From assembly GCA_031267675.1 (NCBI GenBank), contig JAIRYT010000083.1, positions 1 to 64,000 on the forward strand: a DNA stretch of 64,000 nt, read 5' to 3'. Position 1 is the first letter of the stretch. Each line of letters opens with the position of its first letter. The notes beneath the pieces were generated by a model. The model made no database searches. It was not told the DNA's origin and was given only the letters and a program-made list of their open reading frames with translations. The stretch is from Treponema sp. GTDB lineage: Bacteria > Spirochaetota > Spirochaetia > Treponematales > Breznakiellaceae. Below, piece by piece: positions 1 through 64,000 of this stretch. The translations under genes were made by a program, and so were the position numbers.

Positions 1-301
1 CTTGGGTGTACTCTCTTCGTTCTCTCATGATTCCTCTCCTTGGGTTTATCACGAGCTTAACCTACTGTCCATCGCTCCGGGGGAGGTCCATCCCTTTGTG
101 CTTTGCCGAAAGCGCGAAGACACAAATACGAAAAAGCATGATGAAGAGATTAATGACCGGCATACGAAATAATAGCCCGAAAACCGGTAGCCAAAAAGCG
201 CCGGAAACGGAAGAGAGAAGAGGATTTAACCGCGATGTCGAAGAAGTCGAATACGTTTAAGAGCAAATAAAGGCAACAGTCAGCCGGGGAAAAGCGTGGG
301 G

Positions 302-360
302 GTGCCAGAAAAACAGTATGGGAGCGCGCCATAGCGCGTCCGCATACTGTTTGGCGGCAC
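302..360. repeat. Long nested inverted repeat (hairpin)
   Basis: Three nested complementary segments are read directly: GTGCC (302-306) with GGCAC (356-360), AAACAGTATG (311-320) with CATACTGTTT (343-352), and an inner CGCGC/GCGCG pair around CATA. Together they would fold into a hairpin of about 59 nt. No T-tract follows on either strand, so it is not a classic intrinsic terminator. Confidence 0.6.
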
Positions 361-404
361 ACCAACTACAGCGCGCGAGCCGGCGAGTGCGGCATACCGG
401 TATA

Positions 405-459
405 TGTGACACGGTGTGGGCCCCGAAAATGTCACAGTGTAAAAAAAACCGCGGGGCCC
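405..459 (+). ncRNA. Possible H-type pseudoknot
   Basis: TGTGACA (405-411) is complementary to TGTCACA (430-436). GGGCCCCG (418-425), which lies in that loop, is complementary to CGGGGCCC (452-459). The order stem1-5', stem2-5', stem1-3', stem2-3' is that of an H-type pseudoknot, with an A-rich 15-nt last loop (437-451). Perfect 7-bp and 8-bp stems are seen; an RNA function is inference. It does not match tmRNA, RNase P or SRP RNA signatures that I know. Confidence 0.35.
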
Positions 460-751
460 TGCGACCGGGGCGGCGCATTGCCGGTAATTGCCGCGGGAAC
501 AGCCTTAAAAAATGTTGCCACAAGGCGGGGAGCGCGGGCCCTCCGGTCCGATTTATGGTCTCCAAAACCAATGTATAAACGACTTACGCCGTTATTGTAT
601 TACATAAGCAGCCAACCGCGTTAAACGAAATAATTAGAGATATCAAGGGCCCTGAGGCTTTCTTGGCAGCGGTAACATTTTTCGGTGCCCACGTTGTGTT
701 ACGGCAGTTGGTATGTCGCGTCCCCGCCGGGTGTACCTCCGGACCGGCTCG

Positions 752-799
752 CAACTATGCGCAGCATAGTTGGCGTAGATTGGGTTTTAACCCAATCTA
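752..799. repeat. Two back-to-back palindromes
   Basis: A 9-bp inverted repeat with a GCA loop (752-760 with 764-772) is followed 3 bp later by an 11-bp inverted repeat with a 2-bp centre (776-786 with 789-799). They lie 65-110 bp upstream of the metG -10 box. They could be paired operators or tandem RNA hairpins; the sequence alone does not decide. Confidence 0.6.
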
Positions 800-864
800 A
801 CCTGTTCCTGCGGTTGGTTGACGGAACCGCGCAGGCGTAATGGACGCGCGTCCGTCCGGCATGA

Positions 865-870
865 TATAGT
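865..870 (+). promoter_or_regulatory. Extended -10 promoter of metG, probably leaderless
   Basis: TGATATAGT (862-870) is a TGn-extended -10 box. The expected start of transcription, about 7 bases after the box, falls on or next to the metG ATG at 876. There is no Shine-Dalgarno sequence before that ATG. No convincing -35 is seen. A 12-bp palindrome (842-853) lies just upstream and could bind a regulator. Confidence 0.5.
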
Positions 871-875
871 AAGAC

Positions 876-3134
876 ATGAAGCAGCGACTGATAACCTCGG
901 CCCTTCCCTATGTTAATAACGTTCCTCATCTGGGAAACCTGATCCAGGTTTTAAGCGCGGATGTTTTTGCCCGCTTTTGCCGGCTTAAGGGGTATCCTAC
1001 GCTCTATATCTGCGGCACGGACGAATACGGCACCGCCACCGAAACGCGGGCGGCGGAAGAAGGGATACACCCCCGTGAACTTTGCGAACGCTATTACAGA
1101 ATACACGCGGGAATCTATTCCTGGTTTAATATCGCCTTTGATAAATTCGGGCGTACATCGACAGAAATACAAACCGAAGTTACCCAGCATCTTTTTAAAA
1201 AACTTGAAGAAAACGGCTATATCCGGGAACGTACCATTGAACAGCTTTACTGTCCTGTCTGCGGGCGGTTTCTCGCGGACCGGTATGTGCGGGGAACCTG
1301 CCCCCACTGTAACTACGGGGAAGCGCGGGGCGATCAGTGTGAATCATGCGGCAAACTTCTTGACCCGACGGAATTAAAAGACAGCCGCTGCGCGTCATGC
1401 GGGACCAAGCCCGATTTGCGCGAAACAAAACATCTGTATATTGATCTTCCCGCGCTTAAAGACAAACTGGAAGCGTGGATTAAGGATGTCTCGGTCAGGG
1501 GCGAATGGGCGAATAACGCGGTACAAATGACGGCGGCCTGGATACGGGACGGCCTTCACGAGCGGGCCATCACCAGGGACCTTAAATGGGGAATTCCTGT
1601 TCCCCGTGAGGGATACGAAAACAAGGTTTTCTATGTATGGTTTGACGCGCCCATCGGATATATTTCGATTACCGGTACGCTGGCGCAGGACCGGGGTACG
1701 GACTGGAAGAGTTTTGTCGATTCCTGGTGGAGGAATCCGGACAATACGGAGCTTTTTCAATTTATCGGCAAAGATAATATTCCCTTTCATACGGTAATTT
1801 TTCCTTCGACCCTTCTTGGTTCCGGCGAAAAATGGACAATGCTGCACCACATGTCCAGTACCGAATATCTAAATTATGAAGGCGGAAAATTTTCCAAATC
1901 AAAGGGAGTAGGCGTTTTTGGCACCGATATTATGGAAACCCGTATTCCCGCCGATGTATGGCGCTTCTATATTTTTTATAACCGCCCCGAAAGATCCGAC
2001 GCCCTTTTTTCGTGGAAAGATTTCCAGGAAAAGGTAAACAGCGAGCTTATTGGAAACCTGGGAAACCTGGTAAACCGCACCCTGGCGTTTGTAACCCGTT
2101 ATTATGACGGAAAAATCCCCGATATAAATGACGCGAATGGGGAAGGCGAAACCGGTTTTTGGAACACTGTGCGCGGCTATGAAAAACAAATTATTGACAA
2201 ACTTGAATGGGCCGAATTACGGGACGCGTTTCATCTTTTGTTTGAACTTTCATCGTTTGCCAATAAAACATTCCAGGACGCGGAGCCCTGGAAATTCCGC
2301 ACCGAAGATCCGCCCAAAGCGGCGGCGGCAATCAGGAATCTTTGCTATGTGGTACGCGACATCGGAATACTGGCGGAGCCATTTCTTCCCCAGACCGCTT
2401 CCCGCATATTGGGTTTTCTTGGGCTTGCCGCGCAGTCCGGCGTAAACGAAAAGGCCGGTACCGGCAATTATGAACTGCTTAGCAAAGCGCGGGGAATTGA
2501 AACAATACGCTGCGAAGTGCTTTTTACCAGGCTGGAAGATGAAACAATCGCCGCGTTGCGTGAACGTTATTCGGGAAGCCAAAAAGACCGTGAAAAAAGC
2601 GGCCAACCCAACAAAAGCGTTCCCGGGCAGACAGAAGCGCTGTTTGAAAATACCCTTGATTTGCGGGTGGCAAAAATAACGGCAATTGAACGGCACCCCA
2701 ATGCGGAAAAGCTCTATATTGAAACACTGGAAATTCTGGCGCCCGAAGAACGCGTCATTGTCTCGGGGCTGGTTCCGTTTTATACGGAAGAAGAATTGCT
2801 GGGAAAACATATCATTGTCGCCTATAACCTTAAAGCGGCAAAACTGCGCGGCGTGGTAAGCAGGGGCATGCTTCTTGCCGCTTCCGCGACTGTTGACGGA
2901 AACGAAATAGTCGAAGTGCTTGACGCGGGAAACGTTCCAGCCGGCACGCGGGTGGTCCTTGAGGGAGCAAGCGCCGAAGCCGCGCGGGCGAAAACAGACG
3001 AAATTACCATAGATCAGTTTTTCGCGGCGCCGCTTGTGGTAAATGATTACACCGTGTATGCCGGCGAAAAAGCGCTTACGCTTAACGGAACGCCGCTTAA
3101 AACGACGCGGATAAAAAAAGGCGAAGTGCATTAG
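876..3134 (+). CDS. metG: Methionyl-tRNA synthetase
   Basis: Cytosolic enzyme that charges initiator and elongator tRNA-Met with methionine using ATP. The 752-residue protein has the class I HIGH motif as HLGN (residues 18-21) and the KMSKS loop as KFSKS (338-342). Cys-rich zinc knuckles around residues 125-180 contain four CxxC pairs, the four-Cys-pair arrangement of the longer MetG type. A C-terminal EMAP/Trbp111-like tRNA-binding domain starts near residue 592 (LDLRVAKI) and mediates dimerisation in relatives. The ATG has no Shine-Dalgarno but sits 5 nt after an extended -10 box, so a leaderless message is likely. Its stop codon overlaps the GTG start of the next gene by one base, so the two are co-transcribed. 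Confidence 0.97.
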   Translation: MKQRLITSALPYVNNVPHLGNLIQVLSADVFARFCRLKGYPTLYICGTDEYGTATETRAAEEGIHPRELCERYYRIHAGIYSWFNIAFDKFGRTSTEIQTEVTQHLFKKLEENGYIRERTIEQLYCPVCGRFLADRYVRGTCPHCNYGEARGDQCESCGKLLDPTELKDSRCASCGTKPDLRETKHLYIDLPALKDKLEAWIKDVSVRGEWANNAVQMTAAWIRDGLHERAITRDLKWGIPVPREGYENKVFYVWFDAPIGYISITGTLAQDRGTDWKSFVDSWWRNPDNTELFQFIGKDNIPFHTVIFPSTLLGSGEKWTMLHHMSSTEYLNYEGGKFSKSKGVGVFGTDIMETRIPADVWRFYIFYNRPERSDALFSWKDFQEKVNSELIGNLGNLVNRTLAFVTRYYDGKIPDINDANGEGETGFWNTVRGYEKQIIDKLEWAELRDAFHLLFELSSFANKTFQDAEPWKFRTEDPPKAAAAIRNLCYVVRDIGILAEPFLPQTASRILGFLGLAAQSGVNEKAGTGNYELLSKARGIETIRCEVLFTRLEDETIAALRERYSGSQKDREKSGQPNKSVPGQTEALFENTLDLRVAKITAIERHPNAEKLYIETLEILAPEERVIVSGLVPFYTEEELLGKHIIVAYNLKAAKLRGVVSRGMLLAASATVDGNEIVEVLDAGNVPAGTRVVLEGASAEAARAKTDEITIDQFFAAPLVVNDYTVYAGEKALTLNGTPLKTTRIKKGEVH

Positions 3135-4189
3135 TGGGTCTTCTTTTAAAACCGGCTGGGCTTGATATCTGCGCAAATGCCGATACCTTTCTTCAGTCGG
3201 AGCTGTGGGGCCGCTTTAAGGAACGTTTCGGGTGGAAGGCGTTTGCCTTTTCCTGCGGGTATGAAAACGAGGAACAGCCGCTTTTGGTCTTGTTTCGCCG
3301 TCTTAACGCGCTGTTTTCGTTTGCCTATGTTCCCTGGGGTCCGCGGCTTCCAGCCGGAGTGAACGGAGCGGAGGTTCAGAACTATCTGTTACAGGTAGCC
3401 GTTGAACTGCGTAAACAGCTTCCCCCGGCAACGGCGTTTATCCGCTTTGATCCGCCGTGGTACACGGCCAATACTGCGGAACTTTCCGCGCCCTTTACGC
3501 GGTCGGCGGCAGACGTGCAGCCCCCCGACTCGGTTCTGATCGATCTTGGCGCCGGTGAAGAAGAAATCCTCGGCGGCATGAAAAGCAAATGGCGTTACAA
3601 TATAGGGCTTGCCGCAAAAAAAGGCGTCCAGGTACGCTGCGCCGAAGCGTCTTCGCCGCAGTTTGAAAAAGATTTGGAAAGCTACTACCGGCTTTACCGC
3701 GAAACCGCGCAGCGGGACGGCATCTCGATTCACGGCGTTGAATATTACCGCGGACTTTTTGACCTTGCAGGCGGTACAGAAGCCGCCCGGCTGCGGCTGT
3801 ATATGGCTTCGCACGAAGGCGAAGATATCGCGGGCGTAATAACCATTTTTAGAAAACGCGAGGCGGTGTATTTATACGGCGCTTCAAGCAGTCGCAAGCG
3901 AAATCTTATGGCGCCGTACGCCCTGCAGTGGCAGGCAATGCGCGACGCGAAAAAATCGCTCTGCGCGTACTATGATCTTTTTGGCATACCGCCTGTTTCT
4001 CCCGAAGAAGATCCCCGTCATCCCATGGCGGGATTATACCGCTTTAAAACCGGTTTTGGGGGAACCATAATTCATCGTCCGGGAAGCTGGAATTACCGCT
4101 GCCGCCCCCTGCTGACGGCGCTCTTTTCCGCCGCCGAAGGCATGCGAAAAAAAATTTGGACTATCGGGAAACGGAACCGCCGGACCTAA
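3134..4189 (+). CDS. FemAB-type peptidoglycan aminoacyltransferase
   Basis: Predicted to transfer an amino acid from aminoacyl-tRNA to the stem peptide of lipid II, the activity of the FemABX family (GNAT-like fold). At 351 aa it has typical FemX length. The diagnostic segment MKSKWRYNIGLAAKKGV (about residues 149-165) is the family's substrate-loop signature. The GTG start overlaps the metG stop as TAGTG. Spirochaete peptidoglycan carries ornithine with an attached glycine, so Gly-tRNA-dependent transfer is an attractive but unproven role. Its last codons and stop lie inside a 34-bp direct repeat copied 131 bp downstream. The family call is firm; substrate and donor are inferred. Confidence 0.8.
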   Translation: MGLLLKPAGLDICANADTFLQSELWGRFKERFGWKAFAFSCGYENEEQPLLVLFRRLNALFSFAYVPWGPRLPAGVNGAEVQNYLLQVAVELRKQLPPATAFIRFDPPWYTANTAELSAPFTRSAADVQPPDSVLIDLGAGEEEILGGMKSKWRYNIGLAAKKGVQVRCAEASSPQFEKDLESYYRLYRETAQRDGISIHGVEYYRGLFDLAGGTEAARLRLYMASHEGEDIAGVITIFRKREAVYLYGASSSRKRNLMAPYALQWQAMRDAKKSLCAYYDLFGIPPVSPEEDPRHPMAGLYRFKTGFGGTIIHRPGSWNYRCRPLLTALFSAAEGMRKKIWTIGKRNRRT

Positions 4190-4340
4190 GAAATTTCACC
4201 GCCAACCTCGCCAACACCGCGAACTTTTTGCCAATCCAATTTTTCTTTATCCAGTCCAATGTTCGTGAGAGTTCGCGTCGTCTGTGGTAAATTCTTTTTT
4301 GACTCGACCGCCGGACCTAAGAAATTTCACCGCCAACCTC
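4176..4340 (+). repeat. 34-bp perfect direct repeat covering the femAB stop codon
   Basis: Bases 4176-4209 are repeated exactly at 4307-4340 (period 131 bp). The first copy includes the final codons and TAA stop of the FemAB gene; the second lies in non-coding DNA. Between them is an arm of the ACCACGAAC-type intergenic repeat. This looks like a local tandem duplication or element insertion at the gene's 3' end. Confidence 0.85.
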
Positions 4341-4571
4341 ACCAACGCAACAACATTCCCCGGCGCTCGGGGTGTTGCCTCCGGATTCTAACGATACGGC
4401 TGTAAGCCGAAAAATCCGGCCGTTCTTCTTCAGAATTCAGAATCTTCCTCATAACACTTTTCTTTATGTTCGATGTTTGGATGTTCGTGACGGTTCGAGA
4501 AGTTCGTGGTAATTCTCTTTTCATTCTCTTTTGATTAGACCGGCAGACTCGGAGTGACCTAAAGGTCAATC
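4190..4571. repeat. Gap filled by two copies of the ACCACGAAC-type inverted repeat element
   Basis: This 382-base gap between convergent genes has no ORF of interest. It holds two elements with imperfect inverted arms: a left arm of AAATTTCACCGCCAACC type and a right arm that reads GTTCGTGA...GTGGTAA then TTCTNTTTT (right ends near 4300 and 4521). Related copies occur at 9108-9158, 51334-51442 and 52940-52977. At 4555-4570 the gap also holds a TGACCTAAAGGTCA palindrome directly beside the stop codon of the minus-strand gene at 4572. Confidence 0.6.
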
Positions 4572-5441
4572 CTAAAACGCCTCTTTCAAGGCGCTTTTTT
4601 CGACCACAATGACAACGCGGCCTTCCCGCAAAAGGCGGCGGTTTGATTCACTTGAAAGAATAAGCAGCGCGTCATCGCGGTGAATTACCGGATCGGTAGG
4701 CATAGTGCCAAATACGCCCTGCGCCATGATGCGCAGCGGGTAGTCGCCGACACGTTCCCGCAGCTCCCCGCTAATTCCCGAAGGCGACCGGTCGCTGACG
4801 CTTTCCCTGCTTGCGTAACGGACCATGCCCCATTCGGGATTTGCGGTATTGCCCCGCTCAAAAACAAGCTCCATGTCGCTGTTCCAGATTTTTGGGAACA
4901 GGCAGGGCCGGACCATGGCGCGGGCGCCGCGTCCGTGCACCGGAACAGCCTCGTCCGCGATGATAATAATACCACTATACTCTTGTGTAGGTATCGGGAC
5001 AAGCGGCCCCCGGACCTCGTTTGGCGCCCCGCGTGGAAACTCATCCACAAGTTCCCGCAGCGAAAGGGTATAACGGCCCGCAATCGAAGACAGATCGCCG
5101 GAAAGGGAAGGGGGAATACGGCGGGCGCGATCCACGGCGGCGTCTATGTCATGGCGGGATACTTCGCCGCTTTCAATTTTTTTTGCAAGGTCCGCCCGCG
5201 AATCAATAAGAAGCGTCATAAGCGGCGCCTGGATAAGGGTTTCGTATTCATCTTCCAAAAGCGCTTCGGCGCGGGCGCGGCCCGAGGGAAAGCGCAAGCC
5301 GGCCTTTTCAAGGCCGACAGTTACCACCGCGGAAAGTTCCATGCGGTCCCATTCAATAAGGCCGGTAATCGACGAACCGGATTCCTGGGCGTGCAGCGGC
5401 AAAAGGACAAGGGCGAACAGTAAAACGGGCGTACATTTCAT
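4572..5441 (-). CDS. Exported protein of unknown function
   Basis: I do not recognise this 289-aa protein. It has a clear signal peptide (hydrophobic residues 4-16, probable cleavage after LHA at 18) and no Cys lipobox, so it is probably periplasmic. The mature part has a charged helical first half and a beta-like second half ending in a VVIVVE strand. Its ATG overlaps the stop of the upstream lytic transglycosylase as ATGA, so it is translationally coupled to that gene and may act in the cell envelope. A GACCTAAAGGTC palindrome abuts the stop codon. Confidence 0.8.
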   Translation of the reverse strand: MKCTPVLLFALVLLPLHAQESGSSITGLIEWDRMELSAVVTVGLEKAGLRFPSGRARAEALLEDEYETLIQAPLMTLLIDSRADLAKKIESGEVSRHDIDAAVDRARRIPPSLSGDLSSIAGRYTLSLRELVDEFPRGAPNEVRGPLVPIPTQEYSGIIIIADEAVPVHGRGARAMVRPCLFPKIWNSDMELVFERGNTANPEWGMVRYASRESVSDRSPSGISGELRERVGDYPLRIMAQGVFGTMPTDPVIHRDDALLILSSESNRRLLREGRVVIVVEKSALKEAF

Positions 5442-6766
5442 AATCCGCCCGAAGCGCGCGAAGGCGTTTTAAGGGAACGGCCGACGCGCAGGGTTTCATT
5501 AAGCCCCATATTGTTCGCCTGGGCCAGGGTTTCGGGATTTGTGTTGTATGCCAGCGCTATTGACCAAAGGGTTTCGCCCTGTTTTACCAGATGGGTCCCC
5601 GCAAAGGAAACCGTCCCGGAAACGGAAGCGGAGGCGGTAATTTCCGAAAGGGCGGGAATGACCAGCCGCACGCCTATTTTTAGATTTTGGGGATTTAACC
5701 CCGGATTTTGGCTTTGTATCTGGCTTACCGAAATACCGTAACGCGAGGCGATTCCCAAAAGGGTGTCGCCGGAGCGTATCGTATGAAAGTAATATTTGAT
5801 CAGGGTAAGACTGGGATCGTCAAGTATCGCCGCGACCGATTGCGCCAGCGCGCCGGGGACTTTGATATGATAGTCGGGATCGGGCGGCGTAATGCCGTAG
5901 AGCAGCTCTCCGTTTGTTTTTTTTAACGTGTCGGCGGGAAGCCCGGCATGTTCGGCGACTATTTTTAAATCAACGGCGCGCCGTACCGGAATCCGCGCCC
6001 ACTGCAGGTCTTCGGGCCAGGAAACCTGAATGCCGAAACGCCGGGGCCGTGAAAGCATATAGGTAACGGCGATGAGCCGCGGAATGTACTGTATTGTTTC
6101 GTTGCGGAACGCTTTAAGGCGGCATAATTCCCAGTAATCTTTGGTTCCGTGTTTTTTAATCGCGTTGTTTACCGTTCCCAATCCGGCGTTGTAGGCGGCC
6201 AGGGCAAGTTCCCAGTTTCCCAGCGCCTTGTAGTTATCCTGAAGTTTGTCAAGCGCCCCGATTGTCGATTTCCAGAAATCGCGCCGCTCGTCCACCCATT
6301 CGGTAATCCGCATGTCATAGGGGCCGACGCTGTTCCGCATAAACTGCCACAGACCGGTGGCGCCGGCGCGGCTTACCGCGTTTACCGAAAAGGCGCTTTC
6401 AATCACCGGAAGGTAGATGATCTCCTCGGGCATGCCCCGTTTTTCCACTTCGGCGCGGATAAAGCCGATGTAGGGCTCGCTGCGTTTTAGAATGGTCGAA
6501 AGCCAGTTACGGCCGCCCGCGCTGGAGTACTGGTCAATGGCCTTTTGGGTAAGTTCCTCGTCAATGCCGTTAAGGGTAAAAAAGGCGGGGGTTTCGACAT
6601 GGGGGCGGACCGGAGTATCTTTATACCTGGTCTGCCGCACGGGCCGGGGAATTACCGGCTCAACGACGGTTTCTTCCATCTGGTAACTTATCAGTTCGCC
6701 GGCGTTTACCGAGGCAGATAAAACAGACAGCACAGCTACAAATGGCACAAACAGAACACGTTTCAT
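5438..6766 (-). CDS. mltD: MltD-type lytic murein transglycosylase with two LysM domains
   Basis: Periplasmic enzyme that cleaves the MurNAc-GlcNAc bond of peptidoglycan non-hydrolytically. The 442-aa protein has a signal peptide (about residues 1-22) and an SLT domain with catalytic Glu123 in the ES-AFS motif. AGATGLWQFM (134-143) and AYNAGLGTV (191-199) are further family signatures. Two C-terminal LysM domains (about 328-371 and 391-435) bind glycan. No lipobox is visible, unlike E. coli MltD, which is a lipoprotein. It heads a two-gene minus-strand operon with the exported protein that overlaps its stop by 4 nt. Assignment to MltD rather than another SLT/LysM enzyme rests on domain order. 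Confidence 0.92.
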   Translation of the reverse strand: MKRVLFVPFVAVLSVLSASVNAGELISYQMEETVVEPVIPRPVRQTRYKDTPVRPHVETPAFFTLNGIDEELTQKAIDQYSSAGGRNWLSTILKRSEPYIGFIRAEVEKRGMPEEIIYLPVIESAFSVNAVSRAGATGLWQFMRNSVGPYDMRITEWVDERRDFWKSTIGALDKLQDNYKALGNWELALAAYNAGLGTVNNAIKKHGTKDYWELCRLKAFRNETIQYIPRLIAVTYMLSRPRRFGIQVSWPEDLQWARIPVRRAVDLKIVAEHAGLPADTLKKTNGELLYGITPPDPDYHIKVPGALAQSVAAILDDPSLTLIKYYFHTIRSGDTLLGIASRYGISVSQIQSQNPGLNPQNLKIGVRLVIPALSEITASASVSGTVSFAGTHLVKQGETLWSIALAYNTNPETLAQANNMGLNETLRVGRSLKTPSRASGGL

Positions 6767-6796
6767 CTATTCACATCCTAACATGTTATTATCCCA

Positions 6797-6826
6797 TTGG
6801 CAAGGGAAAGTACTAATTGGTATACT
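6797..6826 (+). promoter_or_regulatory. Near-consensus promoter firing at the start codon
   Basis: TTGGCA (6797-6802), an 18-bp spacer and TATACT (6821-6826), with TG extension (TGGTATACT). The predicted first base of the transcript (about 6832-6833) coincides with the ATG of the downstream gene, and no Shine-Dalgarno precedes that ATG. Confidence 0.6.
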
Positions 6827-6831
6827 ATAGT

Positions 6832-7389
6832 ATGCGTCAAATGCGCCGAATCGCCGCCCAGATTGTATTTTTTTCCGGACTCCTTCTTATGATGCTGGGA
6901 ATCACCTTTCTTTTGGGGTCCCTGACGGACATTTCACGGCTTTCGATATTTCGGTCCTTTCTTTTTGTGATTATCGGCGCGGTTGCGGCGGTTTTTTCGA
7001 TAAACCTTGCCAATTGGCCGTTTTATCTTTTTGTGTCGTCGTTTTTTATCCTGATTGGGCTTTTTTTGTTTTTGGCGGCAATGAGGGTTTTGCCCATTAC
7101 ATTTTCCCAAAGCTGGCCGCTGCTTTCGGTCTTTGCAGGCCTTGCCCTGATTCCTCCGGGCTGGCGGCGTTACCGCGCAATCCGCGTACGCTATCTTGTT
7201 CCCGCGCTGGCCTTTGTCGTTCTGGGTTGTTTTCTTATGGTGTTTTCGCTCAAGGCGGTGCCGTTTTCGTTCAGGCGTTTCATGGTAAACTGGTGGCCGC
7301 TTCTTGTCGCCCTGGTAGGAGTCGTTCTGGTGCTTCTTTCGATCGGTTCGGGCCGAAACACTCCGCCGGGCGGGGACAAAACGAAGTGA
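6832..7389 (+). CDS. Six-helix integral membrane protein (LiaF/DUF5668-like N-terminal type)
   Basis: The 185-aa protein consists almost entirely of six hydrophobic helices separated by short basic loops, with no extramembrane domain. Two similar halves, each ending in a WPLL-containing helix (SWPLLSVFAG and WWPLLVALVG), suggest an internal duplication of a three-helix unit. It resembles the LiaI/LiaF-like membrane region, but the match is by pattern only. The ATG at 6832 is chosen because the -10 box lies just upstream; a second Met three codons later is possible. The stop overlaps the GTG of the TPR lipoprotein gene (GTGA), so the two are coupled and may form one envelope complex. Confidence 0.75.
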   Translation: MRQMRRIAAQIVFFSGLLLMMLGITFLLGSLTDISRLSIFRSFLFVIIGAVAAVFSINLANWPFYLFVSSFFILIGLFLFLAAMRVLPITFSQSWPLLSVFAGLALIPPGWRRYRAIRVRYLVPALAFVVLGCFLMVFSLKAVPFSFRRFMVNWWPLLVALVGVVLVLLSIGSGRNTPPGGDKTK

Positions 7390-9020
7390 TAAAGGCTGCC
7401 GTAGCGGCTACCTTGCTTTTATTGACGATAGGATGTGCTTCCAAACCAAAATCGAAAGATTCCGGTTCGGTGTCAGCGAGCGACATCCGTGTCCTGATAG
7501 AACGGGGAACCCCTTCTTCATTACGCGACGCGCTTGACCGGATCCGGCTAAGCGGAACAGACCGTTTTCTTGCGCCGCCCGCCCTGGCCCTGATCAGAGC
7601 GCTGTACCCCGATACCGCTGTCGCCGTGGAACCCCCGGAAAACGGCGAGTATTCGCGCCTTCTTCGGGACGGGGAACGGGGCGTGTATGTAAGACCGTCT
7701 TCATCATCGCAGGATTTTCTGGAACTGACGCTTCCCTTTCTTGCTTTTTTTCACAGCGGTAAAAGCGACATAAAAGCAAGTGTAGCCGATCTTGACAGGG
7801 CGGAGCGTCTTAATCCGCAGTCGGCGCTTCCCCCGCTTCTTAAGGGAATTGCCTTTGAACGGAGCGGAGACAGCGCCGGCGCCTGGGATCAGTACACCAG
7901 GGCGCTGGGGTTGGGCGCGGATTACGCGGCGGAACTGGGGCTGGCGCGCGTCCAACACAGCCGGGAGGAATACGCCGCCGAACTTACCCGCCTTACCCGT
8001 CTTGCCGGCGTCTATCCGCAGCATGTTTCAATAAAGCGGCAGCTTGCCCTGGTTTACGCCGAACGCGGCGACATCCAGCGCGCCGAATCGCTGATTATGG
8101 AAGTGCTTTCGCAAAATTCCCGGGACGGGGAACTGCTTTTGCTGCGGGCCCGTCTTCTTGTGGACCAGGGGCTTTTTAATCAGGCGCTCGCCCCCCTGGA
8201 AAGCTTTGCCGCGCTTGACGCCAATAACGCCAATAACCGGCACTATCTTTTTTTTCACGCCCGCATACAGGCAGAAGGCTACCGGAACCGGGACGCGGCG
8301 CTGGGTTACCTGCGTTCCCTTGTCCGCGCCAATGCGAATGACGAGGAAGCGGCGGTGTATATGATTTCGCTGCTTCTTGAATCAAACAAGCCGCAGGAAA
8401 ATACCGAAGGCCGGGGGATTCTGTCGCGTTTTCTAAACCGCCAGACCATACCCGTCCGTGTGCTCGCGCTGGCGGTAAGCGACGCGGTAAACCGTGAATC
8501 CTGGCGCGAGGCAAAATCATACCTGGACCGGCTGCTTGAGCGCCAGCGGGACGCGGCAAATCTGCTTAACGCGTACCGCGTCGAACGCGGGTTGGGAAAC
8601 AACGCCCAGGCGCTCATCTACGCGCGGGAACTTTACAATTTGACGGGAAACGCCAATGACGACGCGGCGTCGGCCTATGCGAGCGCCCTTATCGACACCG
8701 GACGCCTGAGTGAGGCGGGGCGGATTATCGAACAGCGGCTAGCCGCGGTGGGCGGCGGCGCGCTCAAAAGCCGTTACTATTATCTGCGTTCGCGGATGCG
8801 TTCCGGCGATGACGCGGTTATGAACGATTTACGCGCCGCCCTTTTTGAAGATCCGCGCAATGTAAACGCGCTCACCGCCATGTTTGAAATCTACCACCGG
8901 CGGCAGGATCAGCGCCGCGCGGTCTACTATTTAAAACAGGCCGTCGCCCTTGCCCCCGACAGCGCCCTGCTTCGTAAATACGAAGCGGAATACCGCGCCG
9001 CCCTGGGTTCTTCTTACTAA
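7386..9020 (+). CDS. TPR-repeat lipoprotein
   Basis: The reading frame is open further upstream, but the GTG at 7386 is chosen because it gives a lipoprotein signal peptide (LLLLTIGC, lipidated Cys17) and a GTGA overlap with the preceding stop. The 544-aa product should be anchored in a membrane. From about residue 130 it is made of TPR-like helical repeats with many A/L/Y/R residues and DAEERL, YAERGDIQRAESL and LAPDSALLRKYEAEY type units. TPR proteins are interaction scaffolds; partners are unknown. Translational coupling to the six-helix protein suggests a joint envelope function. The family is clear, the role is not. Confidence 0.85.
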   Translation: MIKAAVAATLLLLTIGCASKPKSKDSGSVSASDIRVLIERGTPSSLRDALDRIRLSGTDRFLAPPALALIRALYPDTAVAVEPPENGEYSRLLRDGERGVYVRPSSSSQDFLELTLPFLAFFHSGKSDIKASVADLDRAERLNPQSALPPLLKGIAFERSGDSAGAWDQYTRALGLGADYAAELGLARVQHSREEYAAELTRLTRLAGVYPQHVSIKRQLALVYAERGDIQRAESLIMEVLSQNSRDGELLLLRARLLVDQGLFNQALAPLESFAALDANNANNRHYLFFHARIQAEGYRNRDAALGYLRSLVRANANDEEAAVYMISLLLESNKPQENTEGRGILSRFLNRQTIPVRVLALAVSDAVNRESWREAKSYLDRLLERQRDAANLLNAYRVERGLGNNAQALIYARELYNLTGNANDDAASAYASALIDTGRLSEAGRIIEQRLAAVGGGALKSRYYYLRSRMRSGDDAVMNDLRAALFEDPRNVNALTAMFEIYHRRQDQRRAVYYLKQAVALAPDSALLRKYEAEYRAALGSSY

Positions 9021-9107
9021 CCGTTCCCTCACCGCACCAAACAATCGGCGCCGGCCCCTACGTCCCGTCGGATATAGGTTATCCTTTTACAAAATATCAT
9101 AAAGCAT

Positions 9108-9158
9108 TCGTGATGTTGGTTTCGTGTGGTTAGCATAGTTGGTGGTGAATTCTCTTTT
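9108..9158 (-). repeat. Copy of the ACCACGAAC-type intergenic repeat
   Basis: On the minus strand this reads AAAAGAGAATTCACCACC followed by AACTATGCTAACCACACGAA and a CATCACG end, the same order of units as at 4190-4521, 51334-51442 and 52940-52977. Only one arm is recognisable here. The remainder of the 9021-9268 gap shows no gene. Confidence 0.6.
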
Positions 9159-9211
9159 GGTTTCCAAAGCCTTGGGGTCAGTAGGTAAAACGAAAATCGC
9201 CGTTACAAGGC

Positions 9212-9240
9212 TTGACACTATTCCCGATGCTTGCTAGGCT
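9212..9240 (+). promoter_or_regulatory. Promoter of tRNA-Thr / rpmG
   Basis: TTGACA (9212-9217), a 17-bp spacer and TAGGCT (9235-9240), about 28 bp before the mature tRNA 5' end. The -35 is a perfect sigma-70 consensus. It probably drives tRNA-Thr, rpmG and possibly tRNA-Trp and secE-nusG. Confidence 0.7.
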
Positions 9241-9268
9241 TTATAGTCTACAGGAAATGCCGTTTTAC

Positions 9269-9341
9269 GCCCTTGTAGCTCAGTTGGCAGAGCATATCCA
9301 TGGTAAGGATAAGGTCATCAGTTCGATTCTGATCGAGGGCT
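9269..9341 (+). tRNA. tRNA-Thr (anticodon GGT)
   Basis: Cloverleaf read from sequence: acceptor GCCCTTG pairs with CGAGGGC, the D-arm contains AGCTCAGTTGGCAGAGC, the anticodon loop ATGGTAA has anticodon GGT (9302-9304), and the T-arm contains GTTCGATTC. Discriminator base T at 9341; CCA is not encoded. Placement before rpmG and tRNA-Trp near secE-nusG is common in bacteria. Confidence 0.95.
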
Positions 9342-9404
9342 GGAAACGAAAGGAGACAAGCCGGTTCTTGAAATTCGGAGCGGCGTCACCGAAGGAGGAA
9401 TTTC

Positions 9405-9578
9405 ATGGCAAGCAAGAAAACAGCTGTAGAACTGGTAGCGCTGCAATGTACCGAGTGCAAGCGCAGGAACTATACTACCAAAAAGAACCGCCGGAATACC
9501 CAGGAAAAGCTGGAATTTAGCAAGTATTGTCCTTTTGACAGGAAACACACCCTGCATAAGGAAACAAAGATAAAGTAG
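9405..9578 (+). CDS. rpmG: Ribosomal protein bL33
   Basis: A 57-aa protein of the large ribosomal subunit. Strong Shine-Dalgarno GAAGGAGGAA lies just before the ATG. The sequence contains the zinc-ribbon form: CTECKRRNY near the N-terminus, but the second pair is reduced to a single Cys in KYCPFDRKH, with KHTLHKETK at the C-terminus typical of bL33. Loss of part of the zinc site suggests an intermediate or zinc-independent form. It lies between tRNA-Thr and tRNA-Trp, in the usual rpmG-secE-nusG order. Confidence 0.95.
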
Positions 9579-9591
9579 AGGTTTAGCGGAA

Positions 9592-9640
9592 AAATTCGCA
9601 GCCTGTGCGGCAGGTTGTCGAGGATTGACCCGTGGGTCAT
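9592..9640 (+). repeat. Copy of the GATTGACC/GGTCA palindrome repeat
   Basis: ATTCGCAGCCTGTGCGGCAG followed by a GTCGAGGATTGACCC/GGGTCA palindrome. It matches the 70-bp units at 53011-53180 and, inverted, 46078-46133. It sits between rpmG and tRNA-Trp. Confidence 0.6.
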
Positions 9641-9643
9641 TCT

Positions 9644-9705
<62 letters not shown>

Positions 9706-9716
<11 letters not shown>

Positions 9717-9870
9717 AAATGAAATGGAGGGCGGCAGGCTTCGAAGGGTTTGTCCCGCCGACCAAGGGGGAGGAAAAGGGGCCATGGAGGGCCCGGCAGG
9801 GACAAACCCCGGCCCGGAGGGAGCAAACAGGAAGTTTGCGACCGGAGGGGAAGTACTGCGCCTGAAATGA
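9706..9870 (+). repeat. 17-bp direct repeat of the tRNA-Trp 3' end flanking a 131-bp structured insert
   Basis: TACTGCGCCTGAAATGA occurs at 9706-9722 (end of tRNA-Trp) and at 9854-9870. The 131 bp between them hold an 11-bp inverted repeat, GGGTTTGTCCC (9746-9756) with GGGACAAACCC (9799-9809), and a short hairpin GCAAAC/GTTTGC (9823-9839). The layout resembles a very small mobile or duplicated element bounded by a target-like duplication. No ORF is evident inside it. Confidence 0.7.
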
Positions 9871-9900
9871 ATGGCGGATGAACAGGGAAAGGAGTAACTT

Positions 9901-10083
9901 GTGGGAAAGAAGATAGTTCAGTTCTTTAGGGAATCGTACGCCGAGCTTCGCAAGGTTGTGTGGCCGGGCCGTGACGATGTGGTTAGTTCGGTCGGGGTGG
10001 TAATAATCTCCACGGTTATTATTGCGGCAATTCTGGGCGCGGTGGATATTCTGCTGCTCCTTGGGGTAAAGGCGATATTTTAG
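9901..10083 (+). CDS. secE: Preprotein translocase subunit SecE
   Basis: Essential inner-membrane subunit of the SecYEG channel. The 60-aa protein has the short single-helix form: an amphipathic segment FFRESYAELRKVVWPGRDD followed by one transmembrane helix (about residues 32-55). The KVVWPxR motif is the SecE signature. GTG start with Shine-Dalgarno AAAGGAG at 9888-9894. It is followed 8 nt later by nusG, the standard order. Confidence 0.97.
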   Translation: MGKKIVQFFRESYAELRKVVWPGRDDVVSSVGVVIISTVIIAAILGAVDILLLLGVKAIF

Positions 10084-10091
10084 GAATATAA

Positions 10092-10646
10092 ATGGCAGCG
10101 GGCTGGTATGTTCTCCATACCTATTCAGGGTACGAGAACAAAATTGAAAAAATCATTAGACTCATGATCGAATCCGGCGAGATTAGCGCCAATGTCGTCA
10201 AAGATATCAAAATCCCCCACGAAGAGGTTATTGAGGTAAAAGACGGTAAAAAGCGGACACAAACCCATAAATTCTTTCCCGGGTATGTGATGATCGAGAT
10301 GGACCTTCCCCAGGAATGGAAGGATACCTGCTCCAAAATAAAAAAAATAACGGGGGTAACCGGCTTTGTCGGCACTCCCGCGGATAGAATGCCCCAGCCC
10401 CTTTCCGGCGATGAAGCGCGGGGAATTTTACAAAAATCGGGCGAAATAAAGGGCGAAAAACCGGTTCGCGCGCGTCAAAGCTTTAACGTCGGCGAGCAGG
10501 TAAAAATAACTGACGGACCGTTCGAAACCTTTACCGGAACAATCGAAGAAGTCAATCAGGAAAAGAGCAAGTTAAAGGTTATGGTAGGAATCTTTGGCCG
10601 GAATACTCCGGTAGAAGTTGATCTTTTACAGGTTGAAAAAGTCTAA
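10092..10646 (+). CDS. nusG: Transcription termination/antitermination factor NusG
   Basis: Cytosolic factor that binds the RNA polymerase clamp and couples transcription to ribosomes or Rho. The 184-aa protein begins with the NGN domain (WYVLHTYSGYENKIEK, residues 5-20) with FFPGYVMIEM (about 61-70). It ends with a KOW domain (NVGEQVKITDGPFETFTGTI, about 133-152). Length and domain order are typical. It is co-transcribed with secE and followed by rplK after a 95-nt gap containing short GC-rich hairpins. Confidence 0.97.
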   Translation: MAAGWYVLHTYSGYENKIEKIIRLMIESGEISANVVKDIKIPHEEVIEVKDGKKRTQTHKFFPGYVMIEMDLPQEWKDTCSKIKKITGVTGFVGTPADRMPQPLSGDEARGILQKSGEIKGEKPVRARQSFNVGEQVKITDGPFETFTGTIEEVNQEKSKLKVMVGIFGRNTPVEVDLLQVEKV

Positions 10647-10741
10647 AACATCCTGAATTGTTTTAGAACGTCATATATGTGGGAGGGGGAATCCCCGCTA
10701 GCCTTCGCCGTTTGGCGCAGGCGCACCACAAAGGAGAATTT

Positions 10742-11173
10742 ATGGCAAAGAAAAAAGTTGCCGCCATGATCAAGCTCCAGTGCCCCGCAGGCAAGGCCAC
10801 TCCGGCCCCGCCTGTTGGTCCGGCGTTGGGTCCTCACGGCGTCAGCGCTCCCCAGTTTGTCCAGCAGTTTAATGACCGGACAAAATCTATGGAGGCGGGT
10901 CTTATTATACCGGTGGTGATCACGGTGTATGCCGACAAGACCTTTACTTTTATCCTTAAAACCCCGCCGGCCGCAGTGCTGATTAAAAAAGCAATCTCGC
11001 TGGAAAAGGGTTCCGCAGAATCCCACAAAACCAAGGTGGGCAAAATTCCCCGCGCCAGGCTTGAAGAAATCGCCCGGCTAAAAATGCCCGATCTTTCGGC
11101 GAACGATATTGACGCGGCAATGAAGATTATCGCGGGCACGGCGCGCTCCATGGGTGTGGAGGTGGAAAAATGA
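10742..11173 (+). CDS. rplK: Ribosomal protein uL11
   Basis: 143-aa protein of the GTPase-associated centre of the 50S subunit. The frame is open upstream, but the ATG at 10742 follows Shine-Dalgarno AAAGGAG and gives the usual N-terminus [13 protein letters not shown]. The PVGPALG motif with the Pro-rich thiopeptide-binding region and the C-terminal MGVEVE are typical. The rplA ATG overlaps the stop (ATGA). Confidence 0.97.
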
Positions 11174-11850
11174 AGCGGGGAAAAAAATACCGGGACAGCG
11201 TCAAAAAATACGACGGAACGGCGGTATACGAAGTAGGCGAAGCGCTGGGTTTGGTAAAATCAATGGCGTTTGCCCGCTTTGACGAAACGGTGGATCTTTC
11301 GGTTAAGGTAAACCTTAAAAAAAGCCAGACGGTGCGTGATACGGTCGTGCTTCCCAATCAGTTTCGGGGCGAAAAAAAGGTGCTGGTCTTCTGCAAACCC
11401 GAAAAAGAAAAGGAAGCGCAGGATGCCGGAGCGGCTTTTGTGGGGGCCAACGACCTTATCGAAAAAATTAAAGGCGGATGGCTCGACTTTGACGTCGCGG
11501 TGGCGACTCCCGATATGATGAAAGATGTCGGAAAGCTTGGTATGGTGCTGGGACGCAAAGGCTTAATGCCGAATCCCAAAACAGGAACGGTAACTTTCGA
11601 CCTTAAGGGAGCGCTGTCCGAGCTTAAAAAAGGCCGCGTGGAATTCCGCGCCGATAAAACCGGCGTGGTGCACCTGGCGGTCGGCAAAGTTTCAATGGAG
11701 AGCGCCCAGGTTTCCGAAAACATCGGGGCGGTACTTACCGAAATCCGGCGTAAAAGACCGGCGGACGCCAAGGGCGAATTTATCCAGTCGGTATCGGTCG
11801 CGTCAACCATGGGCCCCGGCGTGTGGGTCAGCGTTAAGGAGGGCGAATAA
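11170..11850 (+). CDS. rplA: Ribosomal protein uL1
   Basis: 226-aa protein that binds 23S rRNA at the L1 stalk and, in many bacteria, represses its own operon by binding the leader mRNA. The central [15 protein letters not shown] motif is the family signature. Start overlaps rplK stop by 4 nt (ATGA); its own stop overlaps the rplJ start (TAATG). A regulatory L1-binding site would be expected in the rplK leader (10647-10741), which does contain hairpins, but I could not confirm the consensus. Confidence 0.97.
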
Positions 11851-12395
11851 TGGCCATTGTTGCAAAGAAACTGCAGGATAGCAAGATAAAGGCTATTGGC
11901 GCGCTTAAAGAAAAATTCGGCGTTGCGGGGCAGGATTTTATCTTTACCGATTACCGCGGACTTACGGTAGAGCAGATTACCGCTCTGCGCAGAAAGCTTG
12001 GCGAAAAAGACGCCTCGTACAAGGTAATCAAAAATAATTTTGCCCGCATTGCTTTTGAGGAATTAAAAGCGCCCGGCGAAGTGGCGGCGTATTTGGTAGG
12101 GCCGACAGCCGTCGCCGTCGCGCCAAAAGATTCCAACGAAATAGCAAAGATTATTGTAGAGTTTTCCAGGGAAGCGCCGGTTCTTAAATTAAAAGGCGGT
12201 CTGGTAGGCAATACAATCTACGACGGCCCCCAGATGGAGGCGTTTTCAAAGCTTCCCGGCAGGCTGGAGCTTATTTCGATGCTTATGTCGGTAATGAACG
12301 CCCCGGCGCGCAATCTTGCCGCGGCGCTCAACGATATACCTTCGCGTATTGTCAGAACGATTAAAGCAATCGCCGACAAAAAAGCGGAAGGCTAG
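11850..12395 (+). CDS. rplJ: Ribosomal protein uL10
   Basis: 181-aa base of the ribosomal stalk that anchors bL12 dimers. The N-terminal globular part has [19 protein letters not shown] (about residues 31-49) and [11 protein letters not shown], typical of uL10, followed by a C-terminal helical spine for bL12 binding. Translationally coupled to rplA by a 1-nt overlap. Confidence 0.96.
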
Positions 12396-12519
12396 CGGGC
12401 CGGTATGTACAGATGTCCGTCAGGCTTCGTCTGTCTCCTGTCGGGCTTTAACCGGAGCTGAGGCTTCGGGCGTGTTTCGTATGAGGCGCGCATTACATTA
12501 CAATTGAGGAGAAGATAAT

Positions 12520-12903
12520 ATGGCAGCCACAAAAGAAGAGATTTTGGAAGCGATTGCTTCAATGACCGTTCTGGAAGTTTCCGAGCTTGTCAAGGCAATG
12601 GAAGAAAAGTTCGGCGTGTCGGCGGCAGCGCCTGTCGCCGTCGCCGCTGTCGCGGCATCCGGCGCGGCAGCCGAAGCGGCGGAAGAAAAAACAGAGTTTA
12701 CCGTGGTGCTTAAAGCCTTTGACGACACCAAGAAAATCGCGGTAATCAAGGAAGTCCGCGCGGTTACCGGCCTGGGCCTTAAAGAAGCAAAGGACCTTGT
12801 CGAAGGCTCGCCCAAACCCCTTAAAGAAAATATTTCAAAGGATGAAGCCGCCAAAATCAAAGACGCGGTTACCGCCGCCGGCGGCACCGTGGAGGTTCAG
12901 TAA
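12520..12903 (+). CDS. rplL: Ribosomal protein bL12
   Basis: 127-aa stalk protein that recruits translational GTPases. N-terminal dimerisation domain (about 1-35), Ala-rich hinge (about 36-58), and C-terminal domain with [20 protein letters not shown]. Shine-Dalgarno TTGAGGAGAAG before the ATG. A 124-nt gap separates it from rplJ, which may allow the higher expression bL12 needs. Confidence 0.97.
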
Positions 12904-12963
12904 TTTTTGACGCGCAGGGCGGTTTACCTGCAGGCAGAGTAGTTAAAACCCGCGGATTTCCCT

Positions 12964-12980
12964 GCCCGGTTTTACCGGGC
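12964..12980 (+). terminator. Hairpin between rplL and rpoB (attenuator or processing site)
   Basis: GCCCGGT (12964-12970), TTT loop, ACCGGGC (12974-12980): a perfect 7-bp stem. A T-rich stretch follows only 13 nt later, so it is not a textbook terminator. In E. coli a partial attenuator and an RNase III site lie between rplL and rpoB; a similar role here is inference. Confidence 0.45.
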
Positions 12981-13039
12981 GGGTCTGCGGTTTATTTGTT
13001 TTGGAATAGTTGTTCGATAACATGTTGAGGGGGCCAGGT

Positions 13040-16000
13040 ATGGTAAAATCAAAAAAAGACGCCAAACGTTCTTATGTAGGCAAAGATATTCAGGATGTAA
13101 TGGAACTTCCTGATCTTATTGACATTCAGCTTTGTTCATACGAGCGTTTTTTACAGCGCAGTCTGCTGGCAAAAGGCGAAGCTCCCAAAGAACAGGGCCT
13201 TGAAGAAGTGTTTCGATCAACGTTTCCCATAGAAAGCCCCGCCGGCGATATGGTGCTTGAATACGAATATTATACGCTGGACGAAGACAATATTAAATTT
13301 GACGAAATTGACTGTAAACAAAAGGGAATAACGTACGCCGTTCCCCTTAAGGCGCGGGTAAATTTGATTTTTACCCAGACCGGGGAAATCCGCCAAAAAG
13401 ATATTTACATGGGCGACATTCCCATTATGACCGAGCGGGGGACCTTTATTATCAACGGCGCGGAACGCGTGGTGGTTTCCCAGATTCACCGTTCACCCGG
13501 CGTTATCTTTAGCCATGAAAAAGATGTTTTTTCATCGCGTATTATTCCCTACCGGGGAAGCTGGCTTGAATTTGAAATTGACAAAAAACGCGATCTTATC
13601 TACGCAAAAATTGACCGTAAAAAACGCATACTGGGAACAATATTTTTACGCGCGCTGGATTACAGCACGCGCGAAGAAATAATCAGGGCGTTTTATTCGG
13701 TAGAAACCTTTAAAATAAAAGACGACAAGGAAACCCGCGAAACCATTACCGGCAAGGTACTGGCAACGCCGGTGTGGGTCAAGGCAGAAGAAAATTCTGC
13801 GGGCGATACGGCTCTGGTTGACGGAAAGAAAAAGCTGTACCGCACCGGAGAAAAGCTCCACCCGCACAATGTTGACGAACTTTTGACGAACGGAATTAAA
13901 TCAATCGAAGTGATCAATTTTGACGGCGAAGATTCCCTTAAATCGACCATGCTGCTTAACTGCTTTGAGCGGGAAGAAATTAAATTTGTCAAAGACGATA
14001 ACGCCAGCGACGAACCCACACGGGAAGACGCCCTGGCCGCCGTGTACGCAGTGCTTATGCCCGGCGAATCAATTACCTATGAACAGGCGGAAAAGGACTT
14101 AAACTCCATGTTCTTTTTAAGCCGCCGTTATGATTTGGGCAGAGTGGGGCGCTATAAGCTTAATAAAAAGTTTAATTACGAAAAACCGCTGGAAGATTTT
14201 ACCCTGACAAAGCAGGATGTTATTTCCACAATGAAGTTCCTTATCAAGGTGTACATTGACGAAGAAAAAGCCGATGATATCGACCACCTTGGAAACCGCC
14301 GCATACGGTCCGTGGGCGAACTTATGGCCAACTCAATGAAGGTTGCGTTTAGCCGTATGGAACGGATCGCCAAGGAACGAATGAGCCTTAAAGAAACCGA
14401 CACCATTCGTCCGCAGGATCTTATTTCGATAAAGCCGATTGTCGCCTCGATAAAGGAATTTTTTGGTTCAAGCCAGCTTTCACAGTTTATGGATCAGGTA
14501 AACCCGCTTGCGGAGCTTACCCACAAACGGCGGCTTAACGCGCTTGGCCCCGGCGGTCTTTCCCGCGACCGCGCCGGTTTCGAGGTGCGCGACGTACATT
14601 ATACCCACTACGGCAGAATGTGCCCCATTGAAACGCCGGAAGGTCCGAACATCGGCCTTATTGTTTCGCTGGCAAACTATACGCGGGTAAATGAATACGG
14701 CTTTTTGGAAACACCGTATCGCAGGGTGCAAAAAGGAAAAGCGTCGCAGGATATCGAGTATCTTTCCGCAATGGACGAGGATCGTTACTATATCGCCCAG
14801 GCTTCGGCAAAACTTAACACCAACGGAAGCTTTGCCGACGAGCAGGTAAGCTGCCGCCGCCAGGGCGACTATACAACCCGTACGCCGGACGATATTCAAT
14901 ACATGGATGTTTCGCCCAAACAGATTATTTCTGTTTCGGCAAGTTTAATTCCCTTTCTTGAACACGATGACGCAAACCGCGCGCTTATGGGAAGCAACAT
15001 GCAGCGCCAGGCGGTTCCGTTAATTTTTCCCGAAGCGCCCCGCGTGGGCACCGGAATGGAAGGCAAGTGCGCGTACGATTCGGGCGTGCTTGTCAAGGCG
15101 CGCCGGGCGGGTACGATAACGCGCGTTACCTCGTCCGAAATTACCATCAAGCCCGATTCAAAAACAAACCCCGGGCCGCAGACAACCAAAGAGGGAATCG
15201 ACGTGTACCGGCTGGTAAAATACCAGCGTACCAATCAGGATACCTGTTATAACCAGCGGCCCATTGTAAAGCCCGGCGAAAAGGTTTTTGGGGGCCAGGT
15301 AATTGCCGACGGTCCCGCAACAAAAGACGGCGAACTCGCGCTGGGCCGGAATATTCTGGTGGGGTTCATGCCCTGGAACGGCTATAATTACGAGGATTCA
15401 ATCCTGATCTCGGAGCGTGTGGTAAAAGAAGATATGTTTACCTCGATCCACATCAAGGAGTTTCCCACCGAGGTGCGCGAGACAAAACTGGGTCCGGAAA
15501 AAATTACCCGTGATATTCCCAATACGTCGGAAAAGAGCCTGGACAATCTTGACGCGGAAGGAATTATCCGCGTTGGAACAAAAGTACGCGCCCAGGATAT
15601 TTTGGTGGGCAAGGTAACTCCAAAAAGCGAAACAGAAACAACGCCGGAATTTAAACTGCTTAATTCAATCTTTGGCGAAAAGGCAAAAGAGGTGCGCGAC
15701 ACCAGCCTAAAGGTGCACCACGGCATTGAAGGCACGGTAATTGACGTGCAGCGGCTTAAACGCAGCCAGGGCGACGATCTTAATCCCGGTGTTGACGAAG
15801 TGGTCAAGGTGCTTATCGCCACCAAACGCAAGCTGCGCGAAGGCGACAAAATGGCCGGGCGGCACGGCAACAAGGGTGTTGTCGCGCGTATCCTGCCCGA
15901 AGAGGACATGCCCTATATGGAAGACGGCACGCCCCTGGATATTTGTCTTACGCCGCTGGGTGTTCCCAGCCGGATGAACATAGGCCAGCTTTTGGAAACA

Positions 16001-16588
16001 GAACTGGGCTGGGCGGCAAGCACGCTGGAAGAATGGTATTCAACACCGGTGTTCCAGTCGCCTTCGGCCGGCGATATTGAAGGCAAGCTAAAGGAAGCGG
16101 GACTGCCGGTAACAAGCAAGGCGGTTCTTCGCGACGGAAGAACCGGGGAGCCGTTTGTAAACCCGATCTTCTGCGGCATTATTTACTTTCTTAAACTTCA
16201 CCATCTGGTTGACGACAAAATGCACGCCCGCTCTACCGGACCGTACAGTCTGGTGACCCAGCAGCCTTTGGGCGGCAAGGCGCAGTTTGGCGGACAGCGG
16301 CTGGGCGAAATGGAAGTATGGGCGCTGGAAGCGTACGGCGCGGCAAACACGCTGCAGGAATTGTTGACAATCAAGAGCGACGATATGACCGGCCGTTCAA
16401 AAATCTATGAATCCATTGTAAAGGGCGAGCCTTCCATTACGGCGGGCATTCCCGAAAGTTTTAACGTGCTGGTGCAGGAACTGAGGGGTCTTGCCCTGGA
16501 CATGACGATTTATGACGCAAAGGGAAAGCAAATACCCCTGACAGAACGGGACGAGGAATTGATTACCAAGAGCGGGAGTAATTTTTAG
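13040..16588 (+). CDS. rpoB: RNA polymerase beta subunit
   Basis: Catalytic core subunit, 1182 aa from the ATG at 13040, which is preceded by a G-rich Shine-Dalgarno (GAGGGGG). Upstream in-frame TTG (13010) and ATG (13022) lack one. The rifampicin pocket [10 protein letters not shown]...[14 protein letters not shown] is intact but carries Asn (codon 14537-14539) at the E. coli S531 position, Val at N518 and Ala at S522. Asn at 531 is the change associated with natural rifampicin resistance of treponemes and Borrelia. Co-transcribed with rpoC, 25 nt downstream. Confidence 0.98.
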
Positions 16589-16613
16589 GTAATTTTAGGT
16601 AACAGGAGTAACG

Positions 16614-19600
16614 ATGCGCGATATACAGGATTTCGATTCGATAATGGTAAAATTGGCCAGTCCGCAGATGATTCGCGACTGGTCCTATGGCGAGGTAAAA
16701 AAGCCCGAAACGATCAATTACCGGACCCTGCGGCCGGAAAAGGACGGACTTTTTTGCGAGCGGATATTCGGCACGACAAAAGAATGGGAATGTTACTGCG
16801 GCAAGTTTAAGTCAATTCGCTACAAGGGCGTTATCTGCGATCGCTGCGGGGTCGAGGTTACCCACTTTAAGGTACGGCGGGAACGCATGGGCCACATAGA
16901 ACTGGCCGCGCCGGTTTCGCACATTTGGTACTATCGTTCCGTGCCCAGCCGCATGGGCCTGCTTTTGGACATGACGCTGGCATCTCTTAGGTCGGTGCTG
17001 TACTACGAAAAGTATGTGGTTATTGACGCGGGCGACACGGATCTTAAAAAGAATCAGCTTCTTACCGAGGCCGAGTATTATGAATTCCAGGAGCGCTACG
17101 GCGGCGGTTTTAGCGCCGGCATGGGCGCCGAGGCGATTCGAACGCTGCTGGAAAATCTTGACCTTGACGCGATGGCCCAGGAACTGCGGGCAAAGATGAT
17201 CGAAAAAGGCTCCAAGAGCGACAAGCGGCTCCTAAAGCGCATCGATATTGTCGAAAATTTTCGCAATTCAACCAATAAACCGTCCTGGATGATTCTGGAC
17301 GTGGTTCCCGTTATTCCGCCGGAACTGCGCCCCATGGTCCAGCTGGAAGGCGGCCGCTTTGCCACCAGCGATCTTAACGATCTCTACCGGCGGGTTATTA
17401 ACCGGAACAACCGGCTTAAACGGCTTCAAACCCTGAACGCCCCGGACATCATTATCCGCAACGAAAAACGCATGCTCCAGGAAGCGGTGGACGCGCTTTT
17501 TGACAATTCCAAGAAAAAACGGGTCGTAAAAGGCGCCAGCAACCGGCCGCTTAAATCGATCAGCGATATGCTCAAAGGCAAGCAGGGCCGTTTTCGCCAG
17601 AATCTGCTGGGCAAGCGTGTTGACTATTCCGGCCGTTCGGTAATCACCGTGGGGCCCGATCTTAAAATGTGGCAGTGCGGGCTTCCCACCAAAATGGCGC
17701 TGGAATTATTTAAACCCTTTATCATGAAAAAACTGGTAGACAAGGACGTGGTCTATAATATAAAGCGGGCCAAACTTCTTGTAGAACAGGAAACGCCCGA
17801 AGTGTTCGCCATTCTTGACGAAGTGGTCAAGGAACACCCGGTGTTCCTTAACCGCGCTCCTACGCTGCACCGGCTTGGTATACAGGCGTTTGAACCGGTG
17901 CTGGTAGAAGGCAAGGCGATAAGGCTTCATCCTCTGGTATGCCACGCGTTTAACGCCGACTTTGACGGCGATCAAATGGCTGTTCACGTTCCCCTTACAC
18001 AGGCGGCCCAGATGGAATGCTGGACGCTGATGCTTTCGGCAAAAAATCTGCTTAACCCCGCAAACGGAAAAACAATCGTATTCCCGTCACAGGATATGGT
18101 GCTGGGGATCAATTATCTTACCCGCGTCAAGCCCAACGCAAAGGGAACCGGACGCCGTTATGTTTCCGCGGAAGAAGCGCTTATGGCGGTGGAAACCGGC
18201 GCTTTGGACTGGGAGGCGCTGATAAAACTGCATCTGTCAAAAACGCCGGTATGGGAAAGCGCGGGCGTGGAAGCCCGGTCCGGCAAGGAAAGTATTGTTG
18301 AAACCACCGCCGGGCGGCTGGTCTTTAACGAAGAGATGCCCGCCGAAATTCCGTTTATTAACTATGAGTTAAAGGACAAGGAACTGCGCGCGCTTATTGA
18401 GTATGTGTTTGAAAAAAAGGGTTCCTGGACTACGGTAAAAATGCTCGACGTAATCAAGGCGACCGGGTACCGTTACGCGACCGTTTTTGGCGCCACCATT
18501 GGCATTGACGATGTGCTGGTTCCCAAAGAAAAACCGGCCATGATCGAAGAAGCGAACAAGCGGGTCGATGAAATTCAAAAGCAGTACCGGCAGGGCCACA
18601 TTACCAACAAGGAACGTTCGGAACGGGTGGTGGAAGTGTGGACCAAAACCAACGAAGAACTTGCCGCGGTAATGATGAAGACGCTGGAAGCGGACCGGGA
18701 CGGATTTAATTCAATTTATATGATGGCAAACTCGGGCGCGCGCGGAAGCCGCAACCAGATCAGGCAGTTGGCCGGAATGCGCGGTCTTATGGCAAACCCC
18801 AAAGGCGATATTATAGAATTACCCATTCGTTCAAATTTTAAGGAAGGTCTTTCGGTAATCGAATTCTTTATTTCAACAAACGGCGCGCGCAAGGGTCTTG
18901 CCGATACGGCGCTTAAAACGGCGGAAGCCGGGTACCTTACCCGCCGCCTTGTTGATATCGCCCAGGATGTGGTGATCAACGAAGACGACTGCGGAACGAT
19001 CAACGGCATCGAATATTCGGCGATTAAAGACGGCGAGGAAATCGTAGAACCGCTGCGGGACCGCATTGTAGGGCGCTATACGCTGGAGCGGGTAAAACAT
19101 CCGATTACCGGGGAACTTATTGTCGACGTAAACGAAGAAATTACCGAAGATGTCGCGAATCTTATTGATTCCGCGGGAGTCGAAAACGTGCGGATTAGGA
19201 CGGTGCTTACCTGCGAGGCAAAACACGGTGTGTGCCGGCGCTGTTACGGGCGCAACCTTGCCACAAACCGTTCGGTAAATATTGGCGAAGCGGTGGGAAC
19301 AATTGCCGCGCAGTCAATCGGCCAGCCCGGCACCCAGCTTACCATGCGTACGTTCCATACCGGCGGAACAGCCACAAAGAAAAGCGAAGAAAACCGCATC
19401 TTCTTTAAATACCCCGTTTATATCCGCGAAGTTTCGGGAATGTATGTAGAGCTGGCTTCGGGACACTGGCTCTTTACGCGAAAGGGCCACGCCGTAATAA
19501 ACCGCGTCATGAAAGAATACCGGCTTGAGTCAAAAGACGAACTGCTTGTTGAAAGCGACAAGCGGGTTATCCGGGGCGAACCGATCATCAAGCATGGCGC

Positions 19601-20915
19601 AAAAGAAATTGTTTCTTCCGACATTGCCTATTCGCTTGTTCTTGAAGAAGGCAAAAAGAGAATCCTGCTGCTTATCGGGCCGGAACAAAAAGTTGAAGTG
19701 CGCAACGGTTCGGAATTTATCGTAAAGGCCGGCGAAGTGGTCGAGGCGGAAAAAACAATCGCCACCTTTGACACGTTAAGCGATCCTATTATCGCCGAAG
19801 CATCGGGCGTGGTAAAATACGAAGATATTATCGCGGGAACAACCCTTAAGGAAGAAACCGACCTTGAAACGGGAAATACCGAAAAGCGGATTAACGAAAC
19901 GCATCTTGAAACAAAACAGCCGCGTATCTTTATTGTCGATGACGAAGGAAGCGAACAGGCGTCGTATTTTCTTCCCGGCGGCGCGATTATTCTTGTCGAC
20001 GAGGACGAAAAAATACAGGCGGGAAGAACCATCGCAAAAATTCTTAAAGAAACCAGTAAAACGGTTGATATTACCTCGGGTCTTCCCCGCGTGTCGGAAT
20101 TGTTTGAGGCGCGCAAGCCAAAAAATCCTTCGGTGCTTGCCCAGGTCTCCGGTACGGTATACTTTAGGGGAATTGTAAAGGGAAAAAGATCGGTGGTAAT
20201 AGCGGACGCGTTTGGCAAGGAATTTAAACACCTTATTCCCATGACAAAGCGTCTTTTGGTGCGGGACGGCGATATGGTAGAAGTAGGGGAACCCCTGTGC
20301 CTGGGCGCGTCAAATCCCCATGATATTCTGCACATATTGGGAGAGGCAAAACTGCAGCGTTACCTGATGGTCGAAATTCAGCAGGTGTACCGGCTGCAGG
20401 GCGTGTCGATCAATGACAAACATATCGGCGTTATTATCCGCCAGATGATGCGCAAAGTAGAAATCGTATCGGTGGGGGATACGCGTTTTATCTTTGGACA
20501 GATGGTAAACAAATACCGTTTTCACGAAGAAAACAACCGTGTTATCGCCGAAGGCGGACAGCCCGCGGTCGCCCGGCCGCTCTTTCAGGGAATTGCCAAG
20601 GCGTCGCTTAACAGCGATTCGTTCCTTTCGGCGGCAAGTTTTCAGGAGACCGCCCGCGTACTTACCAATGCCGCCATTGCCGGTTCCGTCGACTCGCTGC
20701 GGGGACTTAAAGAAAACATCATCATTGGGCATCCGATTCCCGCGGGAACCGGCATGAAACGCTACAGTTCGGTAAAACTCTACGACGAGGAAAGCCAGGA
20801 TCTTGACGTAAAGATGCAGGAGATTCTGGATCAACGGAAGCTGGAACAATTGCAGGACGAGGAATCGGCGGAGAACGAAACCGAAATGGAAGTAGAAGCC
20901 GAAGCGGAGGAATAA
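16614..20915 (+). CDS. rpoC: RNA polymerase beta' subunit
   Basis: Catalytic core subunit of 1433 aa. N-terminal zinc finger (CYCGKFK...CDRCGVE), the Mg-binding NADFDGD motif at residues 447-453, the bridge/trigger region with [16 protein letters not shown], and a second zinc site ([13 protein letters not shown]). It ends in an acidic tail of Glu residues ([15 protein letters not shown]-like). Shine-Dalgarno AACAGGAG before the ATG. Only 3 nt separate it from the following secreted protein gene. Confidence 0.98.
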
Positions 20916-20918
20916 AAC

Positions 20919-22166
20919 ATGAAACGGTTCGCGGCGGCGTTTGTTTTCTTGCTTGTGTGCTTTGCCGCCGCGGCCCAGCCTGTTGTTTCGTATACTGTCC
21001 TTCGTTCGGCAGGTACGCGTATAACGCTGCATGCCAACGCCGCGCTCCCCGAAAGGTGGCTGCTCAATGTGCATTACCTTTTTCAGGGGAGCATGGACCA
21101 GTTGGGAAGCCGCAGCCTGGAACTGGTATTTCCATCCTCGGCAACAGAAGAGTTTGATTTCTTTCCAAAAAACGGACGCCGCTTTATCGCGTTTAACAGC
21201 GAACGCCGGGATCTTCCCCTGGAGATACGGATTGGCGAAGGGGAAGGCGATTTTACGGTTACCGGGGTGGAGTTTAAAGCCCGCCCGGCGGCAAGCGCGA
21301 TTCTGGAACCGATAAGCGCCGATCTTGGAACAATTCTGTACTATCCCCGGTCACGGTGGCGGCAAAAAGACTACGAAGTGTTTCGCTTTAACCATGATTC
21401 GCGCATACTGTATCTTGTTTCCGCCAGCCACGCGGTGCAGTCGGAATTTCTGCGGCGGCTCGCTTTTTTTGTGGAAAAACGCGGGTTTGCGGGACGGCTT
21501 TCACCTGACGAGGAAATAAAAAACCTGCGCGATTGGGGCGCCCATGATTACCGGGGCGCTGACCTTGCGCGGTTTTTTCAAAAGGCGGAAAGCGAAAATT
21601 TCCCCCTTAATGCCGGCGAACTGTTCCTTAGGGATCTGCTTCTTGAAAACGGAATTATACACAGAACCCGCGCGGGCATTACCGCGGGCGAAGGCGCGCT
21701 TATCGGCTTTTCGGCGGAAATTACCGATGACCGGCTTCCCGCGTATTTTGTCCATGAAACAATTCACGGCCTTTATTTTACCAGAAGCGCCCTGCGGGAC
21801 GCGTTTAAAAAAACCTTTGACGCGTACAGCGAAACCGAAAAATATTTTTTGCGGATCGCCTTTGATTACCGCGAATACAATGTAATGCAGGATGACGATC
21901 TTCTGATTAACGAAACGGCGGCGTATCTGCTGCAGCAGCGTCCCCGGGAAACGCCTGAGTATTTTTTGGACATTATTGGCTATTGGTTCCGCATGGCTTC
22001 TCCTCCGCGTATGGCGGAAACAGAAGCGTGGGTAAAAAACAACAGCGCCGTTTTTGCGCGCCGGAGCGAAGAACTGCAGCGGCAGCTTTTTGCCGTTACC
22101 GGCCTGCGGGTTGAAAATTTTTTTGACCTGCTTCCCAAAAACCGCCGTCTTCCCATGATCCCCTAG
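20919..22166 (+). CDS. Secreted protein with HExxH metallopeptidase-like motif
   Basis: I do not recognise the family. The 415-aa protein has a signal peptide (residues 1-19, AAA-AQ cleavage) and no lipobox. The N-terminal half looks beta-rich. The C-terminal half is helical and contains HETIH (279-283) within YFVHETIHGLYF, and a downstream NETAAYLL (331-338) whose Glu332 could be a third zinc ligand, as in gluzincin peptidases. Gap between motifs is about 48 residues. Zinc peptidase activity is therefore possible but unproven. It sits at the end of the rpoBC operon with a 3-nt gap and its own GAGGA Shine-Dalgarno, so it would be transcribed with RNA polymerase genes. Confidence 0.7.
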   Translation: MKRFAAAFVFLLVCFAAAAQPVVSYTVLRSAGTRITLHANAALPERWLLNVHYLFQGSMDQLGSRSLELVFPSSATEEFDFFPKNGRRFIAFNSERRDLPLEIRIGEGEGDFTVTGVEFKARPAASAILEPISADLGTILYYPRSRWRQKDYEVFRFNHDSRILYLVSASHAVQSEFLRRLAFFVEKRGFAGRLSPDEEIKNLRDWGAHDYRGADLARFFQKAESENFPLNAGELFLRDLLLENGIIHRTRAGITAGEGALIGFSAEITDDRLPAYFVHETIHGLYFTRSALRDAFKKTFDAYSETEKYFLRIAFDYREYNVMQDDDLLINETAAYLLQQRPRETPEYFLDIIGYWFRMASPPRMAETEAWVKNNSAVFARRSEELQRQLFAVTGLRVENFFDLLPKNRRLPMIP

Positions 22167-22178
22167 CTCTGCTATTAT
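22150..22178 (+). promoter_or_regulatory. his operon promoter, leaderless
   Basis: TTCCCA (22150-22155), 17-bp spacer, TATTAT (22173-22178) with TG extension (TGCTATTAT). The hisG ATG is at 22183, with a second ATG at 22186, so transcription should begin at the start codon. There is no Shine-Dalgarno. No his leader peptide or T-box fits in the 16-nt gap, so attenuation by a leader peptide is excluded. Confidence 0.6.
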
Positions 22179-22182
22179 AGGG

Positions 22183-23061
22183 ATGATGAAAAAGACGGTA
22201 GAAAAGCTTCGTATATTGATCCCCAAGGGACGTATTTATAATAATGTCGCGCTTCTTTTTGAAGAGGCCGGTTTTCCCCTGGTGCTGGCGGACAGAACAT
22301 ACCGGCCCCGTGTTTCTGACTGGCTTGACGTAAAGATTATGAAACCCCAGAATGTCGGGGAATTGCTGGAATTGGGGAGCCATGACGCGGGTTTTACCGG
22401 CATCGACTGGATAATGGAAAACAGCGCCCACGTCGAAGAAATTCTTGATCTTGGGTTTGACCGGGTTTTTATTGTGGCGGCGGTTCCGGTAAACCATAAC
22501 GAAAAAACGCTTAAAAACAAAAAGATTGTTGTTGCGACCGAATATGTAAACCTTGCCGAAAAATGGCTCAAGTCGTCGGGCTACCAGTACCGCATACTGC
22601 GCACCTACGGGGCGACAGAAGTTTTTCCGCCCGATGACGCGGACATGATTATTGACAATACCTCGTCGGGTCAAACACTCAAAGATAACGGTCTTCGCAT
22701 CGTGGACACCATTCTTGAATCATCGACCCGTTTTGTAGCTTCAAAAGCGGCGCTGGGCGATCCGGAAAAACGCCGGCGCATTGAAGAACTTGCCATGCTT
22801 TTTAAGGCGGTACTGGAAGGGCGCGAAAGGGTAATGCTGGAGATGAATTTTTCCAAAGGATGTTTCGAGGCGGTTTCCAAAACGGGCAAGAATTCCCTTC
22901 CCGCCATGAGGAGCCCTACCGTCGCCCCGCTCTACGGCAGTGACGGTTATGCGGTAAAAATCGCCGTAAAAAAAAGCGAAGTGCCGGAATTGATTCCGCG
23001 CCTAAAAAAAATGGGCGCGCTGGATATTGTCGAGTACAATTTACGCAAGGTAGTACCGTAA
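22183..23061 (+). CDS. hisG: ATP phosphoribosyltransferase, long form
   Basis: First step of histidine synthesis: ATP plus PRPP to phosphoribosyl-ATP. At 292 aa it is the long, hexameric form, which carries a C-terminal ACT-like domain (about 215-290) for histidine feedback and needs no HisZ. PRPP-binding segment ADMIIDNTSSGQTLKDNGL (about 149-167) is the family signature. First gene of the G-B-H-F-AIE-C-D operon. Confidence 0.96.
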   Translation: MMKKTVEKLRILIPKGRIYNNVALLFEEAGFPLVLADRTYRPRVSDWLDVKIMKPQNVGELLELGSHDAGFTGIDWIMENSAHVEEILDLGFDRVFIVAAVPVNHNEKTLKNKKIVVATEYVNLAEKWLKSSGYQYRILRTYGATEVFPPDDADMIIDNTSSGQTLKDNGLRIVDTILESSTRFVASKAALGDPEKRRRIEELAMLFKAVLEGRERVMLEMNFSKGCFEAVSKTGKNSLPAMRSPTVAPLYGSDGYAVKIAVKKSEVPELIPRLKKMGALDIVEYNLRKVVP

Positions 23062-23076
23062 CGGCAAAGAGGTAAT

Positions 23077-23691
23077 ATGCGCCAGGCAGAACAAAACAGA
23101 AAAACAAAAGAAACGGATATCGCCCTTAAGCTGAATCTGGACGGAAGGGGAAACGCGGCGCTGGATTGTCCTGTCGGGTTTTTTGTCCACATGCTTGACA
23201 CCTTTGCGCGCCACGGACTTTTTGATCTGGAATTGCGCGCGTACGGCGATCTGGAAGTCGATCAGCATCACCTGGTGGAAGATACCGGCATTGTACTTGG
23301 ACAGTGCTTCGCGCAGGCGCTGGGCGACCGGCGCGGCATTAGAAGGGTAGGGAGCTGCCTGTATCCGATGGACGAAACACTGGCGCGCGCCTGTGTGGAT
23401 ATTTCGGGCAGGGGTTTTTTGTTGTTTGACGGGCGGCTTTCGGGAATTCCCCTGGTGATGGAGGGGCAAAGCGGACAGGTGAATTTTCAGGTTGACGTAA
23501 TTGAGGATTTTTGGGAAGGTTTTGTTTCGACCTCGGGAATTACGCTTCATCTTGAGGTGCTGCGGGGGCGAAGCGATCATCACAAGATCGAGGCGCTGTT
23601 TAAAGCGGCTTCGCGCGCGCTGCGGGAAGCCTGCGAAATTGATACGCGGATCATTGACATAATTCCGTCAACAAAGGGCGTACTTGCGTAA
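23077..23691 (+). CDS. hisB: Imidazoleglycerol-phosphate dehydratase
   Basis: Dehydrates IGP to imidazole-acetol phosphate with a di-manganese centre. The 204-aa protein is the monofunctional form, without the HisN phosphatase domain of E. coli HisB. It has HMLDTFARHG, the metal-binding DQHHLVEDTGI (about 66-76) and the C-terminal SDHHKIEALFKAASRAL. Histidinol-phosphate phosphatase is not encoded in the operon. Confidence 0.97.
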   Translation: MRQAEQNRKTKETDIALKLNLDGRGNAALDCPVGFFVHMLDTFARHGLFDLELRAYGDLEVDQHHLVEDTGIVLGQCFAQALGDRRGIRRVGSCLYPMDETLARACVDISGRGFLLFDGRLSGIPLVMEGQSGQVNFQVDVIEDFWEGFVSTSGITLHLEVLRGRSDHHKIEALFKAASRALREACEIDTRIIDIIPSTKGVLA

Positions 23692-23703
23692 GGCAAGGAA
23701 GAT

Positions 23704-24315
23704 ATGGCTGGGGTAACCGGAATAATTAATTATGGCGCGGGGAATCTTGGATCGGTGATGAACGCGGTGTTACGCCTTGGCGGAAACGCCCGTTTTGTTT
23801 TGGGGCCGGAAGAACTTGGCGCCAAATCGCCCTATGAACGGATCATCGTTCCGGGAGACGGGCATTTTGCCACCGCCATGGAAAAACTGACAGAAACCGC
23901 CTATGCCGGCGCGCTCGGCGAATGGATAAAAGCGGACAAGCCGTTTTTGGGAATATGCATAGGTTTACAATTATTGTTTGAATGGTCGGAAGAAGCTCCC
24001 GGCGTCGGGGGACTTGGCGTGATCGCAGGCGGAGTAAAAAAATTCCCCGGACGCAAGGTTCCCCAGATTGGCTGGAACCAAACGCGCGCGGCGCCGTCAT
24101 CGGCTCTTTTTGGGGGATTGGGTAAAAATTCATTTTTTTACTATATTCACTCATATTACGCCGCGCCCGGCGACCGCTCGGTAACGGCGGCGGAAGCCGA
24201 ATATTATGTAACCTATTGTTCGGCGGTGGAGCGCGGCGCGCTGGCGGCGGTTCAGTTTCATCCGGAAAAATCGGGCGCGGCCGGCCTTGCGCTGTTAAAG
24301 AACTGGATGGGATAA
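23704..24315 (+). CDS. hisH: Imidazole glycerol phosphate synthase, glutaminase subunit
   Basis: Class I glutamine amidotransferase that passes ammonia to HisF. 203 aa. Oxyanion/nucleophile elbow [10 protein letters not shown] has catalytic Cys85; the His-Glu pair is in QFHPEKSG near the C-terminus. Two nucleotides separate it from hisF, fitting a 1:1 complex. Confidence 0.97.
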
Positions 24316-24316
24316 G

Positions 24317-25093
24317 ATGCAGGCAAAACGGATTATTCCCTGTCTTGATGTTGATGACGGACGCGTTGTCAAGGGAATTAAATTTAAGGGAATCATTGAC
24401 GCAGGCGATCCGGTCGAGCTTGCGCGGCGTTACAATGAAGACGGCGCCGACGAGTTGACGTTTCTTGATATAGGCGCTTCGTATAAAAGCCGCGCGACGC
24501 TGCTTGACGTGGTATGCCGCGTCGCGCAACAGGTGTTTATTCCGCTTTGTGTGGGCGGCGGCATCAGAACGGTCGGCGATATGCGTGAGGCGATGAACGC
24601 GGGCGCGGATAAAGTTTCGGTCTGCACCCAGGCGCTGCTGCGGCCGGAATTGTTGTCCGAAATGGCCCGCGCGTACGGCAGCCAGTGTGTCGTGCTGTCC
24701 ATTGACGCCGCCGCTTCCGGCGGCGGCTGGCACGCCTGGTCGCACGGCGGCAGAACCGATACGGGGCGCGACGCGGTACAGTGGGCAAAAGACGCCGTGT
24801 CGCTCGGCGCGGGAGAAATTCTGCTTAACTCGATTGACGCGGACGGCACGGGTGCCGGCTATGATCTGGAACTGGTTCGCGCCGTTCTTGACGCGGTTCC
24901 TGTTCCGGTCATTGCTTCGGGAGGCGCGGGCGATTTGGAGCAGATCGCCGGCGTGCTGCTGCCGCCCGGTTTACGCGATGACTGGGGAAACGCCGATGCG
25001 GCGCTTGTGGCGTCGCTGCTTCATTTTGGTAAAACGACAATACCGGAAATCAAAAAGCACGCGGAGTCAAAAGGAGTCTGCGTCAGGTGGTAA
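24317..25093 (+). CDS. hisF: Imidazole glycerol phosphate synthase, cyclase subunit
   Basis: TIM-barrel enzyme (258 aa) that forms IGP and AICAR from PRFAR and the ammonia delivered by HisH. N-terminal [16 protein letters not shown] with catalytic Asp, second catalytic Asp in [15 protein letters not shown], and phosphate loops GGGIRT and ASGGAG. The ORF is of normal length. The stop lies 8 nt before the ATG of the HisA-IE fusion. Confidence 0.97.
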
Positions 25094-25100
25094 AAAGAAT

Positions 25101-26375
25101 ATGGTAATAGCATCAATCGATATACAGGGCGGAAACGTTGTCCAGCTTAAACAGGGCTCGCAGCTTATGCTGCAGCGTGATGACGCGCCGCAGCTTGCCG
25201 GGGAATTTGACCGCTATGGCGAAGTCGCGGTAATTGATCTTGACGCGGCAATGGGAAACGGAAACAACAGCGGCATGATTAAACAATTGCTGCGCAGGGC
25301 CGAATGCCGTGTAGGCGGCGGAATAAAATCGGCGGAGCAGGCAAAGGAACTGGTAAGTCTTGGCGCGCGTAAAATCATTGTCGGATCAATGGCGTTCCGT
25401 GATACCGGCGGCGAAAAATTCGCGGTAAACGGCGCGTTCCTTGAAACAATGGCGGACGCGATAGGCAGGGAACGGCTTATTGTCGCGGTGGACGCAAAGG
25501 CCGGTGAAATTGTCGTTGACGGCTGGAAGACGCGTACGGGACTGCCGCTGGCAAAAAGCGCCGCGTCTGCCGCCGCCTATGCGGGGGAACTGCTTTTTAC
25601 CTGTGTAGACCGCGAAGGAACAATGACGGGAATTGATTTGGAAGCCGTTACATCGCTGCGCGACGCCTGCGGCGGTACATGCGCGATTACGGCGGCCGGC
25701 GGGGTTTCGACGCTGGAAGAAACAGCCGCTCTTGCCGCTCTTGGCTGCGATGTCCAGCTTGGTATGGCGTTATACACCGGAAAGATTTTGCTTAAAGACG
25801 CCTTTATTGAATCGCTTGACTGGAAAAAATGTAACGGCATGATACCGGTAATCGCGCAAAGTTATGACGGCCAGGTATTGATGAGCGGTTACACGGACCG
25901 GGAAGCGCTTGCGCAGACATTTGCCCGCAATAATCTTTGTTTCCACAGCCGCACCCGGAACAAACTCTGGATGAAGGGCGAACATTCCGGCAATGTTTTA
26001 CGGCTGCGCCGTTTGCGCGCGGACTGTGATCGCGACACGCTGCTTGCCGTTGTGGATCCCGCGGGTCCTGCCTGCCACACCGGCGCGTGGTCCTGTTTTG
26101 GAACAAACCGGCGTTATACCTGGGAACAGCTTCAGGAAATTATAGAAGAACGTTTTCGCAATCCTGCCCCCGGTTCTTATACGGCGACCCTGGATGATCA
26201 ACTGGTCCGCGAAAAAATACTTGAAGAAGCAAAAGAAATCTGTACCGCGAAAACACACGACGAACTTGTATGGGAAGCTGCGGATCTGCTTTATTTTATC
26301 ACCGTGCTCCTTGAGCGGGACGGGGTAAAAACAGAAGAGGTGCTTGATGAATTGGACAGGCGGCATAAAAAATGA
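25101..26375 (+). CDS. hisA/hisIE: HisA-HisI-HisE trifunctional fusion
   Basis: One 424-aa protein appears to carry three steps. Residues 1 to about 238 are HisA (ProFAR isomerase; IASIDIQGGNVVQLKQG, AVDAKAGEIVVDGW, CAITAAGGVS). Residues about 246-345 are HisI (PR-AMP cyclohydrolase; SGNVLRLR, DCDRD, PAGPACHTG...SCF with metal-binding Cys). Residues about 346-424 are HisE (PR-ATP pyrophosphatase; KILEEAKEI, ELVWEAADLLYF). The frame is open upstream through hisF, but ATG 25101 fits the HisA N-terminus. HisI-HisE fusion is common; adding HisA at the front is unusual. hisC overlaps its stop (ATGA). Confidence 0.93.
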   Translation: MVIASIDIQGGNVVQLKQGSQLMLQRDDAPQLAGEFDRYGEVAVIDLDAAMGNGNNSGMIKQLLRRAECRVGGGIKSAEQAKELVSLGARKIIVGSMAFRDTGGEKFAVNGAFLETMADAIGRERLIVAVDAKAGEIVVDGWKTRTGLPLAKSAASAAAYAGELLFTCVDREGTMTGIDLEAVTSLRDACGGTCAITAAGGVSTLEETAALAALGCDVQLGMALYTGKILLKDAFIESLDWKKCNGMIPVIAQSYDGQVLMSGYTDREALAQTFARNNLCFHSRTRNKLWMKGEHSGNVLRLRRLRADCDRDTLLAVVDPAGPACHTGAWSCFGTNRRYTWEQLQEIIEERFRNPAPGSYTATLDDQLVREKILEEAKEICTAKTHDELVWEAADLLYFITVLLERDGVKTEEVLDELDRRHKK

Positions 26376-27466
26376 TTCCCGTACCGGTCTACTGGAATAA
26401 ACGGACGCAAAACTGTTCGCCCTATGTTCCCGGCGAACAGCCCAAAGACCGCGCGTTCATCAAACTTAACACAAACGAAAACCCCTATCCGCCGTCGCCA
26501 AAGGTTATTGCGGCAATACAGGAAGCGGCCTGCGATACGCTGCGGCTTTACCCCGATCCGCTGTGTACCGAATTCCGCGAAGCGGCGGCAAAACAGTATG
26601 GCGTAAAGGCGGAACAGGTTTTTCCCGGGAACGGCTCCGATGAGGTTTTGGCGTTTGTGTTTGGGGCGTTTTTTGAATCCGCGGCGGCAGGCGAATCCGC
26701 CCCGCTGCTCTTTCCCGACATTACCTATAGTTTTTATCCGGTGTACGCGCGTCTGTGGGATATTCCCTGTAAAACAATTCCGCTTGCCGCCGACTTTTCG
26801 ATCAACGCGGAAGATTACCTTGTTCCCTCCGGCGGGGTAATTTTTCCCAATCCCAACGCGCCCACGGGAACCGCGCTTTCGCTTTCACAGATTAGAATGA
26901 TCCTTGACTGGCAGAAAAAGGCGGATCGCGTTGTTGTAATAGACGAAGCATACGCGGCATTCGGCGCTGATTCCGTTGTACCGCTGCTCGGGGACTATCC
27001 CAATCTGCTTACCGTACATACCCTTTCCAAGTCCGCCTCTCTTGCCGGACTTCGTACCGGTTTTGCGATTGGAAGCGCCGGTTTGATAGAAGGACTTTTT
27101 CGCATACGGGATTCCTTTAATTCATACACCATGGATCGTCTTGCCCTTGCCGGAGCGCGGGCGGCTGTTGAGGACGCGGCCTATTATGACAAAGTAAATA
27201 AAAAAATAGCGGCGACCCGTGAACGGGTTAGCGCGGAACTTTTGGCCCTGGGCTTTGAAGTTATTCCCTCGCGCGCCAATTTTGTTTTTATCCGCCGCCG
27301 GGGAATCAGCGGAAGCGATTTATTCGCCCGCCTGCGCAGACACGGTATACTTGTCCGCCATTTTAACAGCGGGCGTACCGCCGATTATCTACGGGTCAGC
27401 ATCGGGACAAATCAGGATATGGACGCGTTTCTTGACGTTTGTAAAAAAACCGGGGAGCAAAAGTGA
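26372..27466 (+). CDS. hisC: Histidinol-phosphate aminotransferase
   Basis: PLP enzyme (364 aa, fold type I) that transaminates imidazole-acetol phosphate with glutamate. N-terminal KLNTNENPYPPSP, FPNPNAPTG, VVIDEAYAAF, and the PLP-lysine motif TLSKSASLAGLRTG. The start overlaps the fusion gene as ATGA and its stop overlaps the hisD GTG start as GTGA. Confidence 0.97.
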   Translation: MIPVPVYWNKRTQNCSPYVPGEQPKDRAFIKLNTNENPYPPSPKVIAAIQEAACDTLRLYPDPLCTEFREAAAKQYGVKAEQVFPGNGSDEVLAFVFGAFFESAAAGESAPLLFPDITYSFYPVYARLWDIPCKTIPLAADFSINAEDYLVPSGGVIFPNPNAPTGTALSLSQIRMILDWQKKADRVVVIDEAYAAFGADSVVPLLGDYPNLLTVHTLSKSASLAGLRTGFAIGSAGLIEGLFRIRDSFNSYTMDRLALAGARAAVEDAAYYDKVNKKIAATRERVSAELLALGFEVIPSRANFVFIRRRGISGSDLFARLRRHGILVRHFNSGRTADYLRVSIGTNQDMDAFLDVCKKTGEQK

Positions 27467-28794
27467 AGATCATTACAGGCGGGGAATTTGATTCGTACTG
27501 GAAAGCTGTTTTACGCGCAGGCGCGGATTCTGTCAACAGGGATGTTGAAAATACCGTACGCGAGATTATAGAATCGGTACGTATTGAAGGAGACGCGGCG
27601 CTCAGGCGGTATGCGGCAAAATTTGACAAAAGTTCGCCCGCTCATGTTGAGACGGCGCTGGATGAAGCAATGGCCGCACGAGAAGATATGCTCCGCGGCG
27701 AGCCGGAACTTTTCGCGGCGCTGGAACTTTCCGCAGGGCATATCGCCCGTTTTGCGCAATTGCAAAAAAACCAGTTATGCGATTTTGAATACGAAATGGA
27801 AGCGGGCCTCTTTACCGGACAGCGGGTAGTTCCGGTGGAACGCGCGGCAATTTATGTTCCCGCCGGGCGCTTTCCGCTTTTTTCATCGGTGTTGATGGGG
27901 CTTATCCCTGCGTTGTGCGCGGGTGTAGACGAAGTGATCCTGGCTTCGCCGCCCATGGCGGACGGAAAGCCGGACCGGCGCATTCTTGCAGCCGCAGCCG
28001 TCGCGCTTGGGTCATACCGCGGCCGGCTTAGGCTTTTTGCGCTCGGCGGCGCGCAGGCAATTGCCGCCCTTGCGTTAGGTACCGAAACGGTTCCCCGGGT
28101 AGATGTCATTGCCGGTCCGGGCAATAAATATGTCGCCGCGGCAAAACGGCTTCTTTTTGGCGAAACAGGAATTGATTTTGTCGCCGGTCCCACCGATGTG
28201 CTGATCATTGCCGAAGACGAAGGGGGATTTTCCGAACTTGCGGCGGCGGACATGCTGGCGCAGGCGGAACATGATCCGGACGCCCGCGCCCGCGTTCTGG
28301 TTCCCGGCGGGGCGATGGCGAAAAAAATCGCCGCCGCGCTGGAAGAACAGCTTAAAGCCCTTCCGCCTGAATCAAAAGCGGCGGCCCGCGCTTCCCTGGA
28401 TGCGGGGGGGCTTATCATTGTGTATTCTTCCCTTGACGAGGCGGTAAAAATCGCCAATACAATCGCTCCCGAACATCTGGAACTTCACGTAAAAAATTCC
28501 GCGCTGATTCCGCGTTTAAAAAATTACGGCTCGCTGTTTGCCGGTCCGCTTTCGGCGGAAGTGCTGGGAGATTACAGCGCGGGAATTAACCACACCCTGC
28601 CCACGTCGGGAAGCGCCCGCTTTACCGGAGGGCTTTCGGTGCGGCATTTTTTAAAGACGCTTACCACCCTGCGCGTTGAATCTGCCGGCGGCGGATATGC
28701 GGCGGCGCTTGCGGCAGCCGAATGCATGGGCCGCGCCGAAGGACTTGCCGCCCACGCCGAAAGCGCGGCCATGCGGCGAAAATACGGTACATAA
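27463..28794 (+). CDS. hisD: Histidinol dehydrogenase
   Basis: Zinc enzyme (443 aa) catalysing the two NAD-dependent oxidations of histidinol to histidine. Contains AIYVPAGRFPLFSSVLM, RVDVIAGPGNKYVAAAKRLLFG, GPTDVLIIAED, AQAEHDPDARA with metal-binding residues, and the C-terminal NHTLPTSGSARFTGGLSV. GTG start overlapping the hisC stop. Last gene of the operon; a 12-bp palindromic hairpin lies 135 bp downstream. Confidence 0.97.
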   Translation: MKIITGGEFDSYWKAVLRAGADSVNRDVENTVREIIESVRIEGDAALRRYAAKFDKSSPAHVETALDEAMAAREDMLRGEPELFAALELSAGHIARFAQLQKNQLCDFEYEMEAGLFTGQRVVPVERAAIYVPAGRFPLFSSVLMGLIPALCAGVDEVILASPPMADGKPDRRILAAAAVALGSYRGRLRLFALGGAQAIAALALGTETVPRVDVIAGPGNKYVAAAKRLLFGETGIDFVAGPTDVLIIAEDEGGFSELAAADMLAQAEHDPDARARVLVPGGAMAKKIAAALEEQLKALPPESKAAARASLDAGGLIIVYSSLDEAVKIANTIAPEHLELHVKNSALIPRLKNYGSLFAGPLSAEVLGDYSAGINHTLPTSGSARFTGGLSVRHFLKTLTTLRVESAGGGYAAALAAAECMGRAEGLAAHAESAAMRRKYGT

Positions 28795-28928
28795 AGAACC
28801 GTTTATATGCAGCTATCGTTTAAAAATCTGCTTCATCATCTGTGTCCTCATCTGCTCTGCTCCCTGGTCTTACTTGCCGTATAGCAGTCTACACATTTTT
28901 TGTTACAAGGCCATTTTTCCCGCCGCCA

Positions 28929-28959
28929 TAACATCCGGCTGTACATAAGCCGGATGTTA
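28929..28959. terminator. Bidirectional hairpin between hisD and the convergent lipoprotein gene
   Basis: TAACATCCGGCT (28929-28940) and AGCCGGATGTTA (28948-28959) form a perfect 12-bp stem with a 7-nt loop. There is no T-run on either strand, so it may act as a Rho-dependent or 3'-end-stabilising hairpin. The rest of the 28795-28970 gap shows no gene; a 25-codon ORF at 28807-28884 is not convincing. Confidence 0.6.
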
Positions 28960-28970
28960 CTCCTTCAGGA

Positions 28971-29432
28971 TTAATTGCCAATGATTTGGGTAATGTCGGT
29001 ACGCATAGTGTCTATGGCTTTTGTGTCATATCCTACCACCCAATTTGTTCCGTCTGTTAAACGTTCCGCCGGGGCATTTATGAACACCTGGGTTCGGCCG
29101 GGGTTAAAAGTAACAACAATACGTACTCTGTACCTTGTTTCAGCAGCTGTATTGGGATTGTTCCACGTAGTGTTCCACCGGGTGCGTATATAGCCGGCTT
29201 CCGGCTGCATCATTTCCGGTTCAAAGCCGTGCCGGTTAAGTATAAAGAGAACTTCGCGGAAAGCTTGTTCAAAGTCCAGGCCCTGACGAAGTAAAACAGT
29301 AGTCTCGCCGCCGCTGCCTGTTACAAAAGTAGAGGGGGCTCTGGGAGTTGGGGAACCGCCGCACCCAGCAACCATCATTCCGAATGCCAGTACCATTACC
29401 GGTATTCCCAACCAGATTTTCTTGTTCGCCAT
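28971..29432 (-). CDS. Small lipoprotein of unknown function
   Basis: 153 aa. The frame is open further upstream, but ATG 29432 follows a clear Shine-Dalgarno (AAGGAG) and starts MANKKIWLGIPVMVLAFGM with lipobox VAGC (Cys24). The mature part is a single alpha/beta-looking domain containing MMQPEAGYIRTRW and RVRIVVTFNPGRTQVFINAPAE, which suggests a small protein facing the periplasm. The function is not recognised. It is transcribed divergently from an XRE regulator, with an inverted repeat spanning its promoter, so that regulator may control it. Confidence 0.8.
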   Translation of the reverse strand: MANKKIWLGIPVMVLAFGMMVAGCGGSPTPRAPSTFVTGSGGETTVLLRQGLDFEQAFREVLFILNRHGFEPEMMQPEAGYIRTRWNTTWNNPNTAAETRYRVRIVVTFNPGRTQVFINAPAERLTDGTNWVVGYDTKAIDTMRTDITQIIGN

Positions 29433-29497
29433 TTTTTTCTCCTTGGTATGCGCGAATTTAAAGGTTTTAGCCAAATAACGAAAAAATTTTGTATTTT

Positions 29498-29552
29498 CTA
29501 TTGGCTAATGCGCTTATCTTATTAGATTATTTTCAATTTGTCAAGCCAATAG
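29498..29552 (-). promoter_or_regulatory. Strong promoter flanked by inverted repeat (possible XRE operator)
   Basis: On the minus strand TTGACA (29544-29539), 17-bp spacer, TAAGAT (29521-29516). The arms CTATTGGCT (29498-29506) and AGCCAATAG (29544-29552) are perfect inverted repeats, one directly abutting the -35 and one covering the expected transcription start. That is the placement expected for a repressor, and an XRE gene lies divergently next door. Confidence 0.6.
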
Positions 29553-29658
29553 CATACTCGCTTTTCTGGAAGGATAAGGAAAAACAAACGCGTAAAGATG
29601 GGTCATTTTGACACATTTTAAGCGGAAACTGGGTTTGTGCATGATGCAAGAGGATGGT

Positions 29659-30006
29659 ATGGCAGGAAAGGACTTACGGGCTGTTTTGGGCCAAAATATC
29701 AGAAACTACAGAAGTTACCGTAAATTATCCCAGGCTGATTTTGCGGAACGTACCGATCTATCCATACCGTTCTTGAGCGATATTGAAAACGGGAAAAAAT
29801 GGGTTTCGCCGCTTACCCTGGAAAAAATGGCGGACGCGCTGCATATTGAAGCCTATGAATTATTAAAACGCGAAACCCTTATCCCCGACAATGCCGCCAA
29901 TATACTTGAAAAATACACGGCCGATATTTGTCACGCTTTTGAAGAGACCGTAAACACTATTCAACAGGATTATATCAGGCAAATTAACAACGCCAATAAG
30001 ATTTAA
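29659..30006 (+). CDS. XRE-family transcriptional regulator
   Basis: 115-aa DNA-binding protein. The N-terminal Cro/cI helix-turn-helix (about residues 6-63) shows LGQNIRNYRSYRKLSQADFA, TDLSIPFLSDIENGKK and SPLTLEKMADAL. The C-terminal helix (about 75-115) is probably for dimerisation. ATG 29659 is chosen for its Shine-Dalgarno AGAGGA; in-frame ATGs at 29641 and 29644 are alternatives. It is divergent from the lipoprotein gene. The target is inferred from the nearby inverted repeat. The following 115 nt (30007-30121) show no feature. Confidence 0.85.
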   Translation: MAGKDLRAVLGQNIRNYRSYRKLSQADFAERTDLSIPFLSDIENGKKWVSPLTLEKMADALHIEAYELLKRETLIPDNAANILEKYTADICHAFEETVNTIQQDYIRQINNANKI

Positions 30007-30121
30007 CGCTGTTCCGTTATCGCGGCGCATATATTCGTATTTTTCCCGATCCTCCGCGCCGTATACACAATAAAAAAACTTGGCTTTTTCATTTTACACT
30101 TCTGTTACTACCCGCCCGGCT

Positions 30122-30553
30122 TTAACGAAAATCCACGGCGCTGCGCAGTTCGTCGCAATATTCACAGCGGTAACTTTCTGTGGCGCGGTCGTCAAGGTGA
30201 AAGATGTGTTTGATCTTTTCGGTGCTGGTAATGCAGCGCGGATTTTTACAGATAAGAATATCTTCTACTGTTTCGGGAAGCTGCAGTTTTATCTTTTTGG
30301 TAATTTGTCCGTTTTCAATAATATTTACGGTAATGTCCGGATCAATAAGGCCCAAAATATCAAAATTAATTTTGATGGTGTTGTCAATTTTAATGATGTC
30401 TTTGCGGCCCCTGCGGTTCGAAACGGCATTGACAACAAACGCGACATTGTACGGCGCTTTGCCCAGGCCAAGCCAGTTAAAAATGCGTATTCCCTGGCTG
30501 GCTTTTATGTGATCAATAACAATGCCGTTTTTAATCTGGTCTACATTCAGCAT
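30122..30553 (-). CDS. pyrI: Aspartate carbamoyltransferase regulatory chain
   Basis: 143-aa subunit that binds CTP/ATP and transmits allosteric control to PyrB. N-terminal nucleotide-binding domain ([20 protein letters not shown]) and a C-terminal zinc domain with four Cys in CKNPRC and CEYC. The ATG lies inside the end of pyrB (7-nt overlap). Its presence implies the dodecameric, feedback-controlled enzyme. Last gene of the long minus-strand run. Confidence 0.96.
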
Positions 30554-31473
30554 GGAGCGACTCCCAAAATTGAAGCAAGCAGGGCCATGCGCACGTACAT
30601 GCCGTACCGGGCCTGTTTAAAATAGGCGGCGCGGGGATCGTCATCCACCTCGACCGCTATTTCGTTGACACGCGGCAGCGGATGAAGAACAATCATGTCG
30701 TCTTTTGCCGCCGCCATTTTTTCGCGGGTAAGCACATAAAAGTCTTTGAGCCTGATATAATCTTCTTCGTTAAAGAAACGTTCCCGCTGAACGCGGGTCA
30801 TATACAGCACGTCAAGACCGCCGATAACATCTTCCAGTTTTTCCGCTTCCCGGCAGGCCTGCTTTTTTTCAAGAATGCTCCTGGTAATATAATCGGGCAC
30901 TTTAAGTTCCGGCGGCGAAATAAAAACCTGGGAAATACCCGGATACCGGGAAAGTGTTTTTGCAAGCGAATGGACGGTACGCCCGAATTTTAGGTCGCCG
31001 CAAAAGCCTATGGTAAAATTTTCGAGCCTGCCGTGAAGGCGTTTTATCGTTAAAAGATCGGTAAGCGTCTGGGTTGGATGATGATGACCGCCGTCTCCGG
31101 CGTTGATTACCGGAATTGCGGTGACCCGCGACGCGAGCAGGGCCGCGCCTTCTTTGGGGTTCCTCATAACAATGGCGTCCGCGTAACAGGAAACGGTACG
31201 TATGGTATCGGAAAGGCTTTCGCCCTTGGCGGCGGAACTGGAACTGCTTTCGGCAAAACCCAAACAGCTTCCGCCCAGCCGCAGCATGGCGGCTTCAAAA
31301 GAAAGCCGGGTGCGGGTGCTGGGTTCAAAAAAAAGGGTGGCCAAAAGCCGTCCCCTGCAGGACTCGCGCAAAAATGTTTTATCCGCCTCTATTTTTTGGG
31401 AAAGGGAAAAAAGATAATTTAGTTCTTCCAGCGTAAAATCACCGGGTTCTATAAGGCTTCGCCCTGGAAGCAT
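30547..31473 (-). CDS. pyrB: Aspartate carbamoyltransferase catalytic chain
   Basis: Second step of pyrimidine synthesis: carbamoyl phosphate plus aspartate to carbamoyl-aspartate. 308 aa from ATG 31473, chosen for its GGAGGA Shine-Dalgarno over the upstream [16 protein letters not shown] is the carbamoyl-phosphate loop; [13 protein letters not shown] and the PLPRVNEI loop bind substrates. The 42-nt gap to the CNNM gene holds an extended -10 promoter. Confidence 0.97.
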
Positions 31474-31514
31474 GTCTTCCTCCAATCCTCCAATCTGTTG
31501 TGCGGCGCGCAGTC

Positions 31515-31520
31515 ATTATA
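31515..31520 (-). promoter_or_regulatory. Extended -10 promoter of pyrBI
   Basis: On the minus strand the sequence TGTTATAAT has a perfect TATAAT with TG extension and overlaps the stop codon of the CNNM gene. The -35 is poor. Predicted transcription start about 31508 gives a leader of about 35 nt that contains the pyrB Shine-Dalgarno. It would let pyrBI be expressed apart from the upstream run. Confidence 0.55.
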
Positions 31521-32835
31521 ACACGGACAGCAGGGCGGATTCTAGACGGTGCTTTCTGATTTCCAAAATGCTGATTTTTAGACGGGTTGATCCGTCTTTG
31601 TATTCAAGTTCCGGCCGTTCGCCGTTGTTGGGAATGCGGCCGAGGAGGGTAAAGACAAAACCGCCGAATGTATCATAGTTTTCTTCCGGCAAAAGGATGC
31701 CGGTTTCCCTGGAAAGCCGGTCGAGCGAAGCGGAACCGCTGATCCGCCACAGGGCCGGTCCCAGGCGTACAATGGCGGGAGACTCCTGCCTGTCGTCGCC
31801 TTCGGTAATATCGCCGACCAGTTCTTCCAGAAGGTCGTTGATCGTAATAATTCCGTCCATGCCGCCGTATTCGTCAACCACGACGGCAAAGTGCCGGCGG
31901 AACGCTTTCATCTTGCGAAAGAGTACGTTGGTTTCTACCGTGTTGGGAACGAACCATGCGGGACCCAGCGCGGAGGCCAGCACCGATTCCCGGCTGCGAT
32001 CTTTTAAGGCAAGGTAATCGCGGGAACTGATTATTCCGCGTATATCGTCTACTGTTTCGGCGCATACCGGATAAAAATTGTGGCGCGTTTCTATAATTGT
32101 ATTTTCCCATTCGTCGTCGCTTTCCCTAAGCCACAGAAAATGTGAATCTTTACGGTGGGTCATCACTTCGTCCGCAGTCTTGCCGCTGAATTCAAACACG
32201 TTATGGATAATTTCTTTTGTACTTGCGGCAATTGATCCGCGCGCGCTGCCCGCGTCCACAAGCAGGCGGATTTCTTCCGAGGTTATCGCCTGTTCTTCCG
32301 CTTCGGGATCAATGCCAAAAAGACGAAGTATTACATTGGTGCTCCTGGTTAAAAGCCACACAACAGGAGCAAAGATCCATGAAATTATCACTACAAGCGA
32401 CGAAAGGGCAAAGGCAAGCTGCTGCGACTTGCGCATGGCGATTCGTTTGGGAACAAGTTCTCCAAGTACCAGGGTAAAAAATGAAAGAATTAAGGTAATT
32501 AAAATGAGCGACGCCGTGCCGATTAGTTCGATTGATCCCCTAAAGCCCGCGTTAATCAACGCGGCGCTTAACTTGTCCGAAAAATTATCCGCGGCAAAGG
32601 CGCTTCCCAAAAAACCCGCCAGGGTAATGCCGACCTGAATTGTGGCAAGAAAGTGGGCGGGTTTTTCGGTAAGCGAAAGAATGCGCCTGGCTTTGCGGTT
32701 TCCCGAGGCGGCGCTTTTTTCAAGGCGGGTGCTGTTAACCGAAATAAGCGCGATTTCGGCGCATGCCAAAACCGCGTTTACCATAATTAACGCCGCCTGC
32801 AGCAAAAGCTGCCATATCAGGGGATCTTCGTCCAT
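31516..32835 (-). CDS. CNNM/CorC-family membrane protein (HlyC/TlyC type)
   Basis: 439 aa. The N-terminal DUF21/CNNM membrane domain (about 1-195, with four hydrophobic helices including AEIALISVNSTRLEK) is followed by a CBS pair (about 205-330; KDSHFLWLRESD, MDGIITINDLLEELVGDI) and a CorC_HlyC domain (about 345-435; ISGSASLDRLS, TFGGFVFTLLGRIP). Family members act in magnesium or cobalt efflux or resistance; the old haemolysin label is doubtful. The start overlaps the purD stop by 1 nt. Confidence 0.92.
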   Translation of the reverse strand: MDEDPLIWQLLLQAALIMVNAVLACAEIALISVNSTRLEKSAASGNRKARRILSLTEKPAHFLATIQVGITLAGFLGSAFAADNFSDKLSAALINAGFRGSIELIGTASLILITLILSFFTLVLGELVPKRIAMRKSQQLAFALSSLVVIISWIFAPVVWLLTRSTNVILRLFGIDPEAEEQAITSEEIRLLVDAGSARGSIAASTKEIIHNVFEFSGKTADEVMTHRKDSHFLWLRESDDEWENTIIETRHNFYPVCAETVDDIRGIISSRDYLALKDRSRESVLASALGPAWFVPNTVETNVLFRKMKAFRRHFAVVVDEYGGMDGIITINDLLEELVGDITEGDDRQESPAIVRLGPALWRISGSASLDRLSRETGILLPEENYDTFGGFVFTLLGRIPNNGERPELEYKDGSTRLKISILEIRKHRLESALLSVL

Positions 32836-34172
32836 TATGTTTCGCCAATGTCGCGCCGGTACGACATGCCGCTAAAGTTTACCGCGTTAAGCGCGGCATA
32901 GGCTTTGTCGCGGGCTTCCGCGCTGTCCGCCCCATAGGCGGAAACCGACAGAACGCGCCCGCCGGAAGTACGCAGCCCCGAACCGGCCGCGCCGCCCGGG
33001 CTTCGCACCGCGCCGGCCGCAAAGAAGAGGGCGCCTGTTTTTTTAAACGCGGTTTCATTAAAGGCTATCGCGTCGCCCTTGCGGTATTCGCCCGGATAGC
33101 CGCCGGCCACGGCAACCGGCGCGCAGACCGCGCCGGGTTTCCACGCAAGCCGGTACTGCGAAAGCGAGCCGTCAAGTATTGCGGAACAGAGTTCCGCAAA
33201 ATCATTTTCCAGCAACGGCAGTACCGCCTGGGTTTCGGGATCGCCCAGCCGTACATTATATTCAAGCAGTTTACATTCATTGTTACGAATCATAAGACCA
33301 AAGAAAATAAAACCCCGGTAATCGAATCCTTCCGCCCGCATACCCTTAAGCGTGGGCGCGAGAATCGCGTCAATAAAATCGCTCTGCGCCGCTTTGGTAA
33401 AATCGTATACCGGCGCGATTGCGCCCATGCCGCCGGTGTTGGGTCCCCTGTCGTGATCAAAACGCCGTTTGTGATCGCGCGCGGCCGCAAACGGCAGGAT
33501 CACGCCTTCCATTGAGGGGGCGGCGCTTACCGCGGCAAGCACCGAAACTTCGCGGCCTTCAAGAAATTCTTCCAGAATAAGTGTTTTGCCCGCGCCGTCC
33601 AGCGCGCCGTCTTCCATAAACGCGCGCACGGTTTTGCCGGCCTCCGCGGCATTACTGCAGATTACGACGCCTTTTCCCGCCGCAAGGCCGTCGGCCTTGA
33701 TCACCAAAGGCGGCGGCGTTACTCCTTTTGGTGAATCAAAGTGGGCGCGCACCGCCTCAAGCGCTCCGGCGCATTCGGTAAAGGTTAGCGAAGAAGCCGC
33801 GCGGATGCCGTATTTTTCCATAAATGACTTTGCGTATGCCTTGCTTGCTTCCAGCGCCGCGCCGGCGGAATCGGGGCCGATAATATTTTGCCCCGCGGCG
33901 CGAAAACGGTTTACGATTCCCGCCGCAAGCGGAGCCTCGGGGCCTACAATGGCAAGATCAATTGATTCCTTTACCATGTAACGAATCAGCGCTTCCTGTA
34001 CTTCTTCTTCGCAGATGTCGCGCCCGAGAAGGTCGACATTTTCGCATTTTTTTTCTGCCGCCGTTCCGCCGTTTCCCGGCGCGGCATGAATACGCTCTAC
34101 CTTTTTTGACTGGGCGAGCTTCCACACCAGCGCGTGTTCTCTTCCGCCCGAACCAATAACCATTACTTTCAT
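32835..34172 (-). CDS. purD: Phosphoribosylamine-glycine ligase (GAR synthetase)
   Basis: ATP-grasp enzyme (445 aa) of purine synthesis joining phosphoribosylamine and glycine. N-terminal MVIGSGGREHALVWKL, ATP-grasp segments VIKADGLAAGKGVVIC and LEEFLEGREVSVL, RDHKRRFDHDRGPNTGGMG, and YNVRLGDPETQ. It follows DUF58 by 7 nt in a run with no other purine gene, an unlinked placement. Confidence 0.97.
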   Translation of the reverse strand: MKVMVIGSGGREHALVWKLAQSKKVERIHAAPGNGGTAAEKKCENVDLLGRDICEEEVQEALIRYMVKESIDLAIVGPEAPLAAGIVNRFRAAGQNIIGPDSAGAALEASKAYAKSFMEKYGIRAASSLTFTECAGALEAVRAHFDSPKGVTPPPLVIKADGLAAGKGVVICSNAAEAGKTVRAFMEDGALDGAGKTLILEEFLEGREVSVLAAVSAAPSMEGVILPFAAARDHKRRFDHDRGPNTGGMGAIAPVYDFTKAAQSDFIDAILAPTLKGMRAEGFDYRGFIFFGLMIRNNECKLLEYNVRLGDPETQAVLPLLENDFAELCSAILDGSLSQYRLAWKPGAVCAPVAVAGGYPGEYRKGDAIAFNETAFKKTGALFFAAGAVRSPGGAAGSGLRTSGGRVLSVSAYGADSAEARDKAYAALNAVNFSGMSYRRDIGET

Positions 34173-34179
34173 AGTACGA

Positions 34180-35496
34180 TTATAATCTGCCTGAACGTTT
34201 TACTTCCAGATACCTGTTAATAAGGGCGGAAGAAAGTTTTGCGGCGCTTGACTCCAGCGTCAGTAATCCCAGGTGTTCCCATTTTTTATAAAGCGTTTTT
34301 CGGGCGGAAAGATAGGCAAAGGCCGCCGCCGACTGGAGCGGATCGCCTGACCGGGCGGCAAGCTGTTCCGCTTCCAGTTCCCGCAGGCTTACCAAAAGAA
34401 GCAGATGGCGGCGGCCGACGGTGCGCAAAATCCACGAAAGCGATTCTTCGTCTTCTTCGCGGAAATTGCTGATCATGATAATAAAACTGCGCCGTTTAAG
34501 GCGGGCGAGCGCGCCTTCCAGCGCCGAAAAAAGACTGGACGGCGACGGCGCGCTTTTTATATCGTACAGGCTCCGCATGATGGCCGGAAGGGCTCTTACG
34601 CCCTTTCGCGGCGGAAGCCAGCGTTCTTCGGCGCCAAAGCAGCCAAGCGAGACGCTGTCCCCGTGTTTAAGCGCGACCCAGGAAAGCAGCATTGCCGCTT
34701 CCAGCGCCGAATCAAACTGGGTCCGCTGGCCGCCCGTATGCGCTTCCCGGCGGTGAAGGCGGTATCCTGAATCAAGTAAAAATAAAAGCTGTTGATCCTG
34801 CTCTTCCTGATATTCGCGCACAATAAACTTTTTTCTTCTGCCGGTGGCCCGCCAGTCAATTGACTTTATCGAATCACCTTTTTGATATTCGCGCAGGCTC
34901 ATAAATTCCATTCCCTGCCCGCGTTTTCGCACTTCTTTTATTCCCGTCAGTTCCAGCGACCCCACAATATTGCTGCCGGCAAGTTTTTTAAAATCGGGAA
35001 AGGTAGCGCCCGGCGAATGTACGGCGTGTTTTACCCTGCGCCGCCAGCAGCCCAGCGGAGAAACAAGCAAAAGTTCCAGGCGGGTAAATTCCCATTTTCC
35101 GCGTTCAACGGGAACAAGGTAATACTGATATTCAAACGCCGCGCCGCAGGTTAAACGGTTTGTTTTTATTTTTACCGGCATTCTGTCTGTCCGCATGCCG
35201 TCGGGATATATGTCGAATAAATAGAGCGCGCGCGGCGGAATTACGGAACCTTCTGTGCGGCGCAGCGTTATGGTAACGGCGGTACGTAATCCCTGCGCCA
35301 GCACCGGCGATATGCCCCGGTCAGGCGCCAACGTGTCGGTTAAACAAAGCAGCGCGAAAAAATCAAGAAGTACCAGCGGCAGCACTGCCGCCCCGCTGAT
35401 GATCCAGACAAGCATAAGTTCATCAAAAAAAAACGCTCCACAGCCAAGAAAAAACCATGCAAGGCAGACAATAAACAGCGTACGGCCGCTCCTCAT
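34180..35496 (-). CDS. DUF58-family protein
   Basis: 438 aa. Two N-terminal transmembrane helices (about 5-48) are followed by a beta-rich region and the DUF58 signature around residues 195-240 (FMSLREYQKGDSIKSIDWRA, then REYQEEQDQQLLFLLDSGY), with a vWA-like fold downstream (DSGYRL, a MIDAS-like Asp-x-Ser). DUF58 proteins nearly always sit beside a MoxR ATPase, which is thought to remodel them. The start overlaps the moxR stop (ATGA). Exact function unknown. Confidence 0.9.
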   Translation of the reverse strand: MRSGRTLFIVCLAWFFLGCGAFFFDELMLVWIISGAAVLPLVLLDFFALLCLTDTLAPDRGISPVLAQGLRTAVTITLRRTEGSVIPPRALYLFDIYPDGMRTDRMPVKIKTNRLTCGAAFEYQYYLVPVERGKWEFTRLELLLVSPLGCWRRRVKHAVHSPGATFPDFKKLAGSNIVGSLELTGIKEVRKRGQGMEFMSLREYQKGDSIKSIDWRATGRRKKFIVREYQEEQDQQLLFLLDSGYRLHRREAHTGGQRTQFDSALEAAMLLSWVALKHGDSVSLGCFGAEERWLPPRKGVRALPAIMRSLYDIKSAPSPSSLFSALEGALARLKRRSFIIMISNFREEDEESLSWILRTVGRRHLLLLVSLRELEAEQLAARSGDPLQSAAAFAYLSARKTLYKKWEHLGLLTLESSAAKLSSALINRYLEVKRSGRL

Positions 35497-36461
35497 GTGC
35501 GCGGCGCCTCTACAGAGCCAAGTATGTTTTCTATTACCTTTGTTTCGTTGAGGCCTTCAAGTTCGCCTTCGGCGGAAAGGGTAAGCCGGTGGGCCAGCAC
35601 CGGAATGGCAAGTTCCTTGATGTCATCGGGAATAATAAAATCCCTGCCGCAGAGCAGCGCTTTTGCGCGGGCGCAGCGTATCAGGGCAAGGCTTCCGCGC
35701 GGGCCCGCGCCGCATTCTACCGAAGGAATTGTACGTGTCGCCGCGCAAAGACGCACCGCGTAATCGATTACTTCACCGCCGCAGCGCAGGGAAGCGGCGA
35801 GTTTTTGCAGTGATTCAAAATCCTGCGGGCTTAGCACTGTTTGTACCGCGTCAATGGAAAGCTCCGCGCCGGTATCGCCGGACAGTACGCTGCGCACCAT
35901 TTCTTTTTCATCCGCTTCTTCCGGGTATTCTACGACTGCCTTTAAAAGAAAACGATCTTTCTGCGCGTCCGGCAGCGGGTAGGTGCCTTCGTGTTCCAGG
36001 GGATTTTCGGTGGCAAGAACCATAAACGGACGCGGCAGCGAATGGCTTACGCCGTCAAGACTTACCTGATATTCCTGCATTGCCTCAAATAAACTTGCCT
36101 GTGTTTTTGCCGGAGCGCGGTTAATTTCATCGGCGATAAACAGATGGGTAAATACGGGGCCTTTTTTTGTAATAAAGTTGCCCGACGCCGTATCAAGCAC
36201 CACCGATCCGGTAATATCGCTGGGCATAAGGTCGGGCGTAAATTGAACCCGCTTTGATTCGCCGCCGCCCGCTTTTGCGATTGCCCGCACCAGCAGCGTC
36301 TTTCCAAGGCCGGGGACGCCTTCAACCAGAATATGACCTCCGGCTATAAGCGTAATGAGCAGTTTTTCTACCAGGTCTTTTTGACCGATAAAGGCCCTGC
36401 CAATTTCCTGCTTTACCTGGTTTAATTTTTCCGGGGCTGTTTCAATCGTATACTCCGTCAT
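35493..36461 (-). CDS. MoxR-family AAA+ ATPase
   Basis: 322-aa cytosolic AAA+ protein. Walker A GVPGLGKT at residues 48-55, Walker B LFIADEINRAPAKTQ, sensor ATENPLEHEGTYPLPDAQKDRF and the C-terminal lid domain are all present. MoxR ATPases act as chaperones for vWA-domain proteins; the DUF58 protein encoded next is the likely client. Both ends overlap neighbours as ATGA. Confidence 0.94.
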   Translation of the reverse strand: MTEYTIETAPEKLNQVKQEIGRAFIGQKDLVEKLLITLIAGGHILVEGVPGLGKTLLVRAIAKAGGGESKRVQFTPDLMPSDITGSVVLDTASGNFITKKGPVFTHLFIADEINRAPAKTQASLFEAMQEYQVSLDGVSHSLPRPFMVLATENPLEHEGTYPLPDAQKDRFLLKAVVEYPEEADEKEMVRSVLSGDTGAELSIDAVQTVLSPQDFESLQKLAASLRCGGEVIDYAVRLCAATRTIPSVECGAGPRGSLALIRCARAKALLCGRDFIIPDDIKELAIPVLAHRLTLSAEGELEGLNETKVIENILGSVEAPRT

Positions 36462-37540
36462 GTTCCCTCCTTTATTTTGGACAGTATTATTTTTTGGTAT
36501 TGGGCAAAGGTTTTCCGGTCCATTTTTCCGGCAAGCGGAATTTCCTTTATTTCATCCGGGATAATTCCCTTTCGTTTACAGTATTGTTCATATTCATCGC
36601 GGTAGAGCAGCGCGTAATTTTCAAGGGCGCGGTATTTTTCAAAAAAACGCCCCTCGGCGCTAAAGCGTTCCGCCAGCGGCCGTCCGGGCAGCCGCGGTTC
36701 CGGTTTATTGCGCCCGAAGCGGGGAATAACCGCGGCAAAGCCCGCGGCAAGCAGCAGCAAAAGCGAAACCGCCGCCGGCCGTATGTCGCCGCGTTCCGCC
36801 AAAGCGCCAAATAAATGGTGTTCCTCTTCCGGCACAAGAAAAAAGAGCAGCCCCGATGAACGGGCGGGAGTTATTAAAAGGTCCGATACAAGAGCGGCGT
36901 TTTCTTCGTTGCGCAGATTACGCGCGTACAAAAAAGCCGGACGCCCCGTTATCGTGATGCTTCCCTTTCCCATGTGCAGGGTAAGAAGTTTAATAAAACC
37001 CCCGTCCCAAACGGCCGAAATACGATCTGCTTTTTTGCCGGTAACACGCAGGGCCTGCCAGCTTTCAAACTCAATGGACGCCTCAGGGGAATGGTCTTCG
37101 TTTTCGTCCGGCTGCGCGCCGGGGTCCCATGTATTGTAAAACTCAACCCCAAGGCCGCCGAGCATTTCCTGTAATTCCCAGTCCTGGTCGTCATCGGCGA
37201 TAAATAAAACGCCGCCGTCTTTCACCCAGGGAACAAGCAGGTCCGGCGCCCCTTCCCAGTTAAAACACGAAGACAGAATAAAGGCCGTTTTTTCGGGCGC
37301 CGAAACAAGTTTTGCCGCATCTCCCGGTTTTTCTCCGTAACGCCGGAGTCTTGCGGTTTCCCGCCAGGGAATATCGAGCGCGGTCAGCGTACGTTTTAAT
37401 CCCAAAAAATCATCTTCGCGCGCTTCACGGGAAGGTTCAACCCAGCGGGTCACGGGAACAATTTCGAGCATGGTATAACAAAAGACGCCCAGAAAAAGGA
37501 GAATGCACAAAATGACAAGAAAAACAGTACGACCGTTCAG
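36458..37540 (-). CDS. DUF4350-like membrane protein, CTG start proposed
   Basis: The proposed start is CTG at 37540, which overlaps the preceding stop as CTGA and has a perfect GGAGG Shine-Dalgarno 7 nt upstream (37548-37552). This gives 360 aa beginning (M)NGRTVFLVILCILLFLGVF, an N-terminal anchor with a basic residue in front. The more obvious TTG at 37510 has no Shine-Dalgarno and cuts into the anchor. A soluble domain follows (about 45-245; PVTRW, DDDQDWELQ), then a second transmembrane helix (about 253-273) and a cytosolic tail. Proteins of this kind occur in MoxR-DUF58 clusters. Confidence 0.75.
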   Translation of the reverse strand: MNGRTVFLVILCILLFLGVFCYTMLEIVPVTRWVEPSREAREDDFLGLKRTLTALDIPWRETARLRRYGEKPGDAAKLVSAPEKTAFILSSCFNWEGAPDLLVPWVKDGGVLFIADDDQDWELQEMLGGLGVEFYNTWDPGAQPDENEDHSPEASIEFESWQALRVTGKKADRISAVWDGGFIKLLTLHMGKGSITITGRPAFLYARNLRNEENAALVSDLLITPARSSGLLFFLVPEEEHHLFGALAERGDIRPAAVSLLLLLAAGFAAVIPRFGRNKPEPRLPGRPLAERFSAEGRFFEKYRALENYALLYRDEYEQYCKRKGIIPDEIKEIPLAGKMDRKTFAQYQKIILSKIKEGT

Positions 37541-39021
37541 GGCGCTGCCTCCGGCGCGAGTAATTTTTTACAGTCCGCGACACTCTGTTCAAAGCCGCCC
37601 CCCTCGGGAGGCCTGCCGCCGTACGCAAAGGGAATCCAGCGTACAAGAAAATCCTGGAACAGTCTGCATGGTTCCGGCGCTGTTTTGCCGCCCCGCACAA
37701 TGGCGAGCGCTTCATACTCGGTGCTTTCTTCGCCGGTTTTAAAACCCCGCGAGGCAAAAAATGCCAGAAATACCTTTAGACAGGCGGCCCATGCTTCGCG
37801 GATTAAACCTTTTGTATACAGTTCCTCCGCTTCCAGCAGCAGCGCCTGGGGTCTTTTATTCCGGTGCGAAATAATTTTTATTTCCGGCCGGTCCGGTTTT
37901 GTCCGCGAATCGGGCCGGCGCAATAAAAGTCGTGCGGAAAAAACAAGCGCTGCGGCAATGGCGGCGAGTATTATTCCCCGCAAAAACCGGGCAAGCGTTT
38001 CGCCCCGCCAGGGCGGGGCTAATTTAGGATTAAAAACAGTTTCTTTTTCCTTAAAACGAATACCCCAGGATTGTTTTTCCAGCCCAAAATCTTTTGAAGA
38101 AAGTACTTCCCTGAACGCGCTCTGTTCCGCTCCGTTCATTGCGGGGCTTTTGTATGTCTCAACGGTAATTCCTTCCGCCACTATGGGCTTTTTTTCTTCT
38201 TCTTCCCCGTAGGAAGGAACGGCGCAGAACAAAAGAACGAGCGCCAGAAGCGCTGTCTGCGGCAAAAACGCCGTTTTTTTGGCCTTTCGTTTTTCGCCAA
38301 ACTGTTTAAAAAGCAGCTCCAGATCCCAGCCTTCTGTTTCGACACGGCTGCTGATATAAACGCCAAAACCCATTGCGACATACATTGATTCAACAAGCAC
38401 TTCGACAATCCAGACGATGACAACGGTAACGGGTAAATTTCCTATTCTGGTTATTATTCCGAAAAAACCGCCGTATACATCGTACGCGTCAATTCCAAAA
38501 ATTATAAAAACAGCAAAAACAAAAAAGAGACATCCGTAGTGTACTATCATTTTAATCATTCCGCAAATTACCGTTATCACAACGCCAAATTCCAGGCCGT
38601 TTGCGTCAAGCTGGTTTTTACGGCGAAAAAGCGCCGCGCCTTTTAGTTTTTCCAGTACCCGCAGGGGCATACGCGCCGAACGGAACGGCGAAAAACGCCG
38701 CCAAAGCAGGTCGCCGGCAAGCGCCGTTCCGAGTGTTCTTCCCAATCCCTTAAGGATACGCTTTGCCCCGCCGGTTTCAAAAAAACGAACCGAAATAACC
38801 TGCAGGGCAAGACGGTCAAAAAGCGGTTTAAGCCACCAGAGCGCCAGGGTGACAATGTATGAGTATTCGCCGGGAAGAAAAAAGAGGGGAATAAAAAACA
38901 GTCCCAGCGGCAGGCCAAAAAAGATAAAAATGGAAAAAAAATTCTTTTGCCACAGGAGCACGCCCAGATCCGCCGCCTCCCATCCACTGCGCCGCCGCAG
39001 TACCGCTTCGGGCGCAATCAA
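37537..39021 (-). CDS. Multi-helix membrane protein with DUF4129-like C-terminus
   Basis: TTG at 39021 is chosen because it overlaps the SpoIIM-like stop as TTGA and has a GAAGG Shine-Dalgarno 8 nt upstream. The longer ATG at 39099 would overlap the neighbour by 82 nt and lacks one. The 494-aa product has about five hydrophobic helices in its first half, a second signal-like segment (ALLALVLLFCAVPSYGEEEE), an extracytoplasmic part, another helix (GIILAAIAAALVFSARLLL) and a C-terminal domain resembling DUF4129 (EAEELYTKGLIREAWAACLKVF). DUF4129 is often found with transglutaminase-like proteins, but no such domain is visible. Confidence 0.75.
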   Translation of the reverse strand: MIAPEAVLRRRSGWEAADLGVLLWQKNFFSIFIFFGLPLGLFFIPLFFLPGEYSYIVTLALWWLKPLFDRLALQVISVRFFETGGAKRILKGLGRTLGTALAGDLLWRRFSPFRSARMPLRVLEKLKGAALFRRKNQLDANGLEFGVVITVICGMIKMIVHYGCLFFVFAVFIIFGIDAYDVYGGFFGIITRIGNLPVTVVIVWIVEVLVESMYVAMGFGVYISSRVETEGWDLELLFKQFGEKRKAKKTAFLPQTALLALVLLFCAVPSYGEEEEKKPIVAEGITVETYKSPAMNGAEQSAFREVLSSKDFGLEKQSWGIRFKEKETVFNPKLAPPWRGETLARFLRGIILAAIAAALVFSARLLLRRPDSRTKPDRPEIKIISHRNKRPQALLLEAEELYTKGLIREAWAACLKVFLAFFASRGFKTGEESTEYEALAIVRGGKTAPEPCRLFQDFLVRWIPFAYGGRPPEGGGFEQSVADCKKLLAPEAAP

Positions 39022-40025
39022 GTGGGGAGCCTTCGCGCTTCGCGCCCGGTTGGGGAGCAGGAACCTTGCGCGCTTTTTCTGCCGCCAAAGAGCAGCCATG
39101 ACGCGACAAGTATCGTGGTAACGGCGCCAAACACATAGTGAACAAACGGCGGAATTTCGTGGCGGCTCGACCAGAATGCTTCAACGGCCGCGGCGATAAC
39201 AAGCATGATCGCCGCTCCGGCAATAATGGGGAGCGCTGTTTTTCCCGCTTCGCGGATCGACGCTCCCCGCGAACGCCCCTGAGTAAAGAAAAACCGGTAC
39301 CCAAGGAGCAGGCCGCCCTGCGCGGCAAGCACCAGGGCGGTAAGTTCAAAAGCCGAATGCCCCGATGTAAACGAAAAAAATGTTTCCGCGAATCCCCTGT
39401 TGATCAGGTGGCCCGCGGCGGCGCCCACAAACATGCCGTTAAAGGCAAGTACAAAGAGGCTGCCAATACCGGCGATAACGCCCGCCGCAAAAGAACGAAA
39501 CGCGATGCTGACATTGTTAAAAATATAATACCCAAACATATCGGCGTCGCCGCTTACATTGCGCGGCGTTAAAAAATGTTCCGCCGCCGGATCGTACATT
39601 TCCTCAAGCTGCATAGCCGTGCTTTTGGGCAGCAGTTCGTACACAAAATCGGGAAAGCGTATACAGACAAGGGCCGATAAAACCGCAATGCCAAAAAAAA
39701 GAAAAAAACAGGCCCAAAATCCGCGCCACTGTTTTCGCACCGCCCGGGGAAAACGCCGAAAAAGGAAATATAAAAAATGTACCGGCGAAAGCGGCGCCCT
39801 TGCGTAAAGAAGCTGGTTTCCTTCCATGGTAAGCCGGTTAAGCCGTTCGATCAGCGCGGGATCAAAACCGTGGCTCCGCGCCATATTAAGATCGCCGCTT
39901 ACCCTGCGGAACGCCGGCGGAAACCACGCGGCGTTTTTATACAGGCGGGTTTTACCGCCGGAGATTATTTGTTCCAGCTCCTGCCAGTCCTGCCGGCGTT
40001 TTTGGATAAACGTGCGCTGGGTCAT
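39018..40025 (-). CDS. SpoIIM/DUF95-family membrane protein
   Basis: 335 aa with a soluble N-terminal part (about 1-95; FIQKRRQDWQELEQII is typical) and five or six transmembrane helices. The signature HGVFELTALVLAA appears here as SGHSAFELTALVLAAQGGLLLG. SpoIIM is needed for engulfment in sporulating bacteria, but this organism does not look like a spore former. The DUF95 form in MoxR clusters is of unknown role. ATGA and TTGA overlaps at its two ends. Confidence 0.88.
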   Translation of the reverse strand: MTQRTFIQKRRQDWQELEQIISGGKTRLYKNAAWFPPAFRRVSGDLNMARSHGFDPALIERLNRLTMEGNQLLYARAPLSPVHFLYFLFRRFPRAVRKQWRGFWACFFLFFGIAVLSALVCIRFPDFVYELLPKSTAMQLEEMYDPAAEHFLTPRNVSGDADMFGYYIFNNVSIAFRSFAAGVIAGIGSLFVLAFNGMFVGAAAGHLINRGFAETFFSFTSGHSAFELTALVLAAQGGLLLGYRFFFTQGRSRGASIREAGKTALPIIAGAAIMLVIAAAVEAFWSSRHEIPPFVHYVFGAVTTILVASWLLFGGRKSAQGSCSPTGREARRLPT

Positions 40026-40753
40026 TCTATTCCTTCAAAATTACGCGCAATACCCAGGAGGGCTGCCGCGTCCTGGTCCTCAATGTCCAGCGCTTCGGCA
40101 AAGGGCCGGGCGATTTCTCCCGCGCGGGCCGGTCCCAGGCGGGGATAGCGCTGGGCAAACATTAAAAGCCCCTGCTTTTCTTCCCAGCCGAGCGGCGGAG
40201 CATTATGCGCCGGGGCAAATTCCGCCAGCCACTCCAGCGGTTCCCTGCGTTCCATCGCGCGCGATTTTCCGGTGTGGACGACCATTGTTCCCGCCGCCCA
40301 ATCGCCCAGCCGCCGGAATCCCCGTGAAAAAGAAATTGAAACAAAGGCGATAATAAAAAGGCCCAGAAACGTATCGGCAAACGAAAGCAGGTTTCGCATA
40401 AGCGCCGCGCCCGCTCCGGGCGGCGAACCGTTATCCTGGACAACCCGTATTCCCACAAGACGTTTTCCCGGGCTCTGGCCGTTGCCAAAAAATTCCCACA
40501 GCGCCTGGTACAGCCAGTCAAGTACAAACCGGGCAAGGAGAAACACCCATATACCGGCGCTGCCCCGAAAGACAAGAACAAACAGAAACGAAAACGCAAA
40601 GAGCAGGACCAATTGGCAGATATAATCAATACCCCTGGCGCAGGCGCGGATTAGCGGCCCCGCCGGATAAAGGAAATACCGGATGCCTTCGGGTGTCTCG
40701 ACAGGGACGGCGGTATCGGCGCTTTGGGAAAGCGCTTCCCTTTTCATCGTCAA
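40022..40753 (-). CDS. RDD-family membrane protein
   Basis: 243 aa. RDD domain (about 30-165) with conserved Arg and Asp residues: IRACARGIDYICQLVLLF, GQSPGKRLVGIRVV and RRLGDWAAGTMVV, and three or four hydrophobic helices. A cytosolic tail (about 170-243) follows. The family is widespread and mostly uncharacterised, often in MoxR-DUF58-SpoIIM clusters. Both junctions are ATGA overlaps. Confidence 0.9.
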   Translation of the reverse strand: MTMKREALSQSADTAVPVETPEGIRYFLYPAGPLIRACARGIDYICQLVLLFAFSFLFVLVFRGSAGIWVFLLARFVLDWLYQALWEFFGNGQSPGKRLVGIRVVQDNGSPPGAGAALMRNLLSFADTFLGLFIIAFVSISFSRGFRRLGDWAAGTMVVHTGKSRAMERREPLEWLAEFAPAHNAPPLGWEEKQGLLMFAQRYPRLGPARAGEIARPFAEALDIEDQDAAALLGIARNFEGIE

Positions 40754-41235
40754 CCTATGGCGAACGCCGTTATTATGCCGCCGATAATTCCCAGAATAAG
40801 GCCAAGCGCGGTAAAACCAAGCATGATGATGTAGAGAATACCGTAAAATTTATACCGTGACTTGTCGTTGCGCAGCGCTTCCTCAAGTTCTGTTGAATCA
40901 TCGGTCCTAAGGAAGTTTTGGACTCTTCTGCCAAAACGGAACGCGAACAGACTGGGAAAAAACATGATCGCCGCAACGCCAAGCAGATAGAAGAACGAGA
41001 CTGCGGAGCCGACTACTCCCAGCAATCCAGGAACTTGTACGCCCGCTACGCTTATCACAATCGCGAGAAGCCCCAGAATACCGCAAAAAACAAAACCGAC
41101 AATCCCGATAAAACGCGCCCAGGGAGCCGCCGCTTTAAGATACGAAACCATCTTTTCGGTTAACACACGGCCGCTGCCGGCAACAGCGCTTGCCTCGCTT
41201 TGGGGGCTTGCATAGGGATTCTGACTGTCTGACAT
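40750..41235 (-). CDS. Small membrane protein, DUF5362-like
   Basis: 161 aa, first gene of the long minus run. The N-terminus NPYASPQSEASA is a soluble Pro/Ser-rich tail. Four hydrophobic segments follow (about 42-63, 70-95, 133-157). LRTDDSTELEEALRNDKSRYKFYGILYI resembles the DUF5362 signature, where a run of residues links two helices. Start with upstream AAGGAG (CAAAGGAGTCATGT context). Function unknown; the RDD gene overlaps its stop. Confidence 0.8.
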   Translation of the reverse strand: MSDSQNPYASPQSEASAVAGSGRVLTEKMVSYLKAAAPWARFIGIVGFVFCGILGLLAIVISVAGVQVPGLLGVVGSAVSFFYLLGVAAIMFFPSLFAFRFGRRVQNFLRTDDSTELEEALRNDKSRYKFYGILYIIMLGFTALGLILGIIGGIITAFAIG

Positions 41236-41307
41236 ACATGACTCCTTTGGCGGCCTGCGCCGCGCTTTTTTTTAGAGAGAAGAGTTTTCTCAAAGCTGCG
41301 CTTTGAA

Positions 41308-41355
41308 CGCCCATGGGCGCTATAGAGACTATAGAGACTATAGAGATTATAGAGG
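41308..41355. repeat. 12-bp palindrome followed by four 9-bp tandem repeats
   Basis: CGCCCATGGGCG (41308-41319) is a perfect palindrome. It is followed by a run of 9-bp units (CTATAGAGA and close variants, about 41320-41355). The region lies between divergent genes (41235 minus and 41448 plus). The unit contains TATAGA, a -10-like element, so the array may be regulatory or simply slippage-prone. Translated, it would read ETIETIEIIE, which is why a longer ORF start inside the palindrome is not accepted. Confidence 0.8.
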
Positions 41356-41447
41356 GGGAGCGCCTTTCCGGCAAGGGCCGGCCCGGAACACCAAACAGGG
41401 CGTTGACGGCATTGATCGAAAACGGCAAGAGCGGCATAATTGGGGGC

Positions 41448-42980
41448 ATGGGTTTACTAGACAACCTGGTTGGAGTTCTTTCGGGCGCCAATGATCCCAA
41501 GACCGCCAAAAAGAAACGGCTGCGGCAGCTGGTCAAGGATCTGGGAAAGAACAGGTACAGCCGTTTCTACCACGCCAGAACCGGAGAACTAGAGGACAGC
41601 TTTGCAAAGTTCCTTTACGACATATACAAGGTAACCGCTTCGGCCCAGGTGTTTCTGCAAAACGCGGCTGCTTCGGCGGAACTTAGGGCGATTACGGTAG
41701 AGGCCTTTTTAAACAAGGACCTTAAGGCGCTCAATGACAAACTCAGCGCCGCGGCGATTCAGCGGAAAGCGGCGGCGGTTCCGGTAAAGGATCTGGGCGC
41801 AATGGTAAAACGCGATCTTGCCGCCTTTGTTTCGGCCTTTGACAATACCCGCGTAAACGGAATAGACGCGTGTTATAACGCCGTTATCGCGCTGGTCCGG
41901 TTTGTCAGTTTTGATTTTTACTTTGTCCTTAAAAAGTTTGATCCCGGCATGGCGGAGCGGAGCTTTACCCGCGCGCCCCGCTTTCAGGGTCTGGCGGCGT
42001 CCGAAATTACCGAAGAACTAAAAGACTTTATGGAATTTTCCGCCGCGATAGAAGAGGACCGCGACTGGAAATCGGCGTTAAGTGTGCTCAAGACATACAA
42101 AGAAGGGATGGATGTGGTCAACAGTGACCAATGGACAAAGGTGATTCGTCTGTTAAAGGATGTAGGCCGGTCGCGCATACTGGAACTGGTGCTTCAGTTT
42201 ACGCTGCGCGATCCGCTGTGGCAGTCGGTTCCCCGGGTTTCCGGCGAGCGCGTGGCCGATTCGTTCCTTGACGCAAAAAAGGCGGAAATAGAAGGCGCCA
42301 TAAATAAAATTCAGCATGACAAGCGCGGCGCCCAAATCAACCAGCTTGCCCAGACGGTTTTTGGTTCCGCCGAAGTAGAACGGCTTGCCAATTATACCAA
42401 CAAGGGGAACGAGCTTTTGCTCAAAAAAAACTTTGAGGGCTTTACCAAAATTGACGCGATGAATTATCTAAAAGCGTACATGCTTGATTTTTTTAAAAAA
42501 GAAGTCCGCGAACTCTGCGATCTGCTGCTTATCCGCGGACAGTGGACAAGCAATGTGCTGTCGCAGCCCGTGTCCGACGCCTATCACGAAATGATGGATA
42601 TAAGCGAACGAATTGTGGCCTTTGACGAGGCGCTTGCCGATTCGGGCGAACACGGCGGGCGGCTTAAACAGGCGCTGGTCAAAGTTGATCGCGACAAGGG
42701 GCAGGGCAAGTATATACGCATCATTCTGGGAACGGTAAACAATACCGCCCAGCGCATGATCAATTCCGCTTCTTCAAGTCTTATTACCATTGGGCGGAAT
42801 TTTAAAAGTCTTTTGGAAGACATGCAAAAAAAACCCGCCGAGCTGATTATGAACTGGCACGAATTGGGAAGCGCCAGCGAACAGCCGCTTTCACGGCGCA
42901 TCGCCGAAGATTACAAACGTATGTATTACTTTGTCCAGCTGCTCCAGTTTTACACCGGACCGGTAGAAGAACAATCATGA
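41448..42980 (+). CDS. Conserved cytosolic protein, possibly DUF5312 (spirochaete)
   Basis: 510 aa from ATG 41448 (MGLLDNLVGVLSG). The reading frame extends upstream into a 9-bp repeat array and is rejected there. No signal peptide or transmembrane helix; mostly helical with many charged residues (KKKRLRQLVKDLGK, EELKDFMEFSAAIEED). I recall a treponeme family DUF5312 with this shape, but that is memory, not a search. The DUF3842 start overlaps its stop as ATGA, so the two are coupled. Confidence 0.75.
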   Translation: MGLLDNLVGVLSGANDPKTAKKKRLRQLVKDLGKNRYSRFYHARTGELEDSFAKFLYDIYKVTASAQVFLQNAAASAELRAITVEAFLNKDLKALNDKLSAAAIQRKAAAVPVKDLGAMVKRDLAAFVSAFDNTRVNGIDACYNAVIALVRFVSFDFYFVLKKFDPGMAERSFTRAPRFQGLAASEITEELKDFMEFSAAIEEDRDWKSALSVLKTYKEGMDVVNSDQWTKVIRLLKDVGRSRILELVLQFTLRDPLWQSVPRVSGERVADSFLDAKKAEIEGAINKIQHDKRGAQINQLAQTVFGSAEVERLANYTNKGNELLLKKNFEGFTKIDAMNYLKAYMLDFFKKEVRELCDLLLIRGQWTSNVLSQPVSDAYHEMMDISERIVAFDEALADSGEHGGRLKQALVKVDRDKGQGKYIRIILGTVNNTAQRMINSASSSLITIGRNFKSLLEDMQKKPAELIMNWHELGSASEQPLSRRIAEDYKRMYYFVQLLQFYTGPVEEQS

Positions 42981-43411
42981 GCGCCGGTATTCGAATTGTA
43001 GTAATTGACGGTATGGGCGGCGGCATTGGCGCGGCGCTGGTCGAAAAAATCAGGGACCGTCTTGCCGGTGAGGCGCAAAAAGCGGAACTTATCGCGCTGG
43101 GCGCAAATTCAGGGGCGACTGAACATATGCTCAAGGCGGGCGCGCAGAGGGGCGCTTCCGGCGAAAACGCCGTTATTGTTTCCGCCGGTTTGGCCGACTA
43201 TATTTTGGGGCCGATTGGAATTATTTTGCCGAACAGCATGATGGGCGAAATAAGTCCCGCCATGGCTCAGGCGGTGCTCGAGGCGGGGGCGGAGCGGATT
43301 TTGCTTCCGCTGGAAAACCATTTTTTTATCGCCGGAATGGAAACCAGGCCGCTTGCCAAACTGATTGATGACGCGGTCGCCCGTCTTTTTGAACAATTAA
43401 AAAAACGCTAG
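42977..43411 (+). CDS. DUF3842-family protein
   Basis: 144 aa. A Rossmann-like start, IRIVVIDGMGGGIGAALVEKI (residues 5-25), is followed by ELIALGANSGATEHMLKAGA and GPIGIILPNSMMGEISPAMA, features of DUF3842, which is found in anaerobes. It may bind a nucleotide or cofactor, but the function is unknown. Coupled to the upstream gene by ATGA. Confidence 0.8.
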   Translation: MSAGIRIVVIDGMGGGIGAALVEKIRDRLAGEAQKAELIALGANSGATEHMLKAGAQRGASGENAVIVSAGLADYILGPIGIILPNSMMGEISPAMAQAVLEAGAERILLPLENHFFIAGMETRPLAKLIDDAVARLFEQLKKR

Positions 43412-43447
43412 AAACGTGAAGATTTATTCGTTATACTGGAAGGAACA

Positions 43448-44794
43448 ATGCAGATACTAAATGATCCCCGCGCAGACGGGGAAGAACGCCTGGCGGCCCT
43501 TGCGGAGTATATCGCCGTACATCCGGAACTTACGACAGCCATAACAGGCAGCGGCGAAATTAACAACCACATCCACACCATTTACAGCTTTAGCCCGTAT
43601 ACGCCGGTAATGGCGGCGCTTAAAGCGCGGCAGGCGGGGCTTGAAGCGGCCGGTTCGGTAGACCACGATTCCCTTGCCGCAGCCGGTGAATTAACCGCCG
43701 CCTGCGCGCGGCTCGGCATGGGCGGCTGCTGCGGTTTTGAAATACGGGCAAGTTTTAAAAAAGACGCCGATGGAAACGAAGGGCCTTTTGCCTCGCGCAA
43801 GATCAATAATCCCGATTCCACAGGTCTTTTGTACATGACGGTTCAGGGTGTTCCTTCTACCGCGTACCAAAAAACAGCGGATTTTCTGCGGCCAATTCAA
43901 AAGGCGCGGCTTCAGCGTACGCAGCGTATGACAAACAACGCCAATATTCTTTTGCGCGATGAAGGACTGCGGGCCATTAATTTTGACCCGGATATAAAGG
44001 ATCAAAGCCAGGCGGAGAAGGGCGGCGAAATTACCGAACGCCATCTTATGGCCGCGGTCGCAAAAATACTTGTCGAAAAATTCGGAAAAGGAAGCGGTCT
44101 TTGCCGGGGGCTTGCAAAACATTTTGATATACACGCTGCTCCAAAAACAGAAGCGCTGCTCGGCGACGCGTCAAACCCTCATTACCTTTACGATCTGCTC
44201 GGCGTTCTTAAAACGGGGTTTCTTTCCCGTATTTTTATTCAGCCGGACGAAAACGAATGTATACGCGCGCGGGATGCGGTTGACTTTGCCCTGTCGATTG
44301 GCGCGATTCCTGCCTATGCGTATTTAGGCGATGTAGGCGAAAGTCCCACCGGCGACAAAAAGGCGGAAAAGTTTGAGGACGATTATCTGGGCGAACTTAT
44401 GGAAGAAATAAAACGCACCGGTTTTAAGGCCGTAACCTATATGCCGCCGCGCAATACCCCTGAGCAGCTGCAAAATATTCAAAGGTACTGCGCCGATTTT
44501 GGTTTTATGGAAATATCGGGGGTTGACATTAATTCGAGCCGTCAGGGTTTTAATTGTCCCGAAGTGCTTTCCGCATCCTGCCGTCATCTGGTTGACACCA
44601 CCTGGGCGCTCATTGCCCACGAACAGCTTGCGGCTATTGACAAACGCTGGGGATTGTTTGATACTGACAACACGACAATGCCGCTTTCCAAACGGCTCGC
44701 AAAATACGCGGAGCTTGGAAAAGCGCTTGATCTGCGGCACCCGGGAGCCTCCGCTTTCGACCTTGTCCGTAAAATCCTGGAGTTTAAATCATGA
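43448..44794 (+). CDS. PHP-domain metal-dependent hydrolase
   Basis: 448 aa. PHP motifs are visible: His41 and His43 (HIH), Asp72-His73-Asp74 (VDHDS), and Glu98 (GFEIR), forming a phosphoesterase-type metal site. Further His residues include RHLMAAV and NPHYLYDLL. The family includes phosphatases and histidinol-phosphatase-like enzymes, so a sugar-phosphate or histidinol phosphate substrate is possible. The his operon lacks an obvious phosphatase, but no evidence links the two. Start with AAGGA upstream; TATACT lies at 43432-43437. The next gene overlaps by ATGA. Confidence 0.85.
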   Translation: MQILNDPRADGEERLAALAEYIAVHPELTTAITGSGEINNHIHTIYSFSPYTPVMAALKARQAGLEAAGSVDHDSLAAAGELTAACARLGMGGCCGFEIRASFKKDADGNEGPFASRKINNPDSTGLLYMTVQGVPSTAYQKTADFLRPIQKARLQRTQRMTNNANILLRDEGLRAINFDPDIKDQSQAEKGGEITERHLMAAVAKILVEKFGKGSGLCRGLAKHFDIHAAPKTEALLGDASNPHYLYDLLGVLKTGFLSRIFIQPDENECIRARDAVDFALSIGAIPAYAYLGDVGESPTGDKKAEKFEDDYLGELMEEIKRTGFKAVTYMPPRNTPEQLQNIQRYCADFGFMEISGVDINSSRQGFNCPEVLSASCRHLVDTTWALIAHEQLAAIDKRWGLFDTDNTTMPLSKRLAKYAELGKALDLRHPGASAFDLVRKILEFKS

Positions 44795-46074
44795 GTTCTC
44801 CCTTACTTTCTGTTTTGGCGCCTTTGGTTCGGGGCATCTGTATTAACGCGTTAAACGCTCCCTGCGTTGCCGCCGCCGATACGGGGAGCATTCCCAAAGG
44901 AGCGCTCGTTGTCGATTTATCGCCGGCGTTTGATCAAAAACCGGAAAACGAAACCGGCAACGGGTTTGACGCCGTAACTGCGGCCAAAATTATAAATGAA
45001 GCGTACGCCGCCAGGGAATTTGAAAACGCTCCCTCAGGCGCGGACGCGGCCCAGGCGCAGCTGGTAAAAAAAGTACCGTCCTGTATCGCGCTAAGCCGCG
45101 GTATTGAAAATCTGGGACTATTCTGGATCGACCGCGACATTGACGCGGTGTCCAAACGAAAAGCGGGCCGCGACGATTCCTTTATTGAAGAAACCCTGAG
45201 CGGGAATGAATCGCTGTTTAAAAGCGGGCTTTCCGCCCTTTGCCGTAATGACGTTGTAAAAAACCGCGTCGCGCTGGTTTCGGGCGGCGCACAGGGCTTT
45301 GGCGAACAGATTGTCCTGGGCCTTGCTTCTTCGGGGGCGCTGGTATTTATCGCCGATTTAAACATAAAAGGCGCCGAAGAACTGGCAAAAAAAATAAATG
45401 CCGAACTGGGAAGAACCGCGGCTATTGCCGCGCCGCTGGATGTAACCAAAGAAGATTCCGCGTCCGCGCTTTTTGACACAATAGCCAAAACAACCGGCGG
45501 CCTTGATTTATGCATCAGCAATGCCGGCGTGCTGCAGGCCGGAAGCGTCATGGAGCAGGAGCTTGCCTCGTTTAAATTTACCACCGAAGTAAACTATGTA
45601 GGCTTTTTTATTATGGCAAAATTCGCAAGCCGTCTTATGTCGCTCCAGCATCTAACGTCGCCCGCGTGGAAAACCGATATTATTCAGATTAACTCAAAAA
45701 GCGGCCTTGAAGGTTCCAACAAAAACGGCGCCTACGCGGGCGCGAAATTCGGCGGCATAGGACTTGCCGAAAGCTTTGCCCTGGAACTTATCGCCCACAA
45801 TATAAAAGTAAACGCCGTGTGTCCGGGGAATTTTTTAGACGGGCCGCTGTGGTCGGATCCGGAAAAGGGGCTTTTTGTCCAGTACCTTGCCGCGGGCAAG
45901 GTACCCGGCGCGCGGAGCGTCGCCGATGTCCGCGCCTTTTACGAAGGAAAGGTCCCCATGAGGCGGGGCTGTACCGGCGCGGACGTAATGCGGACAATTT
46001 ACTACATCGTCGAACAGGACTACGAAACCGGTCAGGCCGTTCCGGTAACCGGCGGTCAGAACATGCTGCATTAG
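44791..46074 (+). CDS. Short-chain dehydrogenase, SrlD-like, with 155-aa N-terminal extension
   Basis: 427 aa. The C-terminal part (about 158-427) is a classical SDR: NAD site SGGAQGFG (164-171), SNAG (243-246), catalytic Ser302/304, Tyr315 and Lys319 in YAGAKFGG. The segments IIQINSKSG, KVPMRRGC and TGQAVPVTGGQNM resemble E. coli sorbitol-6-phosphate 2-dehydrogenase (SrlD). The first ~155 residues match nothing I recognise. Coupled to the PHP gene by ATGA. A role in sugar-phosphate oxidation is inferred. Confidence 0.85.
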   Translation: MSSPLLSVLAPLVRGICINALNAPCVAAADTGSIPKGALVVDLSPAFDQKPENETGNGFDAVTAAKIINEAYAAREFENAPSGADAAQAQLVKKVPSCIALSRGIENLGLFWIDRDIDAVSKRKAGRDDSFIEETLSGNESLFKSGLSALCRNDVVKNRVALVSGGAQGFGEQIVLGLASSGALVFIADLNIKGAEELAKKINAELGRTAAIAAPLDVTKEDSASALFDTIAKTTGGLDLCISNAGVLQAGSVMEQELASFKFTTEVNYVGFFIMAKFASRLMSLQHLTSPAWKTDIIQINSKSGLEGSNKNGAYAGAKFGGIGLAESFALELIAHNIKVNAVCPGNFLDGPLWSDPEKGLFVQYLAAGKVPGARSVADVRAFYEGKVPMRRGCTGADVMRTIYYIVEQDYETGQAVPVTGGQNMLH

Positions 46075-46077
46075 GCG

Positions 46078-46133
46078 ACCTAAAGGTCAATCCTTGACAA
46101 TCCTCGACCCGCTGCGCCGGCTTGTCTCGGCGG
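46078..46133 (-). repeat. Inverted copy of the GACCTTTAGGTC repeat
   Basis: On the minus strand this contains the GCGCAGCGGGTCGAGGATTG-type core followed by a TTGACCTTTAGGTC palindrome that abuts the SDR stop codon. The same arrangement (palindrome touching the stop) is seen at 4555-4570 for another gene. Confidence 0.6.
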
Positions 46134-46150
46134 CGTAATATTGGTATCAT
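46122..46150 (+). promoter_or_regulatory. feo operon promoter
   Basis: TTGTCT (46122-46127), 17-bp spacer, TATCAT (46145-46150) with TG extension (TGGTATCAT). Predicted start about 46157 gives a 43-nt leader to the first feoA ATG. I do not see a clear Fur box. It lies at the edge of the intergenic repeat, which supplies the -35. Confidence 0.5.
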
Positions 46151-46200
46151 ATCTGTTAGTGACAAGTAACAATGCCCGTGAATTTTTAAGGCGGGCTCCA

Positions 46201-46410
46201 ATGCCGCTGGCGTTCTCTAAAACCGGCGAGGCAGCCTGTATTAAAGGGGTAGGCGGCACGGCGAAATCAAGGCAGCGGCTTGAAACCCTGGGGTTTACCG
46301 TTGGAAGCGAGGTTACGGTCGTTTCCCGGCTCGCCGGGAATCTGATTGTTAATGTAAGGGATTCACGAATTGCCATCAGCAGGGAAGCGGCCCGCAGCAT
46401 TTTTGTCTAA
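46201..46410 (+). CDS. feoA: FeoA-like iron transport protein (first copy)
   Basis: 69 aa, SH3-like FeoA domain. MPLAFSKTGEAACIKGVGG, LETLGFTVGSEVTVVS and GNLIVNVRDSRIAISREAA are the classical FeoA pattern. ATG 46201 is chosen because MPL is the standard N-terminus; the frame stays open upstream to about 46141. FeoA is thought to regulate or assist FeoB at the cytosolic face. Confidence 0.92.
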   Translation: MPLAFSKTGEAACIKGVGGTAKSRQRLETLGFTVGSEVTVVSRLAGNLIVNVRDSRIAISREAARSIFV

Positions 46411-46431
46411 TTATTTTTTTGGACAGGATTT

Positions 46432-46653
46432 ATGAAAACACTCCAGGAAGTAGAACCCGGCAATCTTGTTACCGTAGTTAAACTGCACGGGACAGGGCCG
46501 CTTAAACAGCGGATTATGGGTATGGGGATTACCGCGAATACCGAAATTCTGGTGCGAAAGGCAGCCCCGCTGGGCGATCCGATAGAGATACGGGTGCGGG
46601 GTTACGAACTTTCCCTGCGAAAAGCGGACGCCGGCATTATCGAAGTCGAATAG
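46432..46653 (+). CDS. feoA: FeoA-like iron transport protein (second copy)
   Basis: 73 aa, also a FeoA/SH3-like domain: MKTLQEVEPGNLVTVVKLHG, LKQRIMGMGITANTEILVRKAAPLGDPIEIRVRGYELSLRK. It is the more divergent DtxR-C-terminal-like type (IEIRVRGYELSLR). Tandem feoA copies before feoB are common in anaerobes; they may form hetero-oligomers. It ends 10 nt before feoB. Confidence 0.92.
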   Translation: MKTLQEVEPGNLVTVVKLHGTGPLKQRIMGMGITANTEILVRKAAPLGDPIEIRVRGYELSLRKADAGIIEVE

Positions 46654-46663
46654 GAACGAAACT

Positions 46664-48661
46664 ATGGCGCGCGTTATCGCCCTGGCGGGAAACCCCAACA
46701 GCGGAAAAACAACACTCTTTAACGCCTTAACCGGTTCAAACCAGTTTGTAGGAAACTGGCCCGGGGTAACCGTTGAAAAAAAGGAAGGAAGGCTCAAAGG
46801 CCATAAAGACGTACACATCATGGACCTGCCGGGAATTTATTCCCTTTCTCCCTTTTCGCTTGAAGAAGTAATCAGCCGCAACTATATCGAAAACAGCAGG
46901 CCCGATCTTATCCTGAATATCATTGACGGGACAAATTTTGAGCGCAACCTTTTTTTAACTACGCAGCTTTTGGAAATGGGGATCCCCGTTGTGGCGGCGG
47001 TAAACATGATTGATGTCGTGGAAAAGTCAGGCGCGGGAATTGATCTTGGCAAACTGGAAAAAACCCTTGGCTGTCCCGTCGCGGCAGTTTCCGCGTTAAA
47101 GGGAACAGGGCTGCCGGAACTTGTTAAAACGATCGAAAAGATTATGGAGGCGGAACAAAAGCCCGTTCCGCCTGTTGAATTTTCAGACGGACTCGAGGGC
47201 GAAACACAGGATGAAAAGGAAAGCCGCATTATCGAGGAGCGATACGCCTTTATTTCAAAGGTAACGGCATCTTGTCTAAGGCGCGAAAAATACAGCTTGT
47301 CCGTTTCTGATCGAATAGACACCGTTGTTACCAATCGTTTTCTTGCCCTGCCTGTTTTTGCGGCAATTATCTTTATTATCTATTTTGTTTCGGTAACTAC
47401 AGTGGGAACATGGGTAACAGACTGGACCAACGATGGTCTTTTTGGCAAAGGCTGGAACTTCTTTGGCCTTGCGGTTCCGGGTATTCCCGTCATTGCCGCG
47501 TCGTTCCTTGAAAACGCAGGTACGGCTGCATGGCTTAACAGCCTGATACTGGACGGCATTATCGGCGGCGTCGGGGCTGTACTTGGTTTTGTTCCGCAAA
47601 TGCTGGTGCTGTTTCTTTTTCTTGCCGTTCTGGAAGCCTGCGGTTACATGGCGCGGATCGCCTTTATCCTTGACCGGGTTTTTCGCCGCTTTGGGCTTTC
47701 CGGCAAGAGTTTTATCCCCATGCTTATCGGCACGGGCTGCGGAATACCCGGCGTTATGGCTTCGCGGACAATTGAAAACGAACATGACCGGCGTTTAACC
47801 ATTATGACAACAACATTTATGCCCTGCGGAGCAAAATTACCGGTTATTGCCCTGATTTCGGGCGCGGTACTGGATGGCGTGTGGTGGGTGGCCCCCAGCG
47901 CGTATTTTCTTGGTATCGCTTCGGTTGTTATGTCGGGAATTATTCTTAAAAAAACAAAACCCTTTATGGGAGACGCGTCGCCCTTTGTGATGGAGCTTCC
48001 CGCCTACCGCCTTCCCGGCGCGGTAAATGTACTGCGCAGTATGTGGGAACGGGGATCATCGTTCATAAAAAAAGCGGCTTCTGTTATTCTGATATCGACA
48101 GCGGCGGTGTGGTTTCTCTCAAGTTTTGGGTTTAGCGAAGGGCGCTTTGGCATGACAGAAGATTTACGCGATGGTTTGCTGGCGCTTATCGGTTCAAACA
48201 TTGCCTTTATTTTTGCGCCTCTGGGTTTTGGAACATGGGATGCGGCTGTGGCAGCCATTACCGGCCTTGTGGCCAAAGAAAACGTGGTGGGAACTATGGG
48301 GGTATTGTATGGTTTTGCCCAGGTGAGCGAAGAGGGAAAGGAAATATGGCGCGCCTTTGCCGCCAACTTTTCGACCATCGGGGCCTACGCGTTTTTGATA
48401 TTCAACCTGTACTGTCCGCCCTGTTTTGCCGCTATCGGAGCGATTAAGCGGGAAATGAACAACGCAAAATGGACGGCCTTTGCCGTCTGCTACCAGCTTT
48501 TGTACGGATATTTCCTGGCCCTTATGGTGTATCAGCTTGGCGTATTTTTTTCGGGCGGCGGTTTTGGCATTGGCGCCATTGCGGGTTTTGCCGTCCTGGG
48601 TTTGTTTGCATGGCTTCTGGCAAGGCCGGTAAACCCCGCGCATCAGTCACCGGCCGCGTAA
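46664..48661 (+). CDS. feoB: Ferrous iron transporter FeoB
   Basis: 665-aa inner-membrane Fe(II) transporter. N-terminal G-protein domain (about 1-165): G1 GNPNSGKTT (residues 8-16), G3 DLPGIYSLSPFS, G4 NMID. A GDI-like helical stretch (about 170-215) and a polytopic membrane domain with Gate motifs follow (GCGIPGVMASRTI, LPVIALISGAV). It is shorter than E. coli FeoB (773 aa), as in many anaerobes. Confidence 0.97.
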   Translation: MARVIALAGNPNSGKTTLFNALTGSNQFVGNWPGVTVEKKEGRLKGHKDVHIMDLPGIYSLSPFSLEEVISRNYIENSRPDLILNIIDGTNFERNLFLTTQLLEMGIPVVAAVNMIDVVEKSGAGIDLGKLEKTLGCPVAAVSALKGTGLPELVKTIEKIMEAEQKPVPPVEFSDGLEGETQDEKESRIIEERYAFISKVTASCLRREKYSLSVSDRIDTVVTNRFLALPVFAAIIFIIYFVSVTTVGTWVTDWTNDGLFGKGWNFFGLAVPGIPVIAASFLENAGTAAWLNSLILDGIIGGVGAVLGFVPQMLVLFLFLAVLEACGYMARIAFILDRVFRRFGLSGKSFIPMLIGTGCGIPGVMASRTIENEHDRRLTIMTTTFMPCGAKLPVIALISGAVLDGVWWVAPSAYFLGIASVVMSGIILKKTKPFMGDASPFVMELPAYRLPGAVNVLRSMWERGSSFIKKAASVILISTAAVWFLSSFGFSEGRFGMTEDLRDGLLALIGSNIAFIFAPLGFGTWDAAVAAITGLVAKENVVGTMGVLYGFAQVSEEGKEIWRAFAANFSTIGAYAFLIFNLYCPPCFAAIGAIKREMNNAKWTAFAVCYQLLYGYFLALMVYQLGVFFSGGGFGIGAIAGFAVLGLFAWLLARPVNPAHQSPAA

Positions 48662-48669
48662 GGAGTTTT

Positions 48670-48801
48670 ATGAGTACCGTTATTGCCGCAGGCATTGTTT
48701 TTACCGGCATGGCTTTTATCATTTTCCGCCTAATCAAAAATAAACGAAGGGGATCATGCGGCTGCGAACACTGTCCACATCACCCGCTAGCGTTTTTTTA
48801 A
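48670..48801 (+). CDS. FeoB-associated Cys-rich membrane peptide
   Basis: 43 aa, too short for most gene callers. One transmembrane helix (about 2-21), a basic loop KNKRR, and a Cys/His tail CGCEHCPHH. Small proteins of this form follow feoB in many Gram-positive and anaerobic bacteria and are thought to bind iron or stabilise FeoB. Shine-Dalgarno AAGGAG is 5 nt before the ATG. Its 3' end overlaps the convergent rhaA by 15 nt. Confidence 0.85.
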   Translation: MSTVIAAGIVFTGMAFIIFRLIKNKRRGSCGCEHCPHHPLAFF

Positions 48802-50049
48802 AACCTGCGCTTCGTACTCGTTAATCCTGGTAAGCCATTCGGCGCCGATTGGCGCTTTTGCCTTAAGGCAAAGTTTGTCCCAAACCGCGCTGAACGGCAG
48901 GGATTTTGCCTCTTCGATAAGGGCAAGGCGTTCATGGAATCTGCCGTGTTTTTCGGCCTCCGCGATAAGCCGCGTCGGCTCCAGAAACGCTTCCAGCAGG
49001 GCCTTGCGCAAATTCCTGAATCCTATGGTCCAGGCGGCAATGCGGTTTATTGACGCGTCAAAATAATCCAGCGCAATGTCCATTCGGCTCAACTCGCCGG
49101 ATCTGACTATTTCGCGGCACGCGTCGCGCATTTCGTCAGAAAAGGTCGGCACATGATCGGAATCCCAGCGGATACCCCGGCTAAAATGAATAAGCAGCCC
49201 CGGCAAAAAAAGAAGCATGGCGCTGATCTTGTCGGCGATGGTTTCTGTCGGGTGAAAGTGCCCCGTATCAAGACAGATTTTTATTTTTTTTGCGGAAGCG
49301 TATCCCATATAAAATTCGTGGGAACCCACTACATACGCTTCGCTGCCAATACCAAACAGTTTGCTTTCAACGGTGTCGGTTACGGTGCCGGGCGGAAGCT
49401 TGACATCAAGAATTTCGTCCAGAGCGTCTTTAAGACGCTGGCGGGGACCAATACGGTCTGCCGGAATATCCTTGGACCCGTCGGCGACCCAAATATTATT
49501 TATGGCGGGGCTTCCCTGATTTGCGCCGAACGCGCTGGCGATTTTACGGGTCGCAATCGTATGGCGTATCCAAAAATCGCGTATCGTTGAATTTGTGCTT
49601 GCCAGCGTATACCCGGAATCCGCCATTGGATGCGCAAAGATAGTCGGGTTAAAATCGAGCGGAATATTTTTTTGTTTGGACCATTTTATCCATTTGGCGA
49701 AATGCTCGACCTCTAACGCGTCGCGGCCCGCTTTTTTATCGCCGGTTTCGGCGTATATCGCGTGAAGGCTAAACCGCTTTTTGCCGGGAACAAGCGAAAA
49801 CATAAATTCCGCATCGGCGCGGAGTTCCTCTCCGTTACGGGCGCGTCCGGGATAATTGCCCGTCGTAAGAATACCGCCGCCGGAAAGGCTCTGCGCGCCT
49901 TCAAAGCCGACCACGTCGTCGCCCTGCCAGCACTGTACCGAGACGGGCACCGCCAACGCTTCCCGTATCGCCTTTTCGGTCGAAACACCAAAGCGTGAAT
50001 ACGTTTCTTTAGCAATTTCGTACGCCTCGTCAATTTTATCAGCGCTCAT
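48787..50049 (-). CDS. rhaA: L-rhamnose isomerase
   Basis: Converts L-rhamnose to L-rhamnulose. 420 aa from ATG 50049, which aligns with the start of E. coli RhaA (419 aa). An upstream ATG at 50073 abuts the -10 box and would lie before the transcript start. Metal-binding and catalytic features are visible: QCWQGDDVVGFE, LDFNPTIFAHPMADSGYTLAST, LDTGHFHPTE and HFSRGIRWDSDHVP. Preceded by rhaD on the same strand. The kinase RhaB is not in this window. Confidence 0.96.
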   Translation of the reverse strand: MSADKIDEAYEIAKETYSRFGVSTEKAIREALAVPVSVQCWQGDDVVGFEGAQSLSGGGILTTGNYPGRARNGEELRADAEFMFSLVPGKKRFSLHAIYAETGDKKAGRDALEVEHFAKWIKWSKQKNIPLDFNPTIFAHPMADSGYTLASTNSTIRDFWIRHTIATRKIASAFGANQGSPAINNIWVADGSKDIPADRIGPRQRLKDALDEILDVKLPPGTVTDTVESKLFGIGSEAYVVGSHEFYMGYASAKKIKICLDTGHFHPTETIADKISAMLLFLPGLLIHFSRGIRWDSDHVPTFSDEMRDACREIVRSGELSRMDIALDYFDASINRIAAWTIGFRNLRKALLEAFLEPTRLIAEAEKHGRFHERLALIEEAKSLPFSAVWDKLCLKAKAPIGAEWLTRINEYEAQVLKKR

Positions 50050-50073
50050 TCCTGTTTTCACTTTGTCCCCCAT

Positions 50074-50082
50074 ATAATACCA
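50074..50082 (-). promoter_or_regulatory. Extended -10 promoter of rhaA
   Basis: TGGTATTAT on the minus strand (TATTAT 50079-50074, TG extension). Predicted transcription start is about 50067, which leaves about 18 nt before the chosen ATG at 50049. The -35 is poor, so an activator may be needed. Confidence 0.45.
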
Positions 50083-50102
50083 ATTAAATTGTTATAACCG
50101 CA

Positions 50103-51239
50103 TTATTGCTGTTTTTGCTCGTTTAATTTTGCGCGGTAATGTTCCGCCTCCCAATTATTGATAAAATCTATTTTTTCGCGGCTCATGGGTAAAGGCCCGC
50201 CGAACGATTCCGCGTAAATGCCCACTTTGATCCAGTCGTCAAAAAGTTCCAGCGCGGTAACGGCGCTTTTTTTATTAACCCCAATGCCAAAAATACCCAG
50301 CCCCTGATACGCCGCAATTTTGGGGGCGCGTCCCCGGGAAGCGCAGTGTTTGTTAAAAGCCTCCGCTATATCTTTGCCGCGTTCGATAAACAGGGGATCG
50401 CTCCCCGCGTATACAATATGATCCGGCGTAAAGGGAACTGCCGCCGCTTCGAACACGGCGCGATCCGAAACAAGGCGCGCGTATTCATCGTTGCGTACAA
50501 AACTTGCGCTGCGCGGCGAAGCGGCTTCTGCCGAGGCCGCCCGGGCAAGGGAGGCGCCGATTGTTTCGCTTTCCCGGTATTCGGTCAGCGGGGGTCCAAA
50601 AGCGGCTGTCTTTATGATTTTTTCGGCAAGCGCGGCGCTTACATCGCGGTAAATCGCGTCAATTCCCCGGCTGTCATTGGCGGCGGCAAAAATACCGTGA
50701 TTCTGCAGCAGCAGAATCGAAGGAATCCGCTGCGCGCCTTCGAGTTTTTTTTGTACGGCGGCCGCCAGCACAAAGCCGGGATCAGAGGCGGGAATCCACA
50801 GCGCTCCCGCGCCAAAAAGCGAGGCGGCGGTTTTTTCGCCGTTTTTTCCGCAGCACATTCCGTTTATCAGCGCGGGATGCGTATGCACGACATAGGTAAA
50901 CGGAAGCATGTCGTGAAGCAGGGTTTCGACGCTGGGGCGCTTGTCTTCCTGGCCCGGTTTTTTTGCGGCCATCATTTCGGCAAGCACAGCCGCTTCGGGG
51001 GCGTCAGGATACATGCCGCGCTTTGCCTTGTCCCAGACCGCGGCAAGTTTTGCGCGGTCCATGGCGACAAAACCGTCTTTGGTAATTTCGGCCAGCGAAA
51101 CGCCGGACCCCTTAATCCACAGGGTGTCGTCGTTTTTATACGACGTATTGCCCCCGCCCGCGATGACATAATTACTGTCCCGCCCGTAGCGGTTTGACAA
51201 CGCGCAAATCTCGCCCAGTTCCAGTTCATTGTCAGTCAT
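50103..51239 (-). CDS. rhaD: Class II aldolase, rhamnulose-1-phosphate aldolase type
   Basis: 378 aa from ATG 51239 (MTDNELELGEICALSN). Upstream frame is rejected because it runs into an intergenic repeat. Class II aldolase/adducin fold with zinc His in HTHPALINGMCC and NHGIFAAAND. It matches the aldolase half of the bifunctional rhamnulose-1-P aldolase/lactaldehyde dehydrogenase family (YuxG/RhaEW, about 690 aa) and ends where that protein's SDR domain would begin. Adjacent rhaA supports a rhamnose role; the assignment of substrate is inferred. Confidence 0.85.
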   Translation of the reverse strand: MTDNELELGEICALSNRYGRDSNYVIAGGGNTSYKNDDTLWIKGSGVSLAEITKDGFVAMDRAKLAAVWDKAKRGMYPDAPEAAVLAEMMAAKKPGQEDKRPSVETLLHDMLPFTYVVHTHPALINGMCCGKNGEKTAASLFGAGALWIPASDPGFVLAAAVQKKLEGAQRIPSILLLQNHGIFAAANDSRGIDAIYRDVSAALAEKIIKTAAFGPPLTEYRESETIGASLARAASAEAASPRSASFVRNDEYARLVSDRAVFEAAAVPFTPDHIVYAGSDPLFIERGKDIAEAFNKHCASRGRAPKIAAYQGLGIFGIGVNKKSAVTALELFDDWIKVGIYAESFGGPLPMSREKIDFINNWEAEHYRAKLNEQKQQ

Positions 51240-51333
51240 TGTCTTATGATGGAGGAGATCTTTCCGTTTCGTAAATGGACTTTTCGCGCAATTGCATGGA
51301 AAAACCACTTTCCGGGCAGAAACCCCCCGGATC

Positions 51334-51442
51334 AAAAGAGAATTTACCGCTAACCACGCCAACATCACGAACCATAACACGAACAAGGAATTCTGATAAA
51401 AAGTTCGCGCCGTTGGTGACGTTCGCGGTGATCCTCTTTTTT
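51334..51442. repeat. Best-preserved copy of the ACCACGAAC-type inverted repeat
   Basis: Left arm (51334-51373) starts AAAAGAGAATTTACCGC and ends ATCACGAACC. Right arm (51403-51442) is its imperfect reverse complement, ending GGTGATCCTCTTTTTT. A 29-bp centre separates them. It lies in the 225-nt gap between rhaD and rubredoxin. The element could fold into a long hairpin if transcribed. Confidence 0.7.
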
Positions 51443-51464
51443 GTTCATGTTGCCGCGCGGTCCG

Positions 51465-51626
51465 CTAACTGGCCGGCGAAAAATCGGCTTTGGAGGCGCC
51501 GCAGAGCGGACATACCCAGGTGTCGGGGATATCCTTAAACGCGGTCCCTGGTTTTACGCCGCCGTCCGGATCGCCTGTTTGGGGATCGTACACATAACCG
51601 CACAGATTGCAGACATATTTTTCCAT
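51465..51626 (-). CDS. Rubredoxin
   Basis: 53 aa. Both CxxC knuckles are present: [10 protein letters not shown] and [11 protein letters not shown], with the usual GDPDGGV and WVCPLCG. It carries one electron at a single iron. In anaerobes it donates to rubrerythrin (encoded at 58320-58859) or to oxygen reductases. Shine-Dalgarno AAAGGAG and a strong promoter precede it. Not linked to an obvious partner gene here. Confidence 0.95.
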
Positions 51627-51662
51627 GATGCACTCCTTTGACCGCCGGGGCGGACGGTTCCC

Positions 51663-51691
51663 AGTATAGGCGAAAACGACTGTCCTGGCAA
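51663..51691 (-). promoter_or_regulatory. Rubredoxin promoter
   Basis: On the minus strand TTGCCA (51691-51686), 17-bp spacer, TATACT (51668-51663), close to consensus. Transcription would start about 51657, leaving about 30 nt with an AGGAG Shine-Dalgarno. Confidence 0.7.
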
Positions 51692-51742
51692 ACGGTAACA
51701 GCGCGATATTGTATATTTTTTAGACCCGTGGTACCATGTGTC

Positions 51743-52078
51743 ATGGTCCGGGCGGCGAAAAAATGGGGTCTTTTGGCGGTGACAGCGTATCTTGTGTTCG
51801 CCGTTTTGGGAATGTCCGTGCTCGTGGATTCCTCCGTTAAGGACCTTGTTCAAAATCCGGCAAAAGGCGCCTTTTTAAGTTCGACAAGTTATCCCGTTGA
51901 ATACCTCGCGGTCGCCAGAACAAAAGATAATTCATTCTCTCCGCACAATTGTCCGCAGCGCATGCCGGCGGGCTTCTCGTACGCCGGAACCGGCGAACAA
52001 GGTGCGGCGCCCGGGGGTATTTTTGAAACTTCGGCAAAAACAGCCAAAAATAACATTCTTTTAAAACTCCGAATTTGA
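51743..52078 (+). CDS. Small predicted membrane or exported protein
   Basis: 111 aa from ATG 51743 (MVRAAKKWGLLAVTAYLVFAV). One N-terminal helix with basic residues in front, then a polar part without motifs. The frame extends upstream through rubredoxin promoter sequence and is not accepted there. I do not recognise it. It could also be chance; the tail (FSPHNCPQRMPAG) is not obviously protein-like. Confidence 0.4.
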   Translation: MVRAAKKWGLLAVTAYLVFAVLGMSVLVDSSVKDLVQNPAKGAFLSSTSYPVEYLAVARTKDNSFSPHNCPQRMPAGFSYAGTGEQGAAPGGIFETSAKTAKNNILLKLRI

Positions 52079-52182
52079 TTCCTGTTGACAACAATCTGAA
52101 TTTTCCCAAACAGAATTGAACAGAACAGGGCGGATCTTCGTATAAGGTACGTCCCGGTCCGTTTGTACACAGGAGGGCGTCC

Positions 52183-52629
52183 ATGCCGTTGAGCAGCGTT
52201 TTTGATAAACGTTCTATAAAACTGAATCTTGAGAGCACAACAAAAGAAACCGCTTTTAAGGAACTTATTGAAACGATAGCGGTGGTTCACGATGAACTTG
52301 ACGGAGACATCATGCTTGCGTCGGTACAGGAGCGGGAAGATAAACTAAACACTTCCGTTGCTTCGGGAATCGCCGTTCCCCACGGGTATTATCCGGGGAC
52401 AGACTGTATTTTTGGCGCTTTGGGCATTTCAAAGAAAGGTATTGAATACGGGGCGTTTGACGGCAAACCGGTTCACTGTGTTTTTTTGATTGTCCTGGGA
52501 GAAGCGTCCCGCGAAAAGCATTTGCGTGTCCTTAACCGCGTTATGTCCCTTATCAATTCCGAAGACGCGAATTTTTTACGAACGGCAAAAAGTGCGGAAG
52601 AAATTCACCACGTGCTGTCCCGTTTGTAG
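52183..52629 (+). CDS. ptsN: PTS EIIA domain protein (PtsN/fructose type)
   Basis: 148 aa, one EIIA-Ntr/fructose domain. Phosphorylatable His67 lies in VASGIAVPHG. The segments HDELDGDIMLASVQERE and LGEASREKHLRVLNRVMSLI match PtsN. It probably has a regulatory role, since no EIIB/EIIC accompanies it. Spirochaetes often have EIIA-Ntr with HPr kinase but no full PTS. Shine-Dalgarno AGGAGGGCG. Confidence 0.88.
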   Translation: MPLSSVFDKRSIKLNLESTTKETAFKELIETIAVVHDELDGDIMLASVQEREDKLNTSVASGIAVPHGYYPGTDCIFGALGISKKGIEYGAFDGKPVHCVFLIVLGEASREKHLRVLNRVMSLINSEDANFLRTAKSAEEIHHVLSRL

Positions 52630-52679
52630 GACAGAAGCGGCTTGTGCCGCATACAACGCATACAATAAAGAGGTTGTTT

Positions 52680-52919
52680 ATGACAATTAGCGAAATGCTT
52701 AAACAGAGCGTTATTTTAACACTGCTTGGAATGGCGGTTGTTTTTGGTTTTTTGTGGTTTATGATAGTCTGCGTAAACGCGACAGCCAAACTGATACACC
52801 GGATTGGCTGGGACAAGGATGTACAGCCGAATGAGGTAAAAAGCCCCGGCGGCGCGGTAAAACCGGAAATCACCGCAGCGATAACGGCGGCGCTTACGGA
52901 ATACCAAAAAAACGACTAA
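52680..52919 (+). CDS. oadG: Oxaloacetate decarboxylase gamma subunit (OadG type)
   Basis: 79 aa with one transmembrane helix (about 10-35; ILTLLGMAVVFGFLWFMIVCV), typical of OadG, followed by a cytosolic tail with KSPGGAVKPEITAAITAALTEY. OadG anchors the alpha subunit to the OadB pump. ATG 52680 is chosen because it starts the helix. In this window it is separated from oadB by repeat DNA and no alpha subunit is present. Confidence 0.85.
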   Translation: MTISEMLKQSVILTLLGMAVVFGFLWFMIVCVNATAKLIHRIGWDKDVQPNEVKSPGGAVKPEITAAITAALTEYQKND

Positions 52920-53202
52920 CGGGTCGGGGAGGCCGAATCAAAAGGGAATTACCACGGACCACACGAACCATCACGAATAGGAATTTCCAACAAAAAGTCG
53001 TTTTTTGCGCGGTCGGCGGGGATTGGCCTTTAGGTCAGCAGCCGTCAGGCTGCCCAGCGAATAAACTCGCAAGCCGCGCAACGGGTCGGGGATTGACCTT
53101 TAGGTCAGCAGCCGTCAGGCTGCCCGGTCAACAAATTCGCAAGCTGCGCGGCGGGTCGGGGATTGACCTTTAGGTCAATCGCGCGGATATACTGGGGACA
53201 CT
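52920..53202 (+). repeat. Intergenic repeats between oadG and oadB, including a 70-bp tandem array
   Basis: An ACCACGAAC-type copy (52940-52977) is followed by 70-bp units. The unit starts GGTCGGGGATTGACCTTTAG (first at about 53011, then 53081 and 53151), giving GATTGRCCTTTAGGTCA cores at 53021, 53091 and 53161. Two full units differ at few positions and a third is partial. No ORF is present. The last copy provides TTGACC for the oadB promoter. Confidence 0.85.
53163..53193 (+). promoter_or_regulatory. Possible oadB promoter supplied by the repeat
   Basis: TTGACC (53163-53168) lies in the last repeat copy, with a 19-bp spacer and TATACT (53188-53193). Predicted transcript start about 53200, 3 nt before the ATG at 53203. 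The spacer is longer than ideal. Confidence 0.4.
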
Positions 53203-54459
53203 ATGGAATTTTTGCTTGACAATTTCCTGCTGATAAGCTGGAAACACGGTATTATGTACGGCATCGGGATTGTCCTGATATTTCTTGCCATACGCAGGGA
53301 ATATGAACCGGCGCTGCTGCTGCCCATGGGATTTGGGGCGATTCTGGTAAATCTTCCGTTAAGCGGCGTATTGAATCAGACGCTGCCCGGCGTAGGAGAA
53401 GTCCGCGGCGTTATCCAGTGGCTCTTTGAAACAGGCATTGAGGCGTCCGAAGCCATGCCGCTTTTGCTTTTTATCGGTATCGGGGCGATGATCGATTTTT
53501 CGCCCATACTTTCGCGTCCGGTGTTTTTTTTGTTTGGCGCGGCGGCGCATTTTGGTATATTCGCCGCTATCACGCTTTCGGTGCTGCTGGGTTTTGACCT
53601 GCGGGACGCCGCGGCCATCGGCATTATCGGCGCCGCCGACGGACCTACAACAATACTGGTGTCGCAGGTGCTGCATTCGGGCTATGTAGGGCCAATCGCC
53701 GTGGCGGCGTATTCCTACATGGCGCTGGTGCCGATAATCCAGCCCTTTGCCATCCGCCTGGTAACTACGTCAAAAGAGCGAAAAATCCGCATGGATATTG
53801 TGGCGGGCGGCGATGTTCCCCGGCTGCTCAAAATCGTATTCCCGGTGGTGGTCACCGTTATTACCGGGTTTATTGCTCCGGCGGCGGTGTCGCTTATCGG
53901 TTTTTTGATGTTCGGCAACCTTATCCGGGAATGCGCGGTTCTTGATTCGCTTTCCGAAGCGGCGCAAAAAAATCTTTCCAATCTGATCACCCTGCTTTTG
54001 GGAATCACCATTTCCTTTACCATGCAGGCGGATCGCTTTATCACGGTAGAGACGGTCAAAATTCTGGCGCTGGGCCTGTTCGCGTTTATTTTTGACACCA
54101 TAGGCGGAACGCTGTTCGTCAAGCTGCTCAACATCTTTTTAAAAAAGAAGATAAACCCGCTGATAGGGGCGGCGGGTATTTCGGCCTTTCCCATGTCGGC
54201 CCGCGTGATCCAAAGAATGGCGCTTAAGGAGGACCCCGAAAATATCCTGCTTATGCACGGTCTTGAGCCTTATCATGCAGTACTTATAGGAGGAATGATG
54301 ATCGATTACGCCGATTTTTTAGCGTCCCTCGCGATTATGTGGAAGGGAATGGCGGGCCTTTTTGTGGTATGCGCCTGTATCATGTTTCTTGTCATGCTGA
54401 TTTCAAAGATTATCGGGTTCCCGAAGCGCAAAGTGTTACGCCAAAAAGAAACATCTTGA
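53203..54459 (+). CDS. oadB: Sodium-pumping decarboxylase beta subunit
   Basis: 418-aa integral membrane subunit with about nine to eleven helices. It couples decarboxylation of carboxybiotin to sodium export. Signature segments are present: GAADGPTTILVSQ, PMSARVIQRMA and AADGP-type loops. It may serve oxaloacetate, methylmalonyl-CoA or glutaconyl-CoA decarboxylase, which beta sequence alone does not separate. Stop codon overlaps the -35 of the next promoter (TTGACC, 54456-54461). Confidence 0.93.
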   Translation: MEFLLDNFLLISWKHGIMYGIGIVLIFLAIRREYEPALLLPMGFGAILVNLPLSGVLNQTLPGVGEVRGVIQWLFETGIEASEAMPLLLFIGIGAMIDFSPILSRPVFFLFGAAAHFGIFAAITLSVLLGFDLRDAAAIGIIGAADGPTTILVSQVLHSGYVGPIAVAAYSYMALVPIIQPFAIRLVTTSKERKIRMDIVAGGDVPRLLKIVFPVVVTVITGFIAPAAVSLIGFLMFGNLIRECAVLDSLSEAAQKNLSNLITLLLGITISFTMQADRFITVETVKILALGLFAFIFDTIGGTLFVKLLNIFLKKKINPLIGAAGISAFPMSARVIQRMALKEDPENILLMHGLEPYHAVLIGGMMIDYADFLASLAIMWKGMAGLFVVCACIMFLVMLISKIIGFPKRKVLRQKETS

Positions 54460-54505
54460 CCTAAATTCCAAAAACAGGTAGTATCAAGCAGTATTTACCT
54501 GTTTT
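54456..54505 (+). promoter_or_regulatory. trpX-type operon promoter with 10-bp inverted repeat
   Basis: TTGACC (54456-54461), 17-bp spacer, TAGTAT (54479-54484). A perfect inverted repeat AAAACAGGTA (54471-54480) / TACCTGTTTT (54496-54505) spans the spacer end and -10 region and reaches the Shine-Dalgarno (AAGGAGG, 54506-54512). It is the kind of site a repressor would use, or an RNA hairpin that masks the ribosome site. Confidence 0.6.
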
Positions 54506-54519
54506 AAGGAGGAAATCGA

Positions 54520-55518
54520 ATGAAAAAGGGAGTTGCCGCGCTTTTCTGCGCTCTGGCGCTTTTTGGCTGTTCGAAGCGGAACGCGGGGGAATCGGTTTCG
54601 GGCGGCGATGTACGTATCGGAATCGCGAAAATTACCCAGCACGAAGCGCTGGATGCGATAGAAAACGGAGTTCTGGACGCGCTGGTCATGCGGGGATATA
54701 ACGTCGACGCGGATTTACAGAGCGCCAACGGCGATGTAAATACCGCCGCCCAGATTGCGAATAAGTTTAAAAGCGACGGCGTCGCTGTGGCGGTAGGGAT
54801 TGCGACCCCCGCCGCGCAGGCCCTTGCCAACGCGATAAAGGATATTCCGGTGGTGTTTTCCGGGGTAACAGATCCGGTGGGCGCGCGCCTTGTATCCAGT
54901 CTTGACCGCGGCGAGGGGAACGTTACCGGCCTTTCCGACGCGATTCCCACAGCCGAGCATATCGCCATGTTCCAGCGAATCGCGGGAATCAAAACACTTG
55001 GTTACATCTATACCAGCTCCGAAGAAAATTCGGTATCGGCCCTGGCCCTGGTAGAAGACGCGTGCCAAAAATACGGCATAACGCTGGTAAGCCAGTCGAT
55101 CAATACCTCGGTCGATCTTCGCCAGGCGGCGCAGGCCATTGTAAACCGCGTTGACGGCGTTTATCTTACAACGGACAATACGGTGTTTTCCGCCCTGCCG
55201 GCGCTTGTTGAAGTATTTGGCGGCGCCAAAAAGCCGGTTTTTTCGGGCGATGTTACCGGCGCGATGAACGGCGGCTGCACCATTGCCTGGGGTTTTAATT
55301 ATTACAAGGCGGGGCTTGCCACCGGCAACATTGTCGCCGACATACTCGAAGGAAAATCGCCGGCGGATATACCGGTTAAATTCCTTACCGATCCCGGTGA
55401 AACCGATCTGCTTTTTGACCTGGATTCCGCCGATGCCTGCGGTATAACCATTCCTGATGATCTGCTGGATCAGGCCAATTATATTTTCCAGGACGGCGAA
55501 CTAATGCAGATGCAGTAA
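54520..55518 (+). CDS. ABC transporter substrate-binding lipoprotein (TrpX type)
   Basis: 332 aa. Lipoprotein signal with lipobox ALFGC (Cys17). The ABC_sub_bind fold is recognisable: VRIGIAKITQHEALDAIENGVLDAL, AVGIATPAAQALANAIKDIPVVFSGVTDPVGA, VDGVYLTTDNTVFSALPALVE. Related proteins bind tryptophan or other aromatic ligands; the ligand here is unknown. Shine-Dalgarno TTAAGGAGG. First gene of a three-gene import system. Confidence 0.9.
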   Translation: MKKGVAALFCALALFGCSKRNAGESVSGGDVRIGIAKITQHEALDAIENGVLDALVMRGYNVDADLQSANGDVNTAAQIANKFKSDGVAVAVGIATPAAQALANAIKDIPVVFSGVTDPVGARLVSSLDRGEGNVTGLSDAIPTAEHIAMFQRIAGIKTLGYIYTSSEENSVSALALVEDACQKYGITLVSQSINTSVDLRQAAQAIVNRVDGVYLTTDNTVFSALPALVEVFGGAKKPVFSGDVTGAMNGGCTIAWGFNYYKAGLATGNIVADILEGKSPADIPVKFLTDPGETDLLFDLDSADACGITIPDDLLDQANYIFQDGELMQMQ

Positions 55519-55528
55519 GACTGTTTTC

Positions 55529-56452
55529 ATGATTGAAGGAGTATTGATAGAGGGATCCGTCTATGGGATCATGGTTCTGGGCGTGCTCATTACCTTTCGG
55601 GTGTTGAACTTTGCCGACATGACGGTAGACGGATCTTTTCCGATGGGCTCGGCGATCATGGCGGTATGCATCATAAAGGGACTGCCCGCGCCCCTCTGCT
55701 TTCTTTTGGCGTTTTTCGGCGGCTGCGGGGCGGGCCTTGTTACTTCGTTAATTCATACCAAATTAAAAGTGCCCGATCTCCTTTCGGGAATTCTGACCAT
55801 GACGATGCTTTATTCAATTAACCTGCGGATTATGGGAGGCCGCGCCAATGTTTCGCTCTTGCGCGTCGACACGCTTTTTCGCCGGATAAACGAATTGGCT
55901 GTTCCGGTATTCGGCGGCAGCTGGGGCCTGGTGTTTTTTTGTTTGCTTGCGGTAATTGTAATAAAGGTATTTCTTGATTTATTTTTTCATACCGATTACG
56001 GCCTTGCGCTGGGAGCGCTGGGGGCGAACCCGCAGTTGATTATTTCGCAGGGAATGAATCCCGACGTGTTAAAAATGAGCGGCATAGCGTTGAGCAACGG
56101 CCTTGTCGCCGTTGCGGGCGCCCTTACCTCGATGTATCAGGGTTTTGCCGATGTAGGCCTGGGTACGGGTATTATTGTGTCGGGGCTTGCTTCGTTAATG
56201 ATTGGCGAGCTGCTTCTTCGTTCCAATAAAATTTCGGTACATACGCTGCGCGTGCTGCTGGGTTCGGTAATTTACCGCGGCCTCATGTATCTGGCCCGCG
56301 ACTACGGGTATTATATTCACATGACTCCCAACGATTTTAAACTGATTACCGGACTCATGATCATTTTTTGTATTCTTGTTTCCCGGGGCGGAATCCTCGC
56401 GCCCCGCCGCAGTAAAAGCAGAAAAAGCAGGAAAAACAATGGTACGGCTTGA
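55529..56452 (+). CDS. ABC transporter permease (TrpY type)
   Basis: 307-aa inner-membrane permease with about eight helices, BPD_transp_2 (branched-chain amino acid) superfamily. FRVLNFADMTVDGSFPMGSA and the EAA-like loop GLALGALGANPQLIISQGMN are typical. It lies 10 nt after the binding protein and overlaps the ATPase start by 14 nt. Confidence 0.92.
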   Translation: MIEGVLIEGSVYGIMVLGVLITFRVLNFADMTVDGSFPMGSAIMAVCIIKGLPAPLCFLLAFFGGCGAGLVTSLIHTKLKVPDLLSGILTMTMLYSINLRIMGGRANVSLLRVDTLFRRINELAVPVFGGSWGLVFFCLLAVIVIKVFLDLFFHTDYGLALGALGANPQLIISQGMNPDVLKMSGIALSNGLVAVAGALTSMYQGFADVGLGTGIIVSGLASLMIGELLLRSNKISVHTLRVLLGSVIYRGLMYLARDYGYYIHMTPNDFKLITGLMIIFCILVSRGGILAPRRSKSRKSRKNNGTA

Positions 56453-57245
56453 CAGGGTGTCCCTTGTCTTTGGATCGGGGACCGCGGACAAAAACGAAGC
56501 GCTCAGGCAGCTCAGCCTGCAGGTCTTTCCCGGAGATTTTATTACGATCATCGGCAGTAACGGCGCGGGAAAGACAAGCCTTTACAACGTAATTTCGGGA
56601 ATGCACGCGGTTACATCGGGCCGTGTTTTTATAAGCCAGCCGGGCGCGGACGAACGCGAAATTACGCGGGAAGCCGAATGGAAACGCGCCCGCTATATTG
56701 GACGCATATTTCAAAATCCCCTGCTGGGCACGGCAGGGCGGATGACGCTTGCCGACAACATGATGATCTATCACCGCAAGGGCTACCGGGGATTCAGAAT
56801 CAGCCTTAACCAAAAGATGATGGAATATTTTCGTTCGCGTCTTTCGGAATTGGGAATGGGTCTTGAAAACCGGCTTGGCGATAATGTGGAGCTTTTTTCG
56901 GGCGGGCAGCGGCAGGCGCTGACGCTGCTTATGACGGTGCTGTCAAAGCCAAGCCTGCTTTTGCTTGACGAGCATACCGCGGCCCTTGATCCCCATAACG
57001 CCGAACTGGTTATGAAGCTTACCCTGCGTTTTGCGAAAGAATATAAGCTTACCGTAATGATGATTACCCACAATATGAAAGACGCGCTGGAACAGGGGAA
57101 CCGCCTTTTAATGATGGACGGCGGCAGGATTATTCTGGATATTGGCCCGGGCGAAAAAGAAAAGTTACGCGTGGCGGATATTGTCGAACGGTTTCGGACC
57201 ATTAAAAAACAGGAATTTGCCAGCGATGAAATACTGTTAAGTTAA
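56439..57245 (+). CDS. ABC transporter ATPase (TrpZ type)
   Basis: 268-aa ATP-binding subunit. Walker A GSNGAGKTS, Q-loop, signature FSGGQRQAL, Walker B LLLLDEHTAALDP and H-loop MITHNM are all present. ATG 56439 (MVRLDRVSLVF) overlaps the permease end; the longer frame begins inside the permease. Converges with mnmA, sharing 4 nt. Confidence 0.95.
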   Translation: MVRLDRVSLVFGSGTADKNEALRQLSLQVFPGDFITIIGSNGAGKTSLYNVISGMHAVTSGRVFISQPGADEREITREAEWKRARYIGRIFQNPLLGTAGRMTLADNMMIYHRKGYRGFRISLNQKMMEYFRSRLSELGMGLENRLGDNVELFSGGQRQALTLLMTVLSKPSLLLLDEHTAALDPHNAELVMKLTLRFAKEYKLTVMMITHNMKDALEQGNRLLMMDGGRIILDIGPGEKEKLRVADIVERFRTIKKQEFASDEILLS

Positions 57246-58312
57246 ACAATAATGCCGCCGCCTACCACGGTGTTTCCGTCATAAAAAACCGCCGACTGGC
57301 CCGCCGTTATGGAACGCTGCGCTTCTTCAAATTCAACACGGGCCGATTGCTCTTCTGTTTGTTCGACACAGGCCCACTGTTCCCTTTGAAGGTAGCGCGT
57401 TTTAACGCGCAGGCGAAGCGGGCGCGGAATGGAATCGCACGCTATCAGATTAAGGCGCGTTACCAAAAACCGTTTTGAATACAGCGACGATTCGGGCCCC
57501 AGGGTAAGGGTGTTGTCCGCCGCGGATTTTTTTACAACGTAAAGGGGAATATTCGCCGCGACGCCGGCGCCCCGGCGCTGGCCCGGAGTATAGCGGATAA
57601 GGCCCCGGTGGCGGCCGAGGATTTTTCCGTCAAGGCCGACGATAGCGCCTTCCTTTGATTTTTTGCCGGTCCAGTTTTCGATAAACGATCCGTAATCATA
57701 TTTTGGGCCGCCTGAATCGTTCGGGCTTACAAAACAAATATCCTGGCTTTCCGGTTTTTTTGCGTTTTCAATGCCCAGCGAAACGGCAAATTCCCTTACT
57801 TCGGATTTGATCATATTCCCCAGGGGAAGGCTGGTAAAGGCAAGTTCTTCCTGGCTCATCGTATACAGCACATAGCTCTGGTCTTTTTTTTCGTCGCGGC
57901 CTTTTTTTAAGAGCCAGCGATCCCCGTCTTTTTCGATGATCGCATAGTGTCCGGTAACAAGCGTCTTTGCTTCAAGCTGCCTTGCGCGGCCGGCAAGCAG
58001 CTTGAATTTAAGATGGCGGTTGCACTCGATACAGGGATTGGGCGTCCCGCCGCTTTCGTATACGGCGATAAACGGCTCAATTACATGGCGGATAAACGCT
58101 TCGGTAAAATTAAGCACATAGTGGGGAATGCCCAGGTGGTATGCGGCAAGGCGGGCGTCATTAATGTCTTCGAGCGAACAGCATCTGCCGCCGCCCGCGA
58201 GCAGTTTCATGGTTGCGCCCACGCATTCAAAACCCCTGTCGATCATAAGCGCGGCGGCGGCCGCGCTGTCAACGCCGCCCGACATGGCGATGAGCGCCCG
58301 GCCGCTAGCCAT
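57242..58312 (-). CDS. mnmA: tRNA-uridine 2-sulfurtransferase
   Basis: 356 aa. Adds sulfur to U34 of tRNA-Lys, -Glu and -Gln. PP-loop SGGVDS at residues 11-16, catalytic Cys94 in NPCIECNRH and Cys193 in SQDICFV. GGRCCSLEDINDAR (41-54) and the GLIRYTPGQRRG (C-terminal) loop are also visible. It is 7 nt after rubrerythrin, so the two are co-transcribed. Confidence 0.96.
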   Translation of the reverse strand: MASGRALIAMSGGVDSAAAAALMIDRGFECVGATMKLLAGGGRCCSLEDINDARLAAYHLGIPHYVLNFTEAFIRHVIEPFIAVYESGGTPNPCIECNRHLKFKLLAGRARQLEAKTLVTGHYAIIEKDGDRWLLKKGRDEKKDQSYVLYTMSQEELAFTSLPLGNMIKSEVREFAVSLGIENAKKPESQDICFVSPNDSGGPKYDYGSFIENWTGKKSKEGAIVGLDGKILGRHRGLIRYTPGQRRGAGVAANIPLYVVKKSAADNTLTLGPESSLYSKRFLVTRLNLIACDSIPRPLRLRVKTRYLQREQWACVEQTEEQSARVEFEEAQRSITAGQSAVFYDGNTVVGGGIIV

Positions 58313-58319
58313 TATTCAC

Positions 58320-58859
58320 CTAGTAGTTCTGCGCCCTGATTTGAAAGTACGCTTTGGGATGTTTGCAGACGGGACACAATTCAGGCGCTTTTTTGCCGAT
58401 TACGATATGGCCGCAGTTGGAGCACTGCCATATCTGATCGCCCTCCCGGCTGAACACAACGCCGTCTTTAATATTGGCAAGAAGCCTGCGGTAGCGTTCC
58501 TCGTGTTCTTTTTCAATCTTTGCGATCCCTTCCATCTCGGCGGCAATTTCGGCAAAACCTTCTTCCCGCGCGGTCTTGGCAAATGAGGCGTACATATCCG
58601 TCCATTCATAGTTTTCGCCGGCGGCGGCGTCGGCCAGATTGTCGGTAGTGGCGGGAACCGTATCATCGTGCAGATGTTTAAACCAGATTTTTGCGTGCTC
58701 TTTTTCATTAAGCGCCGTCTCGCGGAATAAACTCCCAATCTGGACGTATCCTTCTTTTTCGGCTTTTGACGCAAAATAAAGATACTTGGTATGTGCCTGG
58801 GATTCCCCGGCAAAGGCCGTTTTAAGGTTTTCCCAGGTTTTTGAATTTCGTAATTCCAT
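58320..58859 (-). CDS. Rubrerythrin
   Basis: 179 aa. N-terminal ferritin-like diiron domain (about 1-138) with Glu/His ligands in [23 protein letters not shown] and [19 protein letters not shown]-terminal rubredoxin domain with [10 protein letters not shown] and [11 protein letters not shown]. Reduces hydrogen peroxide in anaerobes, using electrons from rubredoxin or NADH. Shine-Dalgarno CTGGAGGAAG. A TATACT box is found upstream (58889-58894). Confidence 0.96.
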
Positions 58860-58919
58860 GACTTCCTCCAGTGTTTTTATGAAACAAGTATACAGCCTGT
58901 TATAAAAAAAAGAAAGGGT

Positions 58920-59837
58920 TTACAGTTCCCGCAGGTCGTACGGCGTTTCCTGATACACAAAATTAAGCCAGTTGTTAAAGAACAGATGCGCGTGAGCCCT
59001 CCAGCGGACAATCGGGGGTTTCGCGGGATCATTACCGGGATAGTAGTTTTGGGGCACGGCGATGGAAAGGCCCTTTGCAAGATCCCGGCGGTACTCGCGA
59101 TCCAGGGTAAGGGGATCGTATTCAAGATGGCCGGTTACATAAATCTCGCGGTAATTGCGGGCGGTGGCAAGAAAAACGCCCGTGTCGGCGCTTTGGCTTT
59201 GTATGGTAATATCTTTGCACGATGCCGCCGCGTCCGGGTCGCATGAGGTATGACGCGACTGGGGCGCGAGGAATTCGTCGTCAAAGCCGCGAAAAAGAAT
59301 CGTATGCCGCTCCTTTTCCGAAATGCCGTGGGGAAATATGCCAAACAGTTTTTTGGCAAGCGGAATTTTGGGGATGCGGTAGCGGTGGTAAAGGCCGGCC
59401 TGCGCGCCCCAGCAAATATGCAGCACCGAAAAAACATTTTTGGCGCTGTAATCGATTACCCGCGTCAGTTCGTCCCAATAATCAACCTGCTCAAAATCAA
59501 GGGTTTCCACCGGCGCGCCGGTAATAATAAGCCCGTCAAAACGTTTGTGGAGTATGCTCTGGCTGCTTACATAAAATTTTTCAAGGTGGCCCTTGGGCGC
59601 GTTTTTTGACAAATGACTTGCCATGTGGAGCAGGGTAATATGTATTTGAAGGGGGCTGTTTCCCAAAAGCCGTAAAAGCTGGATTTCGGTGTCGACCGTC
59701 GTGGGCATTAAATTAACAATGCCGATCTCCAGCGGCCGTATGTCCTGGTGCAGCGCGCGGTCATCGGTAATGATAAACACGTTCTCGCTTCCCAGCGCCC
59801 TGAAGGCCGGAAGATCACGGGGTATGCGTATGGGCAT
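58920..59837 (-). CDS. metA: Homoserine O-acetyltransferase (MetA type)
   Basis: 305-aa enzyme of methionine synthesis acylating homoserine. Catalytic Cys142 in HICWGAQ, and His237 and Glu239 in TGHLEY, are in place. Glu111 in GAPVETLDF is the residue that marks acetyl-CoA rather than succinyl-CoA specificity (Gly in E. coli). The call is therefore acetyltransferase, in the MetA fold. Four nt after the HbpS-like gene, so operonic. Confidence 0.93.
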   Translation of the reverse strand: MPIRIPRDLPAFRALGSENVFIITDDRALHQDIRPLEIGIVNLMPTTVDTEIQLLRLLGNSPLQIHITLLHMASHLSKNAPKGHLEKFYVSSQSILHKRFDGLIITGAPVETLDFEQVDYWDELTRVIDYSAKNVFSVLHICWGAQAGLYHRYRIPKIPLAKKLFGIFPHGISEKERHTILFRGFDDEFLAPQSRHTSCDPDAAASCKDITIQSQSADTGVFLATARNYREIYVTGHLEYDPLTLDREYRRDLAKGLSIAVPQNYYPGNDPAKPPIVRWRAHAHLFFNNWLNFVYQETPYDLREL

Positions 59838-59841
59838 GGGC

Positions 59842-60360
59842 TTAAATAAGCGCGTCCTCAGGCAGCCGGGGCGGATTTTCTATTCCCAGATAGCGGCTGA
59901 TTCCCCCGATAAGGAGCGCGTGATCCTGCGTCTGGGGAAGCCCCGACACGGTCGCCACGCCGGCAATGCCCGCGCCTTTAACCCGAAGCGGAAAACCGCC
60001 GCCCGCGTCGGCATAGCGGGACCGGTCAAGGCCCCTGCTTTCCAGGGTTTCGCCTTTTTTTTTGAACCAGGCGACGCTCAACAGCGTGCTTTGCTCCAGA
60101 TCGCGCACCATGCGGAATTTACGCAGCATCCAGTACTGGTTGTCGGCGTTTGTTCCGTCGCCCGAAAACTGAAAAACAATAAGCCCCGAAAGAAGCCGTA
60201 TACAAATGGGGGCGGGGAGCTGTTTTTCGCCGATCAGATCCACGAATACATGGCCCAGATCCCAGGCGTCTTTTCGGGTAAAGTGATCAAAGACCAGGAC
60301 CCGTTCCTGTTCTTCCATAATGTCAATGTAGTTGTCCATGTTTGAATTCGCGCTCATCAT
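59842..60360 (-). CDS. HbpS/GlcG-like protein (DUF336, UPF0303 type)
   Basis: 172 aa with no signal peptide. It carries a pattern of the heme-degrading/HbpS superfamily: FDHFTRKDAWDLGHVFVDL near the N-terminus and GGGFPLRVKGAGIAGVATVSGLPQTQDHALLI at the C-terminus. UPF0303 proteins are cytosolic and of unknown role; some relatives bind heme or cobalamin. It lies between gpmI and metA with 6- and 4-nt gaps. Confidence 0.82.
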   Translation of the reverse strand: MMSANSNMDNYIDIMEEQERVLVFDHFTRKDAWDLGHVFVDLIGEKQLPAPICIRLLSGLIVFQFSGDGTNADNQYWMLRKFRMVRDLEQSTLLSVAWFKKKGETLESRGLDRSRYADAGGGFPLRVKGAGIAGVATVSGLPQTQDHALLIGGISRYLGIENPPRLPEDALI

Positions 60361-60366
60361 TATTCC

Positions 60367-62022
60367 TTATGTAAACGTGAGGATTGAGGCGTCATAACCG
60401 GCGGGCGGAATAAAACCAAGCAATTCAATACAGCTTGAAGCGATGGATGATATTCCCAATCCTTCGTTAAGGGCGCTTTTGTACTCGCCCTGATATGAAG
60501 GATCGTACAGTATACAGGGAACGGGGTTAAGGCTGTGGCTTGTTTTTGCTTTTGGCGCGCCGTCTTCTTTTAACAAAACCGCCCCTGTCTTTTTATCGTG
60601 TTCGTACATATCGTCGGAATTGCCGTGATCGGCGGTAATAAGCAAAACGGCGCCCGCCCCGTCGGCGGCTTTACGGATTCGGCCAAGCTGCAGATCCATC
60701 GATTCCAGCGACGCCGCCACCGCCTGGTAAACGCCGGTATGACCGACCATGTCGCCGTTGGGAAAATTCAGCCTGATAAAATCATAGTTACCCGAAGCGA
60801 TCGCTTCGATAACCCTGTCGGCAATGTCGGCGCACTTCATCCAGGGCCGCTGCTCGAACGGCACCAGATCGCTTTTTATTTCAACATACTCCTCAAGTTT
60901 TTCGTCAAACTTTCCGGTACGGTTGCCGTTAAAGAAATAGGTAACATGCCCGTACTTTTGGGTTTCGCTGATTGCGAGCGTCCGTGTTCCGCTCGCGGCA
61001 AGATATTCGCCCAGGGTGCGGTCAATTGCGGGCGGGCTTACCAGATAGCGTTTTGGCGCATGCAGATCGCCGTCATATTCCATCATGCCCGCGTAACAAA
61101 CGCGGGGCCGCGCTCCGCGGTCAAATTTATCGAACGAGTCGTCTTCAAACGCCGCGGTAATTTCCAGCGCGCGGTCGCCGCGAAAGTTAAAGTACACCAC
61201 CGAGTCGCCGTCTTTAACGGCGCCCAGCGGCGCGCCGCCGCTGTCCGCGATAATAAATTCCTTTAAATCCTGATCGATGATTCCGGGAAACTCCGCGCGG
61301 TATGTTTCAACCGCTCCGCGCGCGCTGGCAAAGGCGCGCGCCTTACCGTGGACGTGGGTTTCCCAGCCGCGCCTGACCATGTTCCAGTCCGCGCCGTAAC
61401 GGTCCATGGTGATCCACATGCGGCCGCCGCCGGAAGCGATTTTCGCGTCAAAGCCGCCGTTGTTTAATTCCGCCAAAAACGCCTCGAAGGGATCGATGTA
61501 TTCAAGCGCGGAAGTTTCGCCTACGTCGCGGCCGTCAAAAAGAACGTGAACCCGTACGCGTTTTACGCCGTCCTCTTTTGCCCGCCGTATCATGGCCTTA
61601 AGGTGATCAATATGGCTGTGGACATTCCCGTCGCTAAAAAGGCCGATAAAATGCAGCGTTGACGCGGAACCTGTATTTTGTACGATTTCTTTCCAGGCGC
61701 CGCCTAAAAACAGCGTACCGCTTTTAATCGCTTCGGATACCAGCGCCGCGCCCTGGTGGAAAACCCGCCCGCAGCCCATGGCGTTGTGGCCTACTTCGCT
61801 GTTCCCCATATCGTCGTCCGACGGAAGCCCGACGGCCCTGCCGTGGGCCTTAAGTATCGTATGGGGGCTCTGCCGCTCCATCGCGCGCAGGGCGTCCATT
61901 TTGGAATCACGCACCGCGTCGCCCTCGGGGTATTTTCCACAGCCTACGCCGTCCATGATCACCAGGACAAGGGGCCCTTTTCTTTTTTTCCAGCGCGGAT
62001 TTTTCGCTAATGCTTCAACCAT
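60367..62022 (-). CDS. gpmI: 2,3-bisphosphoglycerate-independent phosphoglycerate mutase
   Basis: 551-aa glycolytic enzyme of the alkaline phosphatase superfamily. VMDGVGCG gives metal Asp (24), phosphorylated Ser75 is in MGNSEVGHNAMGCG, and metal ligands ITADHGNSDDM and TSHSLNPVP are at the C-terminus. It is longer than the usual ~510 aa and resembles the plant/trypanosome type. Likely transcribed from the phosphatase gene upstream (26-nt gap). Confidence 0.95.
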   Translation of the reverse strand: MVEALAKNPRWKKRKGPLVLVIMDGVGCGKYPEGDAVRDSKMDALRAMERQSPHTILKAHGRAVGLPSDDDMGNSEVGHNAMGCGRVFHQGAALVSEAIKSGTLFLGGAWKEIVQNTGSASTLHFIGLFSDGNVHSHIDHLKAMIRRAKEDGVKRVRVHVLFDGRDVGETSALEYIDPFEAFLAELNNGGFDAKIASGGGRMWITMDRYGADWNMVRRGWETHVHGKARAFASARGAVETYRAEFPGIIDQDLKEFIIADSGGAPLGAVKDGDSVVYFNFRGDRALEITAAFEDDSFDKFDRGARPRVCYAGMMEYDGDLHAPKRYLVSPPAIDRTLGEYLAASGTRTLAISETQKYGHVTYFFNGNRTGKFDEKLEEYVEIKSDLVPFEQRPWMKCADIADRVIEAIASGNYDFIRLNFPNGDMVGHTGVYQAVAASLESMDLQLGRIRKAADGAGAVLLITADHGNSDDMYEHDKKTGAVLLKEDGAPKAKTSHSLNPVPCILYDPSYQGEYKSALNEGLGISSIASSCIELLGFIPPAGYDASILTFT

Positions 62023-62048
62023 ACTAATCTCCCGGAGACTGACATCTC

Positions 62049-63215
62049 CTAACTAAAGCGCATGTCGACCAGGGTAACATCATCGGCAAGCGACGCGGTG
62101 CCGATCCAGCCTTTGATTTCCTCGTCAAGTTTATGCTTAATCATGCCGCTTGGGGTAACATGAAGGGTTTTTATAAGTTTGGTGGTTTGGTCCTCGCCGT
62201 AACGCTCGCCGTAAATATTTTTCATATCGGTAAGCCCGTCCGAATAGGCGCAGACCCGCAACCCCTTGGTAATGGGAATAATTAAACTGTCGGACAAATC
62301 ATATTCATCCTCAATCCCCAGGGGCGGCAGATTGGGATTCGAAACCTTGTAGGAGATTTTATTCCCCTCCTGCGGCACAAATGTCAATACCGGCGAATAA
62401 CCGCAGTTGTGCACCCGAATTTGTTTAATGGCAAAATCCACATAAAAAAGTACGGCGGCGACAAAGATCCCCGGCGGGTTTACCTCTTTGATAAGGGCGT
62501 TTATCCGGTTGGTCATGTTTTCCGCCCTTCCGACATATTCAAACAGTTCAAAGGAGGCAAAGCACGCGCCCAGCGCCATGGTGGTCATCGCGCCCGAAAT
62601 ATTTTTACCGGCGACATCAAAGCAGCCGACAAGGTAACGGTCTTTATCCGCCTGATAGATACGGTAAAAATCCCCGCCGATCTCGTGCGCCATCGCGTTA
62701 AAAAGACAGATGTCAAAACGCCGGTCGCGCACCATGGATTTGTCAAGGAGCCAGTTTTGGATCTCGCTGGCGCGGCGCAAATCCTGGGTGCGCATGGAGC
62801 TGGTGTATTCCAGCATGCGCCGCAGGCTGATAATGCCAAGATAACTGCGGCGGTGCTGGACAATATACCAGGTAGCCTCGCTGTGCTGCTCTTTAAGGGC
62901 TATGTCAATCACCTTGTTGATGTATGTTGTCGCGTCTATTACATCCTGCGCCCTGATAATGTAGGCGTCCAGGTCCTTTTGCCAAAACCGGGTCCACGCC
63001 GAGTGCGCGAGCCTGTTAAGCGTGTCCTTTGGAATAACGCCGAGCACGGTTCCGTTCCGCTCGACGGGGATTTCCTCAAAATCGGGCCGGTCGGAGATCA
63101 TTTCCAACGCCCAGTCGACATTGGTGTTGGCGTTGATAGGCTCGATACAGTCGGCGATATACCCGATTTGCAGCGGTGAAAAAAGACGGCCAATATCCTG
63201 AGCGCTCTGAGCCAT
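62049..63215 (-). CDS. CBS-domain/PP2C (SpoIIE/RsbU-like) serine phosphatase
   Basis: 388 aa. N-terminal CBS-pair-like region (about 15-150; VDWALEMISDRPDFEEIPVERNG, SYLGIISLRRML) and a C-terminal PP2C/SpoIIE domain (about 165-388) with GGDFYRI, DVAGKNISGAM and YSDGLTDMKN metal residues. RsbU-type enzymes dephosphorylate anti-anti-sigma factors; CBS domains sense nucleotides. No partner anti-sigma gene is in the window. ATG sits 6 nt after the -10 box. Confidence 0.88.
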   Translation of the reverse strand: MAQSAQDIGRLFSPLQIGYIADCIEPINANTNVDWALEMISDRPDFEEIPVERNGTVLGVIPKDTLNRLAHSAWTRFWQKDLDAYIIRAQDVIDATTYINKVIDIALKEQHSEATWYIVQHRRSYLGIISLRRMLEYTSSMRTQDLRRASEIQNWLLDKSMVRDRRFDICLFNAMAHEIGGDFYRIYQADKDRYLVGCFDVAGKNISGAMTTMALGACFASFELFEYVGRAENMTNRINALIKEVNPPGIFVAAVLFYVDFAIKQIRVHNCGYSPVLTFVPQEGNKISYKVSNPNLPPLGIEDEYDLSDSLIIPITKGLRVCAYSDGLTDMKNIYGERYGEDQTTKLIKTLHVTPSGMIKHKLDEEIKGWIGTASLADDVTLVDMRFS

Positions 63216-63221
63216 AAATAC

Positions 63222-63250
63222 ATCATACAGAAAATTGGACAGTTTGTCTA
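63222..63250 (-). promoter_or_regulatory. Leaderless promoter of the CBS-PP2C gene
   Basis: On the minus strand TAGACA (63250-63245), 17-bp spacer, TATGAT (63227-63222). Six nt separate the -10 from the ATG at 63215, so the A of the start codon is the predicted transcript start. No Shine-Dalgarno. Confidence 0.55.
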
Positions 63251-63265
63251 TTATTTGCTATTATG
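63235..63265 (+). promoter_or_regulatory. Divergent leaderless promoter of the peptidase gene
   Basis: TTGGAC (63235-63240) and TATTAT (63260-63265) with TG extension (TGCTATTAT), spacer 19 bp. The ATG is at 63271, where transcription would begin. AAGG directly touches the ATG, too close to act as a Shine-Dalgarno. Confidence 0.5.
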
Positions 63266-63270
63266 TAAGG

Positions 63271-64000
63271 ATGAGACCACCGGAAACTTCGAGCGGATCG
63301 GGAATTATCGCCGCTTTGCTTAAAACGCTTTCGGACAGGGTCTCAAAGCTGTTCCATCCGTTCTTCCGCGCCGCGCCCAGGTTTCCGCTGGCCGACCGGC
63401 TTCTGGCGGACGCCCTGCGCCTGTGCGCGATTCCCTCTCCTGCCGGGCGCGAGGAGGAACGGGCCGAATTTATCACCGAACGCCTGCGTTCCCTTTTGAT
63501 TCCCTTTTTTATTGACGAGGCGGGTAATATTCTGGTAAGGGCCGCCGCCATTCTTGACGAAGACTTGAGCGCCGAACCGCTGCTTGTTTTTACCCGCATG
63601 GGTTCGGAGCGCTGGAATCCGCTGGAAAGCCTGGGCCGCGTGGATATGGAATACGCGCGCGGGGCGGGGCTCGCCGACGTGCTGGGCTCCGCAGCGCTTC
63701 TTTCGCTTATTGAAGCGTATGCCGGCGGGCGGCTTGTTACCGGCAGGGACATTATTTTTTTCTTTTCGGCGCTTTCGTTTGACGATCCCCAAAGCGACGC
63801 GTTTAAGACGATAAATGAAGAAAAAAAACGTCCCGCGGCCGCCGTCGGCGTACAGGGATTTTCGCTGGGAACGCTTACCAGTCACAGTCTTGGTTCGTAC
63901 CGCGCGCAGATTATTCTGTCGGAAGATTCACAAAATGAAAACGAAAATACGCTGGTAAACACGCTGCTGCAGCTGGCGGAGAAGGTGCAGGAGACCGCCT
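63271..64000 (+). CDS. M20-like metallopeptidase, truncated by window end
   Basis: 243 codons are visible and the frame is open to the end of the window, so the C-terminus is missing. The segment LCAIPSPAGREEERAEFITERL (about 49-70) followed by DEAGNILVR (about 80-88) is the M20/M42 exopeptidase N-terminus. The metal-binding HxD and later ligands are not clearly present in the visible part: VFTRMGSERWNP replaces the usual GHxD segment. It could therefore be an inactive homologue or a different branch. It is divergent from the CBS-PP2C gene. Confidence 0.6.
   Translation, partial: MRPPETSSGSGIIAALLKTLSDRVSKLFHPFFRAAPRFPLADRLLADALRLCAIPSPAGREEERAEFITERLRSLLIPFFIDEAGNILVRAAAILDEDLSAEPLLVFTRMGSERWNPLESLGRVDMEYARGAGLADVLGSAALLSLIEAYAGGRLVTGRDIIFFFSALSFDDPQSDAFKTINEEKKRPAAAVGVQGFSLGTLTSHSLGSYRAQIILSEDSQNENENTLVNTLLQLAEKVQETA

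Follow-up and report, generated by a model that had tools for sequence, protein, structure and literature searches.

The window, i.e. the whole stretch of DNA analysed here (64,000 nucleotides of a Treponema sp. contig), carries near its start, upstream of metG, a hairpin followed by two interlocking stems, which an earlier note had presented as a single element. This hairpin-and-pseudoknot is one copy of a folded repeat of gut spirochaetes, ∼105 bp long, which we call U; the interlocking stems do lie within U, while the hairpin at 302-360 is a separate piece. The features of the locus are given below (G, L and C numbers designate genomes, loci and contigs); scores refer to R1, a covariance model built from 32 copies of U, with the copy at 362-465 of the window among them.

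93..300, + strand: left module, common, wholly or partly, to contigs C94, C59, C74 and C19
302..360, + strand: hairpin just 5′ of U (z −7.3)
362..465, + strand: U, full-length folded repeat unit (R1 102.5 bits, E 2.4e-29, model positions 1-106)
372..391, + strand: helix A hairpin of U (372-376/387-391; loop pairs 379-384 and 380-383)
405..436, + strand: P1 stem, the first stem of the earlier note (405-411/430-436, exact here)
418..459, + strand: P2 long-range stem (counted core 419-423/454-458, exact here)
461..545, + strand: middle module, common to contigs C94, C62, C44 and C59
546..641, + strand: middle module, common to contigs C94, C62, C44 and C6
641..721, − strand: second, inverted U without its 5′ part (nhmmer match 645-721, profile positions 25-103)
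716..832, + strand: terminal module T, two perfect hairpins, a repeat of the own genome

Both interlocking stems are exact: TGTGACA at 405-411 pairs with TGTCACA at 430-436, and GGGCCCCG at 418-425 with CGGGGCCC at 452-459. Stems of such lengths interlocked by chance in 46 of 20,000 mononucleotide shuffles of window 301-470, a procedure that does not preserve dinucleotides. The hairpin at 302-360 is strong (−35.4 kcal/mol; the z of −7.3 comes from 200 dinucleotide shuffles). The stability of the pseudoknot region in comparison with dinucleotide shuffles was not unusual (z −0.1 for 363-460 and −0.6 for 405-459). Since this energy is ordinary, the support for the fold comes from covariation, and RNA folding energy alone was discarded as uninformative evidence for U. 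In sequence, helix A has a conserved GA at 377-378 and at 385-386, and a GTGG at 416-419 runs into the 5′ strand of P2 (GTRG in most of the family).

The region 93-832 is a mosaic of modules that are common to other contigs in varying order. The earlier note had missed this mosaic nature, as well as the inverted, truncated U at 641-721 (R1 57.9 bits, with a long insert reaching 773); after these two copies the next match to R1 in the window has E 0.15. As contigs such as C59 and C6 begin inside modules, copy numbers counted in the draft are a lower bound. For module T we observed 19 matches, some of them partial, in the own genome and none in the 117 other family genomes (118 searched); in L018 a paired change is visible in this module, GGGTTTTAACCC to GGGCTTTAGCCC. 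The place of the 302-360 hairpin is taken in L010 by a similar hairpin and in L013 by a hairpin of unrelated sequence between similar flanks, as judged by eye. Window 1-91 is an IS-like end, common to contig C21 and, inverted, to the far end of the own contig.

A copy-number search of the own assembly, one of the checks proposed earlier, gave 25 matches to window 250-520, itself included. With nhmmer we observed 29 matches to U in 14 stretches of the own genome, arranged as singles, inverted pairs and head-to-tail arrays, and 15 matches in 12 loci of relatives, with two copies counted twice. Tandem arrays in L018 and L021 contain five and three units, respectively, with a period of 102-109 bp. 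Among 195 genomes of the family, 91 have R1 matches (E ≤ 1e-4), representing 38 of 56 genera, the own included. In the order-wide search 71 of 390 genomes matched U, all 71 in the same family as above, the share of the 390 outside this family not being stated. The per-genome counts are lower bounds, as 20 candidates were scored in the family search and 10 in the order search.

An exact pattern of U was also scanned against a collection of 84,980 species, and all 68 matched stretches (68/68) are titled Treponema sp., Spirochaetaceae or Spirochaetia. This pattern recognises 63 of 333 fetched loci, thus many true copies are missed; moreover, G165 has the exact pattern yet is absent from the 68 matches, hence the scan of the collection is incomplete. 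We saw one viral contig with U, which over the initial 4,446 bases is identical to a part of the single-contig genome G165. BLASTN searches of the element and of the tandem array against phages and plasmids gave no match.

Of 115 eligible copies, 84 are closest to another copy from the same genome, while shuffled genome labels gave a mean of 6.9 and a maximum of 18 (1000 shuffles). That nearest copies mostly share a genome points to repeated lineage-specific bursts.

To characterize the fold we started from 250 model matches; filters on length (98-112) and similarity left 178, of which 140, dissimilar to each other and drawn from 49 genomes, went into an alignment that took no account of structure. 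The aligned units are 102-111 bp long. Compensatory changes, which the earlier note had suggested looking for with a covariance model in related genomes, are present in helix A and in P2. In helix A, a GCGCG hairpin, 98.9% of cells are paired, in its loop pairs 97.1%, and changes on both sides occur at all seven of these pairs. In P2 (GGGCC/GGCCC) 86.9% of cells are paired, with both-side changes at all five counted pairs. P1 is paired in 65.5% of cells, and four of its six pairs changed on both sides, the best being 409-432 (columns 61-88).

A covariation scan made without guidance by the fold placed helix A at ranks 1-4 (columns 13-33, 14-32, 19-24 and 15-31). The fifth rank went to columns 70-76, which are not a pair, and the sixth to the P2 pair 73-115; strong couplings outside of pairs are thus present. 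The covariation score of the fold was 0.322 against a shuffle mean of 0.155 (none of 500 shuffles reached it, though such shuffles ignore relatedness), and it was at most 0.122 when the fold was slid along the alignment. We conclude that the fold is real and that P2 (418-425/452-459) holds family-wide. Of the H-type pseudoknot proposed for the window, the long-range stem stands for the whole family; its partner P1 holds in part of the copies, so a strict pseudoknot is not universal.

The earlier note could name no RNA class for the element, and neither can we: no Rfam family reached the gathering score on the window stretch or on U in 18 further loci. The scan of these 18 loci did return an SRP RNA on the opposite strand, which shares 9 bases with the end of one U. 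Looser Rfam searches (10 and 12 loci) gave one sub-threshold overlap with U, BjrC68 with 21.2 bits against a cut-off of 39.

Open frames are no more common in U than in shuffles (2.22 versus 2.16 per copy), and a role as coding sequence was rejected for this reason; frame −2 is open in 86 of the 140 copies with 62 expected.

In a survey of genes that covered copies other than 18 of the own genome and 26 near locus ends, we saw 33 frames running through U, many of them without domain support. Fourteen in-gene copies are in frame, nine sense and five antisense. A Pfam domain spans U in DnaE (G136), IleRS (G206), MurG (G211), Fmt (G197) and a methyltransferase (G206). A HisA-HisI fusion (G202) has Pfam domains on both sides with U in the linker. 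In a DegT aminotransferase (G003) the domain is found in two stretches around U, with the best one starting after it; in a FemAB protein (G210) the domain match ends at U, and the remainder aligns to a homologue in the window. There is in-frame U also in a TilS-like protein (G001; the label comes from PF01171) and in three frames for which a phage-like nature was inferred and which have no Pfam match (two in G128, one in G142); the G142 frame is homologous to one of those in G128, with U at the same place. In G193 an in-frame U occupies a second ileS site, and a contig of G202 starts inside U at this site.

The inserts amount to 33 residues in DnaE, 44 in FemAB and 58 in IleRS, the last including a low-complexity flank. 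On comparison with solved structures, the best aligned stretch of E. coli DnaE begins just after U, whereas Thermus DnaE aligns across U with a long linker of its own; the alignments for IleRS, MurG and Fmt are broken at or within U. The DnaE linker that holds U in G136 takes other insertions elsewhere (L404, L408, L430). A PPSAGxxPATPP-like peptide is a second in-frame insert in IleRS of several species (L274-L303), and it is found beside U in the HisA-HisI fusion (L097). In G131 (L105 1501-1607) U separates a glutamine amidotransferase gene from a HisA-like gene.

Several of the insertion sites are empty in relatives. All 28 other species of the genus that were aligned lack U at the ileS site of G206; 39 genomes were searched, five had no match, four with a match were not fetched, and of the 30 rows fetched one off-frame row (L283) was dropped. 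The dnaE insert is lacking in every one of the other family members aligned (29 of 29); one of them is a sister species whose flank is 93% identical. The R1 search of dnaE in these 29 found no U (58 genomes were searched, 52 matched and 30 loci were aligned). Other length variants exist near the dnaE site (L404, L406-L408, L410, L411 and L430, among others). The FemAB homologue in the window, at 3134-4189, has no U insert.

An IS3-type transposase gene of the own genome presents a further case, with U inside the gene on contigs C62 and C7 and the gene whole on C74. In C62 the insertion is out of frame, and in C7 it brings a stop. Two IS3-type copies have U at the same place of the transposase gene (L012 2740-2838 and L014 2779-2880); U may have spread inside an IS. 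By eye, neither a target-site duplication nor a general terminal repeat was seen at the ileS, dnaE, FemAB and IS sites.

All insertions seen in essential genes keep the frame. As U is not enriched in open frames, this in-frame survival looks like selection on the host gene.

Dispersed copies, amplification within genomes, insertions with empty sites, tandem arrays and a covarying fold were all observed. Copies dispersed, inserted into genes and lacking at the same sites in relatives are what one would see for a mobile repeat, and this part of the earlier note has held. The other suggestion, an independent RNA, is not supported: copies lie within genes and in both orientations relative to them. 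Nor was any link of U with metG found. A riboswitch or cis-regulator of metG would keep a constant place upstream of one gene class, whereas neighbour genes differ from copy to copy, and copies are also situated in gene interiors and at 3′-ends.

We consider it likely that U is a non-autonomous mobile repeat of ∼105 bp, recognised in the form of a folded single strand, and that it was amplified separately in many lineages within a single spirochaete family. Its insertions, in both orientations, would fall between genes, at their 3′-ends or within them. Where an essential gene is hit, in-frame insertions would survive as extra loops; in a dispensable IS transposase gene the frame may be broken. 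Once in place, a copy could be repeated in tandem (the 102-109 bp period), carried along inside an IS, or incorporated into composites like that preceding metG. A mobilising enzyme would read the fold and act in trans. The GA/GA mismatches of helix A, conserved on one strand, seem easier to reconcile with a folded strand than with a two-fold protein site. In this reading the fold would act as single-stranded DNA rather than RNA; it could equally act as RNA.

One alternative is that U is a cis-acting RNA, an intercistronic or 3′-UTR stabiliser or terminator, selected site by site and rarely copied. Fifteen frames of at least 200 codons run into U and stop within it (the frame in L200 looks U-derived), and of the ten such frames scanned nine have a Pfam domain, mostly complete; incomplete ones are Fumble in L187 (to 291 of 334) and Pox_D5 in L177 (to 66 of 86). 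One permease gene is followed by U in three species from two genera, as two units in G203, three in G201 and one in G165, and changes between these copies preserve helix A and P2, as judged by eye. Conservation at the permease site suggests that some copies are retained for use. In G165 one array lies beside the SRP RNA and another after the 5S rRNA; the former, L174 2290-2802, consists of five units of 102-105 bp and ends at the 3′-end of the SRP RNA gene. However, other copies are within coding sequence, orientation is mixed among frames ending in U (5 sense, 10 antisense) as it is inside genes, and no neighbour gene class is common to the 285 frames of the loci examined. We regard selection of this kind as an unlikely general explanation; it is compatible with a mobile origin, and its odds overlap with those of the mobile reading.

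Returning to U as a mobile repeat, the nature of the mobiliser has to be considered. In the loci examined no gene recurs beside U apart from the IS3-type element, orthologous loci and U-derived frames. One could think of a REP/BIME-type repeat moved by RAYT (Y1) transposases: the conserved GTRG runs into P2 much as GTAG tags REPs, U occurs in both orientations and in arrays as REP/BIME do, and REPs, too, can be intragenic (PMC3733652). Y1_Tnp is present in 10 of 16 genomes tested. Still, it has no match in G001 and G121, which carry U (these are drafts, and a gene could have been missed), while G023 has 28 matches and no match to U. Of 30 fetched Y1 loci one has U, on one side only. In the own genome the two Y1 matches are fragmentary, lie at contig ends and have no U in their loci, and IS200/Y1 was rejected as the mobiliser on this ground. 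In addition, U with its ∼105 bp and a P2 loop of 26-30 bases differs from REPs of 20-40 bp, and GTRG is internal rather than at the end. A Y1-driven origin is, thus, improbable.

We would give similarly little credence to U as a bacterial SINE-like selfish RNA, with a fold read by reverse-transcribing or ligating machinery and copied back, essential genes included, with no DNA transposase involved.

Least probable is that U represents a conventional MITE derived from a DDE insertion sequence: U is small and dispersed, IS3-type transposase frames appear in three own-genome loci with U (rve_3 in L012; two with U at the same place) and the composite borders the IS-like end at window 1-91, but the IS copy on C74 has no U at the site, hence U was inserted into the IS and not derived from it; further, the conserved part of U is internal structure and not termini, and the IS3-type transposase does not recur beside U in the relatives' loci examined. 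Integron attC sites were set aside, as the end motifs of such sites were not seen by eye.

With a mobile repeat as the preferred reading, we regard U as a new, unusually folded family within a known kind of element. The best-known cases of folded elements lying in frame in essential genes come from Rickettsia and Wolbachia; some REPs elsewhere are intragenic. PMC2229807 and PMC10969869 describe Rickettsia palindromic elements (RPE) as folded, mobile elements of 105-146 bp, situated between genes and in frame in conserved protein genes. U resembles them in being in frame in conserved protein genes (e.g. dnaE, ileS, murG, fmt, DegT and FemAB) and in its mobility, with ileS and dnaE sites empty in relatives and an empty copy of the own IS. 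Yet RPE belong to a different phylum and, in this comparison of descriptions rather than sequences, form one long stem-loop with terminal inverted repeats of about 12 bp, whereas U combines helix A with the long-range, crossing P2. No general terminal repeats were seen by eye in the alignment of U.

REP and BIME (PMC3733652) share with U the small size, the folding, both orientations, arrays, a partly intragenic location and GTRG next to a stem; U is longer, has a richer fold and shows no Y1 link in the genomes tested. The same paper reports CGTC repeats from Spirochaetes, and these repeats may partly overlap with U. In open-licence PMC literature no description of U was found in titles and abstract openings among the matches listed. 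BOX-type repeats form composites in which the central unit varies in number. U is similar in this respect; the difference is that U is family-wide, while module T is restricted to the own genome among the 118 searched.

U is a distinct family with a richer covarying fold and with the same in-gene behaviour across a spirochaete family. For several insertions the empty sites are resolved, and a frame-breaking insertion in a dispensable gene is available as a contrast. Such a family offers a testable system for the movement of small folded elements that have no obvious transposase, and for the way essential proteins absorb foreign loops.

The Rfam family TD-2 (RF03162) also represents a structured Treponema-type element, found together with U on stretches of G128 and G165. 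The TD-2 model does not match U, and the identity of the two was rejected. The TD-2 elements on stretches with U are at 862-956 and 1471-1566 of L136 and at 4563-4661 of L120.
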